Positions 1 to 64,000 of a DNA stretch of 64,000 nt are shown one piece after another. Source of the DNA: Thermococcus barossii (GTDB taxonomy: Archaea; Methanobacteriota_B; Thermococci; Thermococcales; Thermococcaceae); the NCBI RefSeq assembly GCF_002214465.1, contig NZ_CP015101.1, forward strand, positions 1,433,013-1,497,012, read 5' to 3'. Numbering within the stretch: the first letter of the stretch is position 1; every line of letters begins with the position of its first letter. The notes under the pieces are model-generated. The model did no database searches, had not been told where the DNA came from, and saw nothing but the letters and a program-made list of their open reading frames with translations. A program made the position numbers and the translations under genes.

Positions 1-273
1 GCGCAGGTCGGTGTAGACGAGGAGCTTTATGTCGAACTGGTCGTCGCGCTTCCTGCCGAGATCCACCAGCTCCCGGAAGGAGAGCTCCCTGTCACCGTCG
101 AAGACCCGTATCTTTCCTTTCTCCATCAGGTAGGCGGCCTCTATGAGAGACAGGAAGAGCTTCCCGTTCACGACCTCTCCAAAATAGCGCTTGTTGTAGA
201 ACTGGTTTATCGCCTTCTCGCGCTCGCTGAAGACCCTGTCGCCGCTGAGCTGAAAGACTATGGGTTCCTTCAA
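1..273 (-). CDS. endA: tRNA-splicing endonuclease EndA (partial, N-terminal part)
   Basis: Only the first ~91 codons are in the window; the gene runs off the left edge. The minus-strand reading gives KEPIVFQLSGDRVFSEREKA followed by YNKRYFGEVVNG and LFLSLIEAAYL, which I recognise as the N-terminal domain of archaeal tRNA-intron endonuclease. That enzyme cuts bulge-helix-bulge introns; the catalytic Tyr-His-Lys domain lies outside the window. I favour a TTG start at 273 overlapping the rimI stop (TTGA) after GGGAGGAA, but a GTG fifteen bases upstream is also in frame. It is cotranscribed with rimI. Confidence 0.85.
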   Translation of the reverse strand, partial: MKEPIVFQLSGDRVFSEREKAINQFYNKRYFGEVVNGKLFLSLIEAAYLMEKGKIRVFDGDRELSFRELVDLGRKRDDQFDIKLLVYTDLR

Positions 274-773
274 TTCCTCCCACCCCACTCCTCAGCGGGC
301 ATGAGCATGTAGTATGCATCCTCACCGTCGGCGTAGTAGCCGATTATGCGCTTTATCTTCCTGAAGCCAAAGCGTTCGTAGAGCTTTATGGCCCCTTCGT
401 TGCTCACACGAACCTCCAGGCCGATGTAGCGGGCGCCCTTCTTTATGAGCCTTTCGATTACCTCGCTCAGCAGGGCCGAACCTATGCCGCTTCCCCTGTA
501 GGCGGGATCAACGGCGATGCTCATTATGTGGCCTTCCAAGTCGGGCCTCAGGTAGGCCATGACGTAGCCGATTACCCTTCCCCGGTACTCGGCCACCAGG
601 AAAGTATCAGGGTTGTTCTCAAGGAACACCAGAAAAACGCCACGGGGGTACTGCTCCCTGAACGAGAGCCGCTCTATCCTGACGACATCGGGTATGTCGA
701 AGAGCTTCGCAGGTCTTATGACGACCATTGCCAGCGGAATCCTTCCGCCGGCTTCCCTCACGGACACGCTCAT
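270..773 (-). CDS. rimI: N-terminal acetyltransferase, RimI/Ard1 (GNAT) family
   Basis: A 167-residue GNAT protein with the acetyl-CoA binding segment VDPAYRGSGIGSALL (about residues 88-102) and the typical C-terminal YERFGF motif. Archaeal members acetylate protein N termini and are annotated as ribosomal-protein S18 alanine acetyltransferase homologues. The ATG at 773 lies about 25 bases from a TATA-like element (794-803), suggesting a leaderless mRNA; an internal Met at residue 16 is the alternative start. It is the first gene of a two-gene operon with endA. The family call is firm; the protein substrates are unknown. Confidence 0.9.
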   Translation of the reverse strand: MSVSVREAGGRIPLAMVVIRPAKLFDIPDVVRIERLSFREQYPRGVFLVFLENNPDTFLVAEYRGRVIGYVMAYLRPDLEGHIMSIAVDPAYRGSGIGSALLSEVIERLIKKGARYIGLEVRVSNEGAIKLYERFGFRKIKRIIGYYADGEDAYYMLMPAEEWGGRN

Positions 774-791
774 GTTATAACCTACGCACCA

Positions 792-804
792 AAGCTTTTA
801 AGAC
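792..804. promoter_or_regulatory. Shared TATA region of rimI (minus) and the C/D sRNA (plus)
   Basis: The sequence agcttttaaga reads as a TATA-like element on both strands. On the minus strand it sits about 25 bases before the rimI ATG, and on the plus strand about 30-35 bases before the sRNA. Assignment is by position only. Confidence 0.4.
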
Positions 805-833
805 TTGAGGAGAACTCCGTCGGGGGTGGCCAC

Positions 834-896
834 CCCCCGTGATGAGCACTCTCGAACCTGACGGCGGGATGATGACCGGATTCCTGGCTGATTCTC
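834..896 (+). ncRNA. C/D box sRNA (2'-O-methylation guide)
   Basis: In the rimI-herA spacer all four boxes appear in order: C box GTGATGA (839-845), 12-nt guide (846-857), D' box CTGA (858-861), C' box ATGATGA (869-875), 12-nt guide (876-887), D box CTGA (888-891). Both guides are exactly 12 nt, as in archaeal C/D sRNAs, which assemble with L7Ae, Nop5 and fibrillarin. By the N-plus-five rule the D guide would methylate the fifth base of CCAGGAATCCGG, and the D' guide the fifth base of GTTCGAGAGTGC. I could not assign the target RNAs. The ends given are approximate; I see no terminal stem. Confidence 0.85.
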
Positions 897-913
897 CCCC
901 CTACTTTCCGGAG

Positions 914-927
914 TAAAGTTTAAAGCC
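914..927 (+). promoter_or_regulatory. herA operon promoter (TATA)
   Basis: The element aagtttaaagccc lies 35-45 bases before the herA ATG, immediately downstream of the sRNA. The RBS GGTGATGTT directly precedes the ATG at 960. Confidence 0.5.
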
Positions 928-959
928 CCCGAAAACCAAGTCAACCGATAGGTGATGTT

Positions 960-2729
960 ATGCGCATAGCCGAAGACCTCAACGATCCGGTTGGAATCGT
1001 GACCGGTGAAGCCACTGTTAACTCATTCCAGTTCTACGCTCATCCCGATAGCGACCTCAAGTTTGGGGACTTCGTCGTTGCAAGACTGTGCAAGGAGGCA
1101 AAGGAAAGGGACTGCCGCTGGGGGGAGGACGTCGAGTGGATTATCGGCACCATCAGGGGAATAAAGAACATCAACTGGCTCCTCAGCGAGGGGAAGAGCA
1201 CCTTCGCCTCCCTCGACCTTGACCTCAGGGAGTACGGTGAGAGCATAGGGGAAAACGAGGCCCTCATAGTCACCGTCCACGTGCTGGGGAAGGTGGAGTT
1301 CAGGGGTGAGAGGGCCGAGATAGTTCCGAACCGCGTCCCAGTCCCCAACGGAAACAGGGTCTACATAGCCAGCTCCGACCTCCTCAGGGCCATTTACTAC
1401 GGTGGAGACGGCTTCATTGAGGTTGGAACCCTCCTCCTGAGGGAGGACGTGCCGATATACCTCAACGCCGACGAGCTGGTTTCGCGGCACTTCGCGGTTC
1501 TGGCGGTGACCGGAGCGGGCAAGAGCAACACCGTGTCGGTAATGCTCTGGAAGATGGTTGAGGAGCTGAGGGGTACCGTGATAGTTCTCGATCCCCACGG
1601 GGATTACATGCGCCTGAGCCTTCCGGGAACGGGGACGAGGTACGTCAACCTGATAGAGGCGAGGATACAGCCCGAAACGATGGACGGGGAGGAGCTGGCT
1701 GACCTCATGGAGATACAGAGCAACGCCACGATACAGCGCTCCTACCTCCTGCGCGCATGGGACACGGTTCTCCACGAGAACCCCAACCTGGGGGGAAGGG
1801 AGATAGTCAAGGCTGTCCTCGACCTCCTCCAGAACTGGGTGGCCAACGCTGGGGGAAGTTACTGGGACCCCCACGCGAACAAGTACCGCGACCTCGGCGA
1901 GATAAAGGCAACGGAGAGGGAGACCATAACGAGGCTCACCATGAAGATATCCCGCTTCCTCAGGAACTACGGCCACCTGCTCTCGGGGGAGGACATAGTG
2001 GCATCCATTAGGGCGGGGATGGTGAACGTCATAGACCTCGGCCCCCTCGACGAGGGACAGATGAAGCTCGTCGCGGCTAAGCTCCTCGAAAAGATGTTCG
2101 AGACGAGGATGGACTATGAGAAGGCCAGGAAGAGGCTCGAATACCTCAGGAGAAAGTACGGAACCAGAATCTCGGCGGTTTCGGAGGAGGTTAAGGAGCT
2201 TGAGGAGTTCATTCGCTCGGTCGAGACGAGCTACCCCGCGCTCTCGGAGCCCATACTCATAATAGTGGAGGAGGCCCACATCTTCGCACCCCACGGTGAG
2301 AAGGGTGGAACCGTTAGGATACTGGGAAGGATCGCGCGCGAGGGAAGGAAGTTCGGCGTCGGGATGGGGCTGGTGTCCCAGAGGCCCAGCAGGCTCAGCG
2401 AGGACGTGCTCAGCCAGACGAACACCAAGATCATCATGCGCATAGTCAACCCCAACGACCAGAACTACGTCATAAAGGCCAGCGAACAGCTCAGCGGCGA
2501 GCTCATGAGCGACATCGCGGGTCTCGGCAAGGGCGAGGCCGTGATAGTCGGCCAGGCCATAAGCCTACCGGCCCTCGTGAAGGTCTACAACTTCAAGGAG
2601 CTCGGCGGGGACTACGGCGGTGAGGACATAGGCGTCGTGAGGCGCTGGAGGGAAAGGGCGGAGCGAGAAAAGGCAGAGGAGAGGAAGGAGGAGCTCTACG
2701 AGGAGGAGGGCATAGAGCTGGACTTCTGA
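960..2729 (+). CDS. herA: DNA double-strand break repair helicase HerA
   Basis: A 589-residue hexameric FtsK/HerA-type ATPase that translocates DNA during end resection together with NurA. It has an N-terminal HAS-barrel region, Walker [10 protein letters not shown] near residues 183-191, the Walker-B-like segment [14 protein letters not shown] near 431-445, and a sensor/arginine-finger region [20 protein letters not shown]. It is the first gene of herA-mre11-rad50-nurA, with 9 bp to mre11. This is the standard archaeal homologous-recombination operon, and length and motifs are typical. Confidence 0.97.
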
Positions 2730-2738
2730 GGTGTTAGC

Positions 2739-4049
2739 ATGAAGTTCGCCCACATGGCAGACGTTCACCTGGGCTTCGAGCAGTACCGCCTCCCCTACAG
2801 GGCGGAGGAGTTCGCCCAGGCATTCAGGGAGGCGATGGAGAGGGCGGTGGGGGAGAAGGTCGACTTCATCCTCATAGCCGGCGACCTGTTTCACTCAAGC
2901 CGGCCCAGCCCGGAGACCATAAAGACGGCCATAGAGATACTTGAGATCCCGAAGAGAGAGGGAATCCCCGTCTTTGCCATAGAGGGAAACCACGACAGAA
3001 CCCAGAGGAGGATTTCGGCGTACCACCTCCTTGAGGGACTCGGACTGCTCCACCTCGTCGGCCTGAGGGAGGAGAAGGTCGAGAACGAGTACCTAACGAG
3101 CGAGAGGCTTGGTGGCAAGTACCTCGTCAAGGGCGTCGTTGAGGGCGGAAAAACCGTCGAGATACACGGGCTGAAGTACATGAGCGCGGCCTGGCTCGAG
3201 CGCAACCGCCTCTCGGAAATCTTCAGGCCGGAAGGGGACGCCATCCTCATGCTCCACCAGGGAATAAAGGAGCTCATAGAGAAGATGATGGGAATAATCC
3301 CGGAGAGCCAGCGCGACTACTTCGAGCTGAGGATGGAGGATCTGCCCAGGGGTTACCTGTACTACGCCCTCGGCCACATCCACAGGGAGTTTGTCACCAG
3401 CTACGACATAGGGACGCTCGTCTACCCCGGCTCGCTCCAGCGCTGGGATTTCGGGGACTACGAGATGAGGTACCGCTGGAACGGGAGGAGCTTCATCCCC
3501 GAGGCCGGCACGAGGAAGGGCTTCTACATAGTCGAGGACTGGAGGCCGAGGTTCATCGAGCTCAAGGTGAGGCCATTCATAGACATCAAGCTGAGGGCTG
3601 ACGAGGAAACCGCAAAGAGGGAGTTGAAGCGTCTGAGAAGCAAGATACCACGGGAGGCCTTCGTGAGACTCGACCTGCGCTGGGAAAAGCCCTACGAGGT
3701 TTCTCACTTCCAGGAAATCCTCGATGTCAAGTACCTCTACCTGAGAACGCGCTTCGAGAGGAAGCTCAAGTCCCCCGGCGGCGAAGGGGCGCTAAAGCCG
3801 TCGGACTACTTCACCCCGATAGAGCTGAGGGCGATAGAGCTTGCGGGAGAGAAGAAGTTCGAGGCCGTCGAGGAGGTAGTCGAGCTGTTCCTGAGCGGGT
3901 GGGAAGAGGAAAAGCCCAAGAAGGACGAAGAGCCAGCGTCCTCTGAGAAGGAGGAAAAGCCCGGAAAGGTTCGGGAGACGAAGAAGGCCAAGCCAAAGGG
4001 CAAACCAACCAACCTTCTCGCCTGGATCGGTGGTGGAGATGAGGATTGA
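2739..4049 (+). CDS. mre11: DNA repair exonuclease Mre11
   Basis: A 436-residue calcineurin-like phosphoesterase; with Rad50 it forms the nuclease complex that processes DNA ends. Metal-binding motifs are in order: MADVHLG (residues 6-12), AGDLFHSS (about 47-54), EGNHDR (about 82-87), LMLHQGI and ALGHIHREF. The C-terminal ~50 residues are a Lys/Glu/Pro-rich tail, a likely flexible or Rad50-binding segment. The RBS GAGGTGTTAGC precedes the ATG. The 3' end overlaps rad50, consistent with coupled synthesis of the two subunits. Confidence 0.97.
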   Translation: MKFAHMADVHLGFEQYRLPYRAEEFAQAFREAMERAVGEKVDFILIAGDLFHSSRPSPETIKTAIEILEIPKREGIPVFAIEGNHDRTQRRISAYHLLEGLGLLHLVGLREEKVENEYLTSERLGGKYLVKGVVEGGKTVEIHGLKYMSAAWLERNRLSEIFRPEGDAILMLHQGIKELIEKMMGIIPESQRDYFELRMEDLPRGYLYYALGHIHREFVTSYDIGTLVYPGSLQRWDFGDYEMRYRWNGRSFIPEAGTRKGFYIVEDWRPRFIELKVRPFIDIKLRADEETAKRELKRLRSKIPREAFVRLDLRWEKPYEVSHFQEILDVKYLYLRTRFERKLKSPGGEGALKPSDYFTPIELRAIELAGEKKFEAVEEVVELFLSGWEEEKPKKDEEPASSEKEEKPGKVRETKKAKPKGKPTNLLAWIGGGDED

Positions 4050-6696
4050 GAAGCTCATAATCAAGGACTTCCGTTCCCACAGGCTCACGAAGGTCAGCTT
4101 CACGAGCGGGATAAACCTCATAGTCGGTCAGAACGGCTCGGGGAAGAGCTCACTCCTCGATGCCCTTCTCGTTGGTCTCTACTGGCCGAGCAAGCCTAAG
4201 GACCTCAAAAAGGAGGACATACTCAGGGTCGACGGCCAGTCCACGGAGATAACGGTGTTCTTCGAGAAGGACGGGATCAGCTACCAGCTCCACCGGAACA
4301 TAACCCGCGGGGTGGCCTTTGCAAAGTACCACGACGGGAGCTCCTGGAAGCACGCCACCGAGACGAGCCAGAAGGCCGTGAGGGACTGGATGGAGAAGCT
4401 CGTTCCGTACGACGTGTTCCTCAACGCGATCTACATCCGCCAGGGAGAGATAGACGCCATCCTTGAGAGCGACGAGAGCAGGGAGAAAGTCGTCAGGCAG
4501 GTTCTCGGCCTCGACAAGTACGAGAACGCCTACAAGAACCTCCTGGAAGTCCGGAAGGAAATCGAACAAAGGATAAAATCAATAGAGGACTACCTGAAGA
4601 GCACGGAAAATCTCGACGAGCTGATCGGGGAGATGGAAAAGGAGCTCTCGGGCGCCCTCAGGGAGATAAACGAGCTTTCACCCCAGATTCCAAAGCTGGA
4701 GAGGGAGCTTGAAAGAGTTGAGAAAAAGCTCGGGGAACTCGATGAGCTGGAGAAAAGCCTGAACTCCCTCCGGCTTGAGATTAAAGAGCGGGAGGGCAAC
4801 AGGAAGAGACTCGAAACCAGGGTTGAGGGTCTGGAAAAGCGCATCGCCGAGGGCGAGGAACGCCTGCACGAGCTGGAGGAGAAGGTGAGGGAGTTCAACG
4901 AGCTCAGGGAGAAGGCGGAGCTCTATCTCAGGCTCTCAAACTTCAGAAAGAGATACACCGACGAGAAGGCGAGAAACGAGAAGCTCGCCGAGAACTACAG
5001 GGCGCAGATTGAGGCGATAGATGAGCGCCTCGCCGAACTGAGTGAACTGGAGAAGCGCCTGGGGGAGCTGGAAAAGGAGAAGAAGGAGCTCGAAAGGAAA
5101 CTCCGGAGACTTGAAAAGGACGCCAAGGCATACGAGGATGCCAGGTCCATCTCGTCCCAGCTTGAGGGCCTCAAAAAACGTCTTAAGCTTTCCAGGGAAG
5201 AGATAGGAGACCTGGCCAAGGAGATCGAGGACGCGAGGAAGAGGAAAGAGGAGATACAGAGGGAGCTGGAGGAGATAAACGAAGAACGCGGAGGCCTGAA
5301 AAACCGGGTCAAGGAGAGGAACAGGGCCATAATGGAGCTGAAGAAGGCGAAGGGCAAGTGTCCCGTCTGCGGCAGGAAGCTGACCGAGAAGCACCGTAAG
5401 GAGATAATCGAGAAGTACCAGGCCGAGCTCAAGGAGGTCTCCCTGTCTCTGAAGGAGCTCGACGAGAGGGAGAGAAAGCTCAGGGGTGAGCTCGTCAGGA
5501 TAGAGAAGGTTCTGAAGAGGGAGCGCGAGCTGATAGCCGCAAAAGAGCTCCTGGACCAGATATCCGGCCTGGAGGAGAGGCTGAAGGAGTACGACCTTGA
5601 GAAGCTCGGGAAGAGGGCGGAGGAATACGAGAGGGTGAAGGGCGAGCTGAACAGACTCGAAGGTGAGCTGGAAAGCGCCAGGACGGAGCTTGAAAAGGTG
5701 AAGGCCCTCGAAAAGAAGAGGACTCTCACGGAGGGGAAGCTCAGATCCGTTGAGGAAAAGCTCAGGAAGCTCGATGACGAGCTCCGGGAAATGGGCTTCT
5801 CTGGGATGGAGGAGCTTGACGAAAAACTTGCCGGCCTTGAACCGACCTACAGGCGCTACCTCGAACTGAAGGGGGCGGAAAGCGAGCTCCAGAGGGAAAG
5901 GAAGAACCTGGAAAGGCTCAGGACGGAACTGGAAGGCGTGAAGAGGGAGCTGGACGAGGAGAACAGGACGCTGAAAAGGCTCACGGAAGCGCTGGCAGAG
6001 AAGGAGAGGCTCTACAGCAGGGAGGAGCACGAGAGGACCAGGGAGGCGTTTACATCGCTCAGGGAGGAGCTGGCCGGGAAGAGGGCCCGGCTGGAGGCCC
6101 TTGAGAGGAAGCGCGACGAGACAATGGAGAACCTCGGGAAGCTGAGGGAGGAGAAGGAACGCAGGAGAGAGAAGGCGAGGGAACTTGACGAGCTCAGAAA
6201 GGCCCGCGAGAGGGTTCAGGAGCTCCGCGAAAAGGTGCGGCGCTACAAGGCCATGCTCAAGGAAGGCGCGCTGGCGAGGGTCGGGGACATAGCCAGCGAG
6301 ATATTCGAAGAGCTGACCGAGGAGAAGTACTCGGGGGTCACCGTGAAGGCCGAGGAGAACAGGATAAGGCTCGGGGTGCTCTACAACGGCAGGGAATACG
6401 GGCTCGGGTTCCTCAGCGGTGGGGAGAGGATAGCCCTCGGCCTGGCGTTCCGCCTGGCGCTGTCGCTCTACCTGGCCGGGGAGATAAGCCTCCTCATCCT
6501 GGACGAGCCGACGCCGTACCTCGACGACGAGAGAAGGAGAAGGCTCGTGGACATAATGCAGCGCTACCTGAGGAAGATACCGCAGGTCATAGTCGTTTCA
6601 CACGATGAGGAGCTGAAGGACGCCGCCGACCGCGTGATAAGGGTCAGCCTTGAGAACGGCGTTTCGGTGGTCAAGGAAGTCGAGCTGGGGGTGTGA
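4039..6696 (+). CDS. rad50: DNA double-strand break repair ATPase Rad50
   Basis: An SMC-like ATPase of 885 residues: Walker A GQNGSGKSS near residue 30, long coiled-coil arms, zinc hook KCPVCGRK near residues 440-447 at the apex, ABC signature FLSGGERIALG, and Walker B LLILDEPTPYLD near the C terminus. Zinc-hook dimerisation tethers DNA ends. I chose ATG 4039 (MRIEKLIIKDFRSH) because GGTGGTGG sits just before it; in-frame GTG codons at 4030 and 4033 are alternatives. It overlaps mre11 by 11 bp. Confidence 0.96.
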   Translation: MRIEKLIIKDFRSHRLTKVSFTSGINLIVGQNGSGKSSLLDALLVGLYWPSKPKDLKKEDILRVDGQSTEITVFFEKDGISYQLHRNITRGVAFAKYHDGSSWKHATETSQKAVRDWMEKLVPYDVFLNAIYIRQGEIDAILESDESREKVVRQVLGLDKYENAYKNLLEVRKEIEQRIKSIEDYLKSTENLDELIGEMEKELSGALREINELSPQIPKLERELERVEKKLGELDELEKSLNSLRLEIKEREGNRKRLETRVEGLEKRIAEGEERLHELEEKVREFNELREKAELYLRLSNFRKRYTDEKARNEKLAENYRAQIEAIDERLAELSELEKRLGELEKEKKELERKLRRLEKDAKAYEDARSISSQLEGLKKRLKLSREEIGDLAKEIEDARKRKEEIQRELEEINEERGGLKNRVKERNRAIMELKKAKGKCPVCGRKLTEKHRKEIIEKYQAELKEVSLSLKELDERERKLRGELVRIEKVLKRERELIAAKELLDQISGLEERLKEYDLEKLGKRAEEYERVKGELNRLEGELESARTELEKVKALEKKRTLTEGKLRSVEEKLRKLDDELREMGFSGMEELDEKLAGLEPTYRRYLELKGAESELQRERKNLERLRTELEGVKRELDEENRTLKRLTEALAEKERLYSREEHERTREAFTSLREELAGKRARLEALERKRDETMENLGKLREEKERRREKARELDELRKARERVQELREKVRRYKAMLKEGALARVGDIASEIFEELTEEKYSGVTVKAEENRIRLGVLYNGREYGLGFLSGGERIALGLAFRLALSLYLAGEISLLILDEPTPYLDDERRRRLVDIMQRYLRKIPQVIVVSHDEELKDAADRVIRVSLENGVSVVKEVELGV

Positions 6697-6699
6697 GCG

Positions 6700-8010
6700 T
6701 TGGGGTACAGGCTGATAGACAGGGCCAGCGTTGACAGGATAAAGGAGATGCTCCAGAGGGGCTACGCGGAGGCCCAGGGGAAGCTCAGGGAAATCGAGTG
6801 GCGCGAACTTCCAGAGAGGAGGAAGAGCAGGGTCTATGCCATCGACGGAAGCCAGGGAAAGCAGAGGCTCAGCGGAACCATCTTCTACGCGGTTTCCAGC
6901 TACGCTTTCGGCAACGGCCCGGCCTACAGGCTGGTATACACCAACGCCATGCTGTACAACCAGGGCATCTCCGACCAGATCATAAGGCTCCAGATGGAGA
7001 CTCTGGAGAACAAGCTGGGCTTTCTGGCGGCCAAGCTCGGGAACGTTGACTACGTCATGATGGACGGAACGCTCACCGGCTCGCTCACCAGGCCACCGGT
7101 TTATCCCGAGAGCGTAAGGGGGATAACCACCATAAAGAGCGTCCTCGGGGAGGAGCGCCTTGAGGAGCTCATGGAGCGCTTCATTGAAGAGCTGGGCGAG
7201 CACTACGATGAGCTCGAAAGAAAGCTGAGGGCCGGCAACAGGGTAAACGGCGATGTAATCCTGGCCGACAAGGTTCTTGAGGACTACGCCGAGTACTACA
7301 CTGCCATGGAAGGGAGGGAAATCGTCAACTACGACGGTGCCTTCAGGGAAATCAGGAAGGCCCTCAAAGAGGAGGACACCGTGAGGGCCACCGAGATACT
7401 GGAGAACCTCGAAGAGTACGCCGAAAGCAAGCGCCTCTCCATCGACGACGCTAGAAACGCGGTTCACGTCGTCCTGGGCTACCTGGAGTACCTGTACTCG
7501 CTTGAGATGCTCCTGCAGTTGAACCTCGTTTACGTCGCGAAGAGCTTCTACAACAGGAAGCTGACCCAGAAGCTCGGTGTGGACATCGTTGACGTGCCCT
7601 ACCTCGACGCGTACCTCAGAAAGACCTACGGCGAGGAGAGAGCTGGCTATTACGTGATAACCCAGGGAGGAAAGGCGATAAGCCACAGGATGCCCCGTGT
7701 TCTGAGGAAAAGCTTCCCGAGGGTGGAGCACTACATCGAGAACGGCGTTCCCATGGCCTACATCCGCACCATGAAGGGCGGCATCATATACCTCCTCCAG
7801 AGCAACAGGACGATAGACAACGACCTGCTGGCGGAGATACTCTGGCACGAGGGGAACGGCTACTTCAGGCCTCTCCAGAGGGCCCACGAGGGTGTGAAAA
7901 TCGAGAAGAAGGCCTTTGAGGCGGAGCTGAATGCCCTGCTCAACATAATAAAGGCCGAAACCCCCGAACTGAGGGTCTTCCTGAAGTACGGAAGGAGTCC
8001 ACTGGAGTAA
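6700..8010 (+). CDS. nurA: 5'-3' nuclease NurA
   Basis: A 436-residue NurA nuclease that works with HerA to produce 3' single-stranded tails. Acidic metal-binding motifs AIDGSQ (Asp about residue 48) and [12 protein letters not shown] (Asp about 121) are visible, with the later conserved ISHRMPR and MAYIR segments. The start is a TTG at 6700, preceded by GGGGGTG and 3 bp after the rad50 stop; no ATG is available near the expected N terminus. Last gene of the repair operon. It faces the next gene across only 10 bp. Confidence 0.95.
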
Positions 8011-8020
8011 AAAAGAGAGC

Positions 8021-9973
8021 TCAGGAAACCGAGGCAGTGAAGGTCGCGAGGATTCTGATGTACTGCTTGTCAAGGCCGTTCATGTAGCCCCTTGTCTTTC
8101 TTCCCGTCTGCCACCTGTCCTGCCCGGCAAGAACCACGACCACCTGTCCCTCGGTCCAGACGTTGGTTTTGATGAACATTCCCCTTTCTCCCGTTCTTAC
8201 CGCGTTCTGTTCGTTCGGACTGAGAACCTGACGAACGTAGCCGCCAACGCCGTCGTAGGCGTCGGGACCCCCAAGGATTATGACTATCTTTGAGTTCCGG
8301 TAGGCCTCGAAATCGTCGGCCGTGACGTGCCTCACAGAGAGGCCAAGTGCACCGAGGTGTGCCGCCAGCAGATTGCCCTTGATGCCCCAGTCTATGTCGT
8401 TGGCCAGGATAACTACCTCGGGCATCTGGACAGGCTCATAGTTCAGAACCCAGTCAACCAGCTTCCTGAGAACTGAAAGTTCCTCCGTACTACCGGCCTC
8501 AAGCTCAACGGAGCTGTAGACCGCGCGGTAGTCGCCCTCCATGGCAAGTATTCCGCCGCTGTAGTCGCTGGTGCGGGCCAGTAGCATCGGCGCATAACCT
8601 TTCAGGGCATGGAGGAGCCTGATGCGTTCGAGAAGTCCCCTCTCAACTGCAAGCTCCACCTTAAGACCGTCGTGAGTCATCACAACGCCCTTATCCGTAA
8701 CCTCCATGGAGAAAACTACCTCCGGGAGCACCATTGATGCGGAGAGCGAGAAGTTGAACTGCACACCGGTGAGGTTCTTGATGGACTCACCCATCTCCCG
8801 CATTCTGAGGCCGTTCTCCGCGGCGAAGCGTGAAACACTCCTCTTGGCTATGCCGAAGTGAGTGGACGAGAGTACGTACTGCCATCCAACCGTTGAGTAC
8901 GTGCCAACGTCAACGGTGCCTCCGTTGAAGGGTCCCCTCTCTGAGAGCACGAGGGAATAGCCTGTGCCTATGAAGGGAACCATGACCGAGGCCCGGGTAA
9001 GGTTGAGCCCGTCCTTGGCCGCGCCTGCCATGATCAGCGGGTCTAAACCGAGAAGTCCCGCTATACCCGGCGAGCCGTCTACACTCCCGATGTGCTGCGG
9101 GTTGGTGGCGTCAAAGAGCGTTCCGGAGGTGACCACGAGGCCGGCGTGGTGCGTCTCAAGGTAGTCCCTGAGGGCCGATATCTGGTCCTTGGAGAGGCCC
9201 CACTCAGGAAGCCAGAGGTTCGAGAGCACCACCGCCTGAGGCTGGAATTCCCTCAGAGCCTCGGAAAGCTCATCAGGAGAGACTATTCTTATGTTGTAGT
9301 ACTTGGCAAGGTCCCCCCAGTTGTGTTCGGTGAGCATCCAGGGCTTAAGCTTGAGCAGGGGCTCGGCAACTGCCTCAAAGTCCGAGAGGTTGTAGTGGTA
9401 AAAGCTCCCAGAGACATTGAACTGGATCACCAGCGAATCCAGGGACTTCTCAAATGCCATGGCCTCAACGGATGGGTCAACTATGAGAACCTTCGGACCT
9501 CCGGGGTTGGCAACGTAGTAGGAGTAAACCGGGCTGTAAGAGGTGTGCCCCTCTACGTCAGTGACGGCTATCTTGAACTCTATCCTGCTTCCGGGTGGCG
9601 CCCCCGGTAGGTTTATCTTGCGGTAGAAGACGTAAAAGTTCTGGCTCTCGCCGTAGAAGCGGTGTATTATTGACTGGTAGAGGGACCAGTTCTCACCGGC
9701 CGCTGCGGTTCTGACGTAGGCGGGCTTCCAGTCACCACCGTCTATCCGGTAGTACGCCTCAACCTTCCCCTTGCCCGTCGTGACTCCAAAATCGTCCGCT
9801 ATGTAGAAGTACACGGTGAACTCCTCGTAGGGACCAATCACGAAATCCCTGGGGATATTGCCAACGATTATTATAGGCGGCCGGAGTTCGGAGACTATCA
9901 CAGCCGAGGAAGCCGGTGGGAGGAGCATACCGAATAGCAGCAGTATTGCAAAAACCGCTTTGAGTTTATTCAT
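8021..9973 (-). CDS. Secreted protein of 650 residues with S-layer-like C terminus
   Basis: Not a gene family I can name. It has a clear signal peptide (MNKLKAVFAILLLFGMLLPP, then ASSA). Residues ~30-165 look like a beta-rich domain of the kind found in cell-surface proteins. The middle (VVLSNLWLPEWG, GLVVTSGTLFDATN) resembles a Rossmann-like or amidotransferase-type fold. The C-terminal ~130 residues (VIILGGPDAYDGVG, VVVVLAGQDRWQTG) resemble repeated alpha/beta modules of archaeal S-layer-type proteins. The RBS GGTGAGGAT supports ATG 9973. It is transcribed divergently from the BtuC-like permease; whether they are functionally linked is unknown. Confidence 0.6.
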   Translation of the reverse strand: MNKLKAVFAILLLFGMLLPPASSAVIVSELRPPIIIVGNIPRDFVIGPYEEFTVYFYIADDFGVTTGKGKVEAYYRIDGGDWKPAYVRTAAAGENWSLYQSIIHRFYGESQNFYVFYRKINLPGAPPGSRIEFKIAVTDVEGHTSYSPVYSYYVANPGGPKVLIVDPSVEAMAFEKSLDSLVIQFNVSGSFYHYNLSDFEAVAEPLLKLKPWMLTEHNWGDLAKYYNIRIVSPDELSEALREFQPQAVVLSNLWLPEWGLSKDQISALRDYLETHHAGLVVTSGTLFDATNPQHIGSVDGSPGIAGLLGLDPLIMAGAAKDGLNLTRASVMVPFIGTGYSLVLSERGPFNGGTVDVGTYSTVGWQYVLSSTHFGIAKRSVSRFAAENGLRMREMGESIKNLTGVQFNFSLSASMVLPEVVFSMEVTDKGVVMTHDGLKVELAVERGLLERIRLLHALKGYAPMLLARTSDYSGGILAMEGDYRAVYSSVELEAGSTEELSVLRKLVDWVLNYEPVQMPEVVILANDIDWGIKGNLLAAHLGALGLSVRHVTADDFEAYRNSKIVIILGGPDAYDGVGGYVRQVLSPNEQNAVRTGERGMFIKTNVWTEGQVVVVLAGQDRWQTGRKTRGYMNGLDKQYIRILATFTASVS

Positions 9974-10060
9974 CGTATCCTCACCAACATAAGGTAACGC
10001 TTCCGAACTATTTATATTTAGCCCGAAAGATTTAAACGCCTGGACAAATAATCCACTGCC

Positions 10061-11074
10061 ATGAAAAAATGGCTCCCAACCCTGCTGGCCCTTTCGCTCA
10101 TGGCGGGCTTCCTCGGCGTTTACGTAGGCTCGGTCAGCCTGAACCCCTCTGACGTAACGGCCAGCGTGGCCTACGGGATAAAATCAGCCCTGTCCGGAGT
10201 ATTGCCCGTAAACCCAGGAGAGAGACCGAAGGCATTCATCATCGTGTGGGAGCTCCGCCTCCCGAGGGTCTTACTGGCCTACCTGGTGGGGCTCTCCCTC
10301 GCCTCGGCCGGCGTCGCTTCCCAGGCCCTCTTCCGGAACCCCCTGGCCGACCCCTACATAATAGGCGTGAGCGCCGGGGCGGGAATAGGGGCCGCGCTGG
10401 GGGCGATCTACGCTCCAGCCCACATGGGGTCGTTTGCCCTGGTCTCCGCAATCCTCTCGGTTTTTGTGGTCTACACGGTCTCGAAGGTTGACGGCCACGT
10501 TCCCGTTGACACCCTCCTGCTGGCGGGGATAGCGTATGGCTTCCTTGCGAGCGCAGTGACGTGGTACCTCGTGATAAGCCAGGGCGAGAGGGCCCACGTG
10601 ACCTGGATGTGGCTCATGGGAACCTTCAACGGCTCCGACTGGGGCGACGTGGGTGAAATGTTCGTCGTTGCACTCCTCGGCGTCGGCTTTCTCGCCTGGA
10701 AGTGGCGCGAGCTGAACCTGATACTCTTCGGGGAGGAGAGCATAGCCCTCGGTCTGGACGTTCACCTCTACCGGAAGCTCTTCATCGGAGCCATAGCCCT
10801 GCTGACTGCCTTTGCAGTCTCAACGGCCGGGATAATCGGCTTCATCGGCCTGGTCAGCCCCCACATAATGCGCCTCCTCCTCGGCCCGAACCACCGGGAG
10901 CTGGTTCCGGCGAGCGCCCTCTTCGGGGGTACCCTTCTGGTTTTCGCGGACCTGCTGGCCAGGACGGTGACAAGACCGACCGAACTTCCAGTCGGTATCA
11001 TAACCGCACTGATGGGGGCGCCCTTCTTCCTCTACCTCCTGATGAAGCACAAGAGGGGTGAGCTGTACTCATGA
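10061..11074 (+). CDS. ABC transporter permease, BtuC/FecCD family
   Basis: A 337-residue polytopic membrane protein with the family signature LRLPRVLLAYLVGLSLASAG (about residues 66-85), followed by QALFRNPLADPYIIGVSAGAG, and a C-terminal GIIGFIGLVSPHIMRLLLG coupling region. Members import cobalamin, iron-siderophore or haem. The ATG is about 28 bases from a TATA element (gatttaaacg, 10028-10037), so the mRNA is nearly leaderless. It overlaps the ATPase gene by 4 bp. No periplasmic-type binding protein gene is adjacent, so the substrate cannot be read from context. Confidence 0.93.
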   Translation: MKKWLPTLLALSLMAGFLGVYVGSVSLNPSDVTASVAYGIKSALSGVLPVNPGERPKAFIIVWELRLPRVLLAYLVGLSLASAGVASQALFRNPLADPYIIGVSAGAGIGAALGAIYAPAHMGSFALVSAILSVFVVYTVSKVDGHVPVDTLLLAGIAYGFLASAVTWYLVISQGERAHVTWMWLMGTFNGSDWGDVGEMFVVALLGVGFLAWKWRELNLILFGEESIALGLDVHLYRKLFIGAIALLTAFAVSTAGIIGFIGLVSPHIMRLLLGPNHRELVPASALFGGTLLVFADLLARTVTRPTELPVGIITALMGAPFFLYLLMKHKRGELYS

Positions 11075-11793
11075 GCGGACTGGAGGTTAGTGTTTCCTTT
11101 GCCTACGGCGAGAGGAAAGTCCTTAGGGGAGTGGAGTTCAGCGCAGAAGAAGGCGAGCTTTTGGCGATAATCGGACCCAACGGAGCGGGCAAATCAACCC
11201 TCCTCAAGTGCCTGGTCGGGATTCTGAGTCCAGAAGGCCACGTGAAGTTCAACGGCACGAACCTGCTCGAACTCAGGCCCAGGGAGAGGGCCAAGCTGAT
11301 AACATATGTCCCCCAGAGCTCCTTCCCCGAGTTTGCCTTCACGATAGAGGAGTTCGTCGAACTCGGCACCTACGCGACAAGGGGAAACGTCGAGGGGGCG
11401 CTCAAAAGGGTTGGCCTCTGGGAGCGCAGGAAGGAGCCGGTTACGTTCCTCTCCGGCGGCGAGTACCAGCTCGCGCTGATAGCGAGGGCCCTTGCACAGG
11501 GCAGTGAAGTGATTCTTCTGGACGAGCCAACGAGCCACCTGGATATAAACCACGCCCTGGAGATAATGGAGCTTCTAAAGGAGATGAGCCGGGAAAAAAT
11601 CGTCATAGCCGTTCTCCACGACCTGAACCTGGCCCTTCGTTATGCCGACAGGCTCATCCTCCTCCAGGGGGGCAGGAAGCACTGGGAAGGGAAGCCAGGG
11701 GAGCTGAAGCCGGATATTATCGAGGAGGTCTACGGTGTGAAGGCAAGGATAGCAGAGGTGGATGGCCACAGGGTTCTTCTCGCCAGCGTCTAG
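11071..11793 (+). CDS. ABC transporter ATP-binding protein, BtuD/FecE type
   Basis: A 240-residue nucleotide-binding subunit partnering the upstream permease. Walker [10 protein letters not shown] (about residues 34-42), signature [15 protein letters not shown] (about 128-142), Walker [13 protein letters not shown] (about 148-159) and the switch His in [14 protein letters not shown] are intact. The ATGA overlap with the permease gene implies translational coupling. Iron-siderophore or cobalamin import is the general family role; the exact ligand is not deducible here. Confidence 0.93.
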
Positions 11794-11797
11794 CAAA

Positions 11798-11810
11798 GGT
11801 TTAAAACCCG
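11798..11810 (+). promoter_or_regulatory. psmB promoter (TATA)
   Basis: Aggtttaaaaccc lies about 35 bases before the psmB ATG at 11840, overlapping the 3' end region of the ABC ATPase gene. Confidence 0.5.
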
Positions 11811-11839
11811 GCGTGAGAAGAAGGGTTAGGGGTGAGAGA

Positions 11840-12442
11840 ATGGAAACGAAGAAAACCGGCACCACCACCGTGGGAATAAAGGCCAGGGACGGTGTCGTTC
11901 TGGCCGCGGATACGCAGGCTTCCCTCGACCACATGGTCGAAACGCTGAACATCCGGAAGATAGTCCCGATCACCGACAGAATTGCCATAACCACCGCGGG
12001 AAGCGTCGGCGACGTGCAGGCCCTCGCGAGGATGCTCGAAGCTGAAGCGAGGTACTACCAGTTCACCTGGAACAGGCCCATGAGCACCAAGGCGATGGCT
12101 AACCTGCTCAGCAACATACTCAACGAGAACAAGTGGTTCCCCTACCTCGTCCAGATAATCATAGGGGGCTACGTCGAGGAGCCAACCCTTGCCAACCTCG
12201 ACCCGATGGGAGGGTTAATCTTCGATGACTACACAGCGACTGGCTCCGGCAGTCCCTTCGCCATAGCCGTCCTTGAGGACGGTTTCAAAAAGGACATGAG
12301 CGTCGAGGAGGCGAGGGAGCTCGCCATCAGGGCAGTCAGGACTGCCGGCAAGAGGGACGTCTACACCGGCAGCAGGAAGGTTCAGGTCGTCGTCATCACG
12401 AAGGACGGCATGAAGGAGGAGTTCGTTGAGTTCAAAGAGTGA
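11840..12442 (+). CDS. psmB: Archaeal proteasome beta subunit
   Basis: The 20S proteasome catalytic subunit, 200 residues. A short propeptide METKKTG precedes TTTVGIK, so autocleavage would expose the N-terminal Thr nucleophile. Conserved catalytic-site residues follow in [12 protein letters not shown] and in the Lys of NIRKIVPI; the [11 protein letters not shown] segment is also typical. The ATG at 11840 follows GGGGTGAGAG; an upstream in-frame ATG at 11762 would overlap the ABC gene and add a non-family extension, so I rejected it. Thermococcales usually encode two beta subunits; I cannot tell which paralogue this is. Confidence 0.95.
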
Positions 12443-12496
12443 ACCGTTCAACGGTTGCACCAAAGCCCTTTTTAATCCTCTTTTCGAGTTGGTGAT

Positions 12497-13588
12497 ATGA
12501 AGAATCTCCCAGAGAAGATTGCAGTTCTCGGGCTGATAGCCCTGCTCGTCTCGGCGCTCTACGCAGCGGAGAGACTGACCGTCAATTCGAGCGCTGTTCT
12601 GGGAGAGGTAAACGAAATACTTGACCAGGTTCAGGAGATAAGGAACCTCACCTTCAAGGAGAGGCCGAGGATAGTGGTTCTCACAAAGAAGGAGGCCTTG
12701 GCCAGGTGGAGGCCCGGCAAGGCGGACATGGAGAGGATGAAAACAGAGGAGCTAACTTACAAGATGACCCTCCTCCTTCCGCCGGGCTACCAGTACATAC
12801 GAAAGGAAACCGAGCGGAGCGCCAACTGGATAGCGGCCACCGTGGGGGATACGATATACATCATCCAGGAGAACTTCGCCTCGAACCCCGACACTGCCAG
12901 GAGGACGATAGCTCATGAAAGCGTTCACGTGCTCCAGAAGCAGTGGTTCAACGCGAAGTACGGGGCAGACACCTACGACGGCACCATAGCGGTTCAGTCC
13001 CTCATTGAAGGGGACGCCGACCTCGTCGCGGACATCTACTGCGAGAGGAACGGGATACCCATCCACAAGATACGCTCCCTGAGCGGGGAGCCATTGACCG
13101 ACCTCCACATCTTCCCCTACGTCTTCGGCGACCGCTTCGTGAGGTACCTCTACGAGAAAGGCGGCTGGGAGCTCGTTAACGAGGCCTACAGCCGCTATCC
13201 CGTCTCGGCCCAGCAGGTCATGTACCCTGAGCTCTACCTCAAGAACGTCACCCCACTCAACGTTACCCTCGATGCACCGCCGAACTCGCGCGTCCTCAAG
13301 GAAGACAGGCTCGGCGAGTACTACGTCTACCTCCTCCTCAGGGACGTTGCGAAGCTTGACAACGAGACGGCCTGGAACGTTTCGAGCTCCTGGAGGGGCG
13401 ACAAACTGCTATTGACTCAAAACGCGAGCGGTTACCTGCTCCAGTGGATGGTTGTCTTCTCAAAGCCTGAAGCGGCCAGGACTTTCGGGGAGACCCTCTC
13501 CAGGCTCGCGGAGGGCAACACCTACGCGAACTACACGATAAGGATTGATGGAAGCTCCGTTCTCCTGATCGCCGAAAGGAGGGACTGA
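12497..13588 (+). CDS. Membrane-anchored or exported HExxH metalloprotease-like protein
   Basis: 363 residues with an N-terminal hydrophobic anchor (IAVLGLIALLVSALYAA, residues ~8-24) and one zinc-protease motif, AHESVHVLQKQWF (HExxH near residue 140). A downstream Glu-rich stretch LIEGDADLVADIY could supply the third zinc ligand, as in gluzincins. The outside location is inferred from the anchor and Asn-X-Ser/Thr sites. TATA ctttttaatcc and GGTGAT precede ATG 12497. Peptidase activity is likely from the motif; the substrate is unknown. Confidence 0.7.
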   Translation: MKNLPEKIAVLGLIALLVSALYAAERLTVNSSAVLGEVNEILDQVQEIRNLTFKERPRIVVLTKKEALARWRPGKADMERMKTEELTYKMTLLLPPGYQYIRKETERSANWIAATVGDTIYIIQENFASNPDTARRTIAHESVHVLQKQWFNAKYGADTYDGTIAVQSLIEGDADLVADIYCERNGIPIHKIRSLSGEPLTDLHIFPYVFGDRFVRYLYEKGGWELVNEAYSRYPVSAQQVMYPELYLKNVTPLNVTLDAPPNSRVLKEDRLGEYYVYLLLRDVAKLDNETAWNVSSSWRGDKLLLTQNASGYLLQWMVVFSKPEAARTFGETLSRLAEGNTYANYTIRIDGSSVLLIAERRD

Positions 13589-13589
13589 T

Positions 13590-14720
13590 GTGAGGCTGGT
13601 CTGTTCAATCTGCGGGAAAACCTACGACGAACCGGTTCAGAGGTGCGAGTGCGGCGAGCCGGTGGAGTTCGAGCCGTTCAACGCGGAGCCTTACATCGGA
13701 AAGACAGTCTGGGAACGCTTCTGGGACTTCTGGCCGGTGGAACCGGCCCTTGAGCTTTCCCTCGGCGAGGGCGACACGCCGCTAGTGAGGTCGAAGCTCG
13801 GAGAGGAGTTTGGAGTTAGGCTCTACCTCAAGAACGAGATGGTGAACCCGACGTGGAGCTTCAAGGACAGGGGGACTTTTCTGGCGATGAGCTACGCCCT
13901 CAAGGCCGGTTACAGGGCGGTCGGAACGGTATCAACCGGCAACATGGCGGCGAGCGTCTCGGCCTACGCCTCCCGCTTTGGATTGGAGGCGAAGATACTA
14001 GTCTCAGAGAGCGCGGGCGACGAGAAGCTCAAAGCAGTTTCCGTCTACGGCGGGGACGTCATCAGGGTTCGCGGCGACTATGGAAAGCTCTACTTCGAGA
14101 GCCTGAAGCTGGGAGAAAGGCTGGGCGTTTATTTCATCAACTCGGACAACCCCTTCAGGATAGAGGGCTACAAAGGCATCGCCTTCGAGATAGCGGAAGA
14201 GCTGACACCGGACTACGTTTTGATTCCAACGAGCTCGGGAGGCCTTTTCCGAGGAATAGCAAAGGGCTTCATTGAGCTATACGAGAGCGGGCTCATTGAA
14301 GAACTCCCGAGGCTAATCGCCGTTCAGACCGAGGGCTGTTCGCCAATATGCCGGGCATTCAAGGGAGGGAAAGAGAGAATAGAGCGCTTTGACAACCCGA
14401 AAACAATAGCCGAGGCCATAGCCAATCCCTACCCGCCGAGCGGGAACGCGGTTCTGAAGCTCCTCCGGGAGTTCGGCTGGGGCTGCGTTTCGGTGAGCGA
14501 CGGGGAAATCCTTGAGGCACAGAGAAAGCTCGCCCACGAGGGCCTCTTCGTCCAGCCCGCGAGCGCCACAGGGGTGGCCGCTTTGAGAAAGCTCGACCTG
14601 CCGGAGGGGGCAAAGGTCGTCTCCATTCTCACCGGTTCGGGTTTGAGAACTCTGAGAAACGCGCCGGCCGGGGAGGTAAGGGAATGCCCCCTCGAAAGAC
14701 TTGAGGCCTGTCTGAGGTGA
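13590..14720 (+). CDS. thrC: Threonine synthase
   Basis: A 376-residue fold-type II PLP enzyme converting O-phosphohomoserine to threonine. An N-terminal zinc-ribbon-like segment (CSICGKTYDEPVQRCECGE) precedes the PLP-lysine motif WSFKDRGTF; the later STGNMAASVSAYASRFG and SSGGLFRGIAKG are substrate and phosphate-binding loops. The GTG start at 13590 is preceded by AGGAGGG and begins 1 bp after the previous stop. It is followed without a gap by the LigB-family gene. Confidence 0.93.
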   Translation: MRLVCSICGKTYDEPVQRCECGEPVEFEPFNAEPYIGKTVWERFWDFWPVEPALELSLGEGDTPLVRSKLGEEFGVRLYLKNEMVNPTWSFKDRGTFLAMSYALKAGYRAVGTVSTGNMAASVSAYASRFGLEAKILVSESAGDEKLKAVSVYGGDVIRVRGDYGKLYFESLKLGERLGVYFINSDNPFRIEGYKGIAFEIAEELTPDYVLIPTSSGGLFRGIAKGFIELYESGLIEELPRLIAVQTEGCSPICRAFKGGKERIERFDNPKTIAEAIANPYPPSGNAVLKLLREFGWGCVSVSDGEILEAQRKLAHEGLFVQPASATGVAALRKLDLPEGAKVVSILTGSGLRTLRNAPAGEVRECPLERLEACLR

Positions 14721-14725
14721 TGGGA

Positions 14726-15514
14726 ATGCTCGTCGGAATAGGCCTGATGCCCCACGGGAACCCGGTTCTTGAGCCTCCTGACGAGGAAACGAGGAAGCTG
14801 GCGGAGGTTCTGAGGGGAATCGGCGAGGAGTTCGGGAAAGCTGATTCCTACGTCCTGATAAGCCCGCACAACGCGAGGATGAGCGACCACCTCGGGGTTG
14901 TAATGGCGGAGCATCTCGTCTCGTGGCTCGGCTTCGAGGGAAAGGAACTGCCAGGAGAGTGGGAGACCGACGTTGAGCTGGCCGAAAAAATCTACCGCGC
15001 GGAGAAAGATGCCGAAATGCCCGTCGTTGACCTGAACTTCGCCTCCCTCAAAGGGCAGTATTCAAGGTGGCCCCTGAGCTGGGGGGAGCTGATCCCGCTC
15101 CAGTTCCTTGAGAGGAAACCGCTGGTTCTCATGACCCCCACAAGGGGAGTGTCGAGGGAGACCCTCATAAAGTTCGGCGAGGTCCTCGGGGAGGTCATTG
15201 AAGAAGAGGAAAAGAGGGTCGCGCTGATAGTCAGCGCAGACCACGGGCACGCCCACGATCCGAACGGACCCTACGGCTACAGAAAGGAGAGCGAGGAGTA
15301 CGACAGGCTGGTAATGGAGCTGATTAAAGAGAACCGCCTCGATGAGCTCCCCAGCGTTCCAGAGGAGCTCGTGAGGAACGCCTTGGTGGACAGCTACTGG
15401 CAGATGTTGATAATGCTCGGCGCGATGAGAAAGGCTGAATTCAAACTGAAAAGCTCCGCCTACGCATGTCCTACCTACTTCGGCATGGCGGGGGCGCTGT
15501 GGGTGAGGAAGTAG
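14726..15514 (+). CDS. LigB-family extradiol dioxygenase-like protein
   Basis: About 262 residues of the class III extradiol ring-opening dioxygenase (LigB/MEMO-like) fold. Metal-ligand type motifs are visible: GLMPHGNPVLEPPDEET at the N terminus, LISPHNARMSDHLGVV, and ADHGHAHDPNGPYGYRKESEEYD. Physiological substrates in archaea are unknown. I prefer ATG 14726 with GAGGTGAT at the right distance; ATG 14720 and GTG 14717 are alternatives. It overlaps or abuts thrC, so the two are probably cotranscribed. Confidence 0.8.
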   Translation: MLVGIGLMPHGNPVLEPPDEETRKLAEVLRGIGEEFGKADSYVLISPHNARMSDHLGVVMAEHLVSWLGFEGKELPGEWETDVELAEKIYRAEKDAEMPVVDLNFASLKGQYSRWPLSWGELIPLQFLERKPLVLMTPTRGVSRETLIKFGEVLGEVIEEEEKRVALIVSADHGHAHDPNGPYGYRKESEEYDRLVMELIKENRLDELPSVPEELVRNALVDSYWQMLIMLGAMRKAEFKLKSSAYACPTYFGMAGALWVRK

Positions 15515-15536
15515 CCTGCAAATTTTGTTCATCTAT

Positions 15537-15578
15537 AATACACAACCCTTTTATACTATTGTGTATTTGTAATACACA
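15537..15578 (+). promoter_or_regulatory. Operator with three AATACACA half-sites at an ATPase promoter
   Basis: The half-site AATACACA occurs directly at 15537-15544 and 15571-15578, and inverted (TGTGTATT) at 15560-15567. The last two form a palindrome with a 3-bp centre that covers the expected transcription start and the A of the ATG. The first and second flank the TATA element ccttttatac (about 15547-15556). This layout fits a repressor that blocks TATA and start site. Confidence 0.65.
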
Positions 15579-16855
15579 TGATCTCGCTGAGGGAAATAAC
15601 CGAGGAGTACGTGGGCTCTCTCCGGTTCGTCGAGGAGATAGAGAGGGAAGTCCCCCTACCGGCGGGTAGCGACATTAAGGCCATCATAGGGCCAAGGAGG
15701 GTGGGCAAGACCTTTCTGCTACTCAAGAGGGTCGAGGAGCTGAGGGAAAGAGAGAACGTCCTGTACGTCCCCTTTGATGAACCCGAGCTCAGGGGGCTGG
15801 ACGCCAGGGAGTTCGCCGAGATGGTAAGGGCCGAGTTCCCAGAGGGGAGGGTCACTCTCCTCCTAGACGAGGTTCAGGAGTGGGGGGACTGGGACGTCAA
15901 GCTGAGGTGGCTCCACGACGTCAAGGACTTCGACATCTACGTCTCGGGCTCCTCCTCTGCCCTGATGTCCTCGGAGATTCCCAGCAGGCTCAGGGGAAGG
16001 CACGTCTCAAGGCTCGTGCTCCCGCTGTCATTCAGGGAGGTAGCTGGGAAAAAACCTGGAACGTTCAGGGAGAGGGGGAGGGTGAGGAACCTCATGGGGG
16101 ACTACCTCCGGTGGGGCGGGTTCCCCGAGGTGTGGAGATCGAGGTCGAGGGAGAAGATAATCTCGATCCTGGAGACGATGTTCTACAGGGACATGGTGGA
16201 GCGCTTTGCCTTCCGGGACGTCAGGGAGTTCCGGGAGGCGTTCTACCACATATTATCGCTCTACGGGGGTTACTTCACCTACCGCTCCCTCCAGAGGGCC
16301 CTCAGGGGACTGGGCGTTGATGCCAACGTGAAGACCGTCATGAACTACCTCCGGGCAATGGAAGAGGCCTTCCTCGTCTTTCAGCTCCCGCTGTTCGCGC
16401 CCTCGATGAGAACCATCATGAGAAGCCCGCGCAAGCTCTACCTCGTGGACACGGCCTTCGCCAACCTCTTTTTCAAGGGGCTGGAGGAGGGCAGGAGGAT
16501 TGAAAACATCGTCTTCATTGAGCTCCTGAGGGAGAAGAGCTACTGGAGGCCGGAGATCGAGCTGTCCTACTACTCGGATGGAGACGTCGAAGTGGACTTC
16601 GTCGTGAGGGCCGGGGGAAGGGTGGAGGAGCTGGTCCAGGTCACCTACGAGCTGAACGCCTCGAACTACGGGAGGGAAGTTCTCGGCCTCGTGAAGGCAG
16701 GGAAAAGACTGGGCGCTGAGAGATTGACCCTCGTCACCCTCGACTCCGACGAGACCATCAGGGAGGGCGGAAAAACGGTGCAGGTAACGCCCCTGTGGAG
16801 GTTCCTCCTCAGAGAACGCCAAAGCTTATCTCAAGCAGCCCCTTGCTCTTCCTGA
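15578..16855 (+). CDS. AAA-family ATPase with DUF4143-type C-terminal domain
   Basis: 425 residues. N-terminal P-loop ATPase: Walker [18 protein letters not shown] (about residues 34-50), Walker [12 protein letters not shown] (about 92-102), and sensor-type [22 protein letters not shown] winged-helix-like middle (about 215-260) is followed by a DUF4143-like, nuclease-fold-like end with [17 protein letters not shown]. The family is common in Thermococcales and its function is unresolved. The ATG lies inside a palindromic operator, suggesting autoregulation. The last 47 bp overlap the 3' end of convergent alaX. A paralogue lies at 58708-60000. Confidence 0.85.
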
Positions 16856-17270
16856 AGCGAACCTTCCTGATTTTTATCTCCCCTATCTCGCCAGTGGTTT
16901 TCGTGTGCTCCTTGTTGCATGCGTTCACGTTCCAGTTCTCGATGACGACCACCTTCAGCGTTTTAACCTCCGGCGGGATTGGAAAGAGGTCGTACATATC
17001 CTCGCCGAAGCGCTTTTCAGCCTCCTCCCTGGGCAGCTCATAGACCTCGATGGGAGCGTTCTCCCTCACCTTCCCGTTGGCGAGGCGCTCTATCTCGGCT
17101 ATTTCTTCAGGCGTTGGCTTTCGCCCAAATTTGACCGTCAGCCTCCCATGGTTCCCGTCAACGTAAACGCTCGCCGTCCACTTCGCCCCATCGCCGAGAA
17201 CCTTAACGACCGCCCCCTTAACGACGTGCAGGGCCGTGTGAGTCCTGACCTCAACCGACGACATAGGCAT
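16809..17270 (-). CDS. alaX: Alanyl-tRNA editing protein AlaX (small type)
   Basis: A 153-residue free-standing editing domain that hydrolyses Ser-tRNA(Ala). The zinc-site motifs are present: [13 protein letters not shown] (HxxxH, residues ~9-21) and [15 protein letters not shown] (Cys and His, near 117-131). Length and sequence match the short AlaX class known from Pyrococcus. It is divergent from the YbaK/ProX-like deacylase gene across a 59-bp spacer. Its 3' end overlaps the convergent ATPase gene by 47 bp. Confidence 0.93.
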
Positions 17271-17329
17271 CGTTCCATATTCTCGGAGGGCTTATTAACG
17301 GTTGCGCCGTATTCCACTTGGGTGCTGGT

Positions 17330-17767
17330 ATGGTGAATATCGAAGAAATTGCGAAGGCCCTGGGGGCGGAGATACTCGATATCGGGAGGCCAGTTAAGAC
17401 CGTCGAACAGGCCACGCGGGAGGCTGGCGTTGAACGGAGACAGGTGATAAAGTCCCTCGTCATAATCAGCGAAAGCGGGCCCCTTCTCGTCATAGTTGAC
17501 GGCGAATCGAGGGTGAGCATGGCAAAGCTGGAGGCGAAGTTCGGAGGGTGCAGGTTTGCCAGCCCCCGGGAAGTCAGAGAACTTACAGGCTACGAGGTCG
17601 GAGGTGTTCCCCCTATCGGGGTGCCGCTCAGAACGATAATGGATCAGAGGGTTCTGGAGAACGAGTACGTCATCGGCGGCGGAGGGGCTATTGATCGGCT
17701 CCTCAGGATAAGGCCGGAAAGGATACTGGAGTACCAGCAGGCCGAGGTGATGGACGTTCGCGAGTAG
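17330..17767 (+). CDS. YbaK/ProX-type aminoacyl-tRNA deacylase
   Basis: About 145 residues of the YbaK/EbsC/ProX editing fold. Characteristic segments are VKTVEQATREAGVERRQVIKSLV (with the conserved Lys), LLVIVDGESRVS, ASPREVRELTGYEVGGVPPIG and VLENEYVIGGGGAIDRLLRI. Relatives clear mischarged Cys-tRNA(Pro) or Ala-tRNA(Pro); which one here is not clear. ATG 17330 is preferred; a TTG twelve bases upstream is in frame. Confidence 0.85.
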   Translation: MVNIEEIAKALGAEILDIGRPVKTVEQATREAGVERRQVIKSLVIISESGPLLVIVDGESRVSMAKLEAKFGGCRFASPREVRELTGYEVGGVPPIGVPLRTIMDQRVLENEYVIGGGGAIDRLLRIRPERILEYQQAEVMDVRE

Positions 17768-17896
17768 AGGGGGCGGGTTATTAACCCCGCAGGTAAATTC
17801 AGACGGAGATTATTCAGCGGCGCTTGAATGTTTTTCAGTTTGCTGAGGGCCGTTCCGAATAATTCACGCCAGAAGCTTGCACCATTAAACAAAAAC

Positions 17897-17908
17897 CGTT
17901 ATAAATGC
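17897..17908 (+). promoter_or_regulatory. Strong TATA/BRE promoter of the cDPG synthase gene
   Basis: Within the 17768-17956 spacer, accgttataaatgcc is a near-consensus archaeal TATA with an A-rich upstream BRE. It predicts a start near 17930 and a ~25-nt leader with the RBS GAGGTGG. The rest of this spacer holds a GC-rich hairpin (gcggg/ccccgc, about 17774-17790) just after the YbaK stop, and nothing else I recognise. Confidence 0.6.
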
Positions 17909-17956
17909 CAAAAACGATACACCAGTGCCGAATTAACAGCTTTTGAGGTGGTCAAC

Positions 17957-19303
17957 ATGGCCGAAAAGAAGAGAAAGAGGGTTCTCATTTTGGGCGCCGC
18001 TGGTAGGGACTTCCACAACTTCAACGTGTTCTTCAGGGACAACCCCGAGTACGAGGTTGTGGCCTTCACCGCAACTCAGATTCCCGACATTGAGGGCAGG
18101 CTTTACCCGTCCGAGCTCGCCGGCGAGCTCTACCCGAACGGAATCCCCATCTGGAGCGAAGATGATATGGAGAAGATCATCAAGGAGCACGACATTGACA
18201 TCGTTGTCTTCGCCTACTCCGACGTCTCCCACGAGCACGTCATGCACCTCGCGAGCAGAGCTCACTCCGCCGGTGCCGACTTCTGGCTCCTCGGCCCGAA
18301 GAGCACCATGCTGAAGAGCACCAAGCCCGTCATAGCGGTTACGGCAGTCAGAACCGGCTGTGGAAAGAGCCAGACCAGCAGAAAGGTCGCCCAGATCCTC
18401 CAGGAGATGGGCTACAAGGTCGTTGCCATAAGGCACCCGATGCCCTACGGCGACCTCAGGAAGCAGGTCGTCCAGCGCTTCGCCAGCTACGAGGACCTCG
18501 ACAGGCACGAGTGCACAATCGAGGAGCGCGAGGAGTACGAGCCCTACATCGACAGGGGCATGGTTGTCTATGCCGGCGTTGACTACGAGAAGATCCTCCG
18601 CGAGGCCGAGAAGGAGGCCGATATAATCCTCTGGGACGGCGGAAACAACGACTTCCCGTTCTACGAGCCGGACCTCTGGATAGTCGTCACCGACCCGCAC
18701 AGGCCCGGCCACGAGCTCAAGTACCACCCAGGTGAGACCAACTTCCGCGCCGCTGACGTTATCATCATCAACAAGATCGACACCGCCAACAGGGACGACA
18801 TCCAGAAGGTCCGCGAGAGCATCGAGAAGGTCAACCCGAACGCCATCGTCATCGATGGTGCCTCACCGCTCTACGTGGACAAGCCGGAGCTCATCAAGGG
18901 CAAGCGCGTTTTGGTGGTTGAGGACGGCCCAACCCTCACCCACGGCGGCATGAAGTACGGTGCCGGCTACATAGCCGCCAAGAAGTACGGGGCTAAGGAG
19001 ATAGTCGATCCGAGGCCCTACGCCGTCGGCTCGATCGTTGAGACCTACAAGAAGTACAGCCACCTCGACGTCATCCTGCCGGCCATGGGCTACGGCGCCA
19101 AGCAGATCAAGGAGCTTGAGGAGACCATCAACCGCGCAGATGCAGACGTCGTCATCATGGGAACTCCCATCGACCTCCGCCGCGTCATGAAGCTCAACAA
19201 GCCGGCCGTCAGGGTCAGGTACGAGCTCGAGGAGATCGGCGAGCCGAAGCTCAGGGACATTCTCAAGGAGTTCGTCGAGAAGTGCGAGAAGCTCAAGAAG
19301 TGA
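17957..19303 (+). CDS. Cyclic 2,3-diphosphoglycerate synthase-type GTPase/ATPase
   Basis: 448 residues. An N-terminal Rossmann-like part (RVLILGAAGRDFHNFNVFF) precedes a P-loop domain with VTAVRTGCGKSQTSRKVAQI near residue 135 and DGGNNDFPFYEPDLWIVV. This matches archaeal cyclic 2,3-diphosphoglycerate synthetase, which forms the thermoprotectant cDPG from 2,3-bisphosphoglycerate. Thermococcales members are annotated so, but whether this lineage makes cDPG is not shown here; a related carboxylate-ligase role is possible. ATG 17957 follows GAGGTGG. An unusually regular GC-rich codon choice suggests strong expression. Confidence 0.75.
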   Translation: MAEKKRKRVLILGAAGRDFHNFNVFFRDNPEYEVVAFTATQIPDIEGRLYPSELAGELYPNGIPIWSEDDMEKIIKEHDIDIVVFAYSDVSHEHVMHLASRAHSAGADFWLLGPKSTMLKSTKPVIAVTAVRTGCGKSQTSRKVAQILQEMGYKVVAIRHPMPYGDLRKQVVQRFASYEDLDRHECTIEEREEYEPYIDRGMVVYAGVDYEKILREAEKEADIILWDGGNNDFPFYEPDLWIVVTDPHRPGHELKYHPGETNFRAADVIIINKIDTANRDDIQKVRESIEKVNPNAIVIDGASPLYVDKPELIKGKRVLVVEDGPTLTHGGMKYGAGYIAAKKYGAKEIVDPRPYAVGSIVETYKKYSHLDVILPAMGYGAKQIKELEETINRADADVVIMGTPIDLRRVMKLNKPAVRVRYELEEIGEPKLRDILKEFVEKCEKLKK

Positions 19304-19449
19304 GCTTCTTTTCCATTCTCTTCTTCATAGAATCACCGCAGGGAACCGCTGTGATCCTCATCCGGGGCAACCTGCAGGATCTCCCGACTCACGCCCTATG
19401 ATCTGGAAAGATTTTTCTACCCAGAAGCGTTATTTTGTTGGGTGGTTCA
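19304..19449. other. Spacer with two overlapping hairpins
   Basis: After the cDPG synthase stop there is a pyrimidine-rich tract (cttcttttccattctcttct) that may act as an archaeal terminator. Then come two inverted repeats: ATCACCGC/GCTGTGAT (19332-19355, one mismatch) and GATCCT/AGGATC (19353-19381). A TATA-like gatttttct precedes the next gene. I cannot identify a known RNA. Confidence 0.35.
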
Positions 19450-19716
19450 ATGAACGAGCTCGTGATATTCAGTGCGATATGGGTTCTCGGCATGATACTC
19501 ATGGCCCTCCAGCTGCTGGCCCTCGTGTGGGTCATCTACGACGTCCTCACAAAGCAGAAGAAGATGTCGAACCTGGAGAAGATTTTGTGGATAGTCCTGG
19601 CGTTCCTCTCCACGATACTGGGGGCGCTGGTGTACTACCTGCTCGTCAAGAGGACGGGCAAGTACGAGGAGAAGCCTGAAACCGGCACCCCCGATGATTC
19701 CGTCAGGGTGTACTGA
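19450..19716 (+). CDS. Small two-TM protein, PLDc_N (phospholipase D N-terminal) type
   Basis: 88 residues with two hydrophobic segments: IFSAIWVLGMILMALQLLAL (about 5-24) and ILWIVLAFLSTILGALVYYL (about 43-62). A loop containing YDVLTKQKKMSNLEKILWI lies between, and the tail is charged (LVKRTGK). This is the pattern of the PLDc_N family, here without a nuclease domain. The RBS GGGTGGTT supports ATG 19450. Function is unknown. Confidence 0.65.
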   Translation: MNELVIFSAIWVLGMILMALQLLALVWVIYDVLTKQKKMSNLEKILWIVLAFLSTILGALVYYLLVKRTGKYEEKPETGTPDDSVRVY

Positions 19717-19738
19717 CCGGAAGCCTTTTAGGCATGAC

Positions 19739-19806
19739 GCCCAAGTAAATTTGCCCGGGGAGCACCGCCGAGGGCGGAGTCAATGAACTTGGGCGGGTTA
19801 TTACCC
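19739..19806 (+). ncRNA. Candidate structured RNA in a convergent spacer
   Basis: GCCCAAGT (19739-19746) pairs perfectly with ACTTGGGC (19787-19794). Inside is a second hairpin CCGCC-GAG-GGCGG, and a third, GGG-TTATTA-CCCC, follows directly. The internal loop has TGA on one side but no matching GA, so it is not a canonical kink-turn. No family recognised; it could equally be a 3' structure. The remaining spacer to 19932 holds TATA-like tttttaaaac (about 19869) and tttataaagg (about 19903), with no gene recognised. Confidence 0.35.
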
Positions 19807-19932
19807 CCTTATTCTGTCCGGCTCAAGAAAAAGCGATAAGGTAGAAATCTTCATCAAGACCTGAGCTCCCTTTTTAAAACTCTGAGAACTCCCACTCCTC
19901 AAGGTTTATAAAGGTGTGAGAGCCGGGAGTCC

Positions 19933-20346
19933 TCACTCCCCCATCACCTGCACGATGACCCGCCTGTGCCTCGGCCTCACATCGAGCTCGACGAAGAAGA
20001 TCTGCTGCCATGTCCCCCTCACGAGCCTGCCGTCAACGACGGGGAAGCACTCACTCGCCCCGAGGAGCGTAGCGCGGAGGTGGCTGTGGGCGTTGTCATC
20101 TATCCTGTCGTGGAGGTAACCTTTGCCTTTAGGTATAAGCTCCTTCAAAGCCCTCTTGAAGTCCTCAAGAAGGCCAGACTCGTGCTCTATCGTCACTATG
20201 GCCCCCGTTGCACCGGGAACGAAGACGAGGCAGAGGCCGCTCTCGATTCCGGATTCTTCAACTGTTTTCTCAACCTCACGTGTTATGTCAACCAGATCGA
20301 TCTCCCCCCTCGTGGAAAAGCGGAGCTCCCTCGTTACGACCTTCAT
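19933..20346 (-). CDS. YjbQ family protein (secondary thiamine-phosphate synthase type)
   Basis: About 137 residues of the UPF0047/YjbQ family. Signatures: HDRIDDNAHSHLRATLLGAS and GTWQQIFFVELDVRPRHRRV near the C terminus, and GATGAIVTIEHE in the middle. Some members have weak thiamine-phosphate synthase activity. It is the third gene of a minus-strand operon after a ThiN-domain regulator and a VanZ-like gene, supporting a thiamine link. ATG 20346 follows GGGTGGTGG and lies inside the VanZ-like gene, an overlap of 59 bp. A TTG at 20358 is also in frame. Confidence 0.85.
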   Translation of the reverse strand: MKVVTRELRFSTRGEIDLVDITREVEKTVEESGIESGLCLVFVPGATGAIVTIEHESGLLEDFKRALKELIPKGKGYLHDRIDDNAHSHLRATLLGASECFPVVDGRLVRGTWQQIFFVELDVRPRHRRVIVQVMGE

Positions 20347-20626
20347 GCCACCACCCAAGCAGAACTCCGGCGGAGAAGCCTATTAGGTTTGCGGCCATGT
20401 CGGCGAGGGAGAACGTCCTTCCGGGGACGAAGAGCTGGAGGAACTCCAGCAGGAAGGGGAAGGGCGTGAGATATGGCCACACTAACCGGCCGAGGAAGCC
20501 CAGGAGCAGGAATTCTGCCAGGTGTGCGAGCTTGTCCCCGTTCTGGACCGGCGACGATGGGATCCTCAGAGTCAGGTTCAGAAACAGAAGAAGGAGCACG
20601 TAGAGGAAGAGAAGTCTTCGCCTCAA
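20288..20626 (-). CDS. VanZ-like small membrane protein
   Basis: 112 residues. Hydrophobic segments near residues 3-20, 38-58 and 80-95 and the motif DKLAHLAEFLLLGFLGR, with FLQLFVPGRTFSLADMAANLIG, fit the VanZ-like family. Its function outside glycopeptide resistance is unknown. The TTG start overlaps the TGA of the upstream regulator (TTGA) and is preceded by GGAG. The C-terminal ~19 residues overlap the yjbQ start region in another reading frame. Could be a thiamine-precursor-related membrane protein by context only. Confidence 0.6.
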   Translation of the reverse strand: MRRRLLFLYVLLLLFLNLTLRIPSSPVQNGDKLAHLAEFLLLGFLGRLVWPYLTPFPFLLEFLQLFVPGRTFSLADMAANLIGFSAGVLLGWWHEGRNEGAPLFHEGGDRSG

Positions 20627-21513
20627 AGGTTCTCCACCAGCCTTTTGAGCTTCTCCACGACCTCAAAAGGTGTTTCCCCGAATATATACACCAGCGGCTC
20701 GACCCCGAAACCGCCCACGTCGATGACAGCATCGTAGGAATCCTTCCTGAAGACGTCCGCTATAACCCTCACGGCCTCATCCTCACTCAGTCCGCCGGTT
20801 TTAACCGTCGCGATTCTGAAGCCTGCGGCTCTGAGGGCGGCTTCAATGTCGTGGCCGTACCGGATGTTGAGAACACTGCGTATCTCAGGTCTGATCCCGG
20901 CCAGCCTAACGAGTATTCTCGCGGTGAACTCGCTGGCCCCGAACTCAGGCGGCAGCGCAAAGGCCTTCCCCTTAACGGCCGTTATCCTTCCGGGAATCGC
21001 CGCAACGTCCTCTATGCCCTTGGGGGACGGAAGGGCATAGGCAAAGTTGCTTCTGACCTCGGGGATGAGTTCGGGGAATCTCTCGTTTTTGATCAGCTCG
21101 TTGAGTGCCATGTTCAGAACCTCAAGAATCTCCCCCCTGAGTGGACGCACGGCAAAGAGAGACCTGCAGGCGTCCTCGCTCACCCCCGCGTACTCGGCAT
21201 AAAAGCTGCACAGGAACCCGCTCTGAAAAAGCTCAAAGAGTCTTCTCGCCACGAGAAGAACCGCCTCATCACGGTGCCCCCCAAAGAGGATGAACCTGGA
21301 AACCTCGCTGGCGACCTCATCCAGTTTGCCCGCCACCTCCGCCGGGGGAACCTTGTACCTGCCGGAGAGATACTTGCTCACCATGGCCTGGGTTATGCCG
21401 AGGTACTCGGCTATCTGGGACTGCTTCATACCCTCGCTGTAGAGCCTCTCCGCTATCTTGGCCCTCAGAAAAGGCATCAGCTCCTCGGCTATGTAAACGC
21501 TGGGAGTCCTCAT
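20623..21513 (-). CDS. HTH/ThiN-domain transcriptional regulator (ThiR-like)
   Basis: 296 residues. N-terminal XRE-like HTH: SEGMKQSQIAEYLGITQAMVSKYLSG (about residues 26-51). C-terminal ThiN-type domain with FGASEFTARILVRLAG, GHDIEAALRAAGF, KTGGLSEDEAVRVIADV and DVGGFGVEPLVYIFG. In archaea such fusions are regulators of thiamine genes, with ThiN sensing thiamine phosphate; the domain is also a thiamine-phosphate synthase when fused to ThiD. It is divergent from pyrB and first in an operon with VanZ-like and yjbQ genes. Confidence 0.85.
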   Translation of the reverse strand: MRTPSVYIAEELMPFLRAKIAERLYSEGMKQSQIAEYLGITQAMVSKYLSGRYKVPPAEVAGKLDEVASEVSRFILFGGHRDEAVLLVARRLFELFQSGFLCSFYAEYAGVSEDACRSLFAVRPLRGEILEVLNMALNELIKNERFPELIPEVRSNFAYALPSPKGIEDVAAIPGRITAVKGKAFALPPEFGASEFTARILVRLAGIRPEIRSVLNIRYGHDIEAALRAAGFRIATVKTGGLSEDEAVRVIADVFRKDSYDAVIDVGGFGVEPLVYIFGETPFEVVEKLKRLVENL

Positions 21514-22558
<1,045 letters not shown>

Positions 22559-22561
<3 letters not shown>

Positions 22562-22693
22562 AATGCCGGTTTGATGTTGCATCCCCTCTCGATGATGCGG
22601 GGGGATGCATTTGAGATTGAGCACGTTGGTGAAACCCCAAAACTTCCGCCAGCGCTTGCGAAGGCAAGGGCTGAAATTCTGGGGGTGCTGTGA
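22559..22693 (+). CDS. 44-residue ORF in an insert between pyrB and pyrI
   Basis: I do not recognise this protein. ATG 22559 to TGA 22691-22693 encodes 44 residues (MNAGLMLHPLSMMRG, then ...AEILGVL). It has the same start context (GGGGGTGCTGTGA before ATG) and the same last four residues (LGVL) as pyrB, because both ends lie in an 18-bp direct repeat. A hairpin TGCATCCCC/GGGGATGCA (22578-22609) lies inside. Limited resemblance to the PyrB C terminus (HPL, ETP versus KTP, GVL) permits an old partial duplication. Translation is possible but unproven. Confidence 0.45.
22578..22609 (+). repeat. Perfect 9-bp inverted repeat (hairpin) inside the pyrB-pyrI insert
   Basis: TGCATCCCC (22578-22586) and GGGGATGCA (22601-22609), extendable by one G-U and one G-C pair. 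It would form a stable stem between the coding regions of the two ATCase subunits. Confidence 0.8.
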
Positions 22694-22696
22694 ATG
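22679..22696 (+). repeat. 18-bp direct repeat, copy 2 (before pyrI)
   Basis: An exact second copy of CTGGGGGTGCTGTGAATG, containing the 44-codon ORF stop, the pyrI RBS and the pyrI ATG. Confidence 0.95.
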
Positions 22697-23149
22697 GCCG
22701 AGCTCAAGGTTACCGCCATCAGAGAGGGAACCGTCATAGACCACATCCCGGCCGGAAAGGGGCTGAAGGTCATCGAGATACTCCGCCTCAACAGGCCAAA
22801 CGGCGGCGTTCTCCTTCTCGCCTCGAATGTCCACAGCGGGAAGCTCGGAAGGAAGGACATAGTCAAGATAGAGGGCAGGTTCCTGAGCGAGGAGGAGGTG
22901 AACAAGATAGCCCTCATCGCCCCGAGCGCGACGGTCAACATCGTGAGGGACTACAAGGTCGCGGAGAAGTTCAAGGTCGAGATTCCGGACGAGATAACCG
23001 GGATCCTTCGCTGCGCAAACCCCAACTGCGTCAGCAACCACGAATACACCGTTTCAAAATTCTACGTGGTCTCAAAGGAGCCCCTCAAGGTTCGCTGCCA
23101 CTACTGCGAGAGGACGATGGAAGAGGAGGAGATACTGGGCAACCTCTGA
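22694..23149 (+). CDS. pyrI: Aspartate carbamoyltransferase regulatory subunit
   Basis: 151 residues. The N-terminal allosteric (nucleotide-binding) domain starts with ELKVTAIREGTVIDHIPAGKG; the C-terminal zinc domain has the four Cys in CANPNC and CHYC, which contact PyrB. Residues NGGVLLLASNVHSGKLGRKD are typical. ATG 22694 follows the 44-codon insert ORF by zero bases. The subunit gives feedback control by CTP/ATP. Confidence 0.97.
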   Translation: MAELKVTAIREGTVIDHIPAGKGLKVIEILRLNRPNGGVLLLASNVHSGKLGRKDIVKIEGRFLSEEEVNKIALIAPSATVNIVRDYKVAEKFKVEIPDEITGILRCANPNCVSNHEYTVSKFYVVSKEPLKVRCHYCERTMEEEEILGNL

Positions 23150-23193
23150 GAAAGCCTTAAAATCTCTCCCCCCATTTTTTAATCGTGAGTGGT

Positions 23194-24762
23194 ATGGATA
23201 GGAACGCTGCAGTGTTAGTAATAGTCCTCGTGCTCATTGCAGGGATGGCTGGGTTTGCCCACTGGAGAGGCTCTCCCGAGGATGGTTGTTCCCCAGCCCC
23301 CATGCCCCCAAACGGCACTGCCGTCCGGATTTATGTGATGATAGAGAACGAAAATGCCGCCTTTGAGATGGCACTCTTCAGTGTTAAGGTAGGAGACGCA
23401 AAACTCAGCGAGACCAACGTTCCAGTGCTGGCCTATGAGGGCAAGCCCGGAACCGTTCACCTTAGTGTCAGGGGATCAACCATCAACTGGAACGGGGTCA
23501 AGTTTGAAATAACCGGAACCGTCTCCTTGGACACCGAACCGGGGAGGAGCTACCTGGTAACCCTAACACCCGTTCACGAACCTGGAGTGTTCCTGATGGA
23601 GGTTGACAAGGGTCTCAGCGGAGTCATCGGTCAGGACGTGCCATCAACGGTGTTCCTCGACGATTACACAGTCGCGGAAGACGTTCTAAAACAGGCAGGG
23701 TTCTCAGACGAACTTGAAGCCAACAGGAAGCTCAGGGAGAGATACTTACGGCTCTGGAAGGAAACCGGGAACCTGAGCTATCTGCAGATACATAGGGACC
23801 TCACGTACCATCTCAGAGCACTTGCCCTAATGGCCAAGCTCGACAGACTCAGCGAGACCGCGGTAAGAACGTACACCCTTGATATCTTGGCCACGGATTA
23901 CTACTACTCCCGTTTTGAGGTACCCGGAAGGAAGGATCTAATACTCGTGTTCTCAAACGATTCTCCCTACTACGGTGCCATCAGAGCCGCTGACGGCCCC
24001 ATAAAGAGCAGGCTGCCCTTTGTGTACTACACCGCCAGAGGCTTCAACCTCTATCCCGTATCGGCCCTTCACTGGGCCCACGTGTATTTTGAGAGGAGAG
24101 ACTATGCCGCCATGACCGAGATACTGGATGAACTCCTGCCCTTTGCTGTATACTCCCAATATGAAGGCACTGAATACGCCCTGTTCCCGGTGTACTTCCA
24201 CTTCCAGAACGCAAGCGTCCCCTGGGTCTCCGGCTATGCCCAGGGGATGGCCGCGGGCCTCTACGCTGCCGCGTACAACATTACCGGAAACGAGACGTAT
24301 CTAATAACCGCGGAGCTGTTTCTGAACTCGTTTGAACTTCCGCTGAGTGAAAACGGCTTCGTGGCTCAAACGAAGTACGGACCATGGTACCTCGAGTACA
24401 ACTACTACCCGGACGAGCTCGTCCTCAACGGCCACATAATAGCCCTGCAGGGGCTGTACTACTATTGGGAGGTCACGGGGGACAAGAGGGCGTACGACCT
24501 CTTCTGGAGCGGGGCCATGAGCGTCAGGAAAGCTCTTCCGGATTTTGACACGGGCAGTTGGAGCAGGTATGCCAGCATCTACGACACGTCGAGCGAGTTT
24601 TATCACCGCCTCCACATCAAGCTCCTGGTCTGGCTGTACTCAAAGACCGGGGAAGAGACTTTTTTGGAATACGCCGAGAAATGGAACGGCTATCTGGAAA
24701 AGAAAGGATTAAAGCCGGAAAACATAGGTGCACTACTCGAGCAGATGCGGAATTCTCCTTAA
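23194..24762 (+). CDS. Exported D-glucuronyl C5-epimerase-like protein
   Basis: 522 residues with an N-terminal hydrophobic signal/anchor (VLVIVLVLIAGMAGFA). The C-terminal ~250 residues show the alpha/alpha-toroid pattern of the C5-epimerase C-terminal domain: GYAQGMAAGLYAAAYNITG, YYPDELVLNGHIIALQGLYY, LPDFDTGSWSRYA. Eukaryotic and bacterial relatives epimerise glucuronate in polysaccharides. Here a role on a surface glycan is inferred. ATG 23194 follows GTGAGTGGT; GTG 23185 is the alternative. The last 30 bp overlap the convergent ECF gene. Confidence 0.72.
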   Translation: MDRNAAVLVIVLVLIAGMAGFAHWRGSPEDGCSPAPMPPNGTAVRIYVMIENENAAFEMALFSVKVGDAKLSETNVPVLAYEGKPGTVHLSVRGSTINWNGVKFEITGTVSLDTEPGRSYLVTLTPVHEPGVFLMEVDKGLSGVIGQDVPSTVFLDDYTVAEDVLKQAGFSDELEANRKLRERYLRLWKETGNLSYLQIHRDLTYHLRALALMAKLDRLSETAVRTYTLDILATDYYYSRFEVPGRKDLILVFSNDSPYYGAIRAADGPIKSRLPFVYYTARGFNLYPVSALHWAHVYFERRDYAAMTEILDELLPFAVYSQYEGTEYALFPVYFHFQNASVPWVSGYAQGMAAGLYAAAYNITGNETYLITAELFLNSFELPLSENGFVAQTKYGPWYLEYNYYPDELVLNGHIIALQGLYYYWEVTGDKRAYDLFWSGAMSVRKALPDFDTGSWSRYASIYDTSSEFYHRLHIKLLVWLYSKTGEETFLEYAEKWNGYLEKKGLKPENIGALLEQMRNSP

Positions 24763-25314
24763 CACCGGTAGCGTCGCCGCCAGTCCCAGGAAGACGTCTA
24801 TGGCGCTCTGTATCGCGTTCGGAAGGCCGATGGCAACCCAGAACGGAACACCAGTCCAGCTCTCGACAGCCTGAACTACCTGCTCCCTCGGGAGGCCGAG
24901 CCATATCTCAAGGGCAACGTAGTAGTTGAGGGCCAGCATGAGCGGTATCCTGACGGCAAGGCCGGCGAGGTAGGCCAGGACGGCGAAGACCACGAGTTTC
25001 CCCCCACCGGTGGAAAGCTCGAAGCCTGTAGCCCTCTTCGCCACTTCAAAGCCCACTATGACCGCCAGGGTCGCGAAGGACTTCATCATCGCCCCGAGCC
25101 AGCTGGCGGAGGAGACGACGCTCAGGCCCGCAAAGAGGAGCAGAACCGCGGTTAAGCCGCCGGTGAAGCCCGTGAGGAGGTAAACCATTATTATCGGAAC
25201 CGCCACGAGGTCTATCTTCATACCCCAGACGGTGGGCATCTCAATCGGCATCACATCGAAGAGCAGCGAGAGGCCGAGCATCATTCCGATTAGAGCTATC
25301 TCCCTCGAACTCAT
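24733..25314 (-). CDS. ECF transporter substrate-binding (S) component
   Basis: About 193 residues with six predicted membrane segments and the ECF S-component style: IALIGMMLGLSLLFDVMPI at the N terminus, VPIIMVYLLTGFTGGLTAVL, and a long amphipathic loop before GLPNAIQSAIDVFLGL. The vitamin substrate cannot be read; RibU-like and other types look alike at this level. Ecf A/T genes are not in the window. ATG 25314 with GGTGTGAGG upstream is preferred over 25326 or GTG 25329. The promoter carries TTGTTCC repeats. Confidence 0.75.
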   Translation of the reverse strand: MSSREIALIGMMLGLSLLFDVMPIEMPTVWGMKIDLVAVPIIMVYLLTGFTGGLTAVLLLFAGLSVVSSASWLGAMMKSFATLAVIVGFEVAKRATGFELSTGGGKLVVFAVLAYLAGLAVRIPLMLALNYYVALEIWLGLPREQVVQAVESWTGVPFWVAIGLPNAIQSAIDVFLGLAATLPVLRRIPHLLE

Positions 25315-25340
25315 CCTCACACCCATCACCGGGCGAAGGT

Positions 25341-25382
25341 TTGTTCCAGATTTTATAAATTTTTGTTCCTATAACGGAACAA
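25341..25382 (-). promoter_or_regulatory. Operator with TTGTTCC repeats at the ECF gene promoter
   Basis: TTGTTCC occurs at 25341-25347 and again at 25363-25369 (22 bp apart, two helical turns), and inverted as GGAACAA at 25376-25382. The last two form a palindrome with a 6-bp centre. The minus-strand TATA element (aaatttataaaat, about 25350-25362) lies between the outer copies, so bound protein would occlude TBP/TFB. The regulator is not known. Confidence 0.65.
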
Positions 25383-25434
25383 TCTTCCGGCGAGAACCTT
25401 AAAAGCCGGCCCCGCAAGGTAGGAGGGAAGGGCC

Positions 25435-26235
25435 ATGTTCACGGTCGAGGGAATATCTGAGCTGGTGAGGACAATAAGGCGTGAGAACGGCTTTCCGGAG
25501 AGCCCCTTCAGGATAGACGAGGTCCGCTACGACCCCGAGGGCGACAAGCTCTTCATAATCGCCCACGACAGGACGGACAAGAGCGTCGTCATAGGCAACA
25601 GCTTCGTCATCGGAAAGCTCCGCGAGAGGCTCGGGGTGAAGCAGGTCACCGTCTACTCCAACCTCGACCTGGAGATAAAGCGGAGGAAGCTTGAGGAAGC
25701 CGAGAGGCTGGTTAAGGGGACGGAGCTTGAGTTTCTAAAACCAATTATCGAGGCCGAGAAGCGCTTCCCGCCGAGGAAGTGGCCCGAAGTGAGCGGGAAC
25801 GTCAGAACCCTCGTCTTCCTGAGCTTCAACGCGAAAGCTTTGCTCGGCTTTGCTGAAAGGCTGAACCTTCCCCACGAGGCGGTGGGGCTAAAATACGCCT
25901 TTCCGAGGCTGAAGTACGAGCCAATTGAGGGTGAGCCGGAGGAGGTTCTCTTCCCCGATGGGGAAAAGCTCATCAATCTCGCGGGAGAGAGGAAAGCGAA
26001 GCTCGTCCTCGCCGATTTTCCCTTCGGGCTGAAGGCCGAGCAAGGGATCTACCTCCTCAACCCCTTCAGACTGCTCCACATCGGCTTCTTCGAGCTGAAG
26101 TACCTCTTCGGCTTCGAGAGGCCGGTGGTGTACGACAAAAAAGCCTTAATCCGGTTCATCACAGACTTAACCTACGAGGGGCTTATGGAATCGACCGACG
26201 GGGCCAATCTAATATGGAGGATGTGGAGAAGATGA
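25435..26235 (+). CDS. Conserved-type hypothetical protein, 266 residues
   Basis: Not recognised. It is a soluble protein without signal peptide or transmembrane segments. Visible features are an N-terminal alpha/beta part (FRIDEVRYDPEGDKLFIIAHDRTDKS, about 22-47) and a later PEEVLFPDGEKLINLAGERKAKLVLADFPFG stretch. Its stop overlaps the next gene's ATG (ATGA), so it is probably cotranscribed with the P-loop kinase. TATA ccttaaaagcc lies about 30 bases before the ATG. Confidence 0.7.
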   Translation: MFTVEGISELVRTIRRENGFPESPFRIDEVRYDPEGDKLFIIAHDRTDKSVVIGNSFVIGKLRERLGVKQVTVYSNLDLEIKRRKLEEAERLVKGTELEFLKPIIEAEKRFPPRKWPEVSGNVRTLVFLSFNAKALLGFAERLNLPHEAVGLKYAFPRLKYEPIEGEPEEVLFPDGEKLINLAGERKAKLVLADFPFGLKAEQGIYLLNPFRLLHIGFFELKYLFGFERPVVYDKKALIRFITDLTYEGLMESTDGANLIWRMWRR

Positions 26236-26810
26236 TAGTCGGTGTCGTTGGGAAGATCGCCGCCGGAAAGACCACCGTTGCCAGGTTCTTCGAGGAGAGG
26301 GGCTTCTGCAGGGTCTCCTGCAGCGACCCCCTGATAGACCTGCTAACCCACAACGTTTCCGACTACTCGTGGATTCCGGAACTGCCCGAAAAGGCCGAGC
26401 CGACGCGCGAGAGGCTCATAGAGTTCGGGAAGTACCTGAAGGAGAAGTACGGAGGGGACGTCCTCATAAGGCTCGCCGTCGATAAAAAGAGGAACTGCAG
26501 GAACATCGTCATAGACGGCGTCCGCTCGCGGGAGGAGATAGAGGCAATAAAGAGACTCGGCGGGAAGGTGATTTACGTCGAGGCGAGGCCCGAGATAAGG
26601 TTCGAGCGGCTGGTGAAGAGGAAGGCGAGCAAGGATAAGGGCATAAGGAGCTTTGAGGACTTTAAAAGCGTGGACGACGCCGAGGAGCGGTTGTACCACA
26701 CGAGCGAGCTGAAGGGATTGGCGGATTACGTGATAGTCAACGAGGGGACGCTGGAGGAGCTGAGGGAGAAGGTAGAGAGGATCATCGAGGAGGTAGCGGG
26801 GAAGGTTTAA
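26232..26810 (+). CDS. P-loop nucleotide kinase-like protein
   Basis: 192 residues. Walker A GVVGKIAAGKTTVARFFEE at the N terminus, IVIDGVRSREEIEAIKRLGG (a Walker B/lid-preceding region) and a dephospho-CoA/adenylate-kinase-like layout, similar to the UPF0200 nucleotide kinases. Substrate unknown. ATG 26232 overlaps the previous stop and follows GTGGAG; an in-frame ATG at 26214 is less well placed. Confidence 0.75.
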   Translation: MIVGVVGKIAAGKTTVARFFEERGFCRVSCSDPLIDLLTHNVSDYSWIPELPEKAEPTRERLIEFGKYLKEKYGGDVLIRLAVDKKRNCRNIVIDGVRSREEIEAIKRLGGKVIYVEARPEIRFERLVKRKASKDKGIRSFEDFKSVDDAEERLYHTSELKGLADYVIVNEGTLEELREKVERIIEEVAGKV

Positions 26811-26843
26811 AGTAGGTTTCACCAAAACCAGTATGGTGGGAAC

Positions 26844-27041
26844 ATGGAGGAGATCATAGAGGCCATTTACGAGGACGGTGTTCTGAAGCCTCTGAAAAAG
26901 CCCCATCTGCGCGATCATGCAAAGGTGAGAATAAAAATCATCGAGATAGACTTAGATGAACTCCTTGACTCAATGGTCATAAGGAAAGTCGAGGGGATCG
27001 ACTACAAACGCCTGAAGGAGGCCTACTATGAGTCGCTCTGA
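26844..27041 (+). CDS. VapB-type antitoxin (AF2212-like family)
   Basis: 65 residues of the AF2212/DUF104 antitoxin type: EEIIEAIYEDGVLKPLKK at the N terminus (AbrB-like DNA-binding part) and an acidic C-terminal toxin-binding helix. TATA ggtttaaagt (26805-26814) and GGTGGGAAC precede the ATG. Its partner VapC is truncated (next entry), so this antitoxin is probably orphaned; it may still control its own promoter. Confidence 0.8.
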   Translation: MEEIIEAIYEDGVLKPLKKPHLRDHAKVRIKIIEIDLDELLDSMVIRKVEGIDYKRLKEAYYESL

Positions 27042-27174
27042 GGTCTTCAACCTACTGCCCAACGACGCCATAATCGTCGCAACGTGCAGAGAGCACAGGA
27101 TTAAGCTCATCCTGACGTTTGACTCCGACTTCAAGAGGGTTCCATTCCTGAAGACCTTCGGTGAAGAGCCATGA
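27028..27174 (+). pseudogene. Truncated VapC (PIN-domain) toxin remnant
   Basis: ATG 27028, overlapping the antitoxin stop as in intact vapBC, opens a 48-residue frame: MSRSEVF then NLLPNDAIIVATCREHRIK, and LILTFDSDFKRVPFLKTF. These are the C-terminal motifs of a PIN toxin, including the NDA and TFDSDF acidic residues. The N-terminal ~80-100 residues with the first catalytic Asp are missing. This fits an in-frame deletion after the first codons. It also overlaps the ATG of the next gene. Confidence 0.75.
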
Positions 27175-27767
27175 AACTCCTCGTCATAGCGCCCTGCCTG
27201 CTCAGCCCCTTCTACGTCTACCGCGGGCCGAAAGAAAAGGAGTACAAAACGGCGCGACTCCTGAGGAAGTCTATCAGAGAGCTAGGCGAGGACTGGCAGG
27301 TTTTAGCCTATCCCTGTCCAGAGTTCGAGCTGATCGGCTGGCCGAGGGCACCGGCGAGCAGGGAAGTTTACGGGAGGCTGGGCATGAGGGAGAGGGCCAA
27401 GGTGATAGCAGACTTCATAGGCCGGGTCTTGACCGAGGAGAGGCCAGAAAAGGTCGTCTTCATCGGCGTCAAGGGCTCCCCGACCTGCGGCGTCTTTCAC
27501 ACCAGCTCCAGCGACCCCGAGGGTTACCCCTACTCCGCCATGCAGGAGTTCTTCTACCTGGGAAAGGAGGAGAGAGTGAGACGTTCGAGGGAGATCGTCG
27601 AGGGACAGAACTTCAAGCTCGTGAAGATGCCGGGGATACTCTTCGAGATACTCACCGCGAGGTTCCCGGAGGGGGTTTACGTCGAGTTCGACAAGGACGA
27701 CGTCGAGGGCAGCATGGAAAGGGTTAAATCGGTTCTTGCCGAACTGGGGCCAGATGATGCAAAATGA
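27171..27767 (+). CDS. DUF523-like protein
   Basis: 198 residues. It keeps the DUF523-type pattern: an N-terminal Cys motif (IAPCLLSPFYVYRG), PCPEFELIGWPRAP, and KGSPTCGVFHTS. The cysteines at about 9, 49 and 106 could bind metal or act in redox or sulfur chemistry, which is an inference. Function unknown. ATG 27171 overlaps the VapC remnant stop; it ends in an ATGA overlap with the next gene. Confidence 0.7.
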   Translation: MKLLVIAPCLLSPFYVYRGPKEKEYKTARLLRKSIRELGEDWQVLAYPCPEFELIGWPRAPASREVYGRLGMRERAKVIADFIGRVLTEERPEKVVFIGVKGSPTCGVFHTSSSDPEGYPYSAMQEFFYLGKEERVRRSREIVEGQNFKLVKMPGILFEILTARFPEGVYVEFDKDDVEGSMERVKSVLAELGPDDAK

Positions 27768-28330
27768 TGTGGTACACCCACGTTGTCTTCGGGGTTCTCT
27801 TCTACCTAATAGCGGTGCTCTTCGGCGCCCCGATGAGCTTAATCAACATCGGAATGGCAGCCTTTGGGGCCTTAATGCCCGACATAGACCACCCCAAGTC
27901 CTACATCTCTACCAAGCTCCCCGGTGGAACGGTCATGCCCCGGTTCGTTGAGCACAGGGGCGCCACCCACACAATAGAGGCGGCTTTTTTAATAACCGCC
28001 CTCGTTGGCGGCCTTGCCTACTGGATAACCGACAGCTACTGGCCAGGCATGGCGTTCTTCCTCGGTTACATCTCCCACCTCTTCGCGGACACCCTGACGG
28101 TCTCGGGGATAAAGTGGAGCCGCTTTTCGAGCTTCCACCCGAGGGGGAAGATAAGAACCGGAACGCGGGGGGAGGGGCTGGTTCTGATACTGGTCACCTT
28201 CACCACGCTGGTGCTCTTCGCCTACCTGCTCCTGCCAGAGGAGACGAGCCGGAACCTGGGCTGGGTCATGCTGATGGCGTTGATAGCGACATTCGCGATA
28301 ATAGGGAAGAAGCTGAAGAGGTTGAAGTGA
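27764..28330 (+). CDS. Membrane-bound metal-dependent hydrolase-like protein (YdjM/DUF457)
   Basis: 188 residues with about four membrane segments. Conserved His/Asp pattern: THVVFGVLFY, GALMPDIDHPKS, FVEHRGATHTIEAAF and FLGYISHLFADTLTVSG. These are the metal-ligand motifs of the LexA-binding, membrane-associated hydrolase family (DUF457/YdjM). Substrate unknown. The ATGA overlap with the DUF523-like gene indicates coupling. It faces glmM end to end without a spacer. Confidence 0.8.
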   Translation: MMWYTHVVFGVLFYLIAVLFGAPMSLINIGMAAFGALMPDIDHPKSYISTKLPGGTVMPRFVEHRGATHTIEAAFLITALVGGLAYWITDSYWPGMAFFLGYISHLFADTLTVSGIKWSRFSSFHPRGKIRTGTRGEGLVLILVTFTTLVLFAYLLLPEETSRNLGWVMLMALIATFAIIGKKLKRLK

Positions 28331-29680
28331 TCAGGCCCTCCCCACCGCCCTCCTCACGATCTCCTCGGTCTTTTCCATCAGCGCCTTCGCTTTTTCCTCT
28401 GTGTGCGCTTCGAGGGTTATGCGCATTATCGGCTCCGTCCCGCTCGGCCTAAACAGAATCCACCAGTCGGCACCCTCTATCCTAACGCCGTCGATGTCTA
28501 TGAGCCTCTCGTAGTCGAAGCTCCTGAGGGCTTCCTCGGCTATGAGCGCCATCGCCCTGGCCTTCTTTTCGTTGGGGCAGGGTATCTTGGCGCGAAGCGT
28601 CACGTAGCGCGGGACTTCTTTAGCGAGTTCGCTCAGCGGGCCGAGCCTGTCGATCATTTCAATGACCAGCGCCCCGGCGAAAATACCGTCCGGCGTTAGG
28701 TTCCACTCCGGTATTATCCACGTCCCGCTCGGCTCGCCGCCGAAGACCCCGCCGTGTCTGGCCAGTTCGTCGGCAACGGCCACATCTCCAACGCGGGTCC
28801 TCACGACCTCACCGCGGAGTGGCCTAACGTAGTCATCGAGGGCAAAACCGGCATCGACGGTAGTAACTATCTTCCCCTTTCCGAACTTCCTCAGCATGTA
28901 GCCGGCTATGAGGCTCAGCATGACCTCATACTCCAGGAAGTTGCCCTCATCGTCCACAACTCCAATCCTGTCCGCGTCGCCGTCGTGCGCTATCCCAACA
29001 TCGGCGCCCATGGCCTTAACTGTCTTGGCCAGCATCGAGAGGCTCTTGGCGTTCGGCTCAAGCTCTCTAACGAAGAACCCGCTCGGGTGGGAGTTGAGGC
29101 TTATAACCCTGTTCCCCAGCTCGCGCTGGAGGTAGGGGCTGAGAACAGAGCCTGCCCCGTTGCCCGAATCGATAACAACGGTGTAGGAATTCTCAAGGTG
29201 AACCATATCGAGGGCGGCTTTTATGTACTCCTCCCTCGGGTCGGCTTTTCTGAGCGCTCCAATCTCGTTCCACGGGGCCTTCCTGAAGTTTCCGGACTCC
29301 AGAATAGCCTCAAGTCTGTTCTCCATCTCGGGGGTGTAGGCCATTCCGTTGGCCTGCCAGACCTTTATGCCGTTGTACTCCGGGGGATTGTGGGAGGCGG
29401 TTATGGTGACGCCGGCATCCGCTTCATAGAGTTTGATTGCAAAGCCGGTAAGGGGCGTGGGCGCGAGGCCTATGTCTATGACATCGACCCCGGTTGAGAG
29501 GAGGCCGCTTATTAAAGCTTGCTTTAACATCTCGCCGCTCGTCCTTGTGTCCATGCCTACGACGACCGTTCCCCCTTCGAGAAACGTCCCGAGGGCCCTT
29601 CCGACGTTGAGGGCGAGCTCCGGGGTCAGCTTTTCGTTGACGACCTCTCGAATCCCGCTGGTTCCGAAGTACTTCCCCAT
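28331..29680 (-). CDS. glmM: Phosphoglucosamine mutase (phosphohexomutase family)
   Basis: 449 residues of the alpha-D-phosphohexomutase family. The phosphoserine loop [13 protein letters not shown] (about residues 95-107), the metal loop DGDADRIG (about 235-242), the sugar-binding GGEPSGT (about 318-324) and the phosphate loop [11 protein letters not shown] (about 415-425) are complete. Archaeal members may also act on phosphomannose or phosphoglucose. ATG 29680 follows GGGTGGTCG; the minus-strand TATA cgttatatccc lies upstream (29722-29732). Confidence 0.88.
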
Positions 29681-29755
29681 CTCGACCACCCGTGAGCGCT
29701 ATGGTGAAAGGTAACGACGGAGGGATATAACGTTTCCGGCAAGTTGGGAACGGCC

Positions 29756-30412
29756 TCAGGGGTCGAACTCAGCCAGCTCGGTTCCGTTACCATCAAGGAG
29801 GCGGAGCACCACGAGGCCATCAAGGAGTCCCTCGAGGTCAGGAACCATCCGCGCGTACTCACCTGGCATCCCGGCCCCCAGGAGGCTCACCTCGTACACC
29901 CCACCCCCTCCCTCGACGATGACCTCCAGCGGGGCATCCAACCGGGAGTTCAGAAAATAATCGAGCACGCTCCGGGCCGTCCCCTCGTCCGGGCCGGAGT
30001 ACCATACCCTGAACCCGCCTCCCTCGACGTAGCGGTACTCGCTCATCTCCGAGGCCAGAACTGTCCCGTCGGGGGAGTCGAGCTGAAGCCTCACCAGCGC
30101 ACCCCCGAACACGTCCTGGGAAAGCTTCGAGGCGGCGAGGACAAGGAAGAGACCGGACTGGATGGGCCCCCTCCAGGGCGAGGTGACCACGACGTTGTAC
30201 ACCCCACCGGCCTTTCCGACGTGGACGTCGGTTCTTCCCGTGGCACCGAGTTGTCCCCCGACGAAGTCCGCCACGCCCCCTGCCTGGCCCTCGGAGATGT
30301 CCCCCGAATAGTGTACCGTGACGTTCCCGGCAGTGAACGTTCTCTCGAACGTGCATCCCCCGGCCACCACCAGCAGGGCCAGGAGTATGACAACGGCGCT
30401 GAGTTCCCCCAT
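29756..30412 (-). CDS. Exported lipoprotein-like protein, 218 residues
   Basis: Not recognised. It has an N-terminal hydrophobic segment ending in a lipobox-like VVAGGC (Cys about 20), so it is probably lipid-anchored outside the membrane. The rest is rich in Gly, Val and beta-type patterns. The stretch SGLFLVLAASKL...GGALVRLQLDSPDGTVLAS resembles, by eye, a stretch in the 30807-31517 product (TGLLYAVAEKAYRAN...VVRVEAYYLGEPIVA), suggesting a shared domain. Last gene of a four-gene exported-protein operon. Confidence 0.65.
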   Translation of the reverse strand: MGELSAVVILLALLVVAGGCTFERTFTAGNVTVHYSGDISEGQAGGVADFVGGQLGATGRTDVHVGKAGGVYNVVVTSPWRGPIQSGLFLVLAASKLSQDVFGGALVRLQLDSPDGTVLASEMSEYRYVEGGGFRVWYSGPDEGTARSVLDYFLNSRLDAPLEVIVEGGGGVYEVSLLGAGMPGEYARMVPDLEGLLDGLVVLRLLDGNGTELAEFDP

Positions 30413-30418
30413 GGCGGC

Positions 30419-30802
30419 TCACTTCTTCACGAGCCTGTATATGCCGACGGAGACTTCGTAGGTTTCCACGTTCTCTGGAGCTTTGTAGTCAATTCTCACC
30501 TGGAAGGGCTGGCTCGAGCCGTAGATGAACTCGCTCGTCTCCGACTCCGTCAGGACGTTGCCGTTCTCGTCGAGGATGGTTATCTTCACCACCGTTCCCT
30601 CGCTGTCCGCGGTTATCTTGTATTTGCCGGGCTCAAGGACGTGCGAAAGGTAGAAGACGTCCCCGCTGACGGTCTCGCTCTTGACCTCGACCGGAACCTT
30701 GTCGTATGCCGTCTCGTAGTAGTACTGCATCCCGAAGATAGCAGCCACCCCGACGAGGAGGAGCAGGAAGAACCCGATTACGAGCTTTTTGAGCAGTCCC
30801 AT
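30419..30802 (-). CDS. Membrane-anchored extracellular protein, 127 residues
   Basis: Not recognised. One N-terminal transmembrane anchor (LVIGFFLLLLVGVAAIFGM) is followed by an extracytoplasmic beta-rich domain with SHVLEPGKYKITADSEGTVV and ILDENGNVLTESETSEFIYG. It lies 6 bp before the lipoprotein gene and 4 bp after the 236-residue gene, so all are surely cotranscribed. Confidence 0.65.
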   Translation of the reverse strand: MGLLKKLVIGFFLLLLVGVAAIFGMQYYYETAYDKVPVEVKSETVSGDVFYLSHVLEPGKYKITADSEGTVVKITILDENGNVLTESETSEFIYGSSQPFQVRIDYKAPENVETYEVSVGIYRLVKK

Positions 30803-30806
30803 TTTC

Positions 30807-31517
30807 TCACCCCCTTTCGATTTTTATGACCGCCGAGGGGTCCTCGATCTCCCCGGCGTGTATTCCAACTATGTCCCCCGCTCCCATCGTCATCGTGACG
30901 CTCCCGTTTTCGGTCAGGTAGGTTATCGAGACGCTCCCGACCCAGGGGGCGTCTTCAAGAACCACCAGCGACATGGCGAAGTAGTCCTTCCAGAAGCCAT
31001 CGCGGTCGGCGAGGTACTCGAGCGAGACAGTGGCGCTCTCGTTCGTGACGGAAACGTCGTGGATTACAACGTCGAAGAGCCCCAGGTCGGTCTCGATCCT
31101 GAACTCTGGCGTTCTTATGTCCTCGAACTCGGCGTTCTCGAAATCGCCGTTTCTAACGGTCAGGGCAACGATGGGCTCGCCGAGGTAGTAGGCCTCGACG
31201 CGAACCACTCCCGAGTGGTTGGCCCGGTAGGCCTTCTCGGCCACGGCATAGAGAAGGCCGGTGAGGTTTCCGTCTACGGCCGGAACGCCGAGGCGGACGA
31301 GGGTCTCGTTCGGGGAGGACGAAACGCTTACCCTTTCCGCGCCGAGCGAGAGGGCCTCGCCCCTCAGGGTTTCAGCGGAGGGGTTATCCGAACCGGGGGA
31401 GCCTTCGGCCTTCTCCCGTAAAGAGTCGATGTCAAAGCTATCGGGCCCAATGTGGCCAGTCGCGTAGAGGTAGCCCCCGAGGAGAAGGAGGAGGAAGAGG
31501 ACGACCTTGCCCTTCAT
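30807..31517 (-). CDS. Membrane-anchored exported protein, 236 residues
   Basis: Not recognised. N-terminal hydrophobic segment VVLFLLLLLGGYLYATG, then a Ser/Asp-rich linker and two beta-rich parts with Asn-X-Ser/Thr sites. ATG 31517 follows GGAGGGGGTAAT and overlaps the stop of the 508-residue gene upstream; a longer reading frame through that gene lacks any signal segment at its start, so I rejected it. Confidence 0.65.
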   Translation of the reverse strand: MKGKVVLFLLLLLGGYLYATGHIGPDSFDIDSLREKAEGSPGSDNPSAETLRGEALSLGAERVSVSSSPNETLVRLGVPAVDGNLTGLLYAVAEKAYRANHSGVVRVEAYYLGEPIVALTVRNGDFENAEFEDIRTPEFRIETDLGLFDVVIHDVSVTNESATVSLEYLADRDGFWKDYFAMSLVVLEDAPWVGSVSITYLTENGSVTMTMGAGDIVGIHAGEIEDPSAVIKIERG

Positions 31518-33040
31518 ATTACCCCCTCCTCGAAGAGCTTGTTGATGTAGAACCTTATCCTCGCTTCCTGATCCCTGAAGCCCTCCTTCGACTGGGCGTT
31601 GAGGGTCTGAACCCTGCGGGACTGCGAGGTCTCCTCGGTCACGTCGCTCACCGTGTTCCGGATTATCTCGCTGTACTTCAGGCCGGCCTTCTTGTAGAGC
31701 ACCGCCCTCTCGGCAGTCTTCCTGAACTCCCACTCGTAGTCCTGCGCAACGGCCTTCTTCACCGCCACCCCCATGGCCTGGATGGCGTCCTCGAAGGGCT
31801 TCGTCAGCGTGGACGACGGGGCGGCGTTCTTCGCGGGGGAAAGCTTGAGCTCCCTCCCCTCGATGCCGCTCATGTCGTTGTAGAGCGAGGCGCTCCTCTC
31901 GTCCACGTGAAGGTCGAGGGCGGTTTTCTTCACTGCATCCTCGCCCTGGAAGAGCCCGCTGTCCTTGAAGGCCTTGACGTAGTCCTTGAAGAGGTTCAAT
32001 CCGGGTGCGTACCTTCCGAGGAGGTCGTTCAGCTTGTCCATCGAGCCGTCAACGACCCTGTCGAGGACGTATTTGTTGCCGTAGTACTTCAGCCTGAAGC
32101 TCAGGGCAGTTCCGCTGGCCTTCCCGTTCCTGTTGATGACCTTGACGAGTTCCCCTTCCGGAGTCTTGATGCGCACCACCTCGATGTTCCCGCCGCTCAG
32201 TCCCTCAAGCTTTCCCAGCGTTTCGTTCATCCTCGCTTTAGCTTCTGGACTGAGGATCACCCCCGGCCTCTCAAAGCCCGAATCACCGTTGTGAGCCTCC
32301 CCAGTTCCACTCGTGGTTGGAGCGGCAACCTCCGAGCCTCCGGACGGGGCACCGGGTCCACCGGTCAGGGGTATCGAGACCTTGTTCCCTGGGATAGTGT
32401 TGAGGTAGTGGTTGATGAGGGCGGGAAGGGCACCCTCGATGTCGCAGGGAAAACCGTCGTAGTAGTAGCCCCTCGCCCGGATGACGTACGGGCCGCTCGC
32501 GACGATATACTCGACCATCGTCTCAAAGCGAATGGACTCATCCGGGTGGCTCTGAACCCAGCTCTCACACCCGGAGGAGAGGCACTCGTAGGTTGCGACC
32601 CTCCTGAAAATCGCCCACACGAAGTCGGACGAACCCCCGGTTTCGTCAATCGTGTAGCGGTAATGGGTCACCGAGTATGGCTCCCCATCGCTGTCCCTTT
32701 TAACCTCATCCTCATCCTTAAAGGAGGCCCACTTTGACAGGACCTCCTCGTAAAAACCCTTCTCTGCGCCTGCATCGTCGAAGTAGCCCATCCAGAGTTC
32801 CGTGTTGTAAACGTCCTGCCTGCCGGGATCCCTGCAGGCGAAGGCGTATTCCGCCAGGGTCGATGCCCCATCGCTTCCCAGCGTCGTGGCCTCCCACCCC
32901 ACCAGCTTTAGATTGAGGGAGGTAAGCTCTGAATCACCCGGGGGTGAGCGCACGTACGGCTCCGTGACCTCTCCACGTGCCAGCATGGGGGCGAGGAGAA
33001 GAAACACAATGAGCACGGTGCAAAGCCTAAGCATCTTCAT
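31514..33040 (-). CDS. Exported protein, 508 residues, first gene of a secreted-protein operon
   Basis: Not recognised. Signal peptide MKMLRLCTVLIVFLLLAPML, then ARGEVTEP. An N-terminal domain (about 30-230) has four Cys (ACRD, ECLSSGC, PCDIE) that could make disulfides outside the cell. A Pro/Gly/Ser/Thr linker (about 235-275) leads to an alpha-helical, charged C-terminal half (about 280-508). ATG 33040 follows GGGGATGGTTGT; an upstream in-frame Met would precede the signal peptide and is less likely. No C-terminal anchor. Confidence 0.65.
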   Translation of the reverse strand: MKMLRLCTVLIVFLLLAPMLARGEVTEPYVRSPPGDSELTSLNLKLVGWEATTLGSDGASTLAEYAFACRDPGRQDVYNTELWMGYFDDAGAEKGFYEEVLSKWASFKDEDEVKRDSDGEPYSVTHYRYTIDETGGSSDFVWAIFRRVATYECLSSGCESWVQSHPDESIRFETMVEYIVASGPYVIRARGYYYDGFPCDIEGALPALINHYLNTIPGNKVSIPLTGGPGAPSGGSEVAAPTTSGTGEAHNGDSGFERPGVILSPEAKARMNETLGKLEGLSGGNIEVVRIKTPEGELVKVINRNGKASGTALSFRLKYYGNKYVLDRVVDGSMDKLNDLLGRYAPGLNLFKDYVKAFKDSGLFQGEDAVKKTALDLHVDERSASLYNDMSGIEGRELKLSPAKNAAPSSTLTKPFEDAIQAMGVAVKKAVAQDYEWEFRKTAERAVLYKKAGLKYSEIIRNTVSDVTEETSQSRRVQTLNAQSKEGFRDQEARIRFYINKLFEEGVI

Positions 33041-33213
33041 ACAACCATCCCCAAAACGCCCGAAACGCAGGCCTTTCATTTCCAACCATAATCCCCACTT
33101 CCACCGCAACCCATCTCGCGGAAAAGAAAAGCGGGACAGGGCTTCGTATTTCGTAATGTTACGCGTTTTTGGGTAATAAGACTTTCGGAGAAAAAAATTC
33201 GAAGGGAGGGGAA

Positions 33214-33999
33214 TTAGGGAGAAGCCTTCCGAAGATTTCTCGCCAGTTCCACCAGTTTTCTGGCTCTTTCACGGGAAACCTCGTTCTCGACCTTGCCCTC
33301 GCGCTTTATTGAGGTGCCGACTATGAAGGCATCGGCGTACTTCCAGAGCGACGGGAGGTTCTCAACGCTCGTCCCGGAGCCAACCACCACCGGCACGGGG
33401 GAGACCCTCTTTGCCAGGGCGAGCTTCTCGATATCAACTGGCTTTCCGGTTGCCTTCCCACTCACAACTATGGCATCGGCAAGGCCCCTCTCGACGGTGT
33501 CCCTTATGGCATCCTCGAAGTCGAAGAAGTGGACCGCGTGCTTGACGTGGACGTCGGCGAAAACCTCTATTCTGCTTGGAAGGAGCTTTCTGAGCCTCGC
33601 CAGCTCGTGGGCGATGCCCTCGATTACGCCCTGGTCTGTGTAAGCTACACCGCTCAGCACGTTCACCCTTATGAAGTCGGCCTTGACGGCGTAGGCTATG
33701 GAGTAAGCGGCGATCCCGTCATTGCGGAGAACGTTTATTCCGAGGGGAACGCTCACCTCATCGCGGATTGCCTTAGCCACGGCAGTAAAGGCCGCGACGG
33801 TGGTTTTATCGACCACCTTTGGAAACGGGACGTCGCCGAAGTTTTCCACCATTACCGCGTCAAAGCCCGCTTTTTCTAACGTCTTGGCGTCCCTCAGGGC
33901 GGACTCGATGACGGCATCAAAGTTCCCGTCGTACAGGTAGGAGCCCGGGAGAGACCTGAGGTGAACCATCCCTATGAGGGGCTTTCTCTCGAAGTCCAT
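33214..33999 (-). CDS. BtpA/SgcQ family TIM-barrel protein
   Basis: 261 residues of the BtpA family: IGMVHLRSLPGS at the N terminus, AVMVENFGDVPF, SVPLGINVLRNDG, and VVVGSGTSVENLP near the C terminus. Cyanobacterial BtpA affects photosystem I assembly, but this archaeon is not photosynthetic, so the role must differ; a phosphosugar or nucleoside-processing enzyme is possible. Monocistronic, reading away from the transglutaminase-like gene. Confidence 0.85.
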   Translation of the reverse strand: MDFERKPLIGMVHLRSLPGSYLYDGNFDAVIESALRDAKTLEKAGFDAVMVENFGDVPFPKVVDKTTVAAFTAVAKAIRDEVSVPLGINVLRNDGIAAYSIAYAVKADFIRVNVLSGVAYTDQGVIEGIAHELARLRKLLPSRIEVFADVHVKHAVHFFDFEDAIRDTVERGLADAIVVSGKATGKPVDIEKLALAKRVSPVPVVVGSGTSVENLPSLWKYADAFIVGTSIKREGKVENEVSRERARKLVELARNLRKASP

Positions 34000-34078
34000 A
34001 ACATCACCAACCCAAGGACGAGTCGGGGGTAGTTAAGGGTTTTGGGCAGGAATGAACAGGGTAGTACGTTGATGCAAA

Positions 34079-34091
34079 GCCTTATATAACC
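34079..34091 (+). promoter_or_regulatory. TATA element of the transglutaminase-like operon
   Basis: gccttatataaccc lies about 24-30 bases before ATG 34114, so the operon mRNA is probably leaderless or nearly so. Confidence 0.6.
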
Positions 34092-34113
34092 CGCGGTTGA
34101 AGTAAGAAACATC

Positions 34114-37100
34114 ATGGTGGGGCGGAAATACATCGCATTTCTCACCCTCACACTGCTCTCCCTCCTCATTACCTCCGTCGTCCTGGGGCCGGCGCTCATC
34201 GAGGCTCCCCCCGAGACCAAGAGCATCGAGGAACTCCTCTCCCCAAAGCTTCCGCCCGGGAACGAGACCAACGAAACCGGGCCACCGATCGAGGTTCCTG
34301 TTTCTCCCCGCTTCGTTCTCCTGGTAACCGGCGCGGCCCACACACACTACCTCAGACTCAACGTCTACACCGACTACGTGGACGGAAGGTGGCTGACCAG
34401 GAACGCGACGGTGGTGCCGGGCAACACCATCGCCCCCCCTGAGATAAAAGTCCCCCACCACAGCGAAAGGGACAGGATCACGGTCACCTCTTTCCTGCCC
34501 CTCAGCGGAAACCTGTTCACGTCCCTCTACACGACCCGCGTTGACGGTGCCGGGGCCGAGGCGGTTCCGGAATACAACCTTTTCCGGACGGATCTGAACG
34601 TTACATCATACTCATTCTCCTCCATCAGCTACACCTTCGAGTGGCCCTACCTGCTCAACCTGACCGCCGGGAACATGACTGAGTACCTGTCCGCCCCCAA
34701 CGAGACCCGGCTCGCCGAGCTGGCCGGGAGCATAACCCTCGGCTCGCTATCGGACTACGAGAAGGCCCTCAGAATAGCCAGATACCTGGCGAACAACTAC
34801 AGGCACGTGGAAAACGCCACGCCCCCGGCCAACACGGACAGGCTGAGCTGGTTCCTGTTCGAGTCAAAGGAAGGGAGCTCCTACGATTTCGCCTCGGCCT
34901 TCGTAATCCTCGCCCGTCTGAGCGGCCTTCCCGCGAGGCTCGTCGAGGGGGCCTACATAGATGCCGTCCCCCAGACCCAGGTCGTGACCGAGAGGGACAG
35001 GCACTTCTGGGCGGAGGTTTACTTTAACGGGGCCGGGTGGCTGACCTTTGACCCCCTGCATCCCGACCCGAACGTTTACGTGCCGTTTGAGCTCAAAGTT
35101 TATCCCCCCAAGATGACGGTAAATCCCGGCTCGTCCGGAACCGTCACGGTGATGTTTGAACGCGTTGCGAGCGGAACCAACTCAACGGTCACAGTTGAGA
35201 TTCCCTCCCTCGGGAGGATAGCCCTCATCAACGGGTCCGGGGTGTACGACATCACCGTCGGCCCCTTTGATGGGCCCGGCTATTATCCCGTCCTCGTCAG
35301 GGCATCTACAGATGCCGGAGCCCCGGCCTCACTGCTCCAAATTACCGCGGTAACCGTTCCCGGGGACATAACCGTCATACCGGACCAAGCAGCTGTTGGA
35401 CTGCTGAAGGGAAGCCAGGTTACTCTTGGACTTCCGGTGCAGGGCGCCACACAGGACGTGAGGCTCAGCACAACATCCCCCCTCGTTGAAACGTGGTCCT
35501 GGTGGGGGACACCGGGAAGCGAGACCGGCATATACGTCAGGCTGGTCTCACCCCAGGAATACCCCCTCGGATGGCACATCGTGAACATGACCGTTATGAG
35601 CGGTTCAAAGGTATATCCGGTTCATATGCCGGTCTTCGTCATGGAATCAACCTCGGTCAGTGTGGACGTACCGAACACGCTCACCGCGGGCGATTCGCTC
35701 ACAATAAACGGCACTGTGAGGGGAATTCCCGCAGGAGGAGCGCCAGCCACCGGAGAGGTCGCGGTGTTCCTGAACGATGGAAGGAGAAACATCCTGATAG
35801 GCCACGGGAACCTATCAAACGGAAGTTTTTCGCTCCCGGTCAGGATTCCGGGTAATCTGAAACCGGGGACGAAAAGCCTTGCGGTGTACTACATCGCCCC
35901 CCTGGGGTACCCCTACATCTCCTCAACCACCACGCGAGTCGTCATGGTAAAGGGGCTGGCAAAGTTCTCGCTGCCGGAACTGATACTGGCCAGGCCAGGA
36001 AACGTCACAATCGTAGGAAGGCTCGTCGATGGGGCCGGAGAGCCGATAGCCAACGCCACCGTGAGTTACTACCTCGACGGGAAGCCCGTCGGGAACACGA
36101 GCACCCGCACCGACGGAGGGTTCTCCCTGAGGCTCGGCATCCCCGGGATAGAGGAGCACGTCCTGAGCCTGAGGTATCCGGGGAGCTCAAACTACTCACG
36201 GGCATCCATTGACGTCACCGTTGTGACCGTTAGCCTGAAGGTACCGGAGAAAGTCACGGGTGAACTCGGAAAGCCCATCAGGATAAGTGGGGAAATCATC
36301 GGGATTGAAAACGCCAGCCTTAAAGCCTACGTGTTCCCTGGCAAGACGTACACCGCCAACGTCGTCAACGGAAGCTTCGATTTCACGATTGAGCCCTTCC
36401 AGACCGTCGGCGAGAGGACGGTGGAGCTGAGGCACGGTGGCAGGATTCTCAAGAGGATAACCGTCGAGGTGGTCTCCCCGGTTAGGATAGAACTGCTGAC
36501 GTCGGAGGCGAAGGGCGAAAAAACCGCCCGGCTGGAGTTCCGGGTTGTGAACTCGGTCAACGACCCCGTTAGCGGTATCCACCTCAACGTCAGCGTGAAC
36601 GGCCTTGAGATGCGCGCAATGACCAACGGCTCAGGTATAGCCGTCCTTGAGATACCCGTGCCCGAGGAAAGAACCAACGCCACCGTCATCGTTACCTTCG
36701 GGGGCTCCACCTACTACCTGCCCGCGAGCGGAAGGTTTCACGTGATAATCTCCAAAAAGCGGAAAATCCCCTGGCTTTACATCGGCTTGATAGCGGCAAT
36801 CGGCCTAGCACTCGCCAGATATCGGCTCGTAAGGAGAAAACCTGCTGAAAAAAGGCAAGAAAAAATCCTGAAGATAATATTCAACAACGGCATACCCCTG
36901 TTTCAGGAGGGCGAGACGATGGAGATAAGCGTGGAGTGCGACGGTGAACCGGAGCTGTACGTCGACGGCAAACCTTTCGGAAAGGGGCGGGACTTCAGGC
37001 TGACCCTTACCCTTGGAGACCACACGATAGAGGCCCGCTGCGGAGAGCTCGTGGAGAGCGCGAGGGCCAGGGTGCTTCCCAGCTACAACGACGCCGTGGT

Positions 37101-37341
37101 GGAGTACTACGAGAGGTGCTTCCTTCCCTGGGCGAAAAGCTCCGGAGTGGAGGTGGACGAGCTGACGCCCAGGGAGATAGCGAGGGCTTTAACGGACATG
37201 ATGTACCCCTGGGAGCCGGTGGAGACCCTCACTGAGATATTTGAGAAGGCCAAGTACAGCGGGGAGAGGGTCTCAAGGGACGAGTTCATACGCTTCTACC
37301 GCTCGGTGCTCGAAGTGATAGGGGGTGGCTGTGTTGTTTAA
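34114..37341 (+). CDS. Large extracellular transglutaminase-like protein, nucleophile Cys missing
   Basis: 1075 residues. N-terminal signal/anchor; a transglutaminase-like core (about residues 200-325) with GLPARLVEGAYI, HFWAEVYFNGAGWLTFDP; then several Ig/Big-type beta domains; a transmembrane helix (IGLIAAIGLALARY, near 895) and a cytosolic DUF4129-like tail (LTPREIARALTDM, near 1020). The usual G-x-C motif reads GSSYDFASAF, so Ser replaces Cys while His and Asp remain. First gene of a five-gene operon with MoxR and DUF58. Possibly a surface scaffold or peptide-binding protein. Confidence 0.78.
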   Translation: MVGRKYIAFLTLTLLSLLITSVVLGPALIEAPPETKSIEELLSPKLPPGNETNETGPPIEVPVSPRFVLLVTGAAHTHYLRLNVYTDYVDGRWLTRNATVVPGNTIAPPEIKVPHHSERDRITVTSFLPLSGNLFTSLYTTRVDGAGAEAVPEYNLFRTDLNVTSYSFSSISYTFEWPYLLNLTAGNMTEYLSAPNETRLAELAGSITLGSLSDYEKALRIARYLANNYRHVENATPPANTDRLSWFLFESKEGSSYDFASAFVILARLSGLPARLVEGAYIDAVPQTQVVTERDRHFWAEVYFNGAGWLTFDPLHPDPNVYVPFELKVYPPKMTVNPGSSGTVTVMFERVASGTNSTVTVEIPSLGRIALINGSGVYDITVGPFDGPGYYPVLVRASTDAGAPASLLQITAVTVPGDITVIPDQAAVGLLKGSQVTLGLPVQGATQDVRLSTTSPLVETWSWWGTPGSETGIYVRLVSPQEYPLGWHIVNMTVMSGSKVYPVHMPVFVMESTSVSVDVPNTLTAGDSLTINGTVRGIPAGGAPATGEVAVFLNDGRRNILIGHGNLSNGSFSLPVRIPGNLKPGTKSLAVYYIAPLGYPYISSTTTRVVMVKGLAKFSLPELILARPGNVTIVGRLVDGAGEPIANATVSYYLDGKPVGNTSTRTDGGFSLRLGIPGIEEHVLSLRYPGSSNYSRASIDVTVVTVSLKVPEKVTGELGKPIRISGEIIGIENASLKAYVFPGKTYTANVVNGSFDFTIEPFQTVGERTVELRHGGRILKRITVEVVSPVRIELLTSEAKGEKTARLEFRVVNSVNDPVSGIHLNVSVNGLEMRAMTNGSGIAVLEIPVPEERTNATVIVTFGGSTYYLPASGRFHVIISKKRKIPWLYIGLIAAIGLALARYRLVRRKPAEKRQEKILKIIFNNGIPLFQEGETMEISVECDGEPELYVDGKPFGKGRDFRLTLTLGDHTIEARCGELVESARARVLPSYNDAVVEYYERCFLPWAKSSGVEVDELTPREIARALTDMMYPWEPVETLTEIFEKAKYSGERVSRDEFIRFYRSVLEVIGGGCVV

Positions 37342-38323
37342 GGTCAACTGGGGGAGGATCGCAATATACGTCGGTGCCCTAACGCTCACCTACGCCCTTT
37401 CCACCCAGGTGGATGCACTGAGGGGGCTCACGCTTCCGGCGACGGTTCTGGTGGCGTTCCTGACCATTGGGGAAGTTATCCTCGCCCTCAGGGGGAAGAG
37501 CTGGGCGTTTATGATGGGACTGCTGGGGGCCACCCTCGCGGCACTCTCCATCCCGGTGGAATGGAAGGTTCCGGCCTCCATGACAGTACTCGGCGGGGGA
37601 ATTGCCCTCATGGCCCCAAAACTCAGAAAACACTCCCGCTTCGCCAGGGGGCTGGGACTGCTGCTCGGCCTCTACGGACTCTCGGGGATTCCCCCCTTGG
37701 ATGCGGTGGGGAGCGTCTTCAGCTACGCCGGCCTTTTCCTGTTCCTCGGCTACTCCGTGGCAGAGCTCGGGGAGAGGTACCCCTGGACCGAGCCGGTTGA
37801 GAGAAATCTGCTCGGACTCGGTGCCCTCGGTGCAATCCTCGGCCTCTACGCGGCAGTTAGAGGGACTCTAAGCGAAAGCCACCCGGAGCTCGTGTTCTAC
37901 GGGGAGTGGCTGGTTCTTCTCCTCGGCGTCATCACGGCGGGAAGCATGGTCTACTCGTACATCAGCGAGAAAGACCCCGAAAAGTACCTGCTCTCCCAGT
38001 GGAAGAAGCACGAGGCAAAGACCGTGGAGAGACTCGGTCCAGAGCTCGCGGAGGCCAGCAGGGCGGTTGAGGACTTCGTGGTCAGGGGCAGGAAGGGGCC
38101 GCTTCTGACCTTCATAGCCTACTACGGCTCGCGGCTCTTCGATGACAGGAAGCGCTTCGGAGCGCTCGTGGAGAAGATAGCCGACTACAGGGAAAGGCAG
38201 ACCTCCAGGCTGACGCCGCTCTGGATAAGGCACGCCTACGGGAGGAGGGAGCTTGAGAGGAGGATTAGAATCGTTGAGGAAGTTTTTGAAGAACTCAGAA
38301 CACTCATGGGGTGGGAGTCATGA
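37331..38323 (+). CDS. Polytopic membrane protein of the MoxR/DUF58 operon
   Basis: About 330 residues; not recognised beyond context. Residues ~5-200 hold six or seven hydrophobic segments (e.g. FMMGLLGATLAALSIPV, LVLLLGVITAGSMVYSY). The C-terminal ~110 residues are cytosolic and helical with many Arg/Lys/Glu. Start is uncertain: GTG 37331 or TTG 37334 after GGGGGTGG; GTG 37325 also is in frame. It overlaps both neighbours, so coupled translation is likely. Confidence 0.65.
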   Translation: MLFKVNWGRIAIYVGALTLTYALSTQVDALRGLTLPATVLVAFLTIGEVILALRGKSWAFMMGLLGATLAALSIPVEWKVPASMTVLGGGIALMAPKLRKHSRFARGLGLLLGLYGLSGIPPLDAVGSVFSYAGLFLFLGYSVAELGERYPWTEPVERNLLGLGALGAILGLYAAVRGTLSESHPELVFYGEWLVLLLGVITAGSMVYSYISEKDPEKYLLSQWKKHEAKTVERLGPELAEASRAVEDFVVRGRKGPLLTFIAYYGSRLFDDRKRFGALVEKIADYRERQTSRLTPLWIRHAYGRRELERRIRIVEEVFEELRTLMGWES

Positions 38324-39291
38324 TGGAGATTAAGGAGGCGTTTGAAACCCTCAATGCAATCGTTGACAGGATTTCCGACGTGTTTGTTGGCAATGAGATC
38401 GTTGTCAGGAAGACTCTAGCTGCTGCTCTTGTTAACGGGAATGTTCTTTTTGAGGATTATCCTGGCTTGGGAAAAACGTTGCTGGCGAAGGCCTTTGGAA
38501 AAGTCTTGGGCTTGAAGTACACGCGCGTCCAATTCACTCCAGACTTACTGCCCGCGGACATTCTCGGCACGAAAGTCTGGCGTCAAAACCTGGGAACTTT
38601 CGAACTCATTAAAGGCCCAATCTTCACGCACGTGCTTTTGGCTGATGAAATCAACCGCGCACCACCAAAGACTCAGAGTGCCCTCCTGGAGGCGATGGAG
38701 GAGCGGCAGGTGACGATTGAAGGTGAAACATTCACGCTGGAGAGGCCTTTCTTCGTCATCGCCACACAGAATCCAATCGAGTTCGAGGGGACTTACCCCC
38801 TGCCAGAGGCTCAACTGGATCGTTTCCTGCTCCGCCTGCGCGTGGGCTACCCGAAGAGTTTGGAGGATGAGGTGGCCATTCTTGAGGCGCGCTTGAACTG
38901 GGGGAAGGACGACCCGACGGTCGACATGAAGGCTTTAATTGACCGCGAGACCTTCGTGAGAATGCAGGAGCTTGTTGAAAAGGGCATCTTCATCAGCAGG
39001 GACTTGCTGAGGTACATTGCTGAACTCGTGCGGAATGCCCGCGCTGATGAGCGGGTTGAAGCCGGACCGAGTCCTCGCGGGGGCATTGCGTTGATGAAGG
39101 TTGCGAAGGCTAATGCATTGCTTGAGGGGAGGGATTTTGTTTTGCCGGATGATGTGAAGGCTTACGCGGTTGATGCTCTCGCTCACAGGATTGTGATTAA
39201 GCCGGAGTACGCTTTTGAGGGTGTGAGTGGTGAGGAAATCGTCCGCGAGGCTCTGAAGAAAACACCCGTACCCAAAGGCGAAGAAAAATGA
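38320..39291 (+). CDS. MoxR-family AAA+ ATPase
   Basis: 323 residues. Walker A EDYPGLGKTLLAKAFGK (near 46-62), Walker B HVLLADEINRAPPKTQSALLEAMEERQV (near 105-132), sensor ATQNPIEFEGTYPLPEAQLDRF. MoxR ATPases act as chaperones with VWA or DUF58 partners; the partner DUF58 gene follows by ATGA overlap. Base and codon use differ clearly from all neighbours (lower GC, CGC/GCT/GTT-rich), suggesting replacement or transfer of just this gene. Confidence 0.93.
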   Translation: MMEIKEAFETLNAIVDRISDVFVGNEIVVRKTLAAALVNGNVLFEDYPGLGKTLLAKAFGKVLGLKYTRVQFTPDLLPADILGTKVWRQNLGTFELIKGPIFTHVLLADEINRAPPKTQSALLEAMEERQVTIEGETFTLERPFFVIATQNPIEFEGTYPLPEAQLDRFLLRLRVGYPKSLEDEVAILEARLNWGKDDPTVDMKALIDRETFVRMQELVEKGIFISRDLLRYIAELVRNARADERVEAGPSPRGGIALMKVAKANALLEGRDFVLPDDVKAYAVDALAHRIVIKPEYAFEGVSGEEIVREALKKTPVPKGEEK

Positions 39292-40541
39292 AGAGGAGCC
39301 TGATGGGATACGTCCTCTGGGCCCTGATCCTTGGAACGGCCTTCCTCTCGCCGGGGATGGTGGGTCTGGCCATAGTGCCCCTCTCCCTGCTGGCCCTGGC
39401 GATGCTCGTTGACCCCCCAAGAGGGGTGAAGGTGAGGAGAAAGCTCTCAAGGCACGAGATAAGTCTCGGAGAGGAGGTCGAGATTAGGGTAGAGGTCACG
39501 GTGGAAAAGGGCCTCGGTCTCGTCGTCGTCAGGGACAGGCTTCCAAAGAACGTCGCCCTCACCGCCGGAAACAACGTGGGGGTCTTCTTCAAGGGACTCA
39601 AGCCGCTGAGGAGGAGCTACACCTACAGAATAAGGCCCGTACTCCGGGGCTTTTACACGCTGCCGAGGAGCGAGGTGACCACGAGGAACCCGCTGGGCAC
39701 GAGGTACATCTGGGGGCTGTACGGTGAGGAGCTCAGACTAAGGGCCGTTCCAAAGGTCGTCAGGGCCGTTCCAATAGCAGAAACCAGAAGGAAGGCAAAG
39801 ATAAGCGTCCCGGAAACCAGCTTCTCGATAAGGGGGCCGATATCGACCGATTTCAAGGAGATCAGGGACTACCAGACCGGTGACCCGGTAAAGCTCATAA
39901 ACTGGAAGGCCACCGCGAGGATGGGACGGGTGCTCGTCAACGAGTTCGAAAGGGAGGGCAAGAAGACCGTCCTCTTCATAGTGGACGCGAGGGAGGGCAT
40001 GAAGATTGGCCCCGAGAGCGAGAGCCCGTACGAGCACGCCATGAACCTCGTCGCATCCATGGCACATCGCTTCCTGAGGAAGGACTATCACGTAGGCCTC
40101 TACCTCCTCGGCACGAGGAAGTTCCTCCCGCCGGCCACGGGGCCGAGGCAGCTCCACACGATTGTGAAGACGATGATGGACTTTGAGAGGGTTCGGACGG
40201 GAGAGGAGAGCTTTGCCGATGCCGTTGAGAGACTGAAGAGGATACTCGTGCAGTACAGCCCCCTCGTCATCTACGTCTCCAACGTCCTCGAAAGGACAAG
40301 CGGCGAAACCAAGAGGGGGGTTCTCACAGTAATGGCCGTTCATAGGGGCAAAACCCGGCCTGTGATGGTGGACATCTCGGTCTACCCTGCCCTGGACCCG
40401 AAAACCGGCACCCTTATCGAGATGGAGAAGAGGGCCATAATCAGGGAGCTTGAGGGCACCGGGGCATACGTCGTTCGCTGGCTTCCGGGAAGGGAGGAGA
40501 TTGGAGGGGTGCTGAGCAAGCTCCTGGGGGAGATAAGATGA
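39288..40541 (+). CDS. DUF58 domain protein
   Basis: 417 residues with two N-terminal hydrophobic segments, a beta-rich middle, and the DUF58 core at about 195-330: FKEIRDYQTGDPVKLINWKATARMG, VNEFEREGKKTVLFIVDAREGM, which is a VWA-like fold. DUF58 proteins are the regular partners of MoxR ATPases. The ATGA overlaps at both ends support a single operon. Confidence 0.9.
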   Translation: MKRSLMGYVLWALILGTAFLSPGMVGLAIVPLSLLALAMLVDPPRGVKVRRKLSRHEISLGEEVEIRVEVTVEKGLGLVVVRDRLPKNVALTAGNNVGVFFKGLKPLRRSYTYRIRPVLRGFYTLPRSEVTTRNPLGTRYIWGLYGEELRLRAVPKVVRAVPIAETRRKAKISVPETSFSIRGPISTDFKEIRDYQTGDPVKLINWKATARMGRVLVNEFEREGKKTVLFIVDAREGMKIGPESESPYEHAMNLVASMAHRFLRKDYHVGLYLLGTRKFLPPATGPRQLHTIVKTMMDFERVRTGEESFADAVERLKRILVQYSPLVIYVSNVLERTSGETKRGVLTVMAVHRGKTRPVMVDISVYPALDPKTGTLIEMEKRAIIRELEGTGAYVVRWLPGREEIGGVLSKLLGEIR

Positions 40542-41359
40542 GCCTCAGGGCGGTGAAGCTGGCGGTTGTGCTCCCGGCGATAGTTCTGACGTCACTGGCC
40601 TACTCCGACATACTCCGTCCCGGCGACTATCTGCTGGCCGTTGCCCTGGGGACGATCCTCATGGGGACGTTCCTCTCAAGGAACTCTGCCAGCGGGACGG
40701 TGTTCCTCTCGACGGTTCTGTACGCGGTTCCCTACGCCATAGCGTTTTCACAGTTTCTGCCCCTGGCATTCCCGGAGGCTTACCAGAACCTCAGCGGGAC
40801 GATACTGAAGAGCCCCTACTTCTCAAGCCCGCTCCCAATCTTCGCCCTGATTGCCCTGAGCATACTCGCGGACTACATCGAGACCGCCGATGCGTGGGAG
40901 AACGTCCTGGGAGAGCTTGGATGGAGGGGAACCGGAGGAAAGACTCTACTCTACGGCCTGCCCATCGTCCTGCTGGCCTTCGGGCTATCTCTGGCTCTCC
41001 TGTGGCTCGGAAGGAGCCTGGGACTCTCAACGGGGGGCATTCTGCTTCCGGTCATTCTCCTCGTCCTCGGTCTGACCGTGGCGTACTCGTCCATCGAGGG
41101 TGGAAGCTACCGGAGGGTCGTTGTTGCCGTTGAGGTTCCTCCGATGAACGGGGAGGTTGTCATAGAGGGGCCAGATGAGAGCCGGGTCATGCCGCTGAGC
41201 CGTTCAGCTGCCTTCGAGTGGGAAGTCCTCAGGCTGGAAGCTGAGATGAGGAAAAGACCGAGAAGGGTTGTCCTGCGGAGGGGCGAGGACGAAGAGGTCC
41301 TGACCCCGCTCATGGAGAGCGTTGACGGGGAAACGCTGTTCCTCCTCTACCGGGGGTGA
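40538..41359 (+). CDS. Membrane protein, last gene of the MoxR/DUF58 operon
   Basis: 273 residues; not a family I can name. About six hydrophobic segments in residues 5-185, then a soluble ~85-residue C-terminal part with VVIEGPDESRVMPL and RKRPRRVVLRRGEDE. ATGA overlap with the DUF58 gene. Function only by association with the MoxR cluster. Confidence 0.65.
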   Translation: MSLRAVKLAVVLPAIVLTSLAYSDILRPGDYLLAVALGTILMGTFLSRNSASGTVFLSTVLYAVPYAIAFSQFLPLAFPEAYQNLSGTILKSPYFSSPLPIFALIALSILADYIETADAWENVLGELGWRGTGGKTLLYGLPIVLLAFGLSLALLWLGRSLGLSTGGILLPVILLVLGLTVAYSSIEGGSYRRVVVAVEVPPMNGEVVIEGPDESRVMPLSRSAAFEWEVLRLEAEMRKRPRRVVLRRGEDEEVLTPLMESVDGETLFLLYRG

Positions 41360-41406
41360 GGGAAGGTTAATATATGGCGCCGCGTATATCCATTCCGGTG
41401 AGAAAG

Positions 41407-41985
41407 ATGACCGAGAAATTGCCTAAGGCAGCCGGGAAGGTTCTCGAACCCGGAGAGGAGGTTCTCTTCACAGTCAGGAAGAAGGTGAGCCTTGAGAAGC
41501 CCAAGTGGCTTTTGATAACCGACAGGAGGATAATATACCTGGATGAAAAGGTTCTCGGAAGGTACGAGGTGAAGGCCATCCCGTACCAGAAGCTGGAGGA
41601 GGTTAAGGTCGAGCTGGGGGTTGTGTCCTCGGAGTTTCTCATAAAGGGTGAGGAGAACATAAGGCTCAAGCTCGGCTGGATGAACAAGGAGCAGGCCAGG
41701 AAGACAATAAACGCCATAAAGGACGCCCTCAACGCGATAGCCATCGAGCCGGTGACCATAGAGGTCAAAAAGGGCCTCACCCACGAGACGTGGAAGCTCA
41801 AGAAGCCGAAGGAGCTGGTTAGCAGGGTCGTTCCCGGGGGAACCACCGTACAGCATCAGCCCGCGGTGGAAAAGAAGGAAGATCCCATCGAGAAGCTCAA
41901 GAAGCTGAAGGAGCTCTACGACATGGGCGTGATAAGCCAGGAGGAGTACGAGGAAAAGAGAAAGAAGCTACTCGAACAGATTTAA
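41407..41985 (+). CDS. PH-like domain protein with C-terminal SHOCT motif
   Basis: 192 residues. The N-terminal ~110 residues resemble a bacterial PH domain (EPGEEVLFTVRKK, LLITDRRIIYLDEKVLG, IPYQKLEEVKVELG). The last ~30 residues are a SHOCT helix pair (EKLKKLKELYDMGVISQEEY). SHOCT motifs usually mediate oligomerisation. TATA gttaatatatgg (41367-41378) and GGTGAGAAAG support ATG 41407, not the upstream ATG 41374. It ends in a 4-bp overlap with the convergent GH13 gene. Confidence 0.75.
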   Translation: MTEKLPKAAGKVLEPGEEVLFTVRKKVSLEKPKWLLITDRRIIYLDEKVLGRYEVKAIPYQKLEEVKVELGVVSSEFLIKGEENIRLKLGWMNKEQARKTINAIKDALNAIAIEPVTIEVKKGLTHETWKLKKPKELVSRVVPGGTTVQHQPAVEKKEDPIEKLKKLKELYDMGVISQEEYEEKRKKLLEQI

Positions 41986-44129
41986 CTCCCCTTCCATTTC
42001 CATATCACCGCCAGCAAAACTCCCGCGGCCAAGAGGATGATAACCCAGTCCCACCCCCGCTCCGGGGGTTCGGTTTCTGAAGGGGTTTCGCCCGGCATCT
42101 CCACGGGGTTCTTCCCGAGAACCACGGTTGTCGAGTTCACGAAACCGTAGAGCGTGACGTTGACCGGTTCAAGTCCTTCCCAGCGGAGGCCGCGGTAAAG
42201 CTCAACTTCGAAGGTCGTTCCATTGGGGAGCGGAACGACGGTGAAGTAGTGGCCGGTCGGAGACTTGAGCAGGGGCCTTGGTTCAGCCAGCTCAGGGAGG
42301 CTGCCCCTAATCCAGAGCTGGCCCGTGATGTTTGTGGCGTTCACCACGAGGAGAACCGGAACGTCGTTCCCGGAATAGTAGCGCAGCTTCGCCGGGTCGC
42401 TGGCCTTTCCCCCGGTCTCTACCACGACGTCGAGCCAGGCCTTCCGAGTTTTCACCTCCGGAACCTCAACGAGTATCTCGGTCGAATTCCATGAGATGAC
42501 CCTCGCCTCGACGCCGCCGATGATGACCCTTCCAGAGGAGCCGAAGCCCGCCCCTCCGATGAGAACCCTCTGACCGGGCTGGGCAGTGTATGGAGTCACC
42601 GAGCCAATGAGAGGCTCTCCCTGCTCCTCCTCAGCATGGAAGACGTAGAAGCTGTTGCGCGGGAGTTCGAGCGAGGCCTTTCCACCGACAACCCTCATCC
42701 CGGCACCGCTCAACGCGTCGCGGTAAGTCCCGGCGTCCCAGTCAAGGGGAACCGTGAGGTTCCTCGGAGCGCCTTTGTTCATGACCACGAAAATTTTGTG
42801 GCTTCCGAAGGTTCTCTCGAAGGCCCAGGTGTTGTAGTCGGAGTAAAGGGTTTTGAAGTCGCCAAAAGCTAAGGCATCGTTGGTCTTCCTCAGCTCAGCC
42901 AGGGTTCTGATTATGTGAGCGGCCTCGGTGGTGTTGTTGAACACCATCATCGGCCTGTTGTACGGGTCGCCCTTTCCGTCCCCGCTCACCAGGTAACTCT
43001 CGTCGCCGTAGTATATCACCGGAATCCCCGGAAGGGTCATGGTCAAGGCCAGTGCCATGTGGAAGCGCTCCACCCTGTCCTTCCTCCCCGCCGCGTTGAG
43101 GAAGCGGACTAGGTCGTGGCTGTCCAGGAAGTTGAGTTGCTTATTGGGATAGGTGAAGAGGGAGTAATAGTCCTCAAGCTCCTCTGAGAGAGCGTCAAGG
43201 CCACCGAAGAGGGCGAAGGTTCTCACGATGCTCTCCCGTATGGGTATGTTGAGGACCGGCGAGACGTTGGAGTAGCGGTAGAGCTCGTAGAGGTCGTCCG
43301 TTTTATCGGGCGAAAGGGAGTAGTACTCCCCGTAGATGAAGAGGGGGCCCTTTGAGTAGAGGCGCAGGTAGAAGCTCTCAAGCCAGCCGAGGTCCATGTG
43401 CTTGACGGCGTCAATCCTGAAACCGCAGGCGCCTGAGTCGGCGAAGAGAAGCGCGCCCTCGGTGAGGTATGAATCCACCCAGGGGTTGAGCTGGTTGAAG
43501 TCGGCTAAACCAAAGAGGTTGGCGTACTTGAGCTGAAAGCCGAACCAGTCGTTTATGTTACCGTTGTGGTGGTAGATTCCATCGACGCTACCGGTGTAGG
43601 GGTTGCGCGTGGCGTTCTTGGCGTCCTCGTAGTAGTGGGTGATGAATGTGCCGTTGTCGTAGATGGAGCCGAACTCACCGTCCGTTGCCGGGCCGGCATG
43701 GTTGGGCACGTAGCCAACGATTATGCAGATTCCCCGCTTTTCAGCCTCCTCCACCAGCTCCCTGAAGTCCTCCCAGGTTCCGAAGTGCTCCTCTATGCGC
43801 TTGTAATCCCTCGTCCAGTAGCCGTGGTATGGGGCCGAGCTGGAGGCCATCCTGTTTATGTTGTCGTTGAGGGGCGATACCCATATCATCGAGACGCCGA
43901 GGCTGGCTATGTAGTCGAGCTTTTTCGTGAGTCCCTCTATGTCGCCTCCCCAGTAGAGGCGGTAGTTGCTCATTGAGGGGTCGTAGAAGGGCCCGTTGTT
44001 GCTTGCGTTTCCGTCGTAGAAGCGGTCAACCATCACCTGATAAACCATTCCCCTCTCGGGAACCTGATAAGCACCTGCCAGGGGAGTCAGGAGCATAAAG
44101 GCTACGATGACCGCAAGGGCTGACCTCAC
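41982..44129 (-). CDS. Secreted, C-terminally anchored GH13 enzyme (CGTase/alpha-amylase type)
   Basis: 715 residues. Signal peptide; a (beta/alpha)8 catalytic domain with ACGFRIDAVKH (nucleophile Asp), FIYGEYY (acid/base Glu) and FLDSHDLVRF (third Asp); then domain C, an IPT/TIG-like domain D (SVTPYTAQPGQRVLIGGAGFG, near 505-525) and a CBM20-like end (ITGQLWIRGSLPELAEP). This A-B-C-D-E order is that of cyclodextrin glucanotransferases. A Pro/Glu linker and a transmembrane helix (WVIILLAAGVLLAVIW) anchor it at the surface. Whether it makes cyclodextrins cannot be told. Confidence 0.85.
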   Translation of the reverse strand: MRSALAVIVAFMLLTPLAGAYQVPERGMVYQVMVDRFYDGNASNNGPFYDPSMSNYRLYWGGDIEGLTKKLDYIASLGVSMIWVSPLNDNINRMASSSAPYHGYWTRDYKRIEEHFGTWEDFRELVEEAEKRGICIIVGYVPNHAGPATDGEFGSIYDNGTFITHYYEDAKNATRNPYTGSVDGIYHHNGNINDWFGFQLKYANLFGLADFNQLNPWVDSYLTEGALLFADSGACGFRIDAVKHMDLGWLESFYLRLYSKGPLFIYGEYYSLSPDKTDDLYELYRYSNVSPVLNIPIRESIVRTFALFGGLDALSEELEDYYSLFTYPNKQLNFLDSHDLVRFLNAAGRKDRVERFHMALALTMTLPGIPVIYYGDESYLVSGDGKGDPYNRPMMVFNNTTEAAHIIRTLAELRKTNDALAFGDFKTLYSDYNTWAFERTFGSHKIFVVMNKGAPRNLTVPLDWDAGTYRDALSGAGMRVVGGKASLELPRNSFYVFHAEEEQGEPLIGSVTPYTAQPGQRVLIGGAGFGSSGRVIIGGVEARVISWNSTEILVEVPEVKTRKAWLDVVVETGGKASDPAKLRYYSGNDVPVLLVVNATNITGQLWIRGSLPELAEPRPLLKSPTGHYFTVVPLPNGTTFEVELYRGLRWEGLEPVNVTLYGFVNSTTVVLGKNPVEMPGETPSETEPPERGWDWVIILLAAGVLLAVIWKWKGS

Positions 44130-44168
44130 AGTATCACCAGGAGTGATAAGAAAAGGGGCTTAAAAACC

Positions 44169-44831
44169 TCACGCTCCGAGTATGTCCTTGAAGCTCATGG
44201 ACACCACAGAGCCCAGGATTTCGTCGTTCGCCGCCTTCAGGGCCCTGAGCCTGTACTTCCCCTTGCCCGCCTCCCACTGGAGCACCGTGCTGGCGGTTTC
44301 CTCAAGGAGCGGCAGGAGTTCTGGGTTCTTCCGCTCCATAACGTCCCGGTTTATGAAATAGAAGGCGAAGCGGCTCTTCCTGCCCACGAACGTTGATATG
44401 TTGCGAACGAGCCTTATCACCTCCTGCCTCTCAAGGGCCACGAAGAGCTTGTGTATGCCCAGAACCGGGTTGCACACGACCTTTTCCGGAACGACCTTGT
44501 CGTATATCTTGCCGTAGTACTTGAAGTCGAGGGAGTACTTGTCCACCTCAACCCTACCGACGACGTTGCCGAACTCCCTGTTGCCTCCAATCTTTATCAC
44601 AGGGATCTCCATAAGAGGCTCCGTATCCAGACCCATGAGTTCGAGTCGAATTACGTACTCCGAAAAGGTATCCGAGATATCGTCAATAAGAACCGGGCTC
44701 TCCACGTTCTCGCATCTGCGGCACATGAGGTAGAGGAGGAGTTCTGGGGATGACACCGCGCTGTACTCAACGAGCACCGTCTCACCGGGCCTTATTTTAA
44801 GAAGGATCTTGTCAATCCCGTGACATGTCAT
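44169..44831 (-). CDS. DUF257 family protein
   Basis: 220 residues of a family I associate with Thermococcales only. It has a RecA-like outline without an obvious Walker A: GETVLVEYSAVSSPELLLYLM, NREFGNVVGRVEVDKYSLDF, and a Cys pair CRRC (about 37-40). ATG 44831 follows GAGGTGAGC. Function unknown. It is a stand-alone gene between the GH13 gene and tldE. Confidence 0.7.
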   Translation of the reverse strand: MTCHGIDKILLKIRPGETVLVEYSAVSSPELLLYLMCRRCENVESPVLIDDISDTFSEYVIRLELMGLDTEPLMEIPVIKIGGNREFGNVVGRVEVDKYSLDFKYYGKIYDKVVPEKVVCNPVLGIHKLFVALERQEVIRLVRNISTFVGRKSRFAFYFINRDVMERKNPELLPLLEETASTVLQWEAGKGKYRLRALKAANDEILGSVVSMSFKDILGA

Positions 44832-44894
44832 GTCCGCTCACCTCTTTAGTCCCTAAGGCGCGGAACTATAAAAGCTTACCGAGAGGGGCCGAAT

Positions 44895-46181
44895 CTACAC
44901 CAATCTGGCAATTCCAAGAACCCTTGGGGAATAAAAGGAGCCCTTTCTGGCTATCTTACGCCCGATTCCCCGGAGTGAACGGAGGAACTGGAAGGCGTTA
45001 CCGACCAGCATGTTGTCCCTGAACGGGACTACCTTGCCGTCCTTAACAACGTAGCCCAGCTCAACGGTTAGCGAGAAGTCTCCGCTCACAGGGTTGGCGG
45101 TGTGCTCACCGAACACCTTTCTCACGACGATTCCGTTAAAGTCCGCGAGGTTCTCATCGCCTGGAGCTACCAGCACGTTGCTCGTCCCTATGTGCGGGGT
45201 TGTTCTGAAGTCCCTAACCGCGTTGCCCGTGCTCCTCAGATTCAGGAAGCGGGCGTAGGTCTCGTCGAGAAGGAAGGAGCGTGTGATGCCATCCTCGACC
45301 AGAACCGTCCTCTCACCCGGATTGCCCTCTCCATCAAAAGGAAAACTTCCAACACCGCCGGGGACGGTCGCATCGTCAACTACCGTAAGCCCCTCCGAGG
45401 CCACCTCCTCACCGAGCCTCGAAAAGCGGCTCCTGCCGTGATAAACGCTATCGCCCGACAGGTTTTCGAGGAATATCCCAAGAACGGCGCGGAAGGCTTC
45501 GGGTTCGAGGAGGATTTCCCCGGAATGAGGCTCCATCTTCCCGGCGCTGTGGCTGAGCCGGACCTCTTCGATGGCGGAGATTATCGCCGTCTCAAGCTCC
45601 TCAAAGGGCTGAAGGGAGCGGTAGGCCTGATAATACGAACCGGAGCCGGTTTTTCCATCTTTCTTCACGGCATAGGCCGAGACGCTCATTCCGGTGCCCT
45701 TGGCCTCAAGCCAAACCCCGTTGGAGTTCGCTATCCCGTAGGTACTTACCGCGAGGGCCATCGAGCCAGAGAGGGTGGTAGACTCCTCCTTCAGTTCCCT
45801 CATCCTTGAGGCGAACTCCTCCGCGAGGGAGTGGGCCTCCTCAAAGGGAATCTCATCTATCCTTCTGTCGTAGAGCTTCTCAACGCGGGGCACCTTCGAG
45901 GGGGAGGGAAAGCCAACGAAGGGCACCTCGCTAACCCTGGCGAGCTTTATCGTCCGCTTTACAAATCCCTCAAGAGTTTTCCTATCGTGGTTCAGACCTG
46001 TTATGTAGGAAAAGCCGAGCCGTCCCCTGTAACCTATGCGCAGCCCTATGCCGGAGTGGAACTTCCTCTGGGAGCGGTCGAGCCTCTCGCGTTCTATCCT
46101 GAAGGAGCCCCCTCTCCCCAGCTCCCAGTAAAGTTCCCATTCGACGTTCTCGCGTTCGAGTATGCCGATTAGGGTCTCCAT
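44895..46181 (-). CDS. pmbA: TldE/PmbA subunit of the TldD/TldE metalloprotease
   Basis: About 428 residues. The PmbA fold without HExxxH, as expected for the non-catalytic subunit: RIERERLDRSQRKFHSGIGLR, NSNGVWLEAKGTGMSVSAYA, LEPEAFRAVLGIFLENLSGD, TTPHIGTSNVLVAPG. It pairs with TldD to degrade unfolded or modified peptides. ATG 46181 shares a base with the tldD stop (TGATG); GTG 46184 is an alternative. Confidence 0.93.
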   Translation of the reverse strand: METLIGILERENVEWELYWELGRGGSFRIERERLDRSQRKFHSGIGLRIGYRGRLGFSYITGLNHDRKTLEGFVKRTIKLARVSEVPFVGFPSPSKVPRVEKLYDRRIDEIPFEEAHSLAEEFASRMRELKEESTTLSGSMALAVSTYGIANSNGVWLEAKGTGMSVSAYAVKKDGKTGSGSYYQAYRSLQPFEELETAIISAIEEVRLSHSAGKMEPHSGEILLEPEAFRAVLGIFLENLSGDSVYHGRSRFSRLGEEVASEGLTVVDDATVPGGVGSFPFDGEGNPGERTVLVEDGITRSFLLDETYARFLNLRSTGNAVRDFRTTPHIGTSNVLVAPGDENLADFNGIVVRKVFGEHTANPVSGDFSLTVELGYVVKDGKVVPFRDNMLVGNAFQFLRSLRGIGRKIARKGSFYSPRVLGIARLV

Positions 46182-47542
46182 CACCTCAATCCCCCCACGA
46201 GCGCCCTCGTGAGCACGTGCGGCCCGCCGTCATCAACCGGCACCCACTGGCCCTTACCGCAGTAGCCGGGGAACTCAATCGCCAGGTCGTTCCCTATGGC
46301 ATGTATATTCCGCAGGACGTCGAGGATTCTGCCGGAGAGCGCCACGTCCCTGACCTGGCCCTTAATCTCCCCGTTCTCGATTATGTAACCCTCCTTCGCG
46401 CCGAACGTGAATGTACCGTTTGCCGTGTCAACCTCACCGCCCTTGTCACCTATCATGTAGAGGCCGTTCCTGACCTCCTCAACCATCTCCTCAAAGGACC
46501 AGTCGCGAGGTTCGACGTAGGTGTTGCTCATTCTCACGAGGGGCTGGTAGTTATAGCCCTGGGCGCGGCCGTGGCCGTTTGGTTCAAGGCCGAGAATGGC
46601 GCTCGTCTCGCGGTCGTTGAGGTAGTCCACCAGAACGCCGTCCCGGATTATCTCGACTCTCCTCGCCCGCATCCCCTCATCGTCGTAGACGTAGGAGCCG
46701 AACTTGCCAGGCAAGGTGGGGTCGTCAATTACGGTGAGTTCTTCCACCGCTATCCTCTCCCCCAGCCTTCCGGCGAGTATGCTGTCGCCGTTCTTGACAG
46801 AATCGGCCTCAACGGCATGGCCCAGGGCCTCGTGGATGAACACACCCGTAAGTTCTGGGTCCATTACCACCGGGAACTCCCCAGAGGGGGGTGATTGGGC
46901 ATGGAGGAGGGATATTGCCTTCTCCCTCACGAAGGAGGTCCAGTGGCCAAGGTCTATCCCTTCAACGAGCTCCCAGCCCGCGGTGCCGCCGAAGCTCTTC
47001 CAGTAGCTCTGCATCTCCCCGTTTTCCTTGGCGGTAACCGAGAAGCCCAGCCTCAGCCTCGGGACGACCGTCTCAATCTCGCTTCCAAGGGAGTTGAAGT
47101 AGAAGCCCTCCCTAAGGCCGTCGCCGTAGTGAACGCTCCTGTTGGAAACCCTATCACCCCGGAGGAGCAAATCAATCTCCTTCACGAGGGCGAGCTTGTC
47201 CTCAATATCCACGTCAAGAAAGCTTCTCTTCGGCCTCATCTCAGCCCTATCAACGATGGGATCGCCGAGGTAAATCCTTGAATCGCCCTTCGAGAGCTTC
47301 GCTATCTTCATGGCCGTCTCCACGGCCTTTTCGGCGCGGTTCATGTCGTTGGCGCTTGAGAAACCCCAAGCACCGTTGAAGGCCCTGACCCCTATACCAA
47401 TCTCCGTGTTCATGGCCAGTTCCTCGAGCTGACCGTTCTGCATCGTGAGGTGGGAAGCCGTGACGCGGATAATACGTATCTCATAATATGATATACCGTA
47501 ACGCCCCGCGAGCTCCTGGGCCTTTCTTATCAGTCTCTCCAT
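46181..47542 (-). CDS. tldD: TldD subunit of the TldD/TldE metalloprotease
   Basis: 453 residues. The zinc motif HEALGHAVEAD (HExxxH near residue 225) is present, with TVIDDPTLPGKFGSYVYDDEGM and the C-terminal YCGKGQWVPVDDGGPHVL. TldD/TldE heterodimers unfold and cleave peptides through a narrow tunnel, and mature some bacteriocins. ATG 47542 follows GGTGGAAGG; a longer in-frame start is unlikely. The HTH gene is divergent and shares the TATA region. Confidence 0.94.
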   Translation of the reverse strand: MERLIRKAQELAGRYGISYYEIRIIRVTASHLTMQNGQLEELAMNTEIGIGVRAFNGAWGFSSANDMNRAEKAVETAMKIAKLSKGDSRIYLGDPIVDRAEMRPKRSFLDVDIEDKLALVKEIDLLLRGDRVSNRSVHYGDGLREGFYFNSLGSEIETVVPRLRLGFSVTAKENGEMQSYWKSFGGTAGWELVEGIDLGHWTSFVREKAISLLHAQSPPSGEFPVVMDPELTGVFIHEALGHAVEADSVKNGDSILAGRLGERIAVEELTVIDDPTLPGKFGSYVYDDEGMRARRVEIIRDGVLVDYLNDRETSAILGLEPNGHGRAQGYNYQPLVRMSNTYVEPRDWSFEEMVEEVRNGLYMIGDKGGEVDTANGTFTFGAKEGYIIENGEIKGQVRDVALSGRILDVLRNIHAIGNDLAIEFPGYCGKGQWVPVDDGGPHVLTRALVGGLR

Positions 47543-47572
47543 CCTTCCACCGGTGGACATAAAAGGGGTAGC

Positions 47573-47581
47573 GTTTATATG
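47573..47581. promoter_or_regulatory. Bidirectional TATA of tldD and the HTH regulator
   Basis: TTTATATG reads as a TATA box on both strands. It sits about 35 bases from the tldD ATG (47542, minus) and about 45 bases from the HTH gene ATG (47625, plus). The two promoters would compete or be co-regulated. Confidence 0.45.
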
Positions 47582-47624
47582 ACTTCCCATAGAGGAATGA
47601 ACCACAAGGGTTTAAGTGTTGGGT

Positions 47625-48134
47625 ATGGAGAGGCGCAGTGAGATACTCCACCACATCCAAAGCAAACCGGGAATAACCTTCCGGGAGCTGGCAAGGGAGC
47701 TTGGAATAGGGATAGGGGACCTCCAGTACCACCTCTACCGGCTGGAAAAAGAGGGGAAGGTGTTTTCACGGAAGGTCGGAAAGAGGCGCTATATCTTCCC
47801 GGCAGGCTTCGAAGGTGAATGCCAGAGACTGCTGATAGCCATCTCGACCGAGACCCGAAGGAGAATCCTCCTGCTCCTCATGGATGGCCCCCTGACCCAG
47901 AGCGAGATAGCCAAGAGGCTGGGCCTCAGCCAGCCAACCGTGAGCTACCACATGGGAGAGCTGGTGAAGCTCGGCATCGTTGATGCCCGGAAAGAGGGGA
48001 AGAGCGTGACGTACACCCTCTCCTACGACCCCGCGATAATAGCGCGCGTCATAAAGGAGTACAGACCCAGCCTCTGGGAGAAGCTGGCCGATAACTTGAT
48101 AGACCTGCTCACCAGCGTAGGTGATGAGGAATGA
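47625..48134 (+). CDS. Transcriptional regulator with two winged-helix domains (ArsR/MarR-like)
   Basis: About 169 residues. First winged helix (about 1-58): ERRSEILHHIQSKPGITFRELARELG, with VGKRRYIFP. Second (about 70-140): ETRRRILLLLMDGPLTQSEIAKRLGLSQPTVSYHMGELVKLG, with KEGKSVTYTL. The target is unknown; divergence from tldD suggests control of the shared promoter. It overlaps a small membrane-protein gene (ATGA), a common regulator/sensor pairing in archaea. Confidence 0.82.
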   Translation: MERRSEILHHIQSKPGITFRELARELGIGIGDLQYHLYRLEKEGKVFSRKVGKRRYIFPAGFEGECQRLLIAISTETRRRILLLLMDGPLTQSEIAKRLGLSQPTVSYHMGELVKLGIVDARKEGKSVTYTLSYDPAIIARVIKEYRPSLWEKLADNLIDLLTSVGDEE

Positions 48135-48385
48135 TGGAAACGGTACTGGCGGTAATAGCCCTGATACTGTCGCTGGCCCTCGCGGGAATTTCGCTAATCG
48201 CCTACAGGAAGAGCCACCTGAGGGCGGCCCTCTATCTGATAGCCGCCTTTCTCCTGCTGGCCATAAAGAAGGTCATAGAGACCCTGCATCTGGCGGAATG
48301 GATAGAGAAGGACGTGAGCATGGCCGTAGGGGCCCTTGAAGTCATCGTACTGCTGCTCTTCGTGGTCGCCCTCTGGAAGCGTTAG
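48131..48385 (+). CDS. Small membrane protein, partner of the two-HTH regulator
   Basis: 84 residues with three hydrophobic segments (about 4-24, 31-47, 60-80) and a short loop ETLHLAEWIEKDVS. It overlaps the regulator stop as ATGATG; ATG 48131 or 48134. A sensor or regulator-sequestering role is only inferred from the pairing. It overlaps the convergent USP gene by 4 bp. Confidence 0.6.
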   Translation: MMETVLAVIALILSLALAGISLIAYRKSHLRAALYLIAAFLLLAIKKVIETLHLAEWIEKDVSMAVGALEVIVLLLFVVALWKR

Positions 48386-48831
48386 CGCACAACCATGACC
48401 GGGGGCTCTATTGAACCCACTACCTCCTCAAGGAGACTTCCTATCCTCGTTTTTCCACTCCTTCCATAGGCACCCATGACGACCAGAGTGTACTCACCCG
48501 AGTTTGCTTCCTCCAATATGGTGTCCTTTGCGGAGCCCTCAACGATCCTTATCGAACAGTTGACCCCCTCCTGATGACAGAGTTCAAGAAGGTTCGTCAT
48601 TATGTCGCGTATGCTCTTCTTCATCTCCCGCCATATCTCCTCCTCAAACTTCTGGACGTTGGTGAGGTCCTGGCTGAGCATGCCCATGTTGAAAGCGAGG
48701 GCCCTTGCCTCCCTCCGGTCGAGGACGGAGAACAGGATGAGCTTGCCTCCCCTCCTCTTGGCGATGGCTATCGCATGAAGGGCAGCCTTCTGACTCCACT
48801 TGGAGCCGTCAACGAGCACGAGTATCTTCAT
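48382..48831 (-). CDS. Universal stress protein (UspA family)
   Basis: 149 residues, single USP domain. KILVLVDGSKWSQKAALHAI at the N terminus and the nucleotide-binding G-2x-G-9x-G(S/T) type motif MGAYGRSGKTRIGSLLEEVV at the C terminus indicate ATP binding. Last gene of a USP-permease-USP operon, 3 bp after the permease. Confidence 0.88.
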   Translation of the reverse strand: MKILVLVDGSKWSQKAALHAIAIAKRRGGKLILFSVLDRREARALAFNMGMLSQDLTNVQKFEEEIWREMKKSIRDIMTNLLELCHQEGVNCSIRIVEGSAKDTILEEANSGEYTLVVMGAYGRSGKTRIGSLLEEVVGSIEPPVMVVR

Positions 48832-48834
48832 AAC

Positions 48835-50121
48835 TCACACCCCTACGTACCTTATCCATATGAGCACCATACCAACCCCAACGGTGCTGAGCATTATCAC
48901 GAGGCCCACTTTGAGGAAGTCCATGAACGTTATGTTGAGCCTCTCCCTTGCGGCTATACCGAGAACGACGATGTTGGCACTCGCTCCTATGGCCGTTCCG
49001 TTTCCACCGAGGCACGCACCCAGCGAGAGAGCCCACCAGAGTGGATAGACGTTCATCGAGGCGCCCATGGATTTTATCAGGGGTATCATGGCCGCAGTCA
49101 GGGGGATGTTGTCAACTATGGCAGAGGCCACCGCGGAGAACCACGTTACCATTACTATTGCCTCACCCGTCGTATGAACGTAGCCCAGCAGCCAGTGGGC
49201 GACGTCGTCTATCACGCCCGTTTCAACGAGGGAGCCGACTATTATGAAGAGTCCCATGAAGAAGAATATCGCCGTCCACTCTATCTTTTCGAGTATCTCC
49301 GTCGGCTCCATTCTGCTCCAGAGGAGAAGGAACGAGGCACCGCTGAGGGCCACCACAGCAGGGGGAATTCCAAGTCTATCATGGACGAAGAACAGCAACA
49401 CGACCGCGACTATAACGACCACCGACTTTTTGAAGAGTTCCCTGTCCCTTATGGCCTCGTCCTCCCGTAACATCTGGATGGTTGACTGGATCCTCTCCAT
49501 CTTGACCTGGGTTATCCTCATGGCGTCGCGATAAATGAGGTATATTATGCCGAGGGTTATGACCAGATCCACCGCCGCTATGGGCCCCATGTTCAGGAGA
49601 AACTCGTTGAAGCTCAGCCCGGCGGCGGAGCCTATCATTATGTTCGGAGGGTCACCGATGAGGGTCGCGGTTCCGCCGATGTTGGAGGCGAATATCTCCG
49701 CCAGAAGGTATGGGATTGGGTTAACGTCCATGAGACGGGTTATGTATATGATCATCGGCGTCAGCAGGAGGACCGTTGTAACGTTGTCGAGAACCGAGCT
49801 AACCAGTGCCGTGACCACGGAGAACAGTATGAGAACCTTCATCGGACTCCCCTTGGCGAACTTCGCTGTCTTTATCGCTATGAACTCAAAGAGGCCGCTC
49901 TCCTTGGCGGTGTTGACTATCATCATCATTCCTATCAGAAGGAACAGCGTTCCGAGGTCAAGGTACTCGGGCATCTTCTCCCATGGAACCACGCCGATGA
50001 AGAGCACTATGGAGGCACCGAAGAGTGCCGCGACCGTTCTGTGAACCTTTTCACTGATTATCAGGGCGTAGATTAATATGAACACTGCAACCGCGACTGC
50101 TACCTGTTCGTTCAGCACCAT
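48835..50121 (-). CDS. Ion transporter superfamily permease (ArsB/NhaD/SLC13-like)
   Basis: About 428 residues and 10-12 predicted membrane segments, with inverted-repeat signatures VSSVLDNVTTVLLLTPMII and VASAIVDNIPLTAAMIPLI, plus ASNIGGTATLIGDPPNIMIG and LGGNGTAIGASANIVV. These are Na+ and anion-binding loops of the ArsB/NhaD/DASS group. Substrate (dicarboxylate, arsenite or Na+/H+) cannot be decided. ATG 50121 follows GGTGATTC. USP genes flank it on both sides. Confidence 0.85.
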   Translation of the reverse strand: MVLNEQVAVAVAVFILIYALIISEKVHRTVAALFGASIVLFIGVVPWEKMPEYLDLGTLFLLIGMMMIVNTAKESGLFEFIAIKTAKFAKGSPMKVLILFSVVTALVSSVLDNVTTVLLLTPMIIYITRLMDVNPIPYLLAEIFASNIGGTATLIGDPPNIMIGSAAGLSFNEFLLNMGPIAAVDLVITLGIIYLIYRDAMRITQVKMERIQSTIQMLREDEAIRDRELFKKSVVVIVAVVLLFFVHDRLGIPPAVVALSGASFLLLWSRMEPTEILEKIEWTAIFFFMGLFIIVGSLVETGVIDDVAHWLLGYVHTTGEAIVMVTWFSAVASAIVDNIPLTAAMIPLIKSMGASMNVYPLWWALSLGACLGGNGTAIGASANIVVLGIAARERLNITFMDFLKVGLVIMLSTVGVGMVLIWIRYVGV

Positions 50122-50130
50122 TTGAATCAC

Positions 50131-50682
50131 CTAATACACTATGGTCGGTCTGTTCACGTGCTGGACTATCTTGAGGACCAGTGGACTTATCGGAGACGTT
50201 CTCGTAACCTCGGAGCCGTAGCTCCTGGAGATAACGAGGAGGTCGAAGTTCTCTTCCTCCATCATCCTCACGACGTCATCACTCTTGCTCCCGATGAAGT
50301 ATCTCCTCTCGACCCGAAGCCCGTGGGCCTCAAGCCTTGAGGCTATTTCCTTGGCTAGCCTCTCCGCAAACTCCATCTTGGCCTTCCTGAGCTTTTCGGC
50401 CTCTTCCCTACCGAGGGTTTGCTCTATGAGGGAGAGGGTTCTTTTTTCCGAGATGTAGACGACCGTGACCGATGCCCCGGGGTAGGCGCTCAGGGTGTCG
50501 TAGAGCTCCTCCCGAATCTCACCCGAAAACCTGTCCACCGGGAGGAGTATGGAGTGTATCTCCGGAAGAACGAACTCCTCAGGGAGGAGCAGAAATTCCC
50601 TGTAGCGTTTGGCTATCTCCTCGTACCTCTCACCTGCGATGTTCCTGAACTTCCTGGCAATGAGCTTGTTGAAGATGTCCAT
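50131..50682 (-). CDS. Universal stress protein-like protein, first gene of the permease operon
   Basis: About 183 residues. A ~40-residue N-terminal helix precedes a USP domain: IHSILLPVDRFSGEIREEL, ASVTVVYISEKRTL, LLVISRSYGSEVTRTSPISPLVLKIVQHVNRP. The G-x-S/T nucleotide loop is degenerate, so ATP binding is uncertain. ATG 50682 or 50688 after CCGGGG. Probably regulates the neighbouring permease. Confidence 0.75.
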   Translation of the reverse strand: MDIFNKLIARKFRNIAGERYEEIAKRYREFLLLPEEFVLPEIHSILLPVDRFSGEIREELYDTLSAYPGASVTVVYISEKRTLSLIEQTLGREEAEKLRKAKMEFAERLAKEIASRLEAHGLRVERRYFIGSKSDDVVRMMEEENFDLLVISRSYGSEVTRTSPISPLVLKIVQHVNRPTIVY

Positions 50683-50799
50683 TGCCATCCCCGGAGTGGA
50701 AAGATAAGGAGATGATTTAAGCTTTTTGTCACCCGGTTTTAGAGGGTTGAACCACAAACGCTTTATTAAGGCGCGATGAGCTAAAAACGGGGTGAGAAA

Positions 50800-52728
50800 A
50801 TGAAAAGGGCACTCGTACCACTGCTGATAATCATGCTTCTGCTCCCCTTTGCATCCTTCGCCGCCGCTGAATGTCCCAGCGAAGGCCACACGGTTGTGCT
50901 GAAGGCACCGGCGGTATCAAGGACAGCCAGCGGAGAGCTTATAGGCGTCGCAACGGATTTCGTCATAACCGTCGCCCCAGGAACGGGACACGTCTACGTT
51001 GAGACCTGGCCCCTCGCCGAGGTGGACATGCAGGCGAGTGCGAGGCTGGCCGCTCAGATAGCAGGAAAGGTTCTTGGGGTGGATATGAGCAAGTACGATG
51101 TTTTCATCCAGATTAAGGCGGACTCCCCGATAATCGGCGGCCCCTCTGCCGGGGGCACCATGACCGTCGGAATTATAGCCGCCCTTGAGGGGTGGAAGGT
51201 CAATCCCAAGGTGATGATGACCGGAATGATAAACCCTGACGGCACCATAGGACCCGTCGGAGGTATCCTGGAGAAGGCCTCCGCCGCCCACGACGTCGGG
51301 GCAGAACTCTTTCTGATTCCCCAGGGACAGCGCATCCAGTACGTTCAGGAAACCCAGAAGAAGGAGATTGGGGGCATAGTCGAGATAAACACCCGGACGA
51401 AGAGGGTTGACGTGGTTGACTACGCCAAGGAGCGCTGGGGGCTGACAGTAATTGAAATCAAGGACATCTACGATGCCGTTTACTACTTCACCGGCCACAA
51501 GATACCAAGGCCGGAGGCGCCAGCGTACATAAAGATAGACACCTCGTTCCTCAAGGACGATGCGCTCAAGGACTACGAGAACACGACCGCCTATTACCAG
51601 GCCACCCTTGAGAAGCTCAAGAAGAGCGACGTCAACTACGCCACCTATACAACCCTTATGGAGGCCCTTAACGAGGCCCAGGCCGTGCTCAACCAGTCGA
51701 AGAAGAGCCTCGACGACGGGAGGTACTACACGACGATGAGCAAGAACTTCCAGGCGAGGATAATAATAAGGCACGTGGACTGGTATCTCGGGGTTAAGTC
51801 CGAGGAGGACGTTCAGAGAATCCTGAGGACAACGGGCTCGGAGATAAACGCCTCGGAGAGGAGGGTTTCAAACATCACGATAAGGGGCACCACGATGCTC
51901 CAGGCCGTCGCGGCCGCCGAGGAGAGGGTGGAGCAGGCGAAGAGCCTCCTTGACGAGGCCTGGAAGTATTACTACAACGGGGACTACTGGGACGCCGTTG
52001 GTGATGCGGCCTATGCCTACGAGAGAGCAAAGACCGCGGTCTTCTGGGCGAACCTCGGCGAGAGGTTCGCGACAGGAGATGTGATAGACAGGAACGTGGT
52101 TAAGGCCACTGCAAGGGACTACATCGACGAGTCAAACCTCATAGTTACCTACATAGAGTCCATGTACGGCACCGTTGGGGGTGACCTGAGCCAGAGCATC
52201 CAGCAGGCGGAGCAGTACTACGAGGACGGCAAGTACTCGGCGGCGCTCTTCACGGCTATGGAGGCGCGCGTGAGGGCGCAGGTCTTTCTGGACACCCTTG
52301 GAATAGACAACGAGACAGTCCTCAGGGACAAGCTGACCGGAATGAAGGAGGGCGCCAAAGCGGCCATCGCAATGGCCCAGAGCCAGGGAATAACCCCCGT
52401 GCTGGCCATAGCCTACTATGAGTTCGCGGAGAGCTACGAGCAGAGCGCCGAGGAGAACGGCAGCATGGACGACCTTCAGACCGCCATGATATTCTACCAG
52501 TACGCCAGGGAGACCGCCAACCTGTTCCTCAGCAAACCCGCCCAGTCCGTACCTGCAGCCAACACGACGGCAACCGACGTTCCCCAGATAGTCATCCCCA
52601 CCCAATCGCCCCGCGAGACTTCCACCGACACTTCCTCCGACTCCACCGGAAAGATTCCGGAGACGGCGATAATTCTGATAGCCGTCGGCGCCTTCCTCGT
52701 CGGTGCGGCGGTGGGCAAGAAGCTATGA
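50800..52728 (+). CDS. Exported S16 (Lon-like) protease
   Basis: 642 residues. Signal peptide MKRALVPLLIIMLLLPFASF; a Lon proteolytic domain (about 30-230) with the catalytic Ser in IIGGPSAGGTMTVG (about 117) and Lys in GGILEKASAAHDVG (about 158); a long helical repeat region (about 255-600); and a C-terminal transmembrane anchor (IILIAVGAFLVGAAVG). No AAA domain, so it is an ATP-independent, surface-anchored Lon-like protein. TATA ctttattaagg and GGGGTGAG lie upstream. Substrate unknown. Confidence 0.87.
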   Translation: MKRALVPLLIIMLLLPFASFAAAECPSEGHTVVLKAPAVSRTASGELIGVATDFVITVAPGTGHVYVETWPLAEVDMQASARLAAQIAGKVLGVDMSKYDVFIQIKADSPIIGGPSAGGTMTVGIIAALEGWKVNPKVMMTGMINPDGTIGPVGGILEKASAAHDVGAELFLIPQGQRIQYVQETQKKEIGGIVEINTRTKRVDVVDYAKERWGLTVIEIKDIYDAVYYFTGHKIPRPEAPAYIKIDTSFLKDDALKDYENTTAYYQATLEKLKKSDVNYATYTTLMEALNEAQAVLNQSKKSLDDGRYYTTMSKNFQARIIIRHVDWYLGVKSEEDVQRILRTTGSEINASERRVSNITIRGTTMLQAVAAAEERVEQAKSLLDEAWKYYYNGDYWDAVGDAAYAYERAKTAVFWANLGERFATGDVIDRNVVKATARDYIDESNLIVTYIESMYGTVGGDLSQSIQQAEQYYEDGKYSAALFTAMEARVRAQVFLDTLGIDNETVLRDKLTGMKEGAKAAIAMAQSQGITPVLAIAYYEFAESYEQSAEENGSMDDLQTAMIFYQYARETANLFLSKPAQSVPAANTTATDVPQIVIPTQSPRETSTDTSSDSTGKIPETAIILIAVGAFLVGAAVGKKL

Positions 52729-54000
52729 ACCCTCCCCGGGGAGTTCGTTTACTCCCTTCTTTTTCAGGAGCCTCACCTCCCAGTCAGAGAGACTGGGGCA
52801 CACTGTACAGCCCAGGCGGTAGAATCCTTCGTAGTAGAGCGGATGGAGCCTGATACCGCGCATCAGAATGAAGAGCTGAACCATCATGCCGCTCCAGAAC
52901 TTCACGGGCATTACCTCAAGGAACCGTCCAAGTATCTCATTACGCCGCTCCAGAACGGGTGGCTTGAGTCTTCTTCTTGCACTCTCACCGTCGCGGTCTC
53001 CAACGATAAGGAGGGGCCTCTCAAACTCTGAGGCGGCCTTGTAAAGGGCTTCCACCTTCAGCCTCGTGCACCAGCGGTTGTGGTGAGTCGGCATGCCGTA
53101 CCTCTCAAGCGGCATGGGAACATCAACCCTGATTAGGTTCACGCCAAGCTTCTTCGCCAGCCCTTCGACGTACTCGTCCGTCCCGGGCATTTCGTATTCC
53201 ATGCGGACGTAGACGGCAGTGACCTCGTCAAAAACCTCCCTGGCCAGGAGAAGGGCGGCAGTGGAGTCCTTTCCACCACTCCACGGGACGACTATGTCGT
53301 GGCCCTCAAACCTCCGGAGAAAGGCCCTGCTGGCCTCCGCAAAGGCCTCCACGTAGTCCCGGTTAAGCTCAACGATTCTCTCCAGAGGCACGTCTTCGGA
53401 TGAGGGAATCCTCCAGAGAACCTCCGTCGGGAAGCCGAGCCTCTTGCTGACCTCCGCCACCTTGTAAGGACCGGAGTAATAGACCTCCAGGTTCATCAGC
53501 TTCCTGAGCACGAGGGGATTTTCACCCAGCTCGACGCCGAGGATGGAGCGCATGGCGTTTCTAAAGCCCTCCCCGATGGCAAGGTAGATATCATAGTCCG
53601 GGTGAACTTCAACCCCAAGGGGATTTTCAGGGTTCAGAGCGTAGCCGTCCCTCCACTCGATCCCGAGGCGAAACCTGGCCTTTATCTCCTCGATGTTGGA
53701 GTGCAGTTCGTCAACCCTCATATTCCTCACGCGCTTCGTTCTCAAAAGCCTCGCGTAGAAGGGTCTGCCGAACTCCTCAAGGATGGGCACCGCTTCCTCC
53801 ATCAGACTCCTTTCCGCCTCCCCGAGGAGCAGGATGGGCACGTACGGCTCATCGAGGAGCTCCCTGAGGGGACCTTCAATCTCCCCCAGGGTTCTGCCGC
53901 CCCCGAGGCTTGAGACCTTCAGAAAACCACCGTAGTTTCTTTCGTTTATGTACTGAAGGGCCTTGGCGTCTTTTCTGGCCCTGACTATGAGATGGAACAT
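52723..54000 (-). CDS. PP-loop (PAPS reductase-type) ATP pyrophosphatase family protein
   Basis: 425 residues. The PP-loop VPWSGGKDSTAALLLAREVF (about 245-265) and NRWCTRLKVEAL (about 315-325) match the PAPS-reductase/ATP-sulfurylase-like superfamily, and the C-terminal LGCTVCPSLSDWEVRLL adds a Cys pair. A ~220-residue N-terminal extension is specific to archaeal members. The role (sulfur activation or tRNA/cofactor thiolation) is unknown. Overlaps the protease gene by 6 bp, convergently. Confidence 0.8.
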   Translation of the reverse strand: MFHLIVRARKDAKALQYINERNYGGFLKVSSLGGGRTLGEIEGPLRELLDEPYVPILLLGEAERSLMEEAVPILEEFGRPFYARLLRTKRVRNMRVDELHSNIEEIKARFRLGIEWRDGYALNPENPLGVEVHPDYDIYLAIGEGFRNAMRSILGVELGENPLVLRKLMNLEVYYSGPYKVAEVSKRLGFPTEVLWRIPSSEDVPLERIVELNRDYVEAFAEASRAFLRRFEGHDIVVPWSGGKDSTAALLLAREVFDEVTAVYVRMEYEMPGTDEYVEGLAKKLGVNLIRVDVPMPLERYGMPTHHNRWCTRLKVEALYKAASEFERPLLIVGDRDGESARRRLKPPVLERRNEILGRFLEVMPVKFWSGMMVQLFILMRGIRLHPLYYEGFYRLGCTVCPSLSDWEVRLLKKKGVNELPGEGS

Positions 54001-54033
54001 GGAAAAAGATTTTAGGGTAAGCTTAAAACCTTT

Positions 54034-54094
54034 GCCGCCGATGATGAAAACTCCCTGCCCCGAACGGTGAGGAGAACCGGCTCCCTGAGGCGGT
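54034..54094 (+). ncRNA. C/D box sRNA with terminal stem
   Basis: Terminal stem GCCGCC (54034-54039) pairs with GGCGGT (54089-54094). Inside: C box ATGATGA (54041-54047), 12-nt guide (54048-54059), D'-like CCGA (54060-54063, one mismatch), C'-like GTGAGGA (54067-54073, one mismatch), 11-nt guide (54074-54084) and D box CTGA (54085-54088). The box spacing and closing stem are those of archaeal methylation guides. A TATA-like gatttta lies about 25 bases upstream. Predicted complements: GGCAGGGAGTTT (D') and GGAGCCGGTTC (D); targets not assigned. Confidence 0.8.
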
Positions 54095-54184
54095 AATGGA
54101 CCCCCAACACTTGTCTATGACACCCCCGAGAACAGTTCCGGTGGAGAACGCAACCATCAGTAAAATCGTTTTTGCAGGGAGGTT

Positions 54185-54262
54185 TGGTGGACCGGGCGGG
54201 ATTTGAACCCGCGGCCTCCGCCTTGCGAGGGCGGCGCTCATACCAGGCTGAGCTACCGGCCC
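54185..54262 (-). tRNA. tRNA-Ala (anticodon CGC)
   Basis: The minus strand folds into a cloverleaf: acceptor GGGCCGG/CCGGTCC, D stem GCTC/GAGC, anticodon stem CCGCC/GGCGG with loop CTCGCAA, so the anticodon is CGC (Ala, reading GCG). T arm GCGGG-TTCAAAT-CCCGC, discriminator A and genome-encoded CCA. I see no intron. Promoter candidates actttttaaagg and catataacc lie upstream on the minus strand. Confidence 0.95.
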
Positions 54263-54401
54263 GCACCCGGTTATATGGGAACCGTCTCGCCTTTAAAAAG
54301 TTTTGGTATAAACCAGGGGATTGGTAAACATTTCTGAGTTTAATTTCCACTGGAAAGGAAGGACTTTTAACTTAAAGGTGCCAATCAAACCCGGTGGTTG
54401 G

Positions 54402-55673
54402 ATGGACGCGCTTAACTTTCACAGGAACAACTTCCCCGGCAACGGGAAGATCGAGGTCATCCCCAAGGTTCCGCTCACGAGGGAAACGCTGAGCCTGGCA
54501 TACACCCCCGGCGTGGCGGAGGTTTCGATGGCAATAGCGAACGGAGAAGACCCCTGCGAGTACACCAACAGGTGCAACACGATAGCCGTTGTAAGCGACG
54601 GAACAAGGGTTCTCGGCCTCGGCGACATAGGTCCTTTCGGGGCGCTCCCGGTCATGGAGGGAAAGGCGCTCCTCTTCAAGGCCTTCGGCGGTGTTGACGC
54701 GTTCCCGCTCGTTTTAGCTGAGAAGGACCCGGAAAGGTTCATCGAACTCGTCAAGGCAGTTTCTCCCTCCTTCGGCGGGATAAACCTCGAAGACATAGCC
54801 TCACCCAAGTGCTTCTACATCCTTGAGAGGCTCCGGGGTGAGCTGAACATCCCCGTCTTCCACGATGACCAGCAGGGGACAGCTTCCGTTGTGCTGGCAG
54901 GACTGATAAACGCCCTTGAAGTGGTCGGGAAGAGCCTCGACGAAATAACCGTGGCCCTCTTCGGGGCGGGTGCAGCGGGCTTCGCGACGCTCAGAATCAT
55001 CACTGCGGCGGGGGTTAAGCCCGGGAACGTCTGCGTCGTCGAAATCGTGGAGGGTAGGCCAAGGATTCTGACTCCCGATCTGCCCTTGGAGAATCTCTTC
55101 CCGTACCGCGGGGAACTGCTGGAGAAGACGAACGGCGAAGGGCTTGAGGGAGGGCCAGAGGAAGCTTTGCAAGGTGCGGACGTGCTCATCTCATTCACAA
55201 GGCCCGGACCGGGCGTGATAAAGCCCGAGTGGATAGAGAAGATGGCGGACGACGCGATAGTATTTCCTCTGGCCAACCCAATACCTGAGATTCTCCCTGA
55301 GGACGCCAAAAAGGCCGGAGCGAGGATAGTGGCAACCGGAAGGAGCGATTATCCCAACCAGGTGAACAACCTCCTCGGCTTCCCGGCGATATTCAGGGGT
55401 GCCCTCGACGTGAGGGCCGAGACGATAACCGACGGCATGATAATCGCCGCTTCAAAGGCGATGGCATCGGTGATAGAGCCAAGCGAGGAGGAGATAATCT
55501 CGTCGCCCTTCCACCCGGAAGTCCACCCCAGGGTGGCGAGGGCCGTCGCGGAGGAGGCCGTGAAAGAAGGCGTCGCGAGGAGGAAGATCAGCGGCGAGGA
55601 AGTCGAGGAAAACCTGCGCCGCTGGAGGAAGTTCTACGAGGATATGATAGCCCCCATCAGCGCGGGACGGTAG
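54402..55673 (+). CDS. Malate dehydrogenase (oxaloacetate-decarboxylating), malic enzyme
   Basis: 423 residues. It interconverts malate and pyruvate plus CO2. Motifs: AYTPGVAEVSMAIA, VVSDGTRVLGLGDIGPFGALP, FHDDQQGTASVVLAGL and the NAD(P)-binding ALFGAGAAGFATLRI (about 195-209). ATG 54402 follows GGTGGTTG; a longer in-frame start reaching 54321 lies upstream of the TATA acttttaactt (about 54362-54372) and is unlikely. With fumarase and the CoA-transferase it forms a C4-acid module. Confidence 0.93.
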   Translation: MDALNFHRNNFPGNGKIEVIPKVPLTRETLSLAYTPGVAEVSMAIANGEDPCEYTNRCNTIAVVSDGTRVLGLGDIGPFGALPVMEGKALLFKAFGGVDAFPLVLAEKDPERFIELVKAVSPSFGGINLEDIASPKCFYILERLRGELNIPVFHDDQQGTASVVLAGLINALEVVGKSLDEITVALFGAGAAGFATLRIITAAGVKPGNVCVVEIVEGRPRILTPDLPLENLFPYRGELLEKTNGEGLEGGPEEALQGADVLISFTRPGPGVIKPEWIEKMADDAIVFPLANPIPEILPEDAKKAGARIVATGRSDYPNQVNNLLGFPAIFRGALDVRAETITDGMIIAASKAMASVIEPSEEEIISSPFHPEVHPRVARAVAEEAVKEGVARRKISGEEVEENLRRWRKFYEDMIAPISAGR

Positions 55674-55725
55674 GCATATAAGTCCCGCCGCCATAGATAC
55701 AGCAATCGGCGGCGGGGGTATGTCC

Positions 55726-57336
55726 ATGAAGGTTGTCGAAGCTGAGAGGGCCGTTGGGGCCGTTCCGGATAAAGCCGTTATAGCCGTCTCGGGCTTCAAC
55801 CTGCTCGTTGCGCCCGAGTACCTCCTGCTCAAGCTCTTCGAGCGCTATAAGGAGACCGGCCACCCGAAGGGAATATTCCTGGAGGTCAACCCCATTCCCA
55901 CGGCACCGAACAGGGTTCTCGACAGAATCCTGGGGGAGCTGTACCGCGAGGAGGATCAGGAGTTTCTGGCCGGAATGCTGGTGACCTACCCAGGGTGGTC
56001 GCCCTACATACAGAGGCTCATCGAAGAGAACAGGGTTGAGGGCTACACCTGGTCGATAGGCACTGCCTCATGGTTCTTCCGCGAGGTGGCGCGGGGGATT
56101 CCGGGCGTTTTGACCAGAGTCGGTCTCGGAACCTTTCTAGATCCGAGGGAGGACGGCGGCTACCTCAACGAGCTGGCGAGGAAGAGAAAGCGGTGCCTGA
56201 TTGAGCGTGTTGAAATCGGCGGTGAGGAGTACCTCTTCTACCGCGCTCCAAAGCCAAACGTTGCCTTCATCAGGGGGAGCACCGCGGACGAGATAGGCAA
56301 CGTCACGACCGAGCGAGAGGGAGCCTTCACGGAGATACTCAACATGGCACAGGCGGCAAAGGCCGAGCCGGACAAGGGCATCGTGGTGGCCCAGGTCGAG
56401 AGAGTGGCGAGGTATCCGTCGCTGAAGCCCCAGGACGTGAAGGTTCCCGGCCCGCTCGTCGACTACGTGGTCGTTTCCCCTCCGGAGTACCACAAGCAGA
56501 GCGCTAACGTGACCTACGACCCCAGGATTTCCGGCGAGGTCATACCACCGATGGATTCCGGCTCCGTTCCCAAAATGGAGCTGGGAAGCAAGAAGGTCAT
56601 AGCGCGAAGGATCCTCCTGGAGATGGTCGGGCTCGTCAAAAGGCTCAACAGGCCGGTACTCGTCAACCTCGGCATAGGAATTCCGGACAGAGTGGCTGGA
56701 GTGGCCATGGAGGAGGGCATTTCAGAGTGGGTATTCACGACGGTCGAATCGGGCCCCTTCGGCGGCATAGCCCTCGGCGGTCCGGACTTCGGAGCTTCGA
56801 TAGGCCCCTTCGCGATAATCTCGCAGCCCGACCAGTTCGCCAACTACGAGGGCGGCGTCATAGACGCGGCCAGCCTAGGCTTCATGCAGGTGGATGAGAG
56901 GGGCAACGTGAACCCTTCGCTGCTCCCGGGCAGGCTTCCGGGGCCTGGAGGCTTCCCTGTCATCTCCTACGGCTCACCAAGGATGTTCTTCGCCGGCCAC
57001 TTCACGGCCGGAAGGAAGGAGCTGAAGGTAGCCAACGGGAAGCTCGAGATAGTGCGGGACGGGAACATCAAAAAGTTCGTAAAGAGGGTTTACAAGGTCG
57101 TCTACAACGCCCCCCTCGGCCTGAAGAGGGGCCAGGAGGTCGTTTACATAACCGAAAGGGCCGTCTTCAGGCTGACGGAGAGAGGACTCGTCCTGGAAGA
57201 GCACGCGCCGGGGATAGATATCGAAAAGGACGTCCTGGCCCACATGGAGTTCGAGCCCATCATGAGTCCAAAGCTCAGGGAAATGGACGAGAGGCTCTTC
57301 CGGGAGGAGCCGATGGGGCTGAAGGACGAACTCTAA
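55726..57336 (+). CDS. Acetyl-CoA/3-ketoacid CoA-transferase, fused alpha-beta form
   Basis: About 536 residues carrying both CoA-transferase halves: the N-terminal glycine-rich [19 protein letters not shown] region and, near residue 340, [20 protein letters not shown], with the catalytic Glu in VESG. Class I enzymes move CoA between acids, for example acetate and acetoacetate. TATA gcatataag (55675-55683). ATG 55726 gives better RBS spacing than ATG 55720. Ends in a 4-bp convergent overlap with fumB. Confidence 0.88.
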
Positions 57337-57842
57337 CGGTAGAGCGAGTTCCCATGGGAATCTATGGCCACCAGCACCGGAAAGTCCTCAACCTCAAGAA
57401 CCCACAGAGCCTCTGGAATTCCGAGGTCGAGCCAGTGGACGGCTTTAACCCTCTTTATGCTCTTTGCCGCGAGTGAACCCGCACCTCCGGTGAAGGCAAA
57501 GTAAACTGCGCGGTCTTTGAAAGACCTGACCTCCATTCCGCCCTTCCCTATTATCCCCCTCACTCCCAGGTTCAGGATTTCATCTAGGTACGCGTTCATT
57601 CTGGCACTCGTCGTCGGCCCCGCCGAGACGACCTCGTAGCCATCTCCCCTTTTCCTGACCACGGGGCCGCAGTGGTATATCACCGCCCCCTCCGGCTCGA
57701 AGGGCAGTTCCTCCCTCGGCAGGCTCAGAATCCTCCGGTGGGCCGAGTCGCGGGCGGTGTAGATCGTTCCGGAGAGGTGGACTATATCACCAGCTCTCAG
57801 TTTCAGAACGTCTTCCTCGCTCAGGGGCGTTTTTAGCTTCAC
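57333..57842 (-). CDS. fumB: Fumarate hydratase class I, beta subunit
   Basis: 169 residues of the C-terminal (beta) fumarase domain: [61 protein letters not shown]. It pairs with the alpha subunit to hydrate fumarate to malate. GTG 57842 overlaps the alpha stop (GTGA) and is preceded by GAGGT at good distance; TTG 57848 is the alternative. Confidence 0.92.
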
Positions 57843-58693
57843 TGCCAAACCTCAACCCTCCCGTCGGGCTTTATTCTCAGGAAGGCCCGCCTGTTGGCCC
57901 AGCACTGAACGACCAGACCGACCGGAAAGCTCGCCGGATGCCTGTGAGCGACCTCAATTTTGACGTCCAAAGCGGTAGTCCTGCCGCCCATACCCATCGG
58001 GCCGATCCCGAGGGAGTTAACTGCCCCGAGTATCTCCCCCTCAAGCCCGGCTATGCGTTCGTTGGGATGCCCCTCGCCGACCCTCCTGAGAAGGGCCTTT
58101 TTGGCGAGCTTCAGTGAGAGGTCAGCGCTTCCACCAACGCCTATACCCAGAATAACCGGTGGGCAGGGCTTTCCGCCGCAGGCCTTAACGTGCGCGACGA
58201 CGAAGCGCTTGACCCCTTCCCAGCCCTCGGAGGGGGTAAGCATAGCCAGGGCGGAGCAGTTTTCACTTCCACCACCCTTTGGAAGGACCGCCACCTCGAT
58301 TTCGTCGCCCTCAGTTATCTCCCAGTGGATTATGGGAACGCCCCTCCCAGTGTTGTCGCCTGAGTTCCTCCCGGTCAGAATGTCGACGGCGTTTGGCCTG
58401 AGGGGCACATCTTCCGTCGCCCTCCTCGTCGCCTCGATTATGGCATCTTCGAGCTCCCCGAGGAAGGGGCTGTTAACCCCGGCTTTAACGAAGAAGGTCA
58501 GCGTTCCGGTGTCCTGGCAGACGGGAATGGACTCGGTTTTTCCGATATCTATAGCCTTGAGAATGTTCTCAAGGTTGAAGCGCGCTATTTCGCTCTCCTC
58601 CCGTCCGTAAGCCTCTTCGAGGGCTAAAACGACATCATCAGGAATCCTCGTGACGGCAAGCCTTATCGCCTCGACGATGGCATTGGCAATCAA
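57839..58693 (-). CDS. fumA: Fumarate hydratase class I, alpha subunit
   Basis: 284 residues, iron-sulfur fumarase type. Cluster-ligand Cys are in [10 protein letters not shown] (about 59), [12 protein letters not shown] (about 145) and [19 protein letters not shown]. Conserved [15 protein letters not shown] is also present. The TTG start at 58693 follows GGTGAATG; no suitable ATG is nearby. First gene of the two-subunit operon. Confidence 0.92.
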
Positions 58694-58707
58694 TAGGCAT
58701 TCACCTG

Positions 58708-60000
58708 TTAAAAGTCGGAATTGGAGTTAAAAAGTTTGACGCTTTCCTTTAAAAGCCATCTCCACAGGGGCACGGCCCTGACACGCAGACTGCCCCTCGT
58801 GAGCTCCCCCGAATAGGCCCAGGTGACGAGGGTTCCCTCCTTGACGCCAAAAAGCTCCATTGCCCTGAAAAGGCTTTTCAGCTCCCTCCTCGCTATCTCG
58901 TCCCCGTCCGAGGCGTATGTAACCTGTATCAGTTCCGTTTTCCCGCCTTCACGCACGACGAAGTCCACCTCCCCCCTCGTGTCGCGGTGGTGGTAGAGTT
59001 CAAGCTCGGGCTTGAGGTAGTGCTTCACCCTGAGCAGTTCGAGGAAAACCGCGTTCTCCATGAGCCTGCCGATGTTCTCCGAGACCCGGGGGACAACTGC
59101 GTTGATCATCCCGGTGTCCACTGCGTAGACCTTCTTATCTCCCCTGAGGACTTCCTTTGGCTTGAAGGAGAACTTTGGGAGCTCAAAAACGAGGTATGCC
59201 GACTCAAGGTACTCCACGTAGTTTTTTACCGTCTCGACGTTCCCGATTCCGAGGACGTTTTTGGTCTTGCTGTAGGTGAACCTGCCGGCAAAGTTCGAGA
59301 AGAGGTAGAAGGCCACCTCCTTCAGCTCTCTGACGTTCCTGACACCGTAGCGAACGATTACGTCCCGTGTTATAATGTCGTTGTAGAGATTCACGAGGTA
59401 CTCCCTGCCAAATTGAAGAGCCTCGGGAAATCCCCCCCGCTTTAGGTACTCCTCCAGGGCCCTTTTTACCATTGCCTCCTCCCGCGTTGTCTTCACGTCT
59501 GGCACAATTCCCCTGTAGGCTAGGAACTCCCTGAAGGAGAAGGGCAGGAGCGTGTAGCTCAGGTACCTGCCGGTCAGGTAGGTGGAAAACTCTCGCGAGA
59601 GGAGCCGGGCGTTGCTTCCAGTCACTACAGTTGGATAGTTCTCCCTCAGAACGGAAACCATCCTCTCCCAGCCTTCCACCTCCTGAACCTCGTCGAGAAT
59701 CACATAGTCAAACTCGCCGAGGAGTTCGTAGCCCGCCTGCAGGAGCTTTTTATAGTCGCCAACAGAGAAACCCGCCATCGCGGGATCCTCGAAGTTCACA
59801 TAGAGCGCCTTTTCCCCCAGCTTGAAGGCCAGAACCGACTTTCCAGAGCGCCTCGGGCCTGTGATGATGTGAGCGGTGGGGGCGAAGTTCCGGAGTATCC
59901 TGTCCTTGAGCTCCCTCTCTATGAGGTTCTCCCTCAGGAGCTTTTCGTTCAGAGTTTCCCTCTGGTCGGCGAGGGCCCTCTGAATTTCCTCAACGTTCAT
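58708..60000 (-). CDS. AAA-family ATPase with DUF4143-type C-terminal domain (paralogue)
   Basis: 430 residues. Walker A GPRRSGKSVLAFKLGEKA (about 44-61), Walker B YVILDEVQEVEGWERM (about 100-115), sensor VTGSNARLLSREFSTYLTGR, and a C-terminal DTRGEVDFVVREGGKTELIQVTY with a nuclease-like core. Same family and layout as 15578-16855. Start ATG 60000 lies about 25 bases from its TATA, so probably leaderless. Two palindromes upstream suggest autoregulation. Confidence 0.85.
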   Translation of the reverse strand: MNVEEIQRALADQRETLNEKLLRENLIERELKDRILRNFAPTAHIITGPRRSGKSVLAFKLGEKALYVNFEDPAMAGFSVGDYKKLLQAGYELLGEFDYVILDEVQEVEGWERMVSVLRENYPTVVTGSNARLLSREFSTYLTGRYLSYTLLPFSFREFLAYRGIVPDVKTTREEAMVKRALEEYLKRGGFPEALQFGREYLVNLYNDIITRDVIVRYGVRNVRELKEVAFYLFSNFAGRFTYSKTKNVLGIGNVETVKNYVEYLESAYLVFELPKFSFKPKEVLRGDKKVYAVDTGMINAVVPRVSENIGRLMENAVFLELLRVKHYLKPELELYHHRDTRGEVDFVVREGGKTELIQVTYASDGDEIARRELKSLFRAMELFGVKEGTLVTWAYSGELTRGSLRVRAVPLWRWLLKESVKLFNSNSDF

Positions 60001-60018
60001 GGGTTAAGATAGTGCAAA

Positions 60019-60084
60019 CTTCATATAAAGTTTACCATTATACTGGTAAATTTTCTGGGTAAAATTTACCATCATGCTGGTAAG
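60019..60084 (-). promoter_or_regulatory. Promoter with two tandem TTTACCA/TGGTAAA palindromes
   Basis: The minus-strand TATA ctttatatga (60021-60030) serves the ATPase gene. Palindrome 1, TTTACCA-N6-TGGTAAA, is at 60031-60050 and abuts the TATA, covering the BRE position. Palindrome 2, TTTACCA-N6-TGGTAAG, is at 60065-60084, centres 34 bp apart. Repetition of the same half-site makes a specific operator likely. Confidence 0.7.
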
Positions 60085-60121
60085 TTTTGAGAGTGTCTGA
60101 TAGAAAAAGTGAGAAGGGCAA

Positions 60122-61039
60122 TCAGCCCTTGAGAATCTCAACTATCTGCTCGGCAACCTGAACCCCGGCGCGCATCTGGGCCTCAACCGTTGAGGCGCCT
60201 ATGTGGGGAGTGAGGACGACGTTGTCGAGCTTTGTGAGAGGGTGGTCCTTCGGCAGGGGCTCCTCCTCGAAAACATCTAAGCCAGCTCCGGCAATCCAGC
60301 CCTCCCGGAGGGCTTTGACAAGGGCGTTGGTATCAACGACGGCCCCGCGGGCGGCGTTGATGAGTATTGCTGTAGGCTTCATGAGTCTAAGCCTCTCCTC
60401 GTTGATGAGGTGGTAGGTCTGCTCCACCAGCGGAACGTGAAGGGTAACTACGTCGCTCTCCTTAAGGAGTTCCTCCAGCGGGACGAACTTCCCGCCGACT
60501 TCCCTGGCCCTCTCTTCGTTCGGGTACGGGTCGTAGAGGAGAACGTTCATCCCCAAGGCCCTGGCTATCTTGGCTATGCTGTAACCTATCCTACCAAAGC
60601 CGACTATTCCGAGCGTCTTGCCCTCAAGCTCCATGCCCATGCACTGCTTCTTGGCCCAGACGCCTTCCCTCATCTTCCTGTCGGCGAAGGCTATCTTTCT
60701 GGCAACGGCAAACATCAGGGCAACGGCGAGCTCGGCGACGCTCCTTGAGCTTGCCCCCGGGCTGTTAACTACCTTAATCCCCCTCTCCTTCGCGGCCTCA
60801 AGGTCTATGTTGTCGAGGCCAACCCCCGCCCTTCCGATGACCTTGAGTTTAGGAGCGGCCTCGATAACCCTTCTAGTCACCTTCGGCTTGCTCCTGACGA
60901 TTATGGCATCCACATCCCCAACGAGCTCAACGAGCTTCTCCTCGTCGGGATACTCCTCATAGATAACCTCAAAACCGGCGTTCTTCAAAACCTCTATCGC
61001 CCTCTCGTGGAGCGGAGCTGCAACGAGAACCTTCACCAT
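60122..61039 (-). CDS. serA: D-3-phosphoglycerate dehydrogenase, short form
   Basis: About 305 residues of the D-isomer 2-hydroxyacid dehydrogenase family, without the C-terminal ACT domain. GRAGVGLDNIDLEAAKERG, VVNSPGASSRSVAELA, the NAD-binding GFGRIGYSIAKIA (about 146-158), catalytic Arg (NAARGAVVDTNAL), Glu and the PHIGAST His motif are all present. First step of serine synthesis; closely related reductases cannot be fully excluded. ATG 61039 follows GGTGATGGAG. Confidence 0.88.
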   Translation of the reverse strand: MVKVLVAAPLHERAIEVLKNAGFEVIYEEYPDEEKLVELVGDVDAIIVRSKPKVTRRVIEAAPKLKVIGRAGVGLDNIDLEAAKERGIKVVNSPGASSRSVAELAVALMFAVARKIAFADRKMREGVWAKKQCMGMELEGKTLGIVGFGRIGYSIAKIARALGMNVLLYDPYPNEERAREVGGKFVPLEELLKESDVVTLHVPLVEQTYHLINEERLRLMKPTAILINAARGAVVDTNALVKALREGWIAGAGLDVFEEEPLPKDHPLTKLDNVVLTPHIGASTVEAQMRAGVQVAEQIVEILKG

Positions 61040-61049
61040 CTCCATCACC

Positions 61050-61697
61050 TCATCCCCTTCGTTTTATAGCCATGAGCATGACCTGGTCGGAGGCATCCTC
61101 GGCGCGGTCGGCTATGTCCCCTATTTTCGTCAGTATCTGGTTCCAGATAAGCTTGGCATAGGTCGTAACGGTCTCGCTCTCAAAAACCTTCCCCTTGACG
61201 TCGTATTCAACCTCATCGGCCCTCTCCTCGGCATCTTCAACGGCCTTGGCCAGCTCTATCGCCCTGTCAACGTCGGAGTTGAGGGCATTGACGGCCTCCT
61301 CAAGAAGGGCGTAGCTCTCTATGGCCGACTCAACGAGCTTCATAATCTCGTCTCTGAGCTCTACGGGAGCCTTCGGTTTCGCCAGAATCAGCGTGTGGGC
61401 CGCGCTCTCGGCGGCATCGGCCACCTGGTCAATGAGCTCGGAAAGCCTCACGTAGTCCCCCCTGTTGGCTGGCAGGAAGGCACCTTCGTAGAGCATCGTC
61501 TCTATGCTCCTCCTGAGCGTGTCTGCCTTGCTCTCCAGTTGGTCAACCTCCCTCTCAAAGGCCCTGGCCCTTTCAAAGTCCCCATCAAGGTAGGCGTTCA
61601 TGAGCTCCCTGAAGGCAACCAAGGACTCCTTAACAACCTCAAGATGCCTATCGATGGCCTCAAAAACGCTGCTCTCCTTACCACCGAATATGGGCAT
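61050..61697 (-). CDS. DUF47/PhoU-like protein
   Basis: 215 residues, all-helical, of the DUF47 (TIGR00153) family. Acidic repeat segments such as ELIDQVADAAESAAH and IGDIADRAEDASDQVML fit the PhoU-like metal-binding three-helix pattern. Usually partners a Pit-type phosphate transporter; none is in this window. RBS GGGAGGGAAA. Located 10 bp upstream of serA on the same strand, possibly cotranscribed. Confidence 0.85.
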   Translation of the reverse strand: MPIFGGKESSVFEAIDRHLEVVKESLVAFRELMNAYLDGDFERARAFEREVDQLESKADTLRRSIETMLYEGAFLPANRGDYVRLSELIDQVADAAESAAHTLILAKPKAPVELRDEIMKLVESAIESYALLEEAVNALNSDVDRAIELAKAVEDAEERADEVEYDVKGKVFESETVTTYAKLIWNQILTKIGDIADRAEDASDQVMLMAIKRRG

Positions 61698-61732
61698 TTT
61701 CCCTCCCCCAGGATAACTTCCAGCGATGGGGT

Positions 61733-62632
61733 TTATCTACTTTGCCCCTCCTTCGCCTTGATGAGCGCCCAGAGGAGCTCGTTCCGTGGCGCTTCGAGGC
61801 CAACTTCGGCCGCATACTCTACAATCTTGCCGTGGATGTAGTCAACCTCCGTTCTCTTACCCCTCCTTATGTCCTGGAGGGTGGAGTTGTAGTTCTCCCT
61901 GGTGCGCTCGATCGTATCCCAGAGGAGCTCCAGCGGGTGTATCTCAAACTCGATGCCGAGCTGCTGGGCAACGGTGCAACCTTCACGGGCTATGTCAACG
62001 GAAATGGCCTCAAGGTACGGATTATCCTTCAAAGTCCCGTTCTTGACTTCGAGAACCGTCCCAAGACCGTTAATAACCGAGTTCACTATGGCCTTCGCCC
62101 ACTTCCAGCCCAGAACGTTCTCCGTGACGTGGGTTTCCAGACCGGAAGCGTTGAAAACCTCGGCGACCTTTCCGACAAAGGGGTCACCTCCCGTTGGATA
62201 CCTCCCGATGACGGTTATACCCCTTCCCGTCCATCTCACGCGCCCCCACTCAACCAGCATGGCGCCGTTCGTGGTTATTCCACCCATAACTCTCGGGGTG
62301 ACCTTAAGGGCAAGCTCCTCGTTGCCGAGGCCGTTCTGTATGCTCAGTATCCACGTCTCCGGTCCAATACAGCTTTTCGCACACTCAAGGGCGGTTTTAG
62401 TTGAGTAGGATTTTGTAGCCAGGAGCAGGAGATCAGGCGGCTCGTCGGGGGCGTAGAGGCTTGCCTCAGGATAGACCGTGAACTCCTCAACCCCAAACAC
62501 GTGGAGACCGTTCTCGTTTACCGCCCTCACCTGCTCCTCCCTTCCGATGAGCGTCACATCGTTGCCGGCCCTCGCGAGCAGGGCCCCGAAGAGCGAACCT
62601 ATGCTCCCCGCACCGAGTACGTAAACCTTCAT
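61733..62632 (-). CDS. panE: 2-dehydropantoate 2-reductase (ketopantoate reductase)
   Basis: 299 residues. N-terminal Rossmann motif [20 protein letters not shown] (residues 3-22), the family's [12 protein letters not shown] and the catalytic-Lys helix [15 protein letters not shown] (about 176-190). It reduces ketopantoate to pantoate in CoA synthesis. In Thermococcales PanE can be a target of feedback by CoA. ATG 62632; transcribed divergently from trmJ across 45 bp. Confidence 0.92.
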
Positions 62633-62677
62633 CCCACCACCGCAACCGTTTAAAGCCCCATCCTTAAAGCCTTACCG

Positions 62678-63394
62678 ATGATAGGTGTCGTTCTCGTTGA
62701 GCCGGAGGGGCCGGCAAACATCGGTATGATAGCGAGAACCATGAAGAACTTTGGATTTTCCAGCCTAGTCATGGTCAAGCCGAACATCACGGAGGAGAGC
62801 TACAGCTATGCAGTCCACGCGGGCGACGTTCTGGACAGGGCGATAGTTGTCGAGAGCTTCGAGGAGGCGCTTGAGCTCTTCGACCTGACGGTCGGAACGA
62901 CCGGGAAGCCCGGGAAAGGCTTCATCCCATACCGAGTTCCCATCTATCCCTGGGAGCTGAGGGAGACGCTTGAAGGCTATCCCGGGAGGATCGGCCTTTT
63001 CTTCGGCAGGGAGAGCATCGGGCTGAGGAACGATGAGCTGGAAAGGCTCGACTTCACCGTGACGGTTCCGACCAGCGGGGAATACCCCGTGATGAACCTC
63101 GCACAGTCCGTCGCGGTGATCCTCTACGAGCTAACGAAGGGAAAACCTGAAGCCAAAGTCCGTTCCCTTGAGCCCGCGACGAGGAGGGAGAAGGAGGAGC
63201 TTGTGGGGGCGTGGGAGAGACTCTTGGAGGCTCTCAACTACCCCAAGGACCCGGCGAGGCGGGAGGTCTTTGCAAAGGTGTTTCGGCGCTTCGTGGGGAG
63301 GGCCGTTCTGTACGGGAGGGAGGTTCACACGCTAATTGGCCCGCTGAGAAAGGCGGCCATCAAACTGGAGGAATGCAGGGATGCTGAGCGTTGA
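62678..63394 (+). CDS. trmJ: tRNA 2'-O-methyltransferase TrmJ (SPOUT)
   Basis: 238 residues. SPOUT signatures: VLVEPEGPANIGMIARTMKNF at the N terminus, GLFFGRESIGLRNDELERLD (about 106-125), and PVMNLAQSVAVILYEL (about 137-152), which form the knotted AdoMet site. Archaeal TrmJ methylates nucleotide 32 of tRNA. TATA ccttaaagcc precedes the ATG closely, suggesting a leaderless mRNA. It overlaps ogt by 14 bp. Confidence 0.9.
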   Translation: MIGVVLVEPEGPANIGMIARTMKNFGFSSLVMVKPNITEESYSYAVHAGDVLDRAIVVESFEEALELFDLTVGTTGKPGKGFIPYRVPIYPWELRETLEGYPGRIGLFFGRESIGLRNDELERLDFTVTVPTSGEYPVMNLAQSVAVILYELTKGKPEAKVRSLEPATRREKEELVGAWERLLEALNYPKDPARREVFAKVFRRFVGRAVLYGREVHTLIGPLRKAAIKLEECRDAER

Positions 63395-63917
63395 CGTTTT
63401 TGAGATAGCGGGCAGAAAAGTGTGGATAGGCGTGATCCACGAGAAAAAAATCCAGGGGATAACCTTCGCCCTCGACGGGGCGCAGTTTCGAGCGAACATC
63501 GAGCGCCTCCTGGGTTTCCTGAGAAAGAGGGGGGTCAATGCGAAGACGGAAGAGGCGGAGAGCGACTATCCCTCACTCGTGAGGGACGTTATCCTGGGCA
63601 GGAGGGTGAACCCGGAGGTTCTCCCCATGCTATCCTTCGACGGCGTTACACCCTTTGAGAGGCGGGTTTACGAATGGCTCACGAAAAACGTTAAAAGAGG
63701 GAGCGTTATAACCTACGGTAGCCTTGCGAAGGCCATTGGAACGTCTCCACGGGCAATCGGCGGGGCCATGAAGAGGAACCCCTACCCGATAGTCGTTCCC
63801 TGTCACAGGGTCGTTGCCAGCGGTGGCATCGGTTACTACACTCCGAGGCTGGAGGAGAAGGTGTTCCTGCTCGAAATTGAGGGGGTGAAAGGATGGACAG
63901 ACTCAAAGCGTACCTGA
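63381..63917 (+). CDS. ogt: Methylated-DNA--protein-cysteine methyltransferase
   Basis: 178 residues. It removes O6-alkyl groups from guanine in a suicide reaction. The active-site motif VVPCHRVVASGGIGYYT (Cys near residue 137), the Arg-finger/HTH TYGSLAKAIGTSPRAIGGAMKRNP and an N-terminal ribonuclease-like part are present. ATG 63381 lies inside the trmJ 3' end and is preceded by GGAGGAATGCAG. It is followed by an overlapping membrane-protein gene. Confidence 0.95.
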   Translation: MLSVDVFEIAGRKVWIGVIHEKKIQGITFALDGAQFRANIERLLGFLRKRGVNAKTEEAESDYPSLVRDVILGRRVNPEVLPMLSFDGVTPFERRVYEWLTKNVKRGSVITYGSLAKAIGTSPRAIGGAMKRNPYPIVVPCHRVVASGGIGYYTPRLEEKVFLLEIEGVKGWTDSKRT

Positions 63918-64000
63918 TAGCGTTCGTTCTCATCATTCTGGGGATAGCCGCAGGGATAGTCTATGAATGGGGTTGGACGATGCTGCTCAGGGTTATCCTG
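63893..64000 (+). CDS. Membrane protein (partial, N-terminal)
   Basis: Thirty-six codons are visible before the window ends: MDRLKAYLIAFVLIILGIAA, then GIVYEWGWTMLLRVIL. A transmembrane segment starts at about residue 6. GGGGGTGAAAGG before ATG 63893 supports the start, which lies in the ogt 3' end. The family cannot be judged. Confidence 0.6.
   Translation, partial: MDRLKAYLIAFVLIILGIAAGIVYEWGWTMLLRVIL

Follow-up and report, generated by a model that had tools for sequence, protein, structure and literature searches.

The class of RNA to which this locus belongs, with members of about 50–70 nt, is well described. L7Ae binds the kink-turns formed by the C/D and C'/D' boxes, while methylation by Nop5 and fibrillarin falls on the target ribose that lies five nucleotides upstream of box D or D' (PMC4644070, PMC7994747). 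A guide-target duplex of 8–10 bp is reported to favor methylation (Yang et al., 2016, as cited in PMC7089733), and the circular C/D sRNAs of T. kodakarensis mostly have terminal stems (PMC9014305). The element analyzed here, at 839–891 on the plus strand of a 64 kb stretch of Thermococcus barossii DNA (hereafter the window), is a real, well conserved but ordinary C/D box sRNA of the known family sR5 (Rfam RF01304). We read it as a double-guide archaeal sRNA that would serve Gm2371 and Gm2404 of 23S rRNA, probably from its own promoter and without a tie to the neighboring herA, and give this reading a probability of roughly 0.93. The observations behind it are the architecture, the family membership, the conservation, the complementarity to the targets and a partial co-variation of guide and target, from which transcription, RNP assembly and methylation would follow.

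Architecture and family membership

Read directly in the sequence, all four boxes are exact matches to the consensus RTGATGA or CTGA and stand in the expected order, just as the preliminary description of this DNA had claimed, with the C box GTGATGA at 839–845, the D' box CTGA at 858–861, the C' box ATGATGA at 869–875 and the D box CTGA at 888–891; each is also placed by the alignment to the Rfam sR5 model. The two guides were said to be 12 nt long, and they are: the D' guide GCACTCTCGAAC (846–857), assigned from pairing, shuffled controls and the guide and target changes between genera, and the D guide CCGGATTCCTGG (876–887), assigned from pairing, shuffled controls and conservation among sR5 orthologues, fill the C–D' and C'–D spacers at a length that falls within the class range of about 10–13 nt. 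The D' and C' boxes are separated by a 7-nt spacer, CGGCGGG (862–868), the sequence and length of which vary among relatives, and the flanks of the copy in the window form no external terminal stem.

The four-box pattern occurs a single time in the window (both strands searched) and not at all in 100 dinucleotide shuffles of it, and a relaxed scan allowing up to two box mismatches returns no matches in 20 Markov-resampled windows. That the element is chance or decayed sequence without a product has a negligible probability given this zero expectation in shuffles and given that boxes and guides are conserved throughout the family even as the flanking sequence diverges.

When all Rfam families are scanned, sR5 matches at 836–892 (plus strand), where its 48.1 bits exceed the gathering score of 40 and the full length of the model is covered (positions 1–53 of 53); the second-best family, sR7, reaches 19.3 bits. 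Architecture and family membership together bear out the initial assignment as a C/D box sRNA, but the accompanying expectation that the spacer would be annotated as empty does not hold, since the Rfam scan reports RF01304 there above its gathering score. The match is unique in a scan of the T. barossii genome. Across the family, 53 of 61 genomes match the model at E ≤ 0.001 and 46 of the 61 lie above the cut-off, some of the weaker matches in the Pyrococcus-type genus (g2) coming from other C/D sRNAs to which the model also responds. Judged by guide sequence, 46 of 61 genomes hold true orthologues. All six sampled genera are represented, and in the genus of the window itself (g1, Thermococcus) the count is 22 of 28 genomes. 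A contig scan with a relaxed form of the sR5 pattern matched only records named as Thermococcus, Thermococcaceae or Thermococci.

Diverged copies in the six g1 genomes that are negative for sR5 were also considered, using a pattern made of the D guide and the D box. This pattern matches exactly in G041 and nearly elsewhere, and the three matches inspected (G041, G030 and G054) are without upstream boxes and read as coding or unrelated sequence, so they were rejected as diverged copies.

Apart from sR5, the window holds a second C/D box sRNA at 54037–54091 (plus strand), with the arrangement ATGATGA-aaactccctgcc-CCGA-acg-GTGAGGA-gaaccggctcc-CTGA and a terminal stem GCCGCC/GGCGG. It falls below all Rfam gathering scores, the best being snoPyro_CD, which reaches 36.2 bits where 45 are required. 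The D' guide of this sRNA, AACTCCCTGCC, is unchanged in five relatives and pairs at 11 of 11 positions with 23S 663–673, for which Gm667 (E. coli G583) is predicted; the D guide matches less well, at 923–933.

Predicted targets in 23S rRNA

A search of rRNA and tRNA for the complements of both guides had been proposed as a check in the preliminary description, and it comes out in favor of the guide reading, with corrections: close targets are found in 23S, but exact 12-nt complements of either guide are absent from the 16S and 23S of the genome. The best rRNA match of each guide lies in 23S, and the two sites are 33 nt apart. Positions 3–12 of the D' guide pair with TATCGAGGGTGC (23S 2367–2378) in a duplex of 10 bp, comprising 9 Watson-Crick pairs and 1 G-U, and positions 1–11 of the D guide pair with TCAGGAATCCGC (23S 2400–2411) in a duplex of 11 bp, comprising 10 Watson-Crick pairs and 1 G-U. 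The paired stretches are placed at 23S 2369–2378 and 2400–2410, respectively. By the N+5 rule the predicted modifications are Gm2371 for the D' guide and Gm2404 for the D guide, at residues that align to E. coli G2276 and A2309, respectively. The N+5 pair is Watson-Crick at both sites, and the fifth base singled out beforehand as the methylation site is still a G in the real targets. Candidate targets elsewhere were rejected: those in 16S are weaker than the 23S matches for both guides, and those in tRNA are G-U rich, with none better than 23S among the 30 tRNAs scanned of the 44 found.

It is important to consider how often such matches arise by chance. Shuffled guides reach an equally good match in 9.4% of cases for the D' guide and 3.8% for the D guide, which means that neither is significant alone. 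Both matches fall within 60 nt of each other in only 0.01% of shuffled guide pairs (2 of 20,000), corresponding to a joint chance of about 1e-4. It is thus the joint proximity of the two sites that carries their significance, each guide by itself being weak.

The target region of 23S folds into two neighboring hairpins, with the D' target forming the 3' strand of the first (the equivalent of E. coli H81) and the D target extending over the loop of the second and its 3' strand. With L7Ae, Nop5 and fibrillarin expected to come together at the C/D and C'/D' motifs, as is established for the class, pairing of the D' guide with the 3' strand of the H81-equivalent helix would lead to 2'-O-methylation of G2371, and pairing of the D guide within the next hairpin would lead to 2'-O-methylation of G2404. 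The role predicted for the element is most likely, then, to direct 2'-O-methylation of these two neighboring 23S guanosines. A literature search covering main texts returned no measured Nm at the residues G2371 and G2404; PMC7758197 gives GSE153501 as the deposit of a RiboMeth-seq dataset for P. furiosus.

The targets lie in adjacent hairpins, and on invading its hairpin the D' guide competes with the 5' strand there. This could also suit an RNA that is a folding chaperone first and a methylation guide second, its guides holding the two hairpins open during assembly, as already suggested for other double guides in archaea (PMC4644070). We consider this improbable, since closely spaced double targets are common among ordinary guides (PMC7994747) and natural losses of sR5 exist, though the present comparison does not separate the chaperone and guide roles.

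Guide and target changes across genera

To compare guides and targets, 23S sequences were taken from the same genomes as the sR5 orthologues, and the guides were cross-paired with the targets. The D guide and its 23S target are nearly invariant across genera, with the guide identical in the Pyrococcus-type genus g2. The hairpin strand that forms the D' target varies between genera, and the D' guide varies too. The 10 bp formed in g1 by the guide and target given above become, in genus g5 (G005 and G019), 11 bp between guide GTGCCCTTGATC and target TATCAGGGGCGC, with an A-U pair instead of G-C at N+5, and in genus g6 (G006, G011 and G028), 11 bp between guide GCGCTTCCGATC and target TATCGGGGGCGC, including 2 G-U pairs. 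In the cross-pairing table a D' guide usually, but not always, pairs best with its own target. G010 and G023 have a G-U pair at N+5, the Pyrococcus-type D' guides have one mismatch or bulged base against their 23S target, and in G004 (copy L078) the pairing is lost. The D' guide therefore broadly follows the changes in its target, a partial guide-target co-variation that is imperfect in Pyrococcus. Some of the D' guides in g2 (e.g., L037, L047 and L057) are 13 nt long and pair with 23S only via a bulged base.

This contrast between the two halves bears on whether both guides are active. If only the D guide (Gm2404) were functional, with the D' half kept mainly for RNP architecture, one would expect the near invariance of the D guide and could tolerate the mismatch or bulge in Pyrococcus and the unpaired guide of G004, and an equally good D' match, taken by itself, turns up with 9% of shuffled guides. 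The fact that three genera form 10–11 bp with their own target despite differing guide and target sequences makes a single active guide unlikely, and we favor the double-guide reading.

A further feature of the Thermococcus copies is a perfect 16-nt palindrome, GGGGGTGGCCACCCCC, read in the sequence at 822–837 (plus strand), where it abuts the C box. It is kept in most g1 orthologues while the adjoining leader bases diverge, it is absent from the herA upstream spacers of the two genomes that have no sRNA (G039 and G060), and its 12-nt core GGGTGGCCACCC has no other copy in the genome. The palindrome would probably fold into a hairpin in the 5' leader of the primary transcript; we treat it as a lead only, because the z-scores of the leader hairpin energies are modest and several orthologues are without the palindrome. 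A more elaborate reading combines both sets of observations: the D' guide would track compensatory changes in the variable H81-equivalent helix of 23S, forming a three-way co-varying set with both strands, and the Thermococcus-specific leader hairpin would be a signal by which the sRNA gene is regulated or its product processed. While possible, this combination remains tentative and is on the doubtful side.

Neighborhood, natural absences and described systems

The element sits between rimI (270–773, minus strand) and herA (960–2729, plus strand), and NCBIfam confirms rimI and the herA-mre11-rad50-nurA operon as its neighbors. A TATA-like box, CTTTTAAG, lies at 795–802 with no defined strand and is possibly bidirectional, rightward for the sRNA and leftward for rimI. 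It is kept in G013, G053 and G058, which have no rimI within 1.5 kb, as well as in G039 and G060, which have rimI without the sRNA, and it probably serves both directions rather than being specific to the sRNA. The predicted start of the sRNA is at about 823–826. As this TATA-like box and the C box are kept where the neighboring genes differ, sR5 probably has its own promoter.

The preliminary description had placed the sRNA upstream of the herA operon, which is correct as a position. In many relatives sR5 adjoins rimI but not herA, or neither of the two genes, and herA has a promoter-like sequence of its own, a TATA-like box GTTTAAAG at 918–925 (plus strand), downstream of the sRNA and kept in G039 and G060; the link to herA is therefore positional only, and herA is no functional partner. 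The same evidence applies to the proposal that the element is not a free sRNA but a cis-acting kink-turn in the herA 5' leader, serving as a regulatory site for L7Ae. The start of herA is 69 nt downstream on the same strand, and L7Ae-bound kink-turns in archaeal mRNA leaders are known or proposed (PMC4247193, PMC5539422). With the herA box lying downstream of the element, sR5 persisting where herA is not adjacent (including in g2) and both guides matching 23S, such a site is very improbable, and it was rejected on synteny and the separate TATA-like box.

In 2 of the 28 Thermococcus-group genomes, G039 and G060, the same rimI-herA spacer with both promoter boxes is found without sR5, and the 23S target is unchanged. 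These spacers (L177 and L178) amount to natural knock-outs in which sR5 was lost or never present. Since the two genomes lack sR5 and have the same 23S target, sR5 is dispensable over evolution, and these absences offer a ready comparison for the worth of the modifications.

Among described systems, the circular C/D sRNAs of T. kodakarensis (PMC9014305) are of the same class and from the same organism group, but the sR5 copy described here is without a terminal stem. The circRNA list of that study has no entry near 2,002,457, the position of the sR5 orthologue in G026 (taken as T. kodakarensis; 2,002,457–2,002,514, minus strand). The missing stem suggests that the sR5 RNA would not be circularized efficiently, in line with PMC9014305. 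With the archaeal double-guide C/D sRNAs surveyed by Dennis et al. (2015; PMC4644070), the element shares two guides, the N+5 rule and close targets in one rRNA; Thermococcales are not part of that survey, and neither helix 81 nor helix 82 appears in its main text. The sR5 case leaves the picture of archaeal rRNA modification unchanged; what it provides is two concrete Gm predictions in 23S and a guide that changes with its target across genera. Relative to the Rfam sR5 family itself, the D guide core GGATTCCT is held in common and the D target in 23S is the same in all genera compared, whereas the Thermococcus D' guide matches its own 23S instead of following the Rfam consensus, the D'–C' spacer is 7 nt here vs. 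3 nt in the Pyrococcus-type copies, and the palindromic leader is seen in genus g1 only.

Follow-up and report, generated by a model that had tools for sequence, protein, structure and literature searches.

Results

We report that four minus-strand genes of a heat-loving archaeon, A to D (508, 236, 127 and 218 aa), stand about an even chance of representing one version of a surface cassette that is hypervariable in Thermococcales and usually lies between a BtpA-family gene and a phosphoglucomutase/phosphomannomutase-family gene (PMM). The cassette is patchy and occurs in many versions, a pattern suggestive of a recognition complex at the cell surface that has diversified. An earlier note on this DNA had described tightly spaced genes, and they are so, all on the minus strand with spacings of -4, +4 and +6 bp (A and B overlap by 4 bp, ATGA; gaps of 4 bp between B and C and 6 bp between C and D); what it overlooked is that they form a hypervariable cassette whose site is fixed. 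Coordinates refer to the window, the whole 64,000-nucleotide stretch of Thermococcus barossii DNA that was analyzed, and the boundary between the N-terminal part and the core of A (after residue 262) was placed by a core motif.

33214..33999, minus strand: upstream flank, BtpA-family gene (PF03437, E 6e-107)
31514..33040, minus strand: gene A, 508 aa, class-1 form; a signal peptide in the sequence marks it as exported
32255..32971, minus strand: A residues 24-262, the variable N-terminal part, where Cys 69 and Cys 199 lie
31517..32254, minus strand: A residues 263-508, conserved class-1 C-terminal core (alignment, identity, hydropathy)
30807..31517, minus strand: gene B, 236 aa, N-terminal anchor, class-1 form
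30419..30802, minus strand: gene C, 127 aa, N-terminal anchor, probable beta-sandwich domain
29756..30412, minus strand: gene D, 218 aa, putative lipoprotein, two repeated halves
28331..29689, minus strand: downstream flank, PMM

A patchy cassette at a conserved junction

Relatives (E <= 0.001) were found in many genomes, so A-D are not chance open reading frames: A in 16 and B in 15 of 61 genomes, C in 55 and D in 31 of 94. At the same threshold BtpA is present in 91 of the 94 genomes of the family, and PMM directly follows it where a genome carries no cassette. Profiles of two forms of A, class 1 and class 2, matched 36 and 20 of the 94 genomes; setting aside six partial or weak class-1 matches (G085, G013, G015, G111, G102, G072) and two class-2 matches to the N-terminal part only (G021, G030) leaves 30 and 18, and the union of both classes is 46 of 94 genomes. 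Class-1 A, searched for alone, was found in none of 21 further genomes of the phylum. A single scan of genome contigs with A gave one locus.

We examined 81 loci, of which 57 have both flanks in order; because they were chosen from matches and from genomes without matches, shares of loci are not frequencies, and several are cut by draft contigs. Some of A-D are present in many combinations at 43 of the two-flank loci and nothing is held at 12, giving 26 arrangements as called, some distinguished only by doubtful small ORFs. Empty BtpA-PMM junctions span 2-119 bp (seven genomes), and cassettes are 3-10 kb long. Where A lies between the flanks (30 loci), C was called in 28, or 29 with G081, where a profile search placed a C missed by our own codon-usage gene-calling script (at least one such miss), and D was called in 19, being absent from the other 11. 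C occurs without A at 11 of the 57 loci. Cassettes also lie away from the BtpA-PMM site, in G101, G098, G116, G102 and G117. Optional genes encode a soluble PH-like protein (f19) and exported propeller-like proteins (f27, f38).

Strict A-B pairing and a variable N-terminal domain

Within these arrangements, B follows A on the same strand in all 47 readable cases (49 A genes, 81 loci). This linkage favors the "one surface complex" proposed in the earlier note for a putative A-B unit, and speaks more weakly for C and D, which keep variable company. The C-terminal core of A comes in two unrelated kinds, and each kind was seen only alongside its own type of B; there is no cross-class couple among the typed pairs (one truncated B is untyped), and the spacing is -4 bp in 30/30 class-1 pairs and -8 bp in 15/17 class-2 pairs. 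Between the classes the cores are dissimilar, with eight cross-class matches at E <= 1 and a best E of 0.50 among the five listed. The class pairing may be mere linkage, since the A core and B adjoin.

The N-terminal domain of A varies far more in pairwise identity than the core or the flanks. Mean identities, drawn from those of the first 41 loci that have A between both flanks, are 33% for the A N-part, 62% for the core, 88% for PMM and 86% for BtpA in class 1 (120 pairs), and 31%, 75%, 85% and 82%, respectively, in class 2 (21 pairs). Related N-parts occur on both cores, in a comparison that excluded four of the 49 A genes, which the motif did not split into N-part and core: those of G021 (class 1) and G029 (class 2) are 54% identical over 305 aa (E 6e-101), and the class-2 G085 N-part clusters with 21 class-1 N-parts, reaching 51% identity to G090 over 223 aa.

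Probable exchange between species

High-identity tracts, seen in three chosen pairs, point to recent exchange between species, as far as sequence comparison can tell; close pairs, both for tracts and for dN/dS, were selected for alike cassettes. The window and G004 are 93-98% identical at 26.5-33.0 kb, against 65-80% at 34.5-40.8 kb and 76% at 42-52 kb. One tract has its limits close to the end of BtpA and within PMM: G014 and G012 share 89-100% from the BtpA end into PMM, versus 80-84% just upstream. Mosaicism is also seen elsewhere, over 0-4.5 kb of the stretch in G014/G012 (91-100%) and at 5-15 kb in window/G004 (78-95%). In G073/G082 dS is higher in A (0.53-0.58) than in BtpA (0.40), which speaks against recent exchange in that pair. 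Since dN/dS was below 1 in all comparisons (0.19-0.33 for the A N-part), positive selection on the A N-domain is not supported.

Four exported proteins of no recognized family

A-D each carry a single N-terminal segment of strong hydrophobicity (highest Kyte-Doolittle mean over 19 residues 2.39, 1.92, 2.81 and 2.56, respectively; 1.59 and 1.14 in the two flanking enzymes), in agreement with the earlier reading of a signal or anchor in every product. Also in line with that reading, the 508-residue A has cysteines outside its signal, four of them (69, 153, 158 and 199), and Cys 69 and Cys 199 are kept in 22/22 A sequences of the same N-domain cluster. By hydropathy the A cores contain no transmembrane segment; the core is probably helical, its helical content coming from a very poor model. 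The lipoprotein among the four would be D, in which Cys 20 follows VVAGG and is invariant across 17 aligned sequences.

B and C had been read as two membrane-anchored beta proteins. For C this agrees with sub-threshold matches to beta-sandwich families; B is instead predicted, in a moderate model (pLDDT 69), to be mixed alpha/beta, with two alpha-beta-beta-alpha-beta-beta units. The suggestion that two members share a domain did not survive profile tests. Pairwise profile comparison of seven parts (B halves, D halves, C, A N-part and A C-part) gave no significant pair except the two halves of D, which is duplicated within itself (hhalign probability 98.8%, E 8e-17), and a domain common to B and D was rejected (hhalign probability 0.7%, no BLASTP similarity). 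By eye, and as an impression only, helices and strands follow one another similarly in B and D.

The description of the products as unrecognized stands: in Pfam and NCBIfam nothing for A-D passed a curated threshold, and together with their relatives they had no convincing match in PADLOC, PHROGs or PDB sequences. C has weak PHROG matches of no known function (E 0.005 and 0.01). Profile searches of PDB sequences paired A with MJ0577 (E 0.0018 across 48 positions), D with the BP39L lectin (E 0.0004, no stretch passing alone) and C with a leukocidin/hemolysin-family chain (E 0.07), all judged to be chance, and the B profile matched nothing there. Searches of viral contigs with the A and C profiles, and of phages and plasmids with the A profile, turned up no relative.

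In structure searches with the B model, Foldseek ranked CamS/cAM373 pheromone-precursor lipoproteins (PDB 3n2q, 4hn3, 2qx2) highest (E 1.9e-4 and 9.7e-4, probability 1.00), with TM-scores of only 0.23-0.40 for a model of pLDDT 69. CamS aligns over both predicted B units (173-179 residues, Z 6.9-7.3, rmsd 4.6-8.5); by sequence, B matches nothing in Pfam at E <= 10, and CamS is not among the families matched by 23 B members. Residues ~26-100 of the model resemble ring-building motifs (FliF RBM2, EscJ; Z 7.1-7.7, rmsd 2.1-2.3, 67-71 residues), a likeness that at Z < 8 can be a common arrangement, as the tool notes, and ZnT and MamB/MamM domains score nearly the same (Z 6.3-7.4).

Comparison with known variable modules

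The cassette resembles the VARTIG modules of Thermococcales (Makarova et al., 2021, PMC8416519) and replacement flexible genomic islands (Lopez-Perez et al., 2014, PMC4033161) but lacks two VARTIG features. Both the VARTIG module (PMC8416519) and the cassette are restricted to Thermococcales, linked to membrane or secretion, patchy and highly variable, exchange variants in situ between species, and have one hypervariable domain in a large first protein. In VARTIG, however, it is the C-terminal Ig domain that varies, a pattern that A does not share, its C-terminal core being conserved (62% vs 33% for the N-part in class 1, 75% vs 31% in class 2). The common DNNxxxGG tail of VARTIG is also absent: D[ND]NxxxG[GD] does not occur in the last 15 residues of A, B, C or D of the window. 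The large VARTIG protein has several Ig (CARDB-like) domains, and the module an RNase III-like neighbor (arCOG05836). In the cassette a strict partner, B, follows A, and the immediate flanks are BtpA and PMM; 23 class-1 A proteins had no CARDB match at E <= 0.1, and two of them matched Glucodextran_B weakly (E 0.023).

Flexible islands (PMC4033161) are sets of genes for exposed structures swapped in situ through homologous recombination, which is thought to alter virus sensitivity. Gene content likewise differs at one site between conserved flanks here (57 loci), and high-identity tracts span the cassette between fixed flanks. Unlike the islands, described there for strains of the same species, the cassette appears to be exchanged between genomes classed as separate species, and it is a 3-10 kb protein cassette that can be wholly absent. 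No published description of a BtpA-PMM cassette was found in a search of open-licence PMC papers; the supplementary gene lists of PMC8416519 might overlap with it.

Discussion

We propose, with belief and doubt evenly balanced, that the cassette encodes an exported recognition or adhesion complex diversified by exchange, in which A bears its variable domain on a core that docks on the anchored B; the role of the complex and the A-B contact are what we infer. By its sequence A would be exported with no second membrane segment, B and C anchored N-terminally and D a putative lipoprotein; given the signal, anchor or lipobox on each, all four would act outside the membrane. The pairing suggests that the C-terminal core of A docks on its cognate anchored B, fixing A at the cell surface. 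The N-terminal domain, observed to vary, would then face outward as the recognition or adhesion surface, with display and a disulfide presumed. Comparison indicates that versions are swapped in place between species and that related N-domains sit on two unrelated cores, and the conserved BtpA and PMM genes may act as homology arms. Exchange could be kept by selection from viruses or neighboring cells that recognize the surface, a step modeled on the proposal for replacement flexible islands; C, D, f19, f27 and f38 would be accessories. More tentatively, and with doubt outweighing belief, the whole may be an archaeal surface receptor, or a system for kin recognition, made of two components: exchangeable N-domains would sit on two unrelated cores, each of which has a membrane partner of its own, and whole versions would be swapped between species at a fixed, housekeeping-flanked site.

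A looser assembly, in which A-B is one unit and C and D are independent envelope proteins sharing an insertion site and promoter, is unlikely in our view, though not negligibly so: C stands alone at 5 and D at 1 of the 57 loci, D is missing from 11 of 30 A loci, and in G116 D sits alone at the site with A-B-C elsewhere, but C accompanies A in 28 of the 30 site loci (29 with G081) and lies downstream of A-B off-site in G101, G098, G116 and G102. Somewhat less probable is antagonism between cells of the polymorphic-toxin type, with the N-domain of A binding targets, its core killing, and B (perhaps C or D) conferring immunity. A patchy, variable, exported protein with a strictly paired neighbor gene would fit, and the VARTIG authors (PMC8416519) suggest the same for their analogous module. 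Against it, the hallmarks of a variable C-terminal toxin domain and a cognate immunity protein are not seen: the C-terminal part is conserved, B is as class-bound as the core, the cores contain no transmembrane stretch, and no toxin, nuclease or immunity family scored above cut-off (one of 23 B members matched Imm3 weakly, E 0.068), which leaves room for a toxin of an unrecognized family.

We give a similarly low probability to an envelope complex for capture or uptake of a polymer, peptide or metal, diverse through its substrates rather than through recognition of viruses or cells. Its exported and lipoprotein parts, the optional propeller-like partners and the aspartate-rich, EF-hand-like repeats of class-2 B (sub-threshold) are in its favor, but A-D include no transporter, binding-protein or hydrolase family, the site gene lists, with many unannotated neighbors, contain no transporter, and the cassette is often absent.

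Genetic work has been reported for Thermococcus kodakarensis and, together with the natural empty site, makes a clean test of the cassette possible. If the recognition complex is borne out, it would be the second hypervariable surface module of Thermococcales after VARTIG, with the other end variable, a strict partner gene and a defined site, and would bear on archaeal self/non-self discrimination and virus escape.

Operon anatomy and protein families

Region 29756-33040 of the window holds four minus-strand genes, read in the order A to D from position 33040, between flanking genes assigned by Pfam to the BtpA family and to the phosphoglucomutase/phosphomannomutase family (PMM):

33214..33999, minus strand: BtpA, upstream flank
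A, minus strand: 508 aa, hydrophobic segment at start
B, minus strand: 236 aa, hydrophobic segment at start
C, minus strand: 127 aa, hydrophobic segment at start
D, minus strand: 218 aa, hydrophobic segment at start
28331..29689, minus strand: PMM, downstream flank

The tight spacing described in the earlier note is borne out, and the hydrophobic segment opening all four products agrees with its prediction of a signal or anchor on each. The lipobox-like Cys of D is invariant among 17 aligned sequences. The products had been called unrecognised, and profile searches concur: A-D all stayed below the curated cut-offs of Pfam and NCBIfam, PADLOC and PHROGs gave no match of weight, and a family scan of aligned relatives returned weak, scattered matches only. 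Sub-threshold, C resembles beta-sandwich families (Wzt_C, 15/27 members; Gmad2, 10/27). D is internally duplicated, its halves being repeats of each other (hhalign 98.8%, E 8e-17); the domain that two members were thought to share was not detectable between B and D.

With one locus, L078, as sole partner sequence, the structure model of A was unusable (pLDDT 36.6) and that of B moderate (pLDDT 69.1), with two alpha-beta-beta-alpha-beta-beta units. Foldseek ranked CamS lipoproteins first at low TM, and a second aligner placed the first unit near ring-building motifs (Z up to 7.7, middling per its notes); we draw no function from these model-based likenesses.

Modular A-B pairs

A ends in one of two C-terminal cores, class 1 (typically ~240-250 aa, and present in the window) or class 2 (~330 aa). 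The two are dissimilar, with eight cross-class matches at E ≤ 1, the best of five listed having E 0.50. B likewise occurs as a class-1 type or as a class-2 type bearing aspartate-rich, EF-hand-like repeats, and a further C-terminal domain is found in both. B directly follows A in 47/47 readable cases (49 A genes), with an overlap of 4 bp in 30/30 class-1 pairs and 8 bp in 15/17 class-2 pairs. In the readable cases A and B never came from different classes, although one truncated B is untyped.

Related N-domains occur on both cores: that of G021 is related to that of G029, and that of G085, a draft assembly, to 21 class-1 members. Cys 69 and Cys 199 occur in 22/22 members of the window's N-domain cluster, which makes a disulfide likely. 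Over pairs that are not independent, mean identity was 33% for the variable N-terminal part (N-part), 62% for the core, 88% for PMM and 86% for BtpA in class 1 (120 pairs), and 31%, 75%, 85% and 82% in class 2 (21 pairs). Seven chosen close pairs all gave dN/dS values under 1, and in each of the seven the value for the N-part (0.19-0.33) exceeded that for the core (0.06-0.21).

A variable cassette at the BtpA-PMM site

Counted at E ≤ 0.001 in 94 genomes of the family, class-1 A occurs in 36 (30 of these matches being strong), class-2 A in 20 (the core being included in 18), C in 55 and D in 31. A scan with the class-1 profile of 21 additional genomes from the phylum had no match. We read 81 loci, the window plus 80 stretches from the 94 genomes, with our own gene caller, and both flanks were visible in order at 57. 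Between them lay A at 30 loci, C at 39 as called (40 including G081), D at 22, the optional soluble PH-like protein f19 at 19 and the optional exported propeller-like protein f27 at 9. None of A-D was present at 14 sites, 12 of them without any called gene; three of these 12 (G111, G114, G117) carry pieces directly outside the flanks. Seven genomes have an empty junction of 2-119 bp; in G111, G114, G117 and G022 its length is 67-665 bp. A-B is located away from the site in G101, G098, G116, G102, G117, G111 and G030.

In L114 (G013) and L099 (G015) the site now matches the class-1 A profile only in part, which suggests decay of A there. Before C in L115 and L117 (G075, G080), where A-B is missing, lies a 79-aa exported ORF (f57). 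Judged by eye, its tail is similar to the C-terminal domain that some B proteins carry, and the ORF may be a remnant. Fragments of a second BtpA, one with a stop, lie near a complete copy in L085 (G030, contig C24; ~2070-2481 and 5918-6694), perhaps a scar of insertion or exchange at the BtpA-PMM site.

Large exported propeller-like proteins adjoin the cassette at L109:7466-10291 and L086:8844-10556. Of these optional proteins, f38 has SBBP repeats above the Pfam cut-off and f27 has none; both carry a sub-threshold CGP-CTERM tail. The f19 protein matches bPH_3 sub-threshold. A bPH_3 plus SHOCT protein is encoded at 41374-41985 (plus strand) of the window, and a relative, f10, lies directly upstream of and divergent from BtpA in several other genomes.

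Probable exchange between genomes

Among the seven chosen pairs, dS of A was far below that of BtpA in the window and G004 (0.08-0.10 vs 0.47), G014/G012 (0.11 vs 0.86) and G076/G081 (0.14-0.15 vs 0.51), lower by a smaller margin in three more, and higher in G073/G082. Where aligned, the window and G004 share 93-98% identity over 26.5-33.0 kb, a tract in which D is unaligned (the D profile found none in G004 at E ≤ 0.001). Identity is 86-92% at 33.0-34.5 kb, 65-80% at 34.5-40.8 kb and 76% at 42-52 kb; similarity also reaches 78-95% at 5-15 kb, so that these genomes are mosaic. The G014/G012 tract runs from the BtpA end into PMM, and the two are also similar farther upstream. In G076/G081, A is 95-97% identical and adjoining sequence 84-91%.

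Divergent from BtpA, a plus-strand operon (34114-40541) encodes a 1075-aa transglutaminase-core protein with Ig-like domains, a MoxR-type ATPase and a DUF58 protein. It is itself mosaic, at 65-80% identity to G004 beside the 93-98% tract, and other genes take its place in other genomes.

Discussion

Gene structure, A-B pairing, variability, site and tracts are direct observations, and the export signals are predicted from sequence. The anatomy fits an exported complex in which an outer domain varies, the core is conserved and a partner protein is anchored, with the cassette as the unit of exchange. An alternative role in antagonism between cells is weakened by the conserved C-terminus of A and by the finding of no toxin or immunity family above cut-off. 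For C and D a loose assembly remains a fair reading.

By behaviour, the closest known system is VARTIG (PMC8416519), from which the cassette differs in variable end, tail motif and flanks; by exchange mode, it is replacement flexible islands (PMC4033161). In the exported complex that we favor, A would contact B and display its variable domain outward, and the cassette may serve in recognition or adhesion, with viruses or other cells exerting the pressure.
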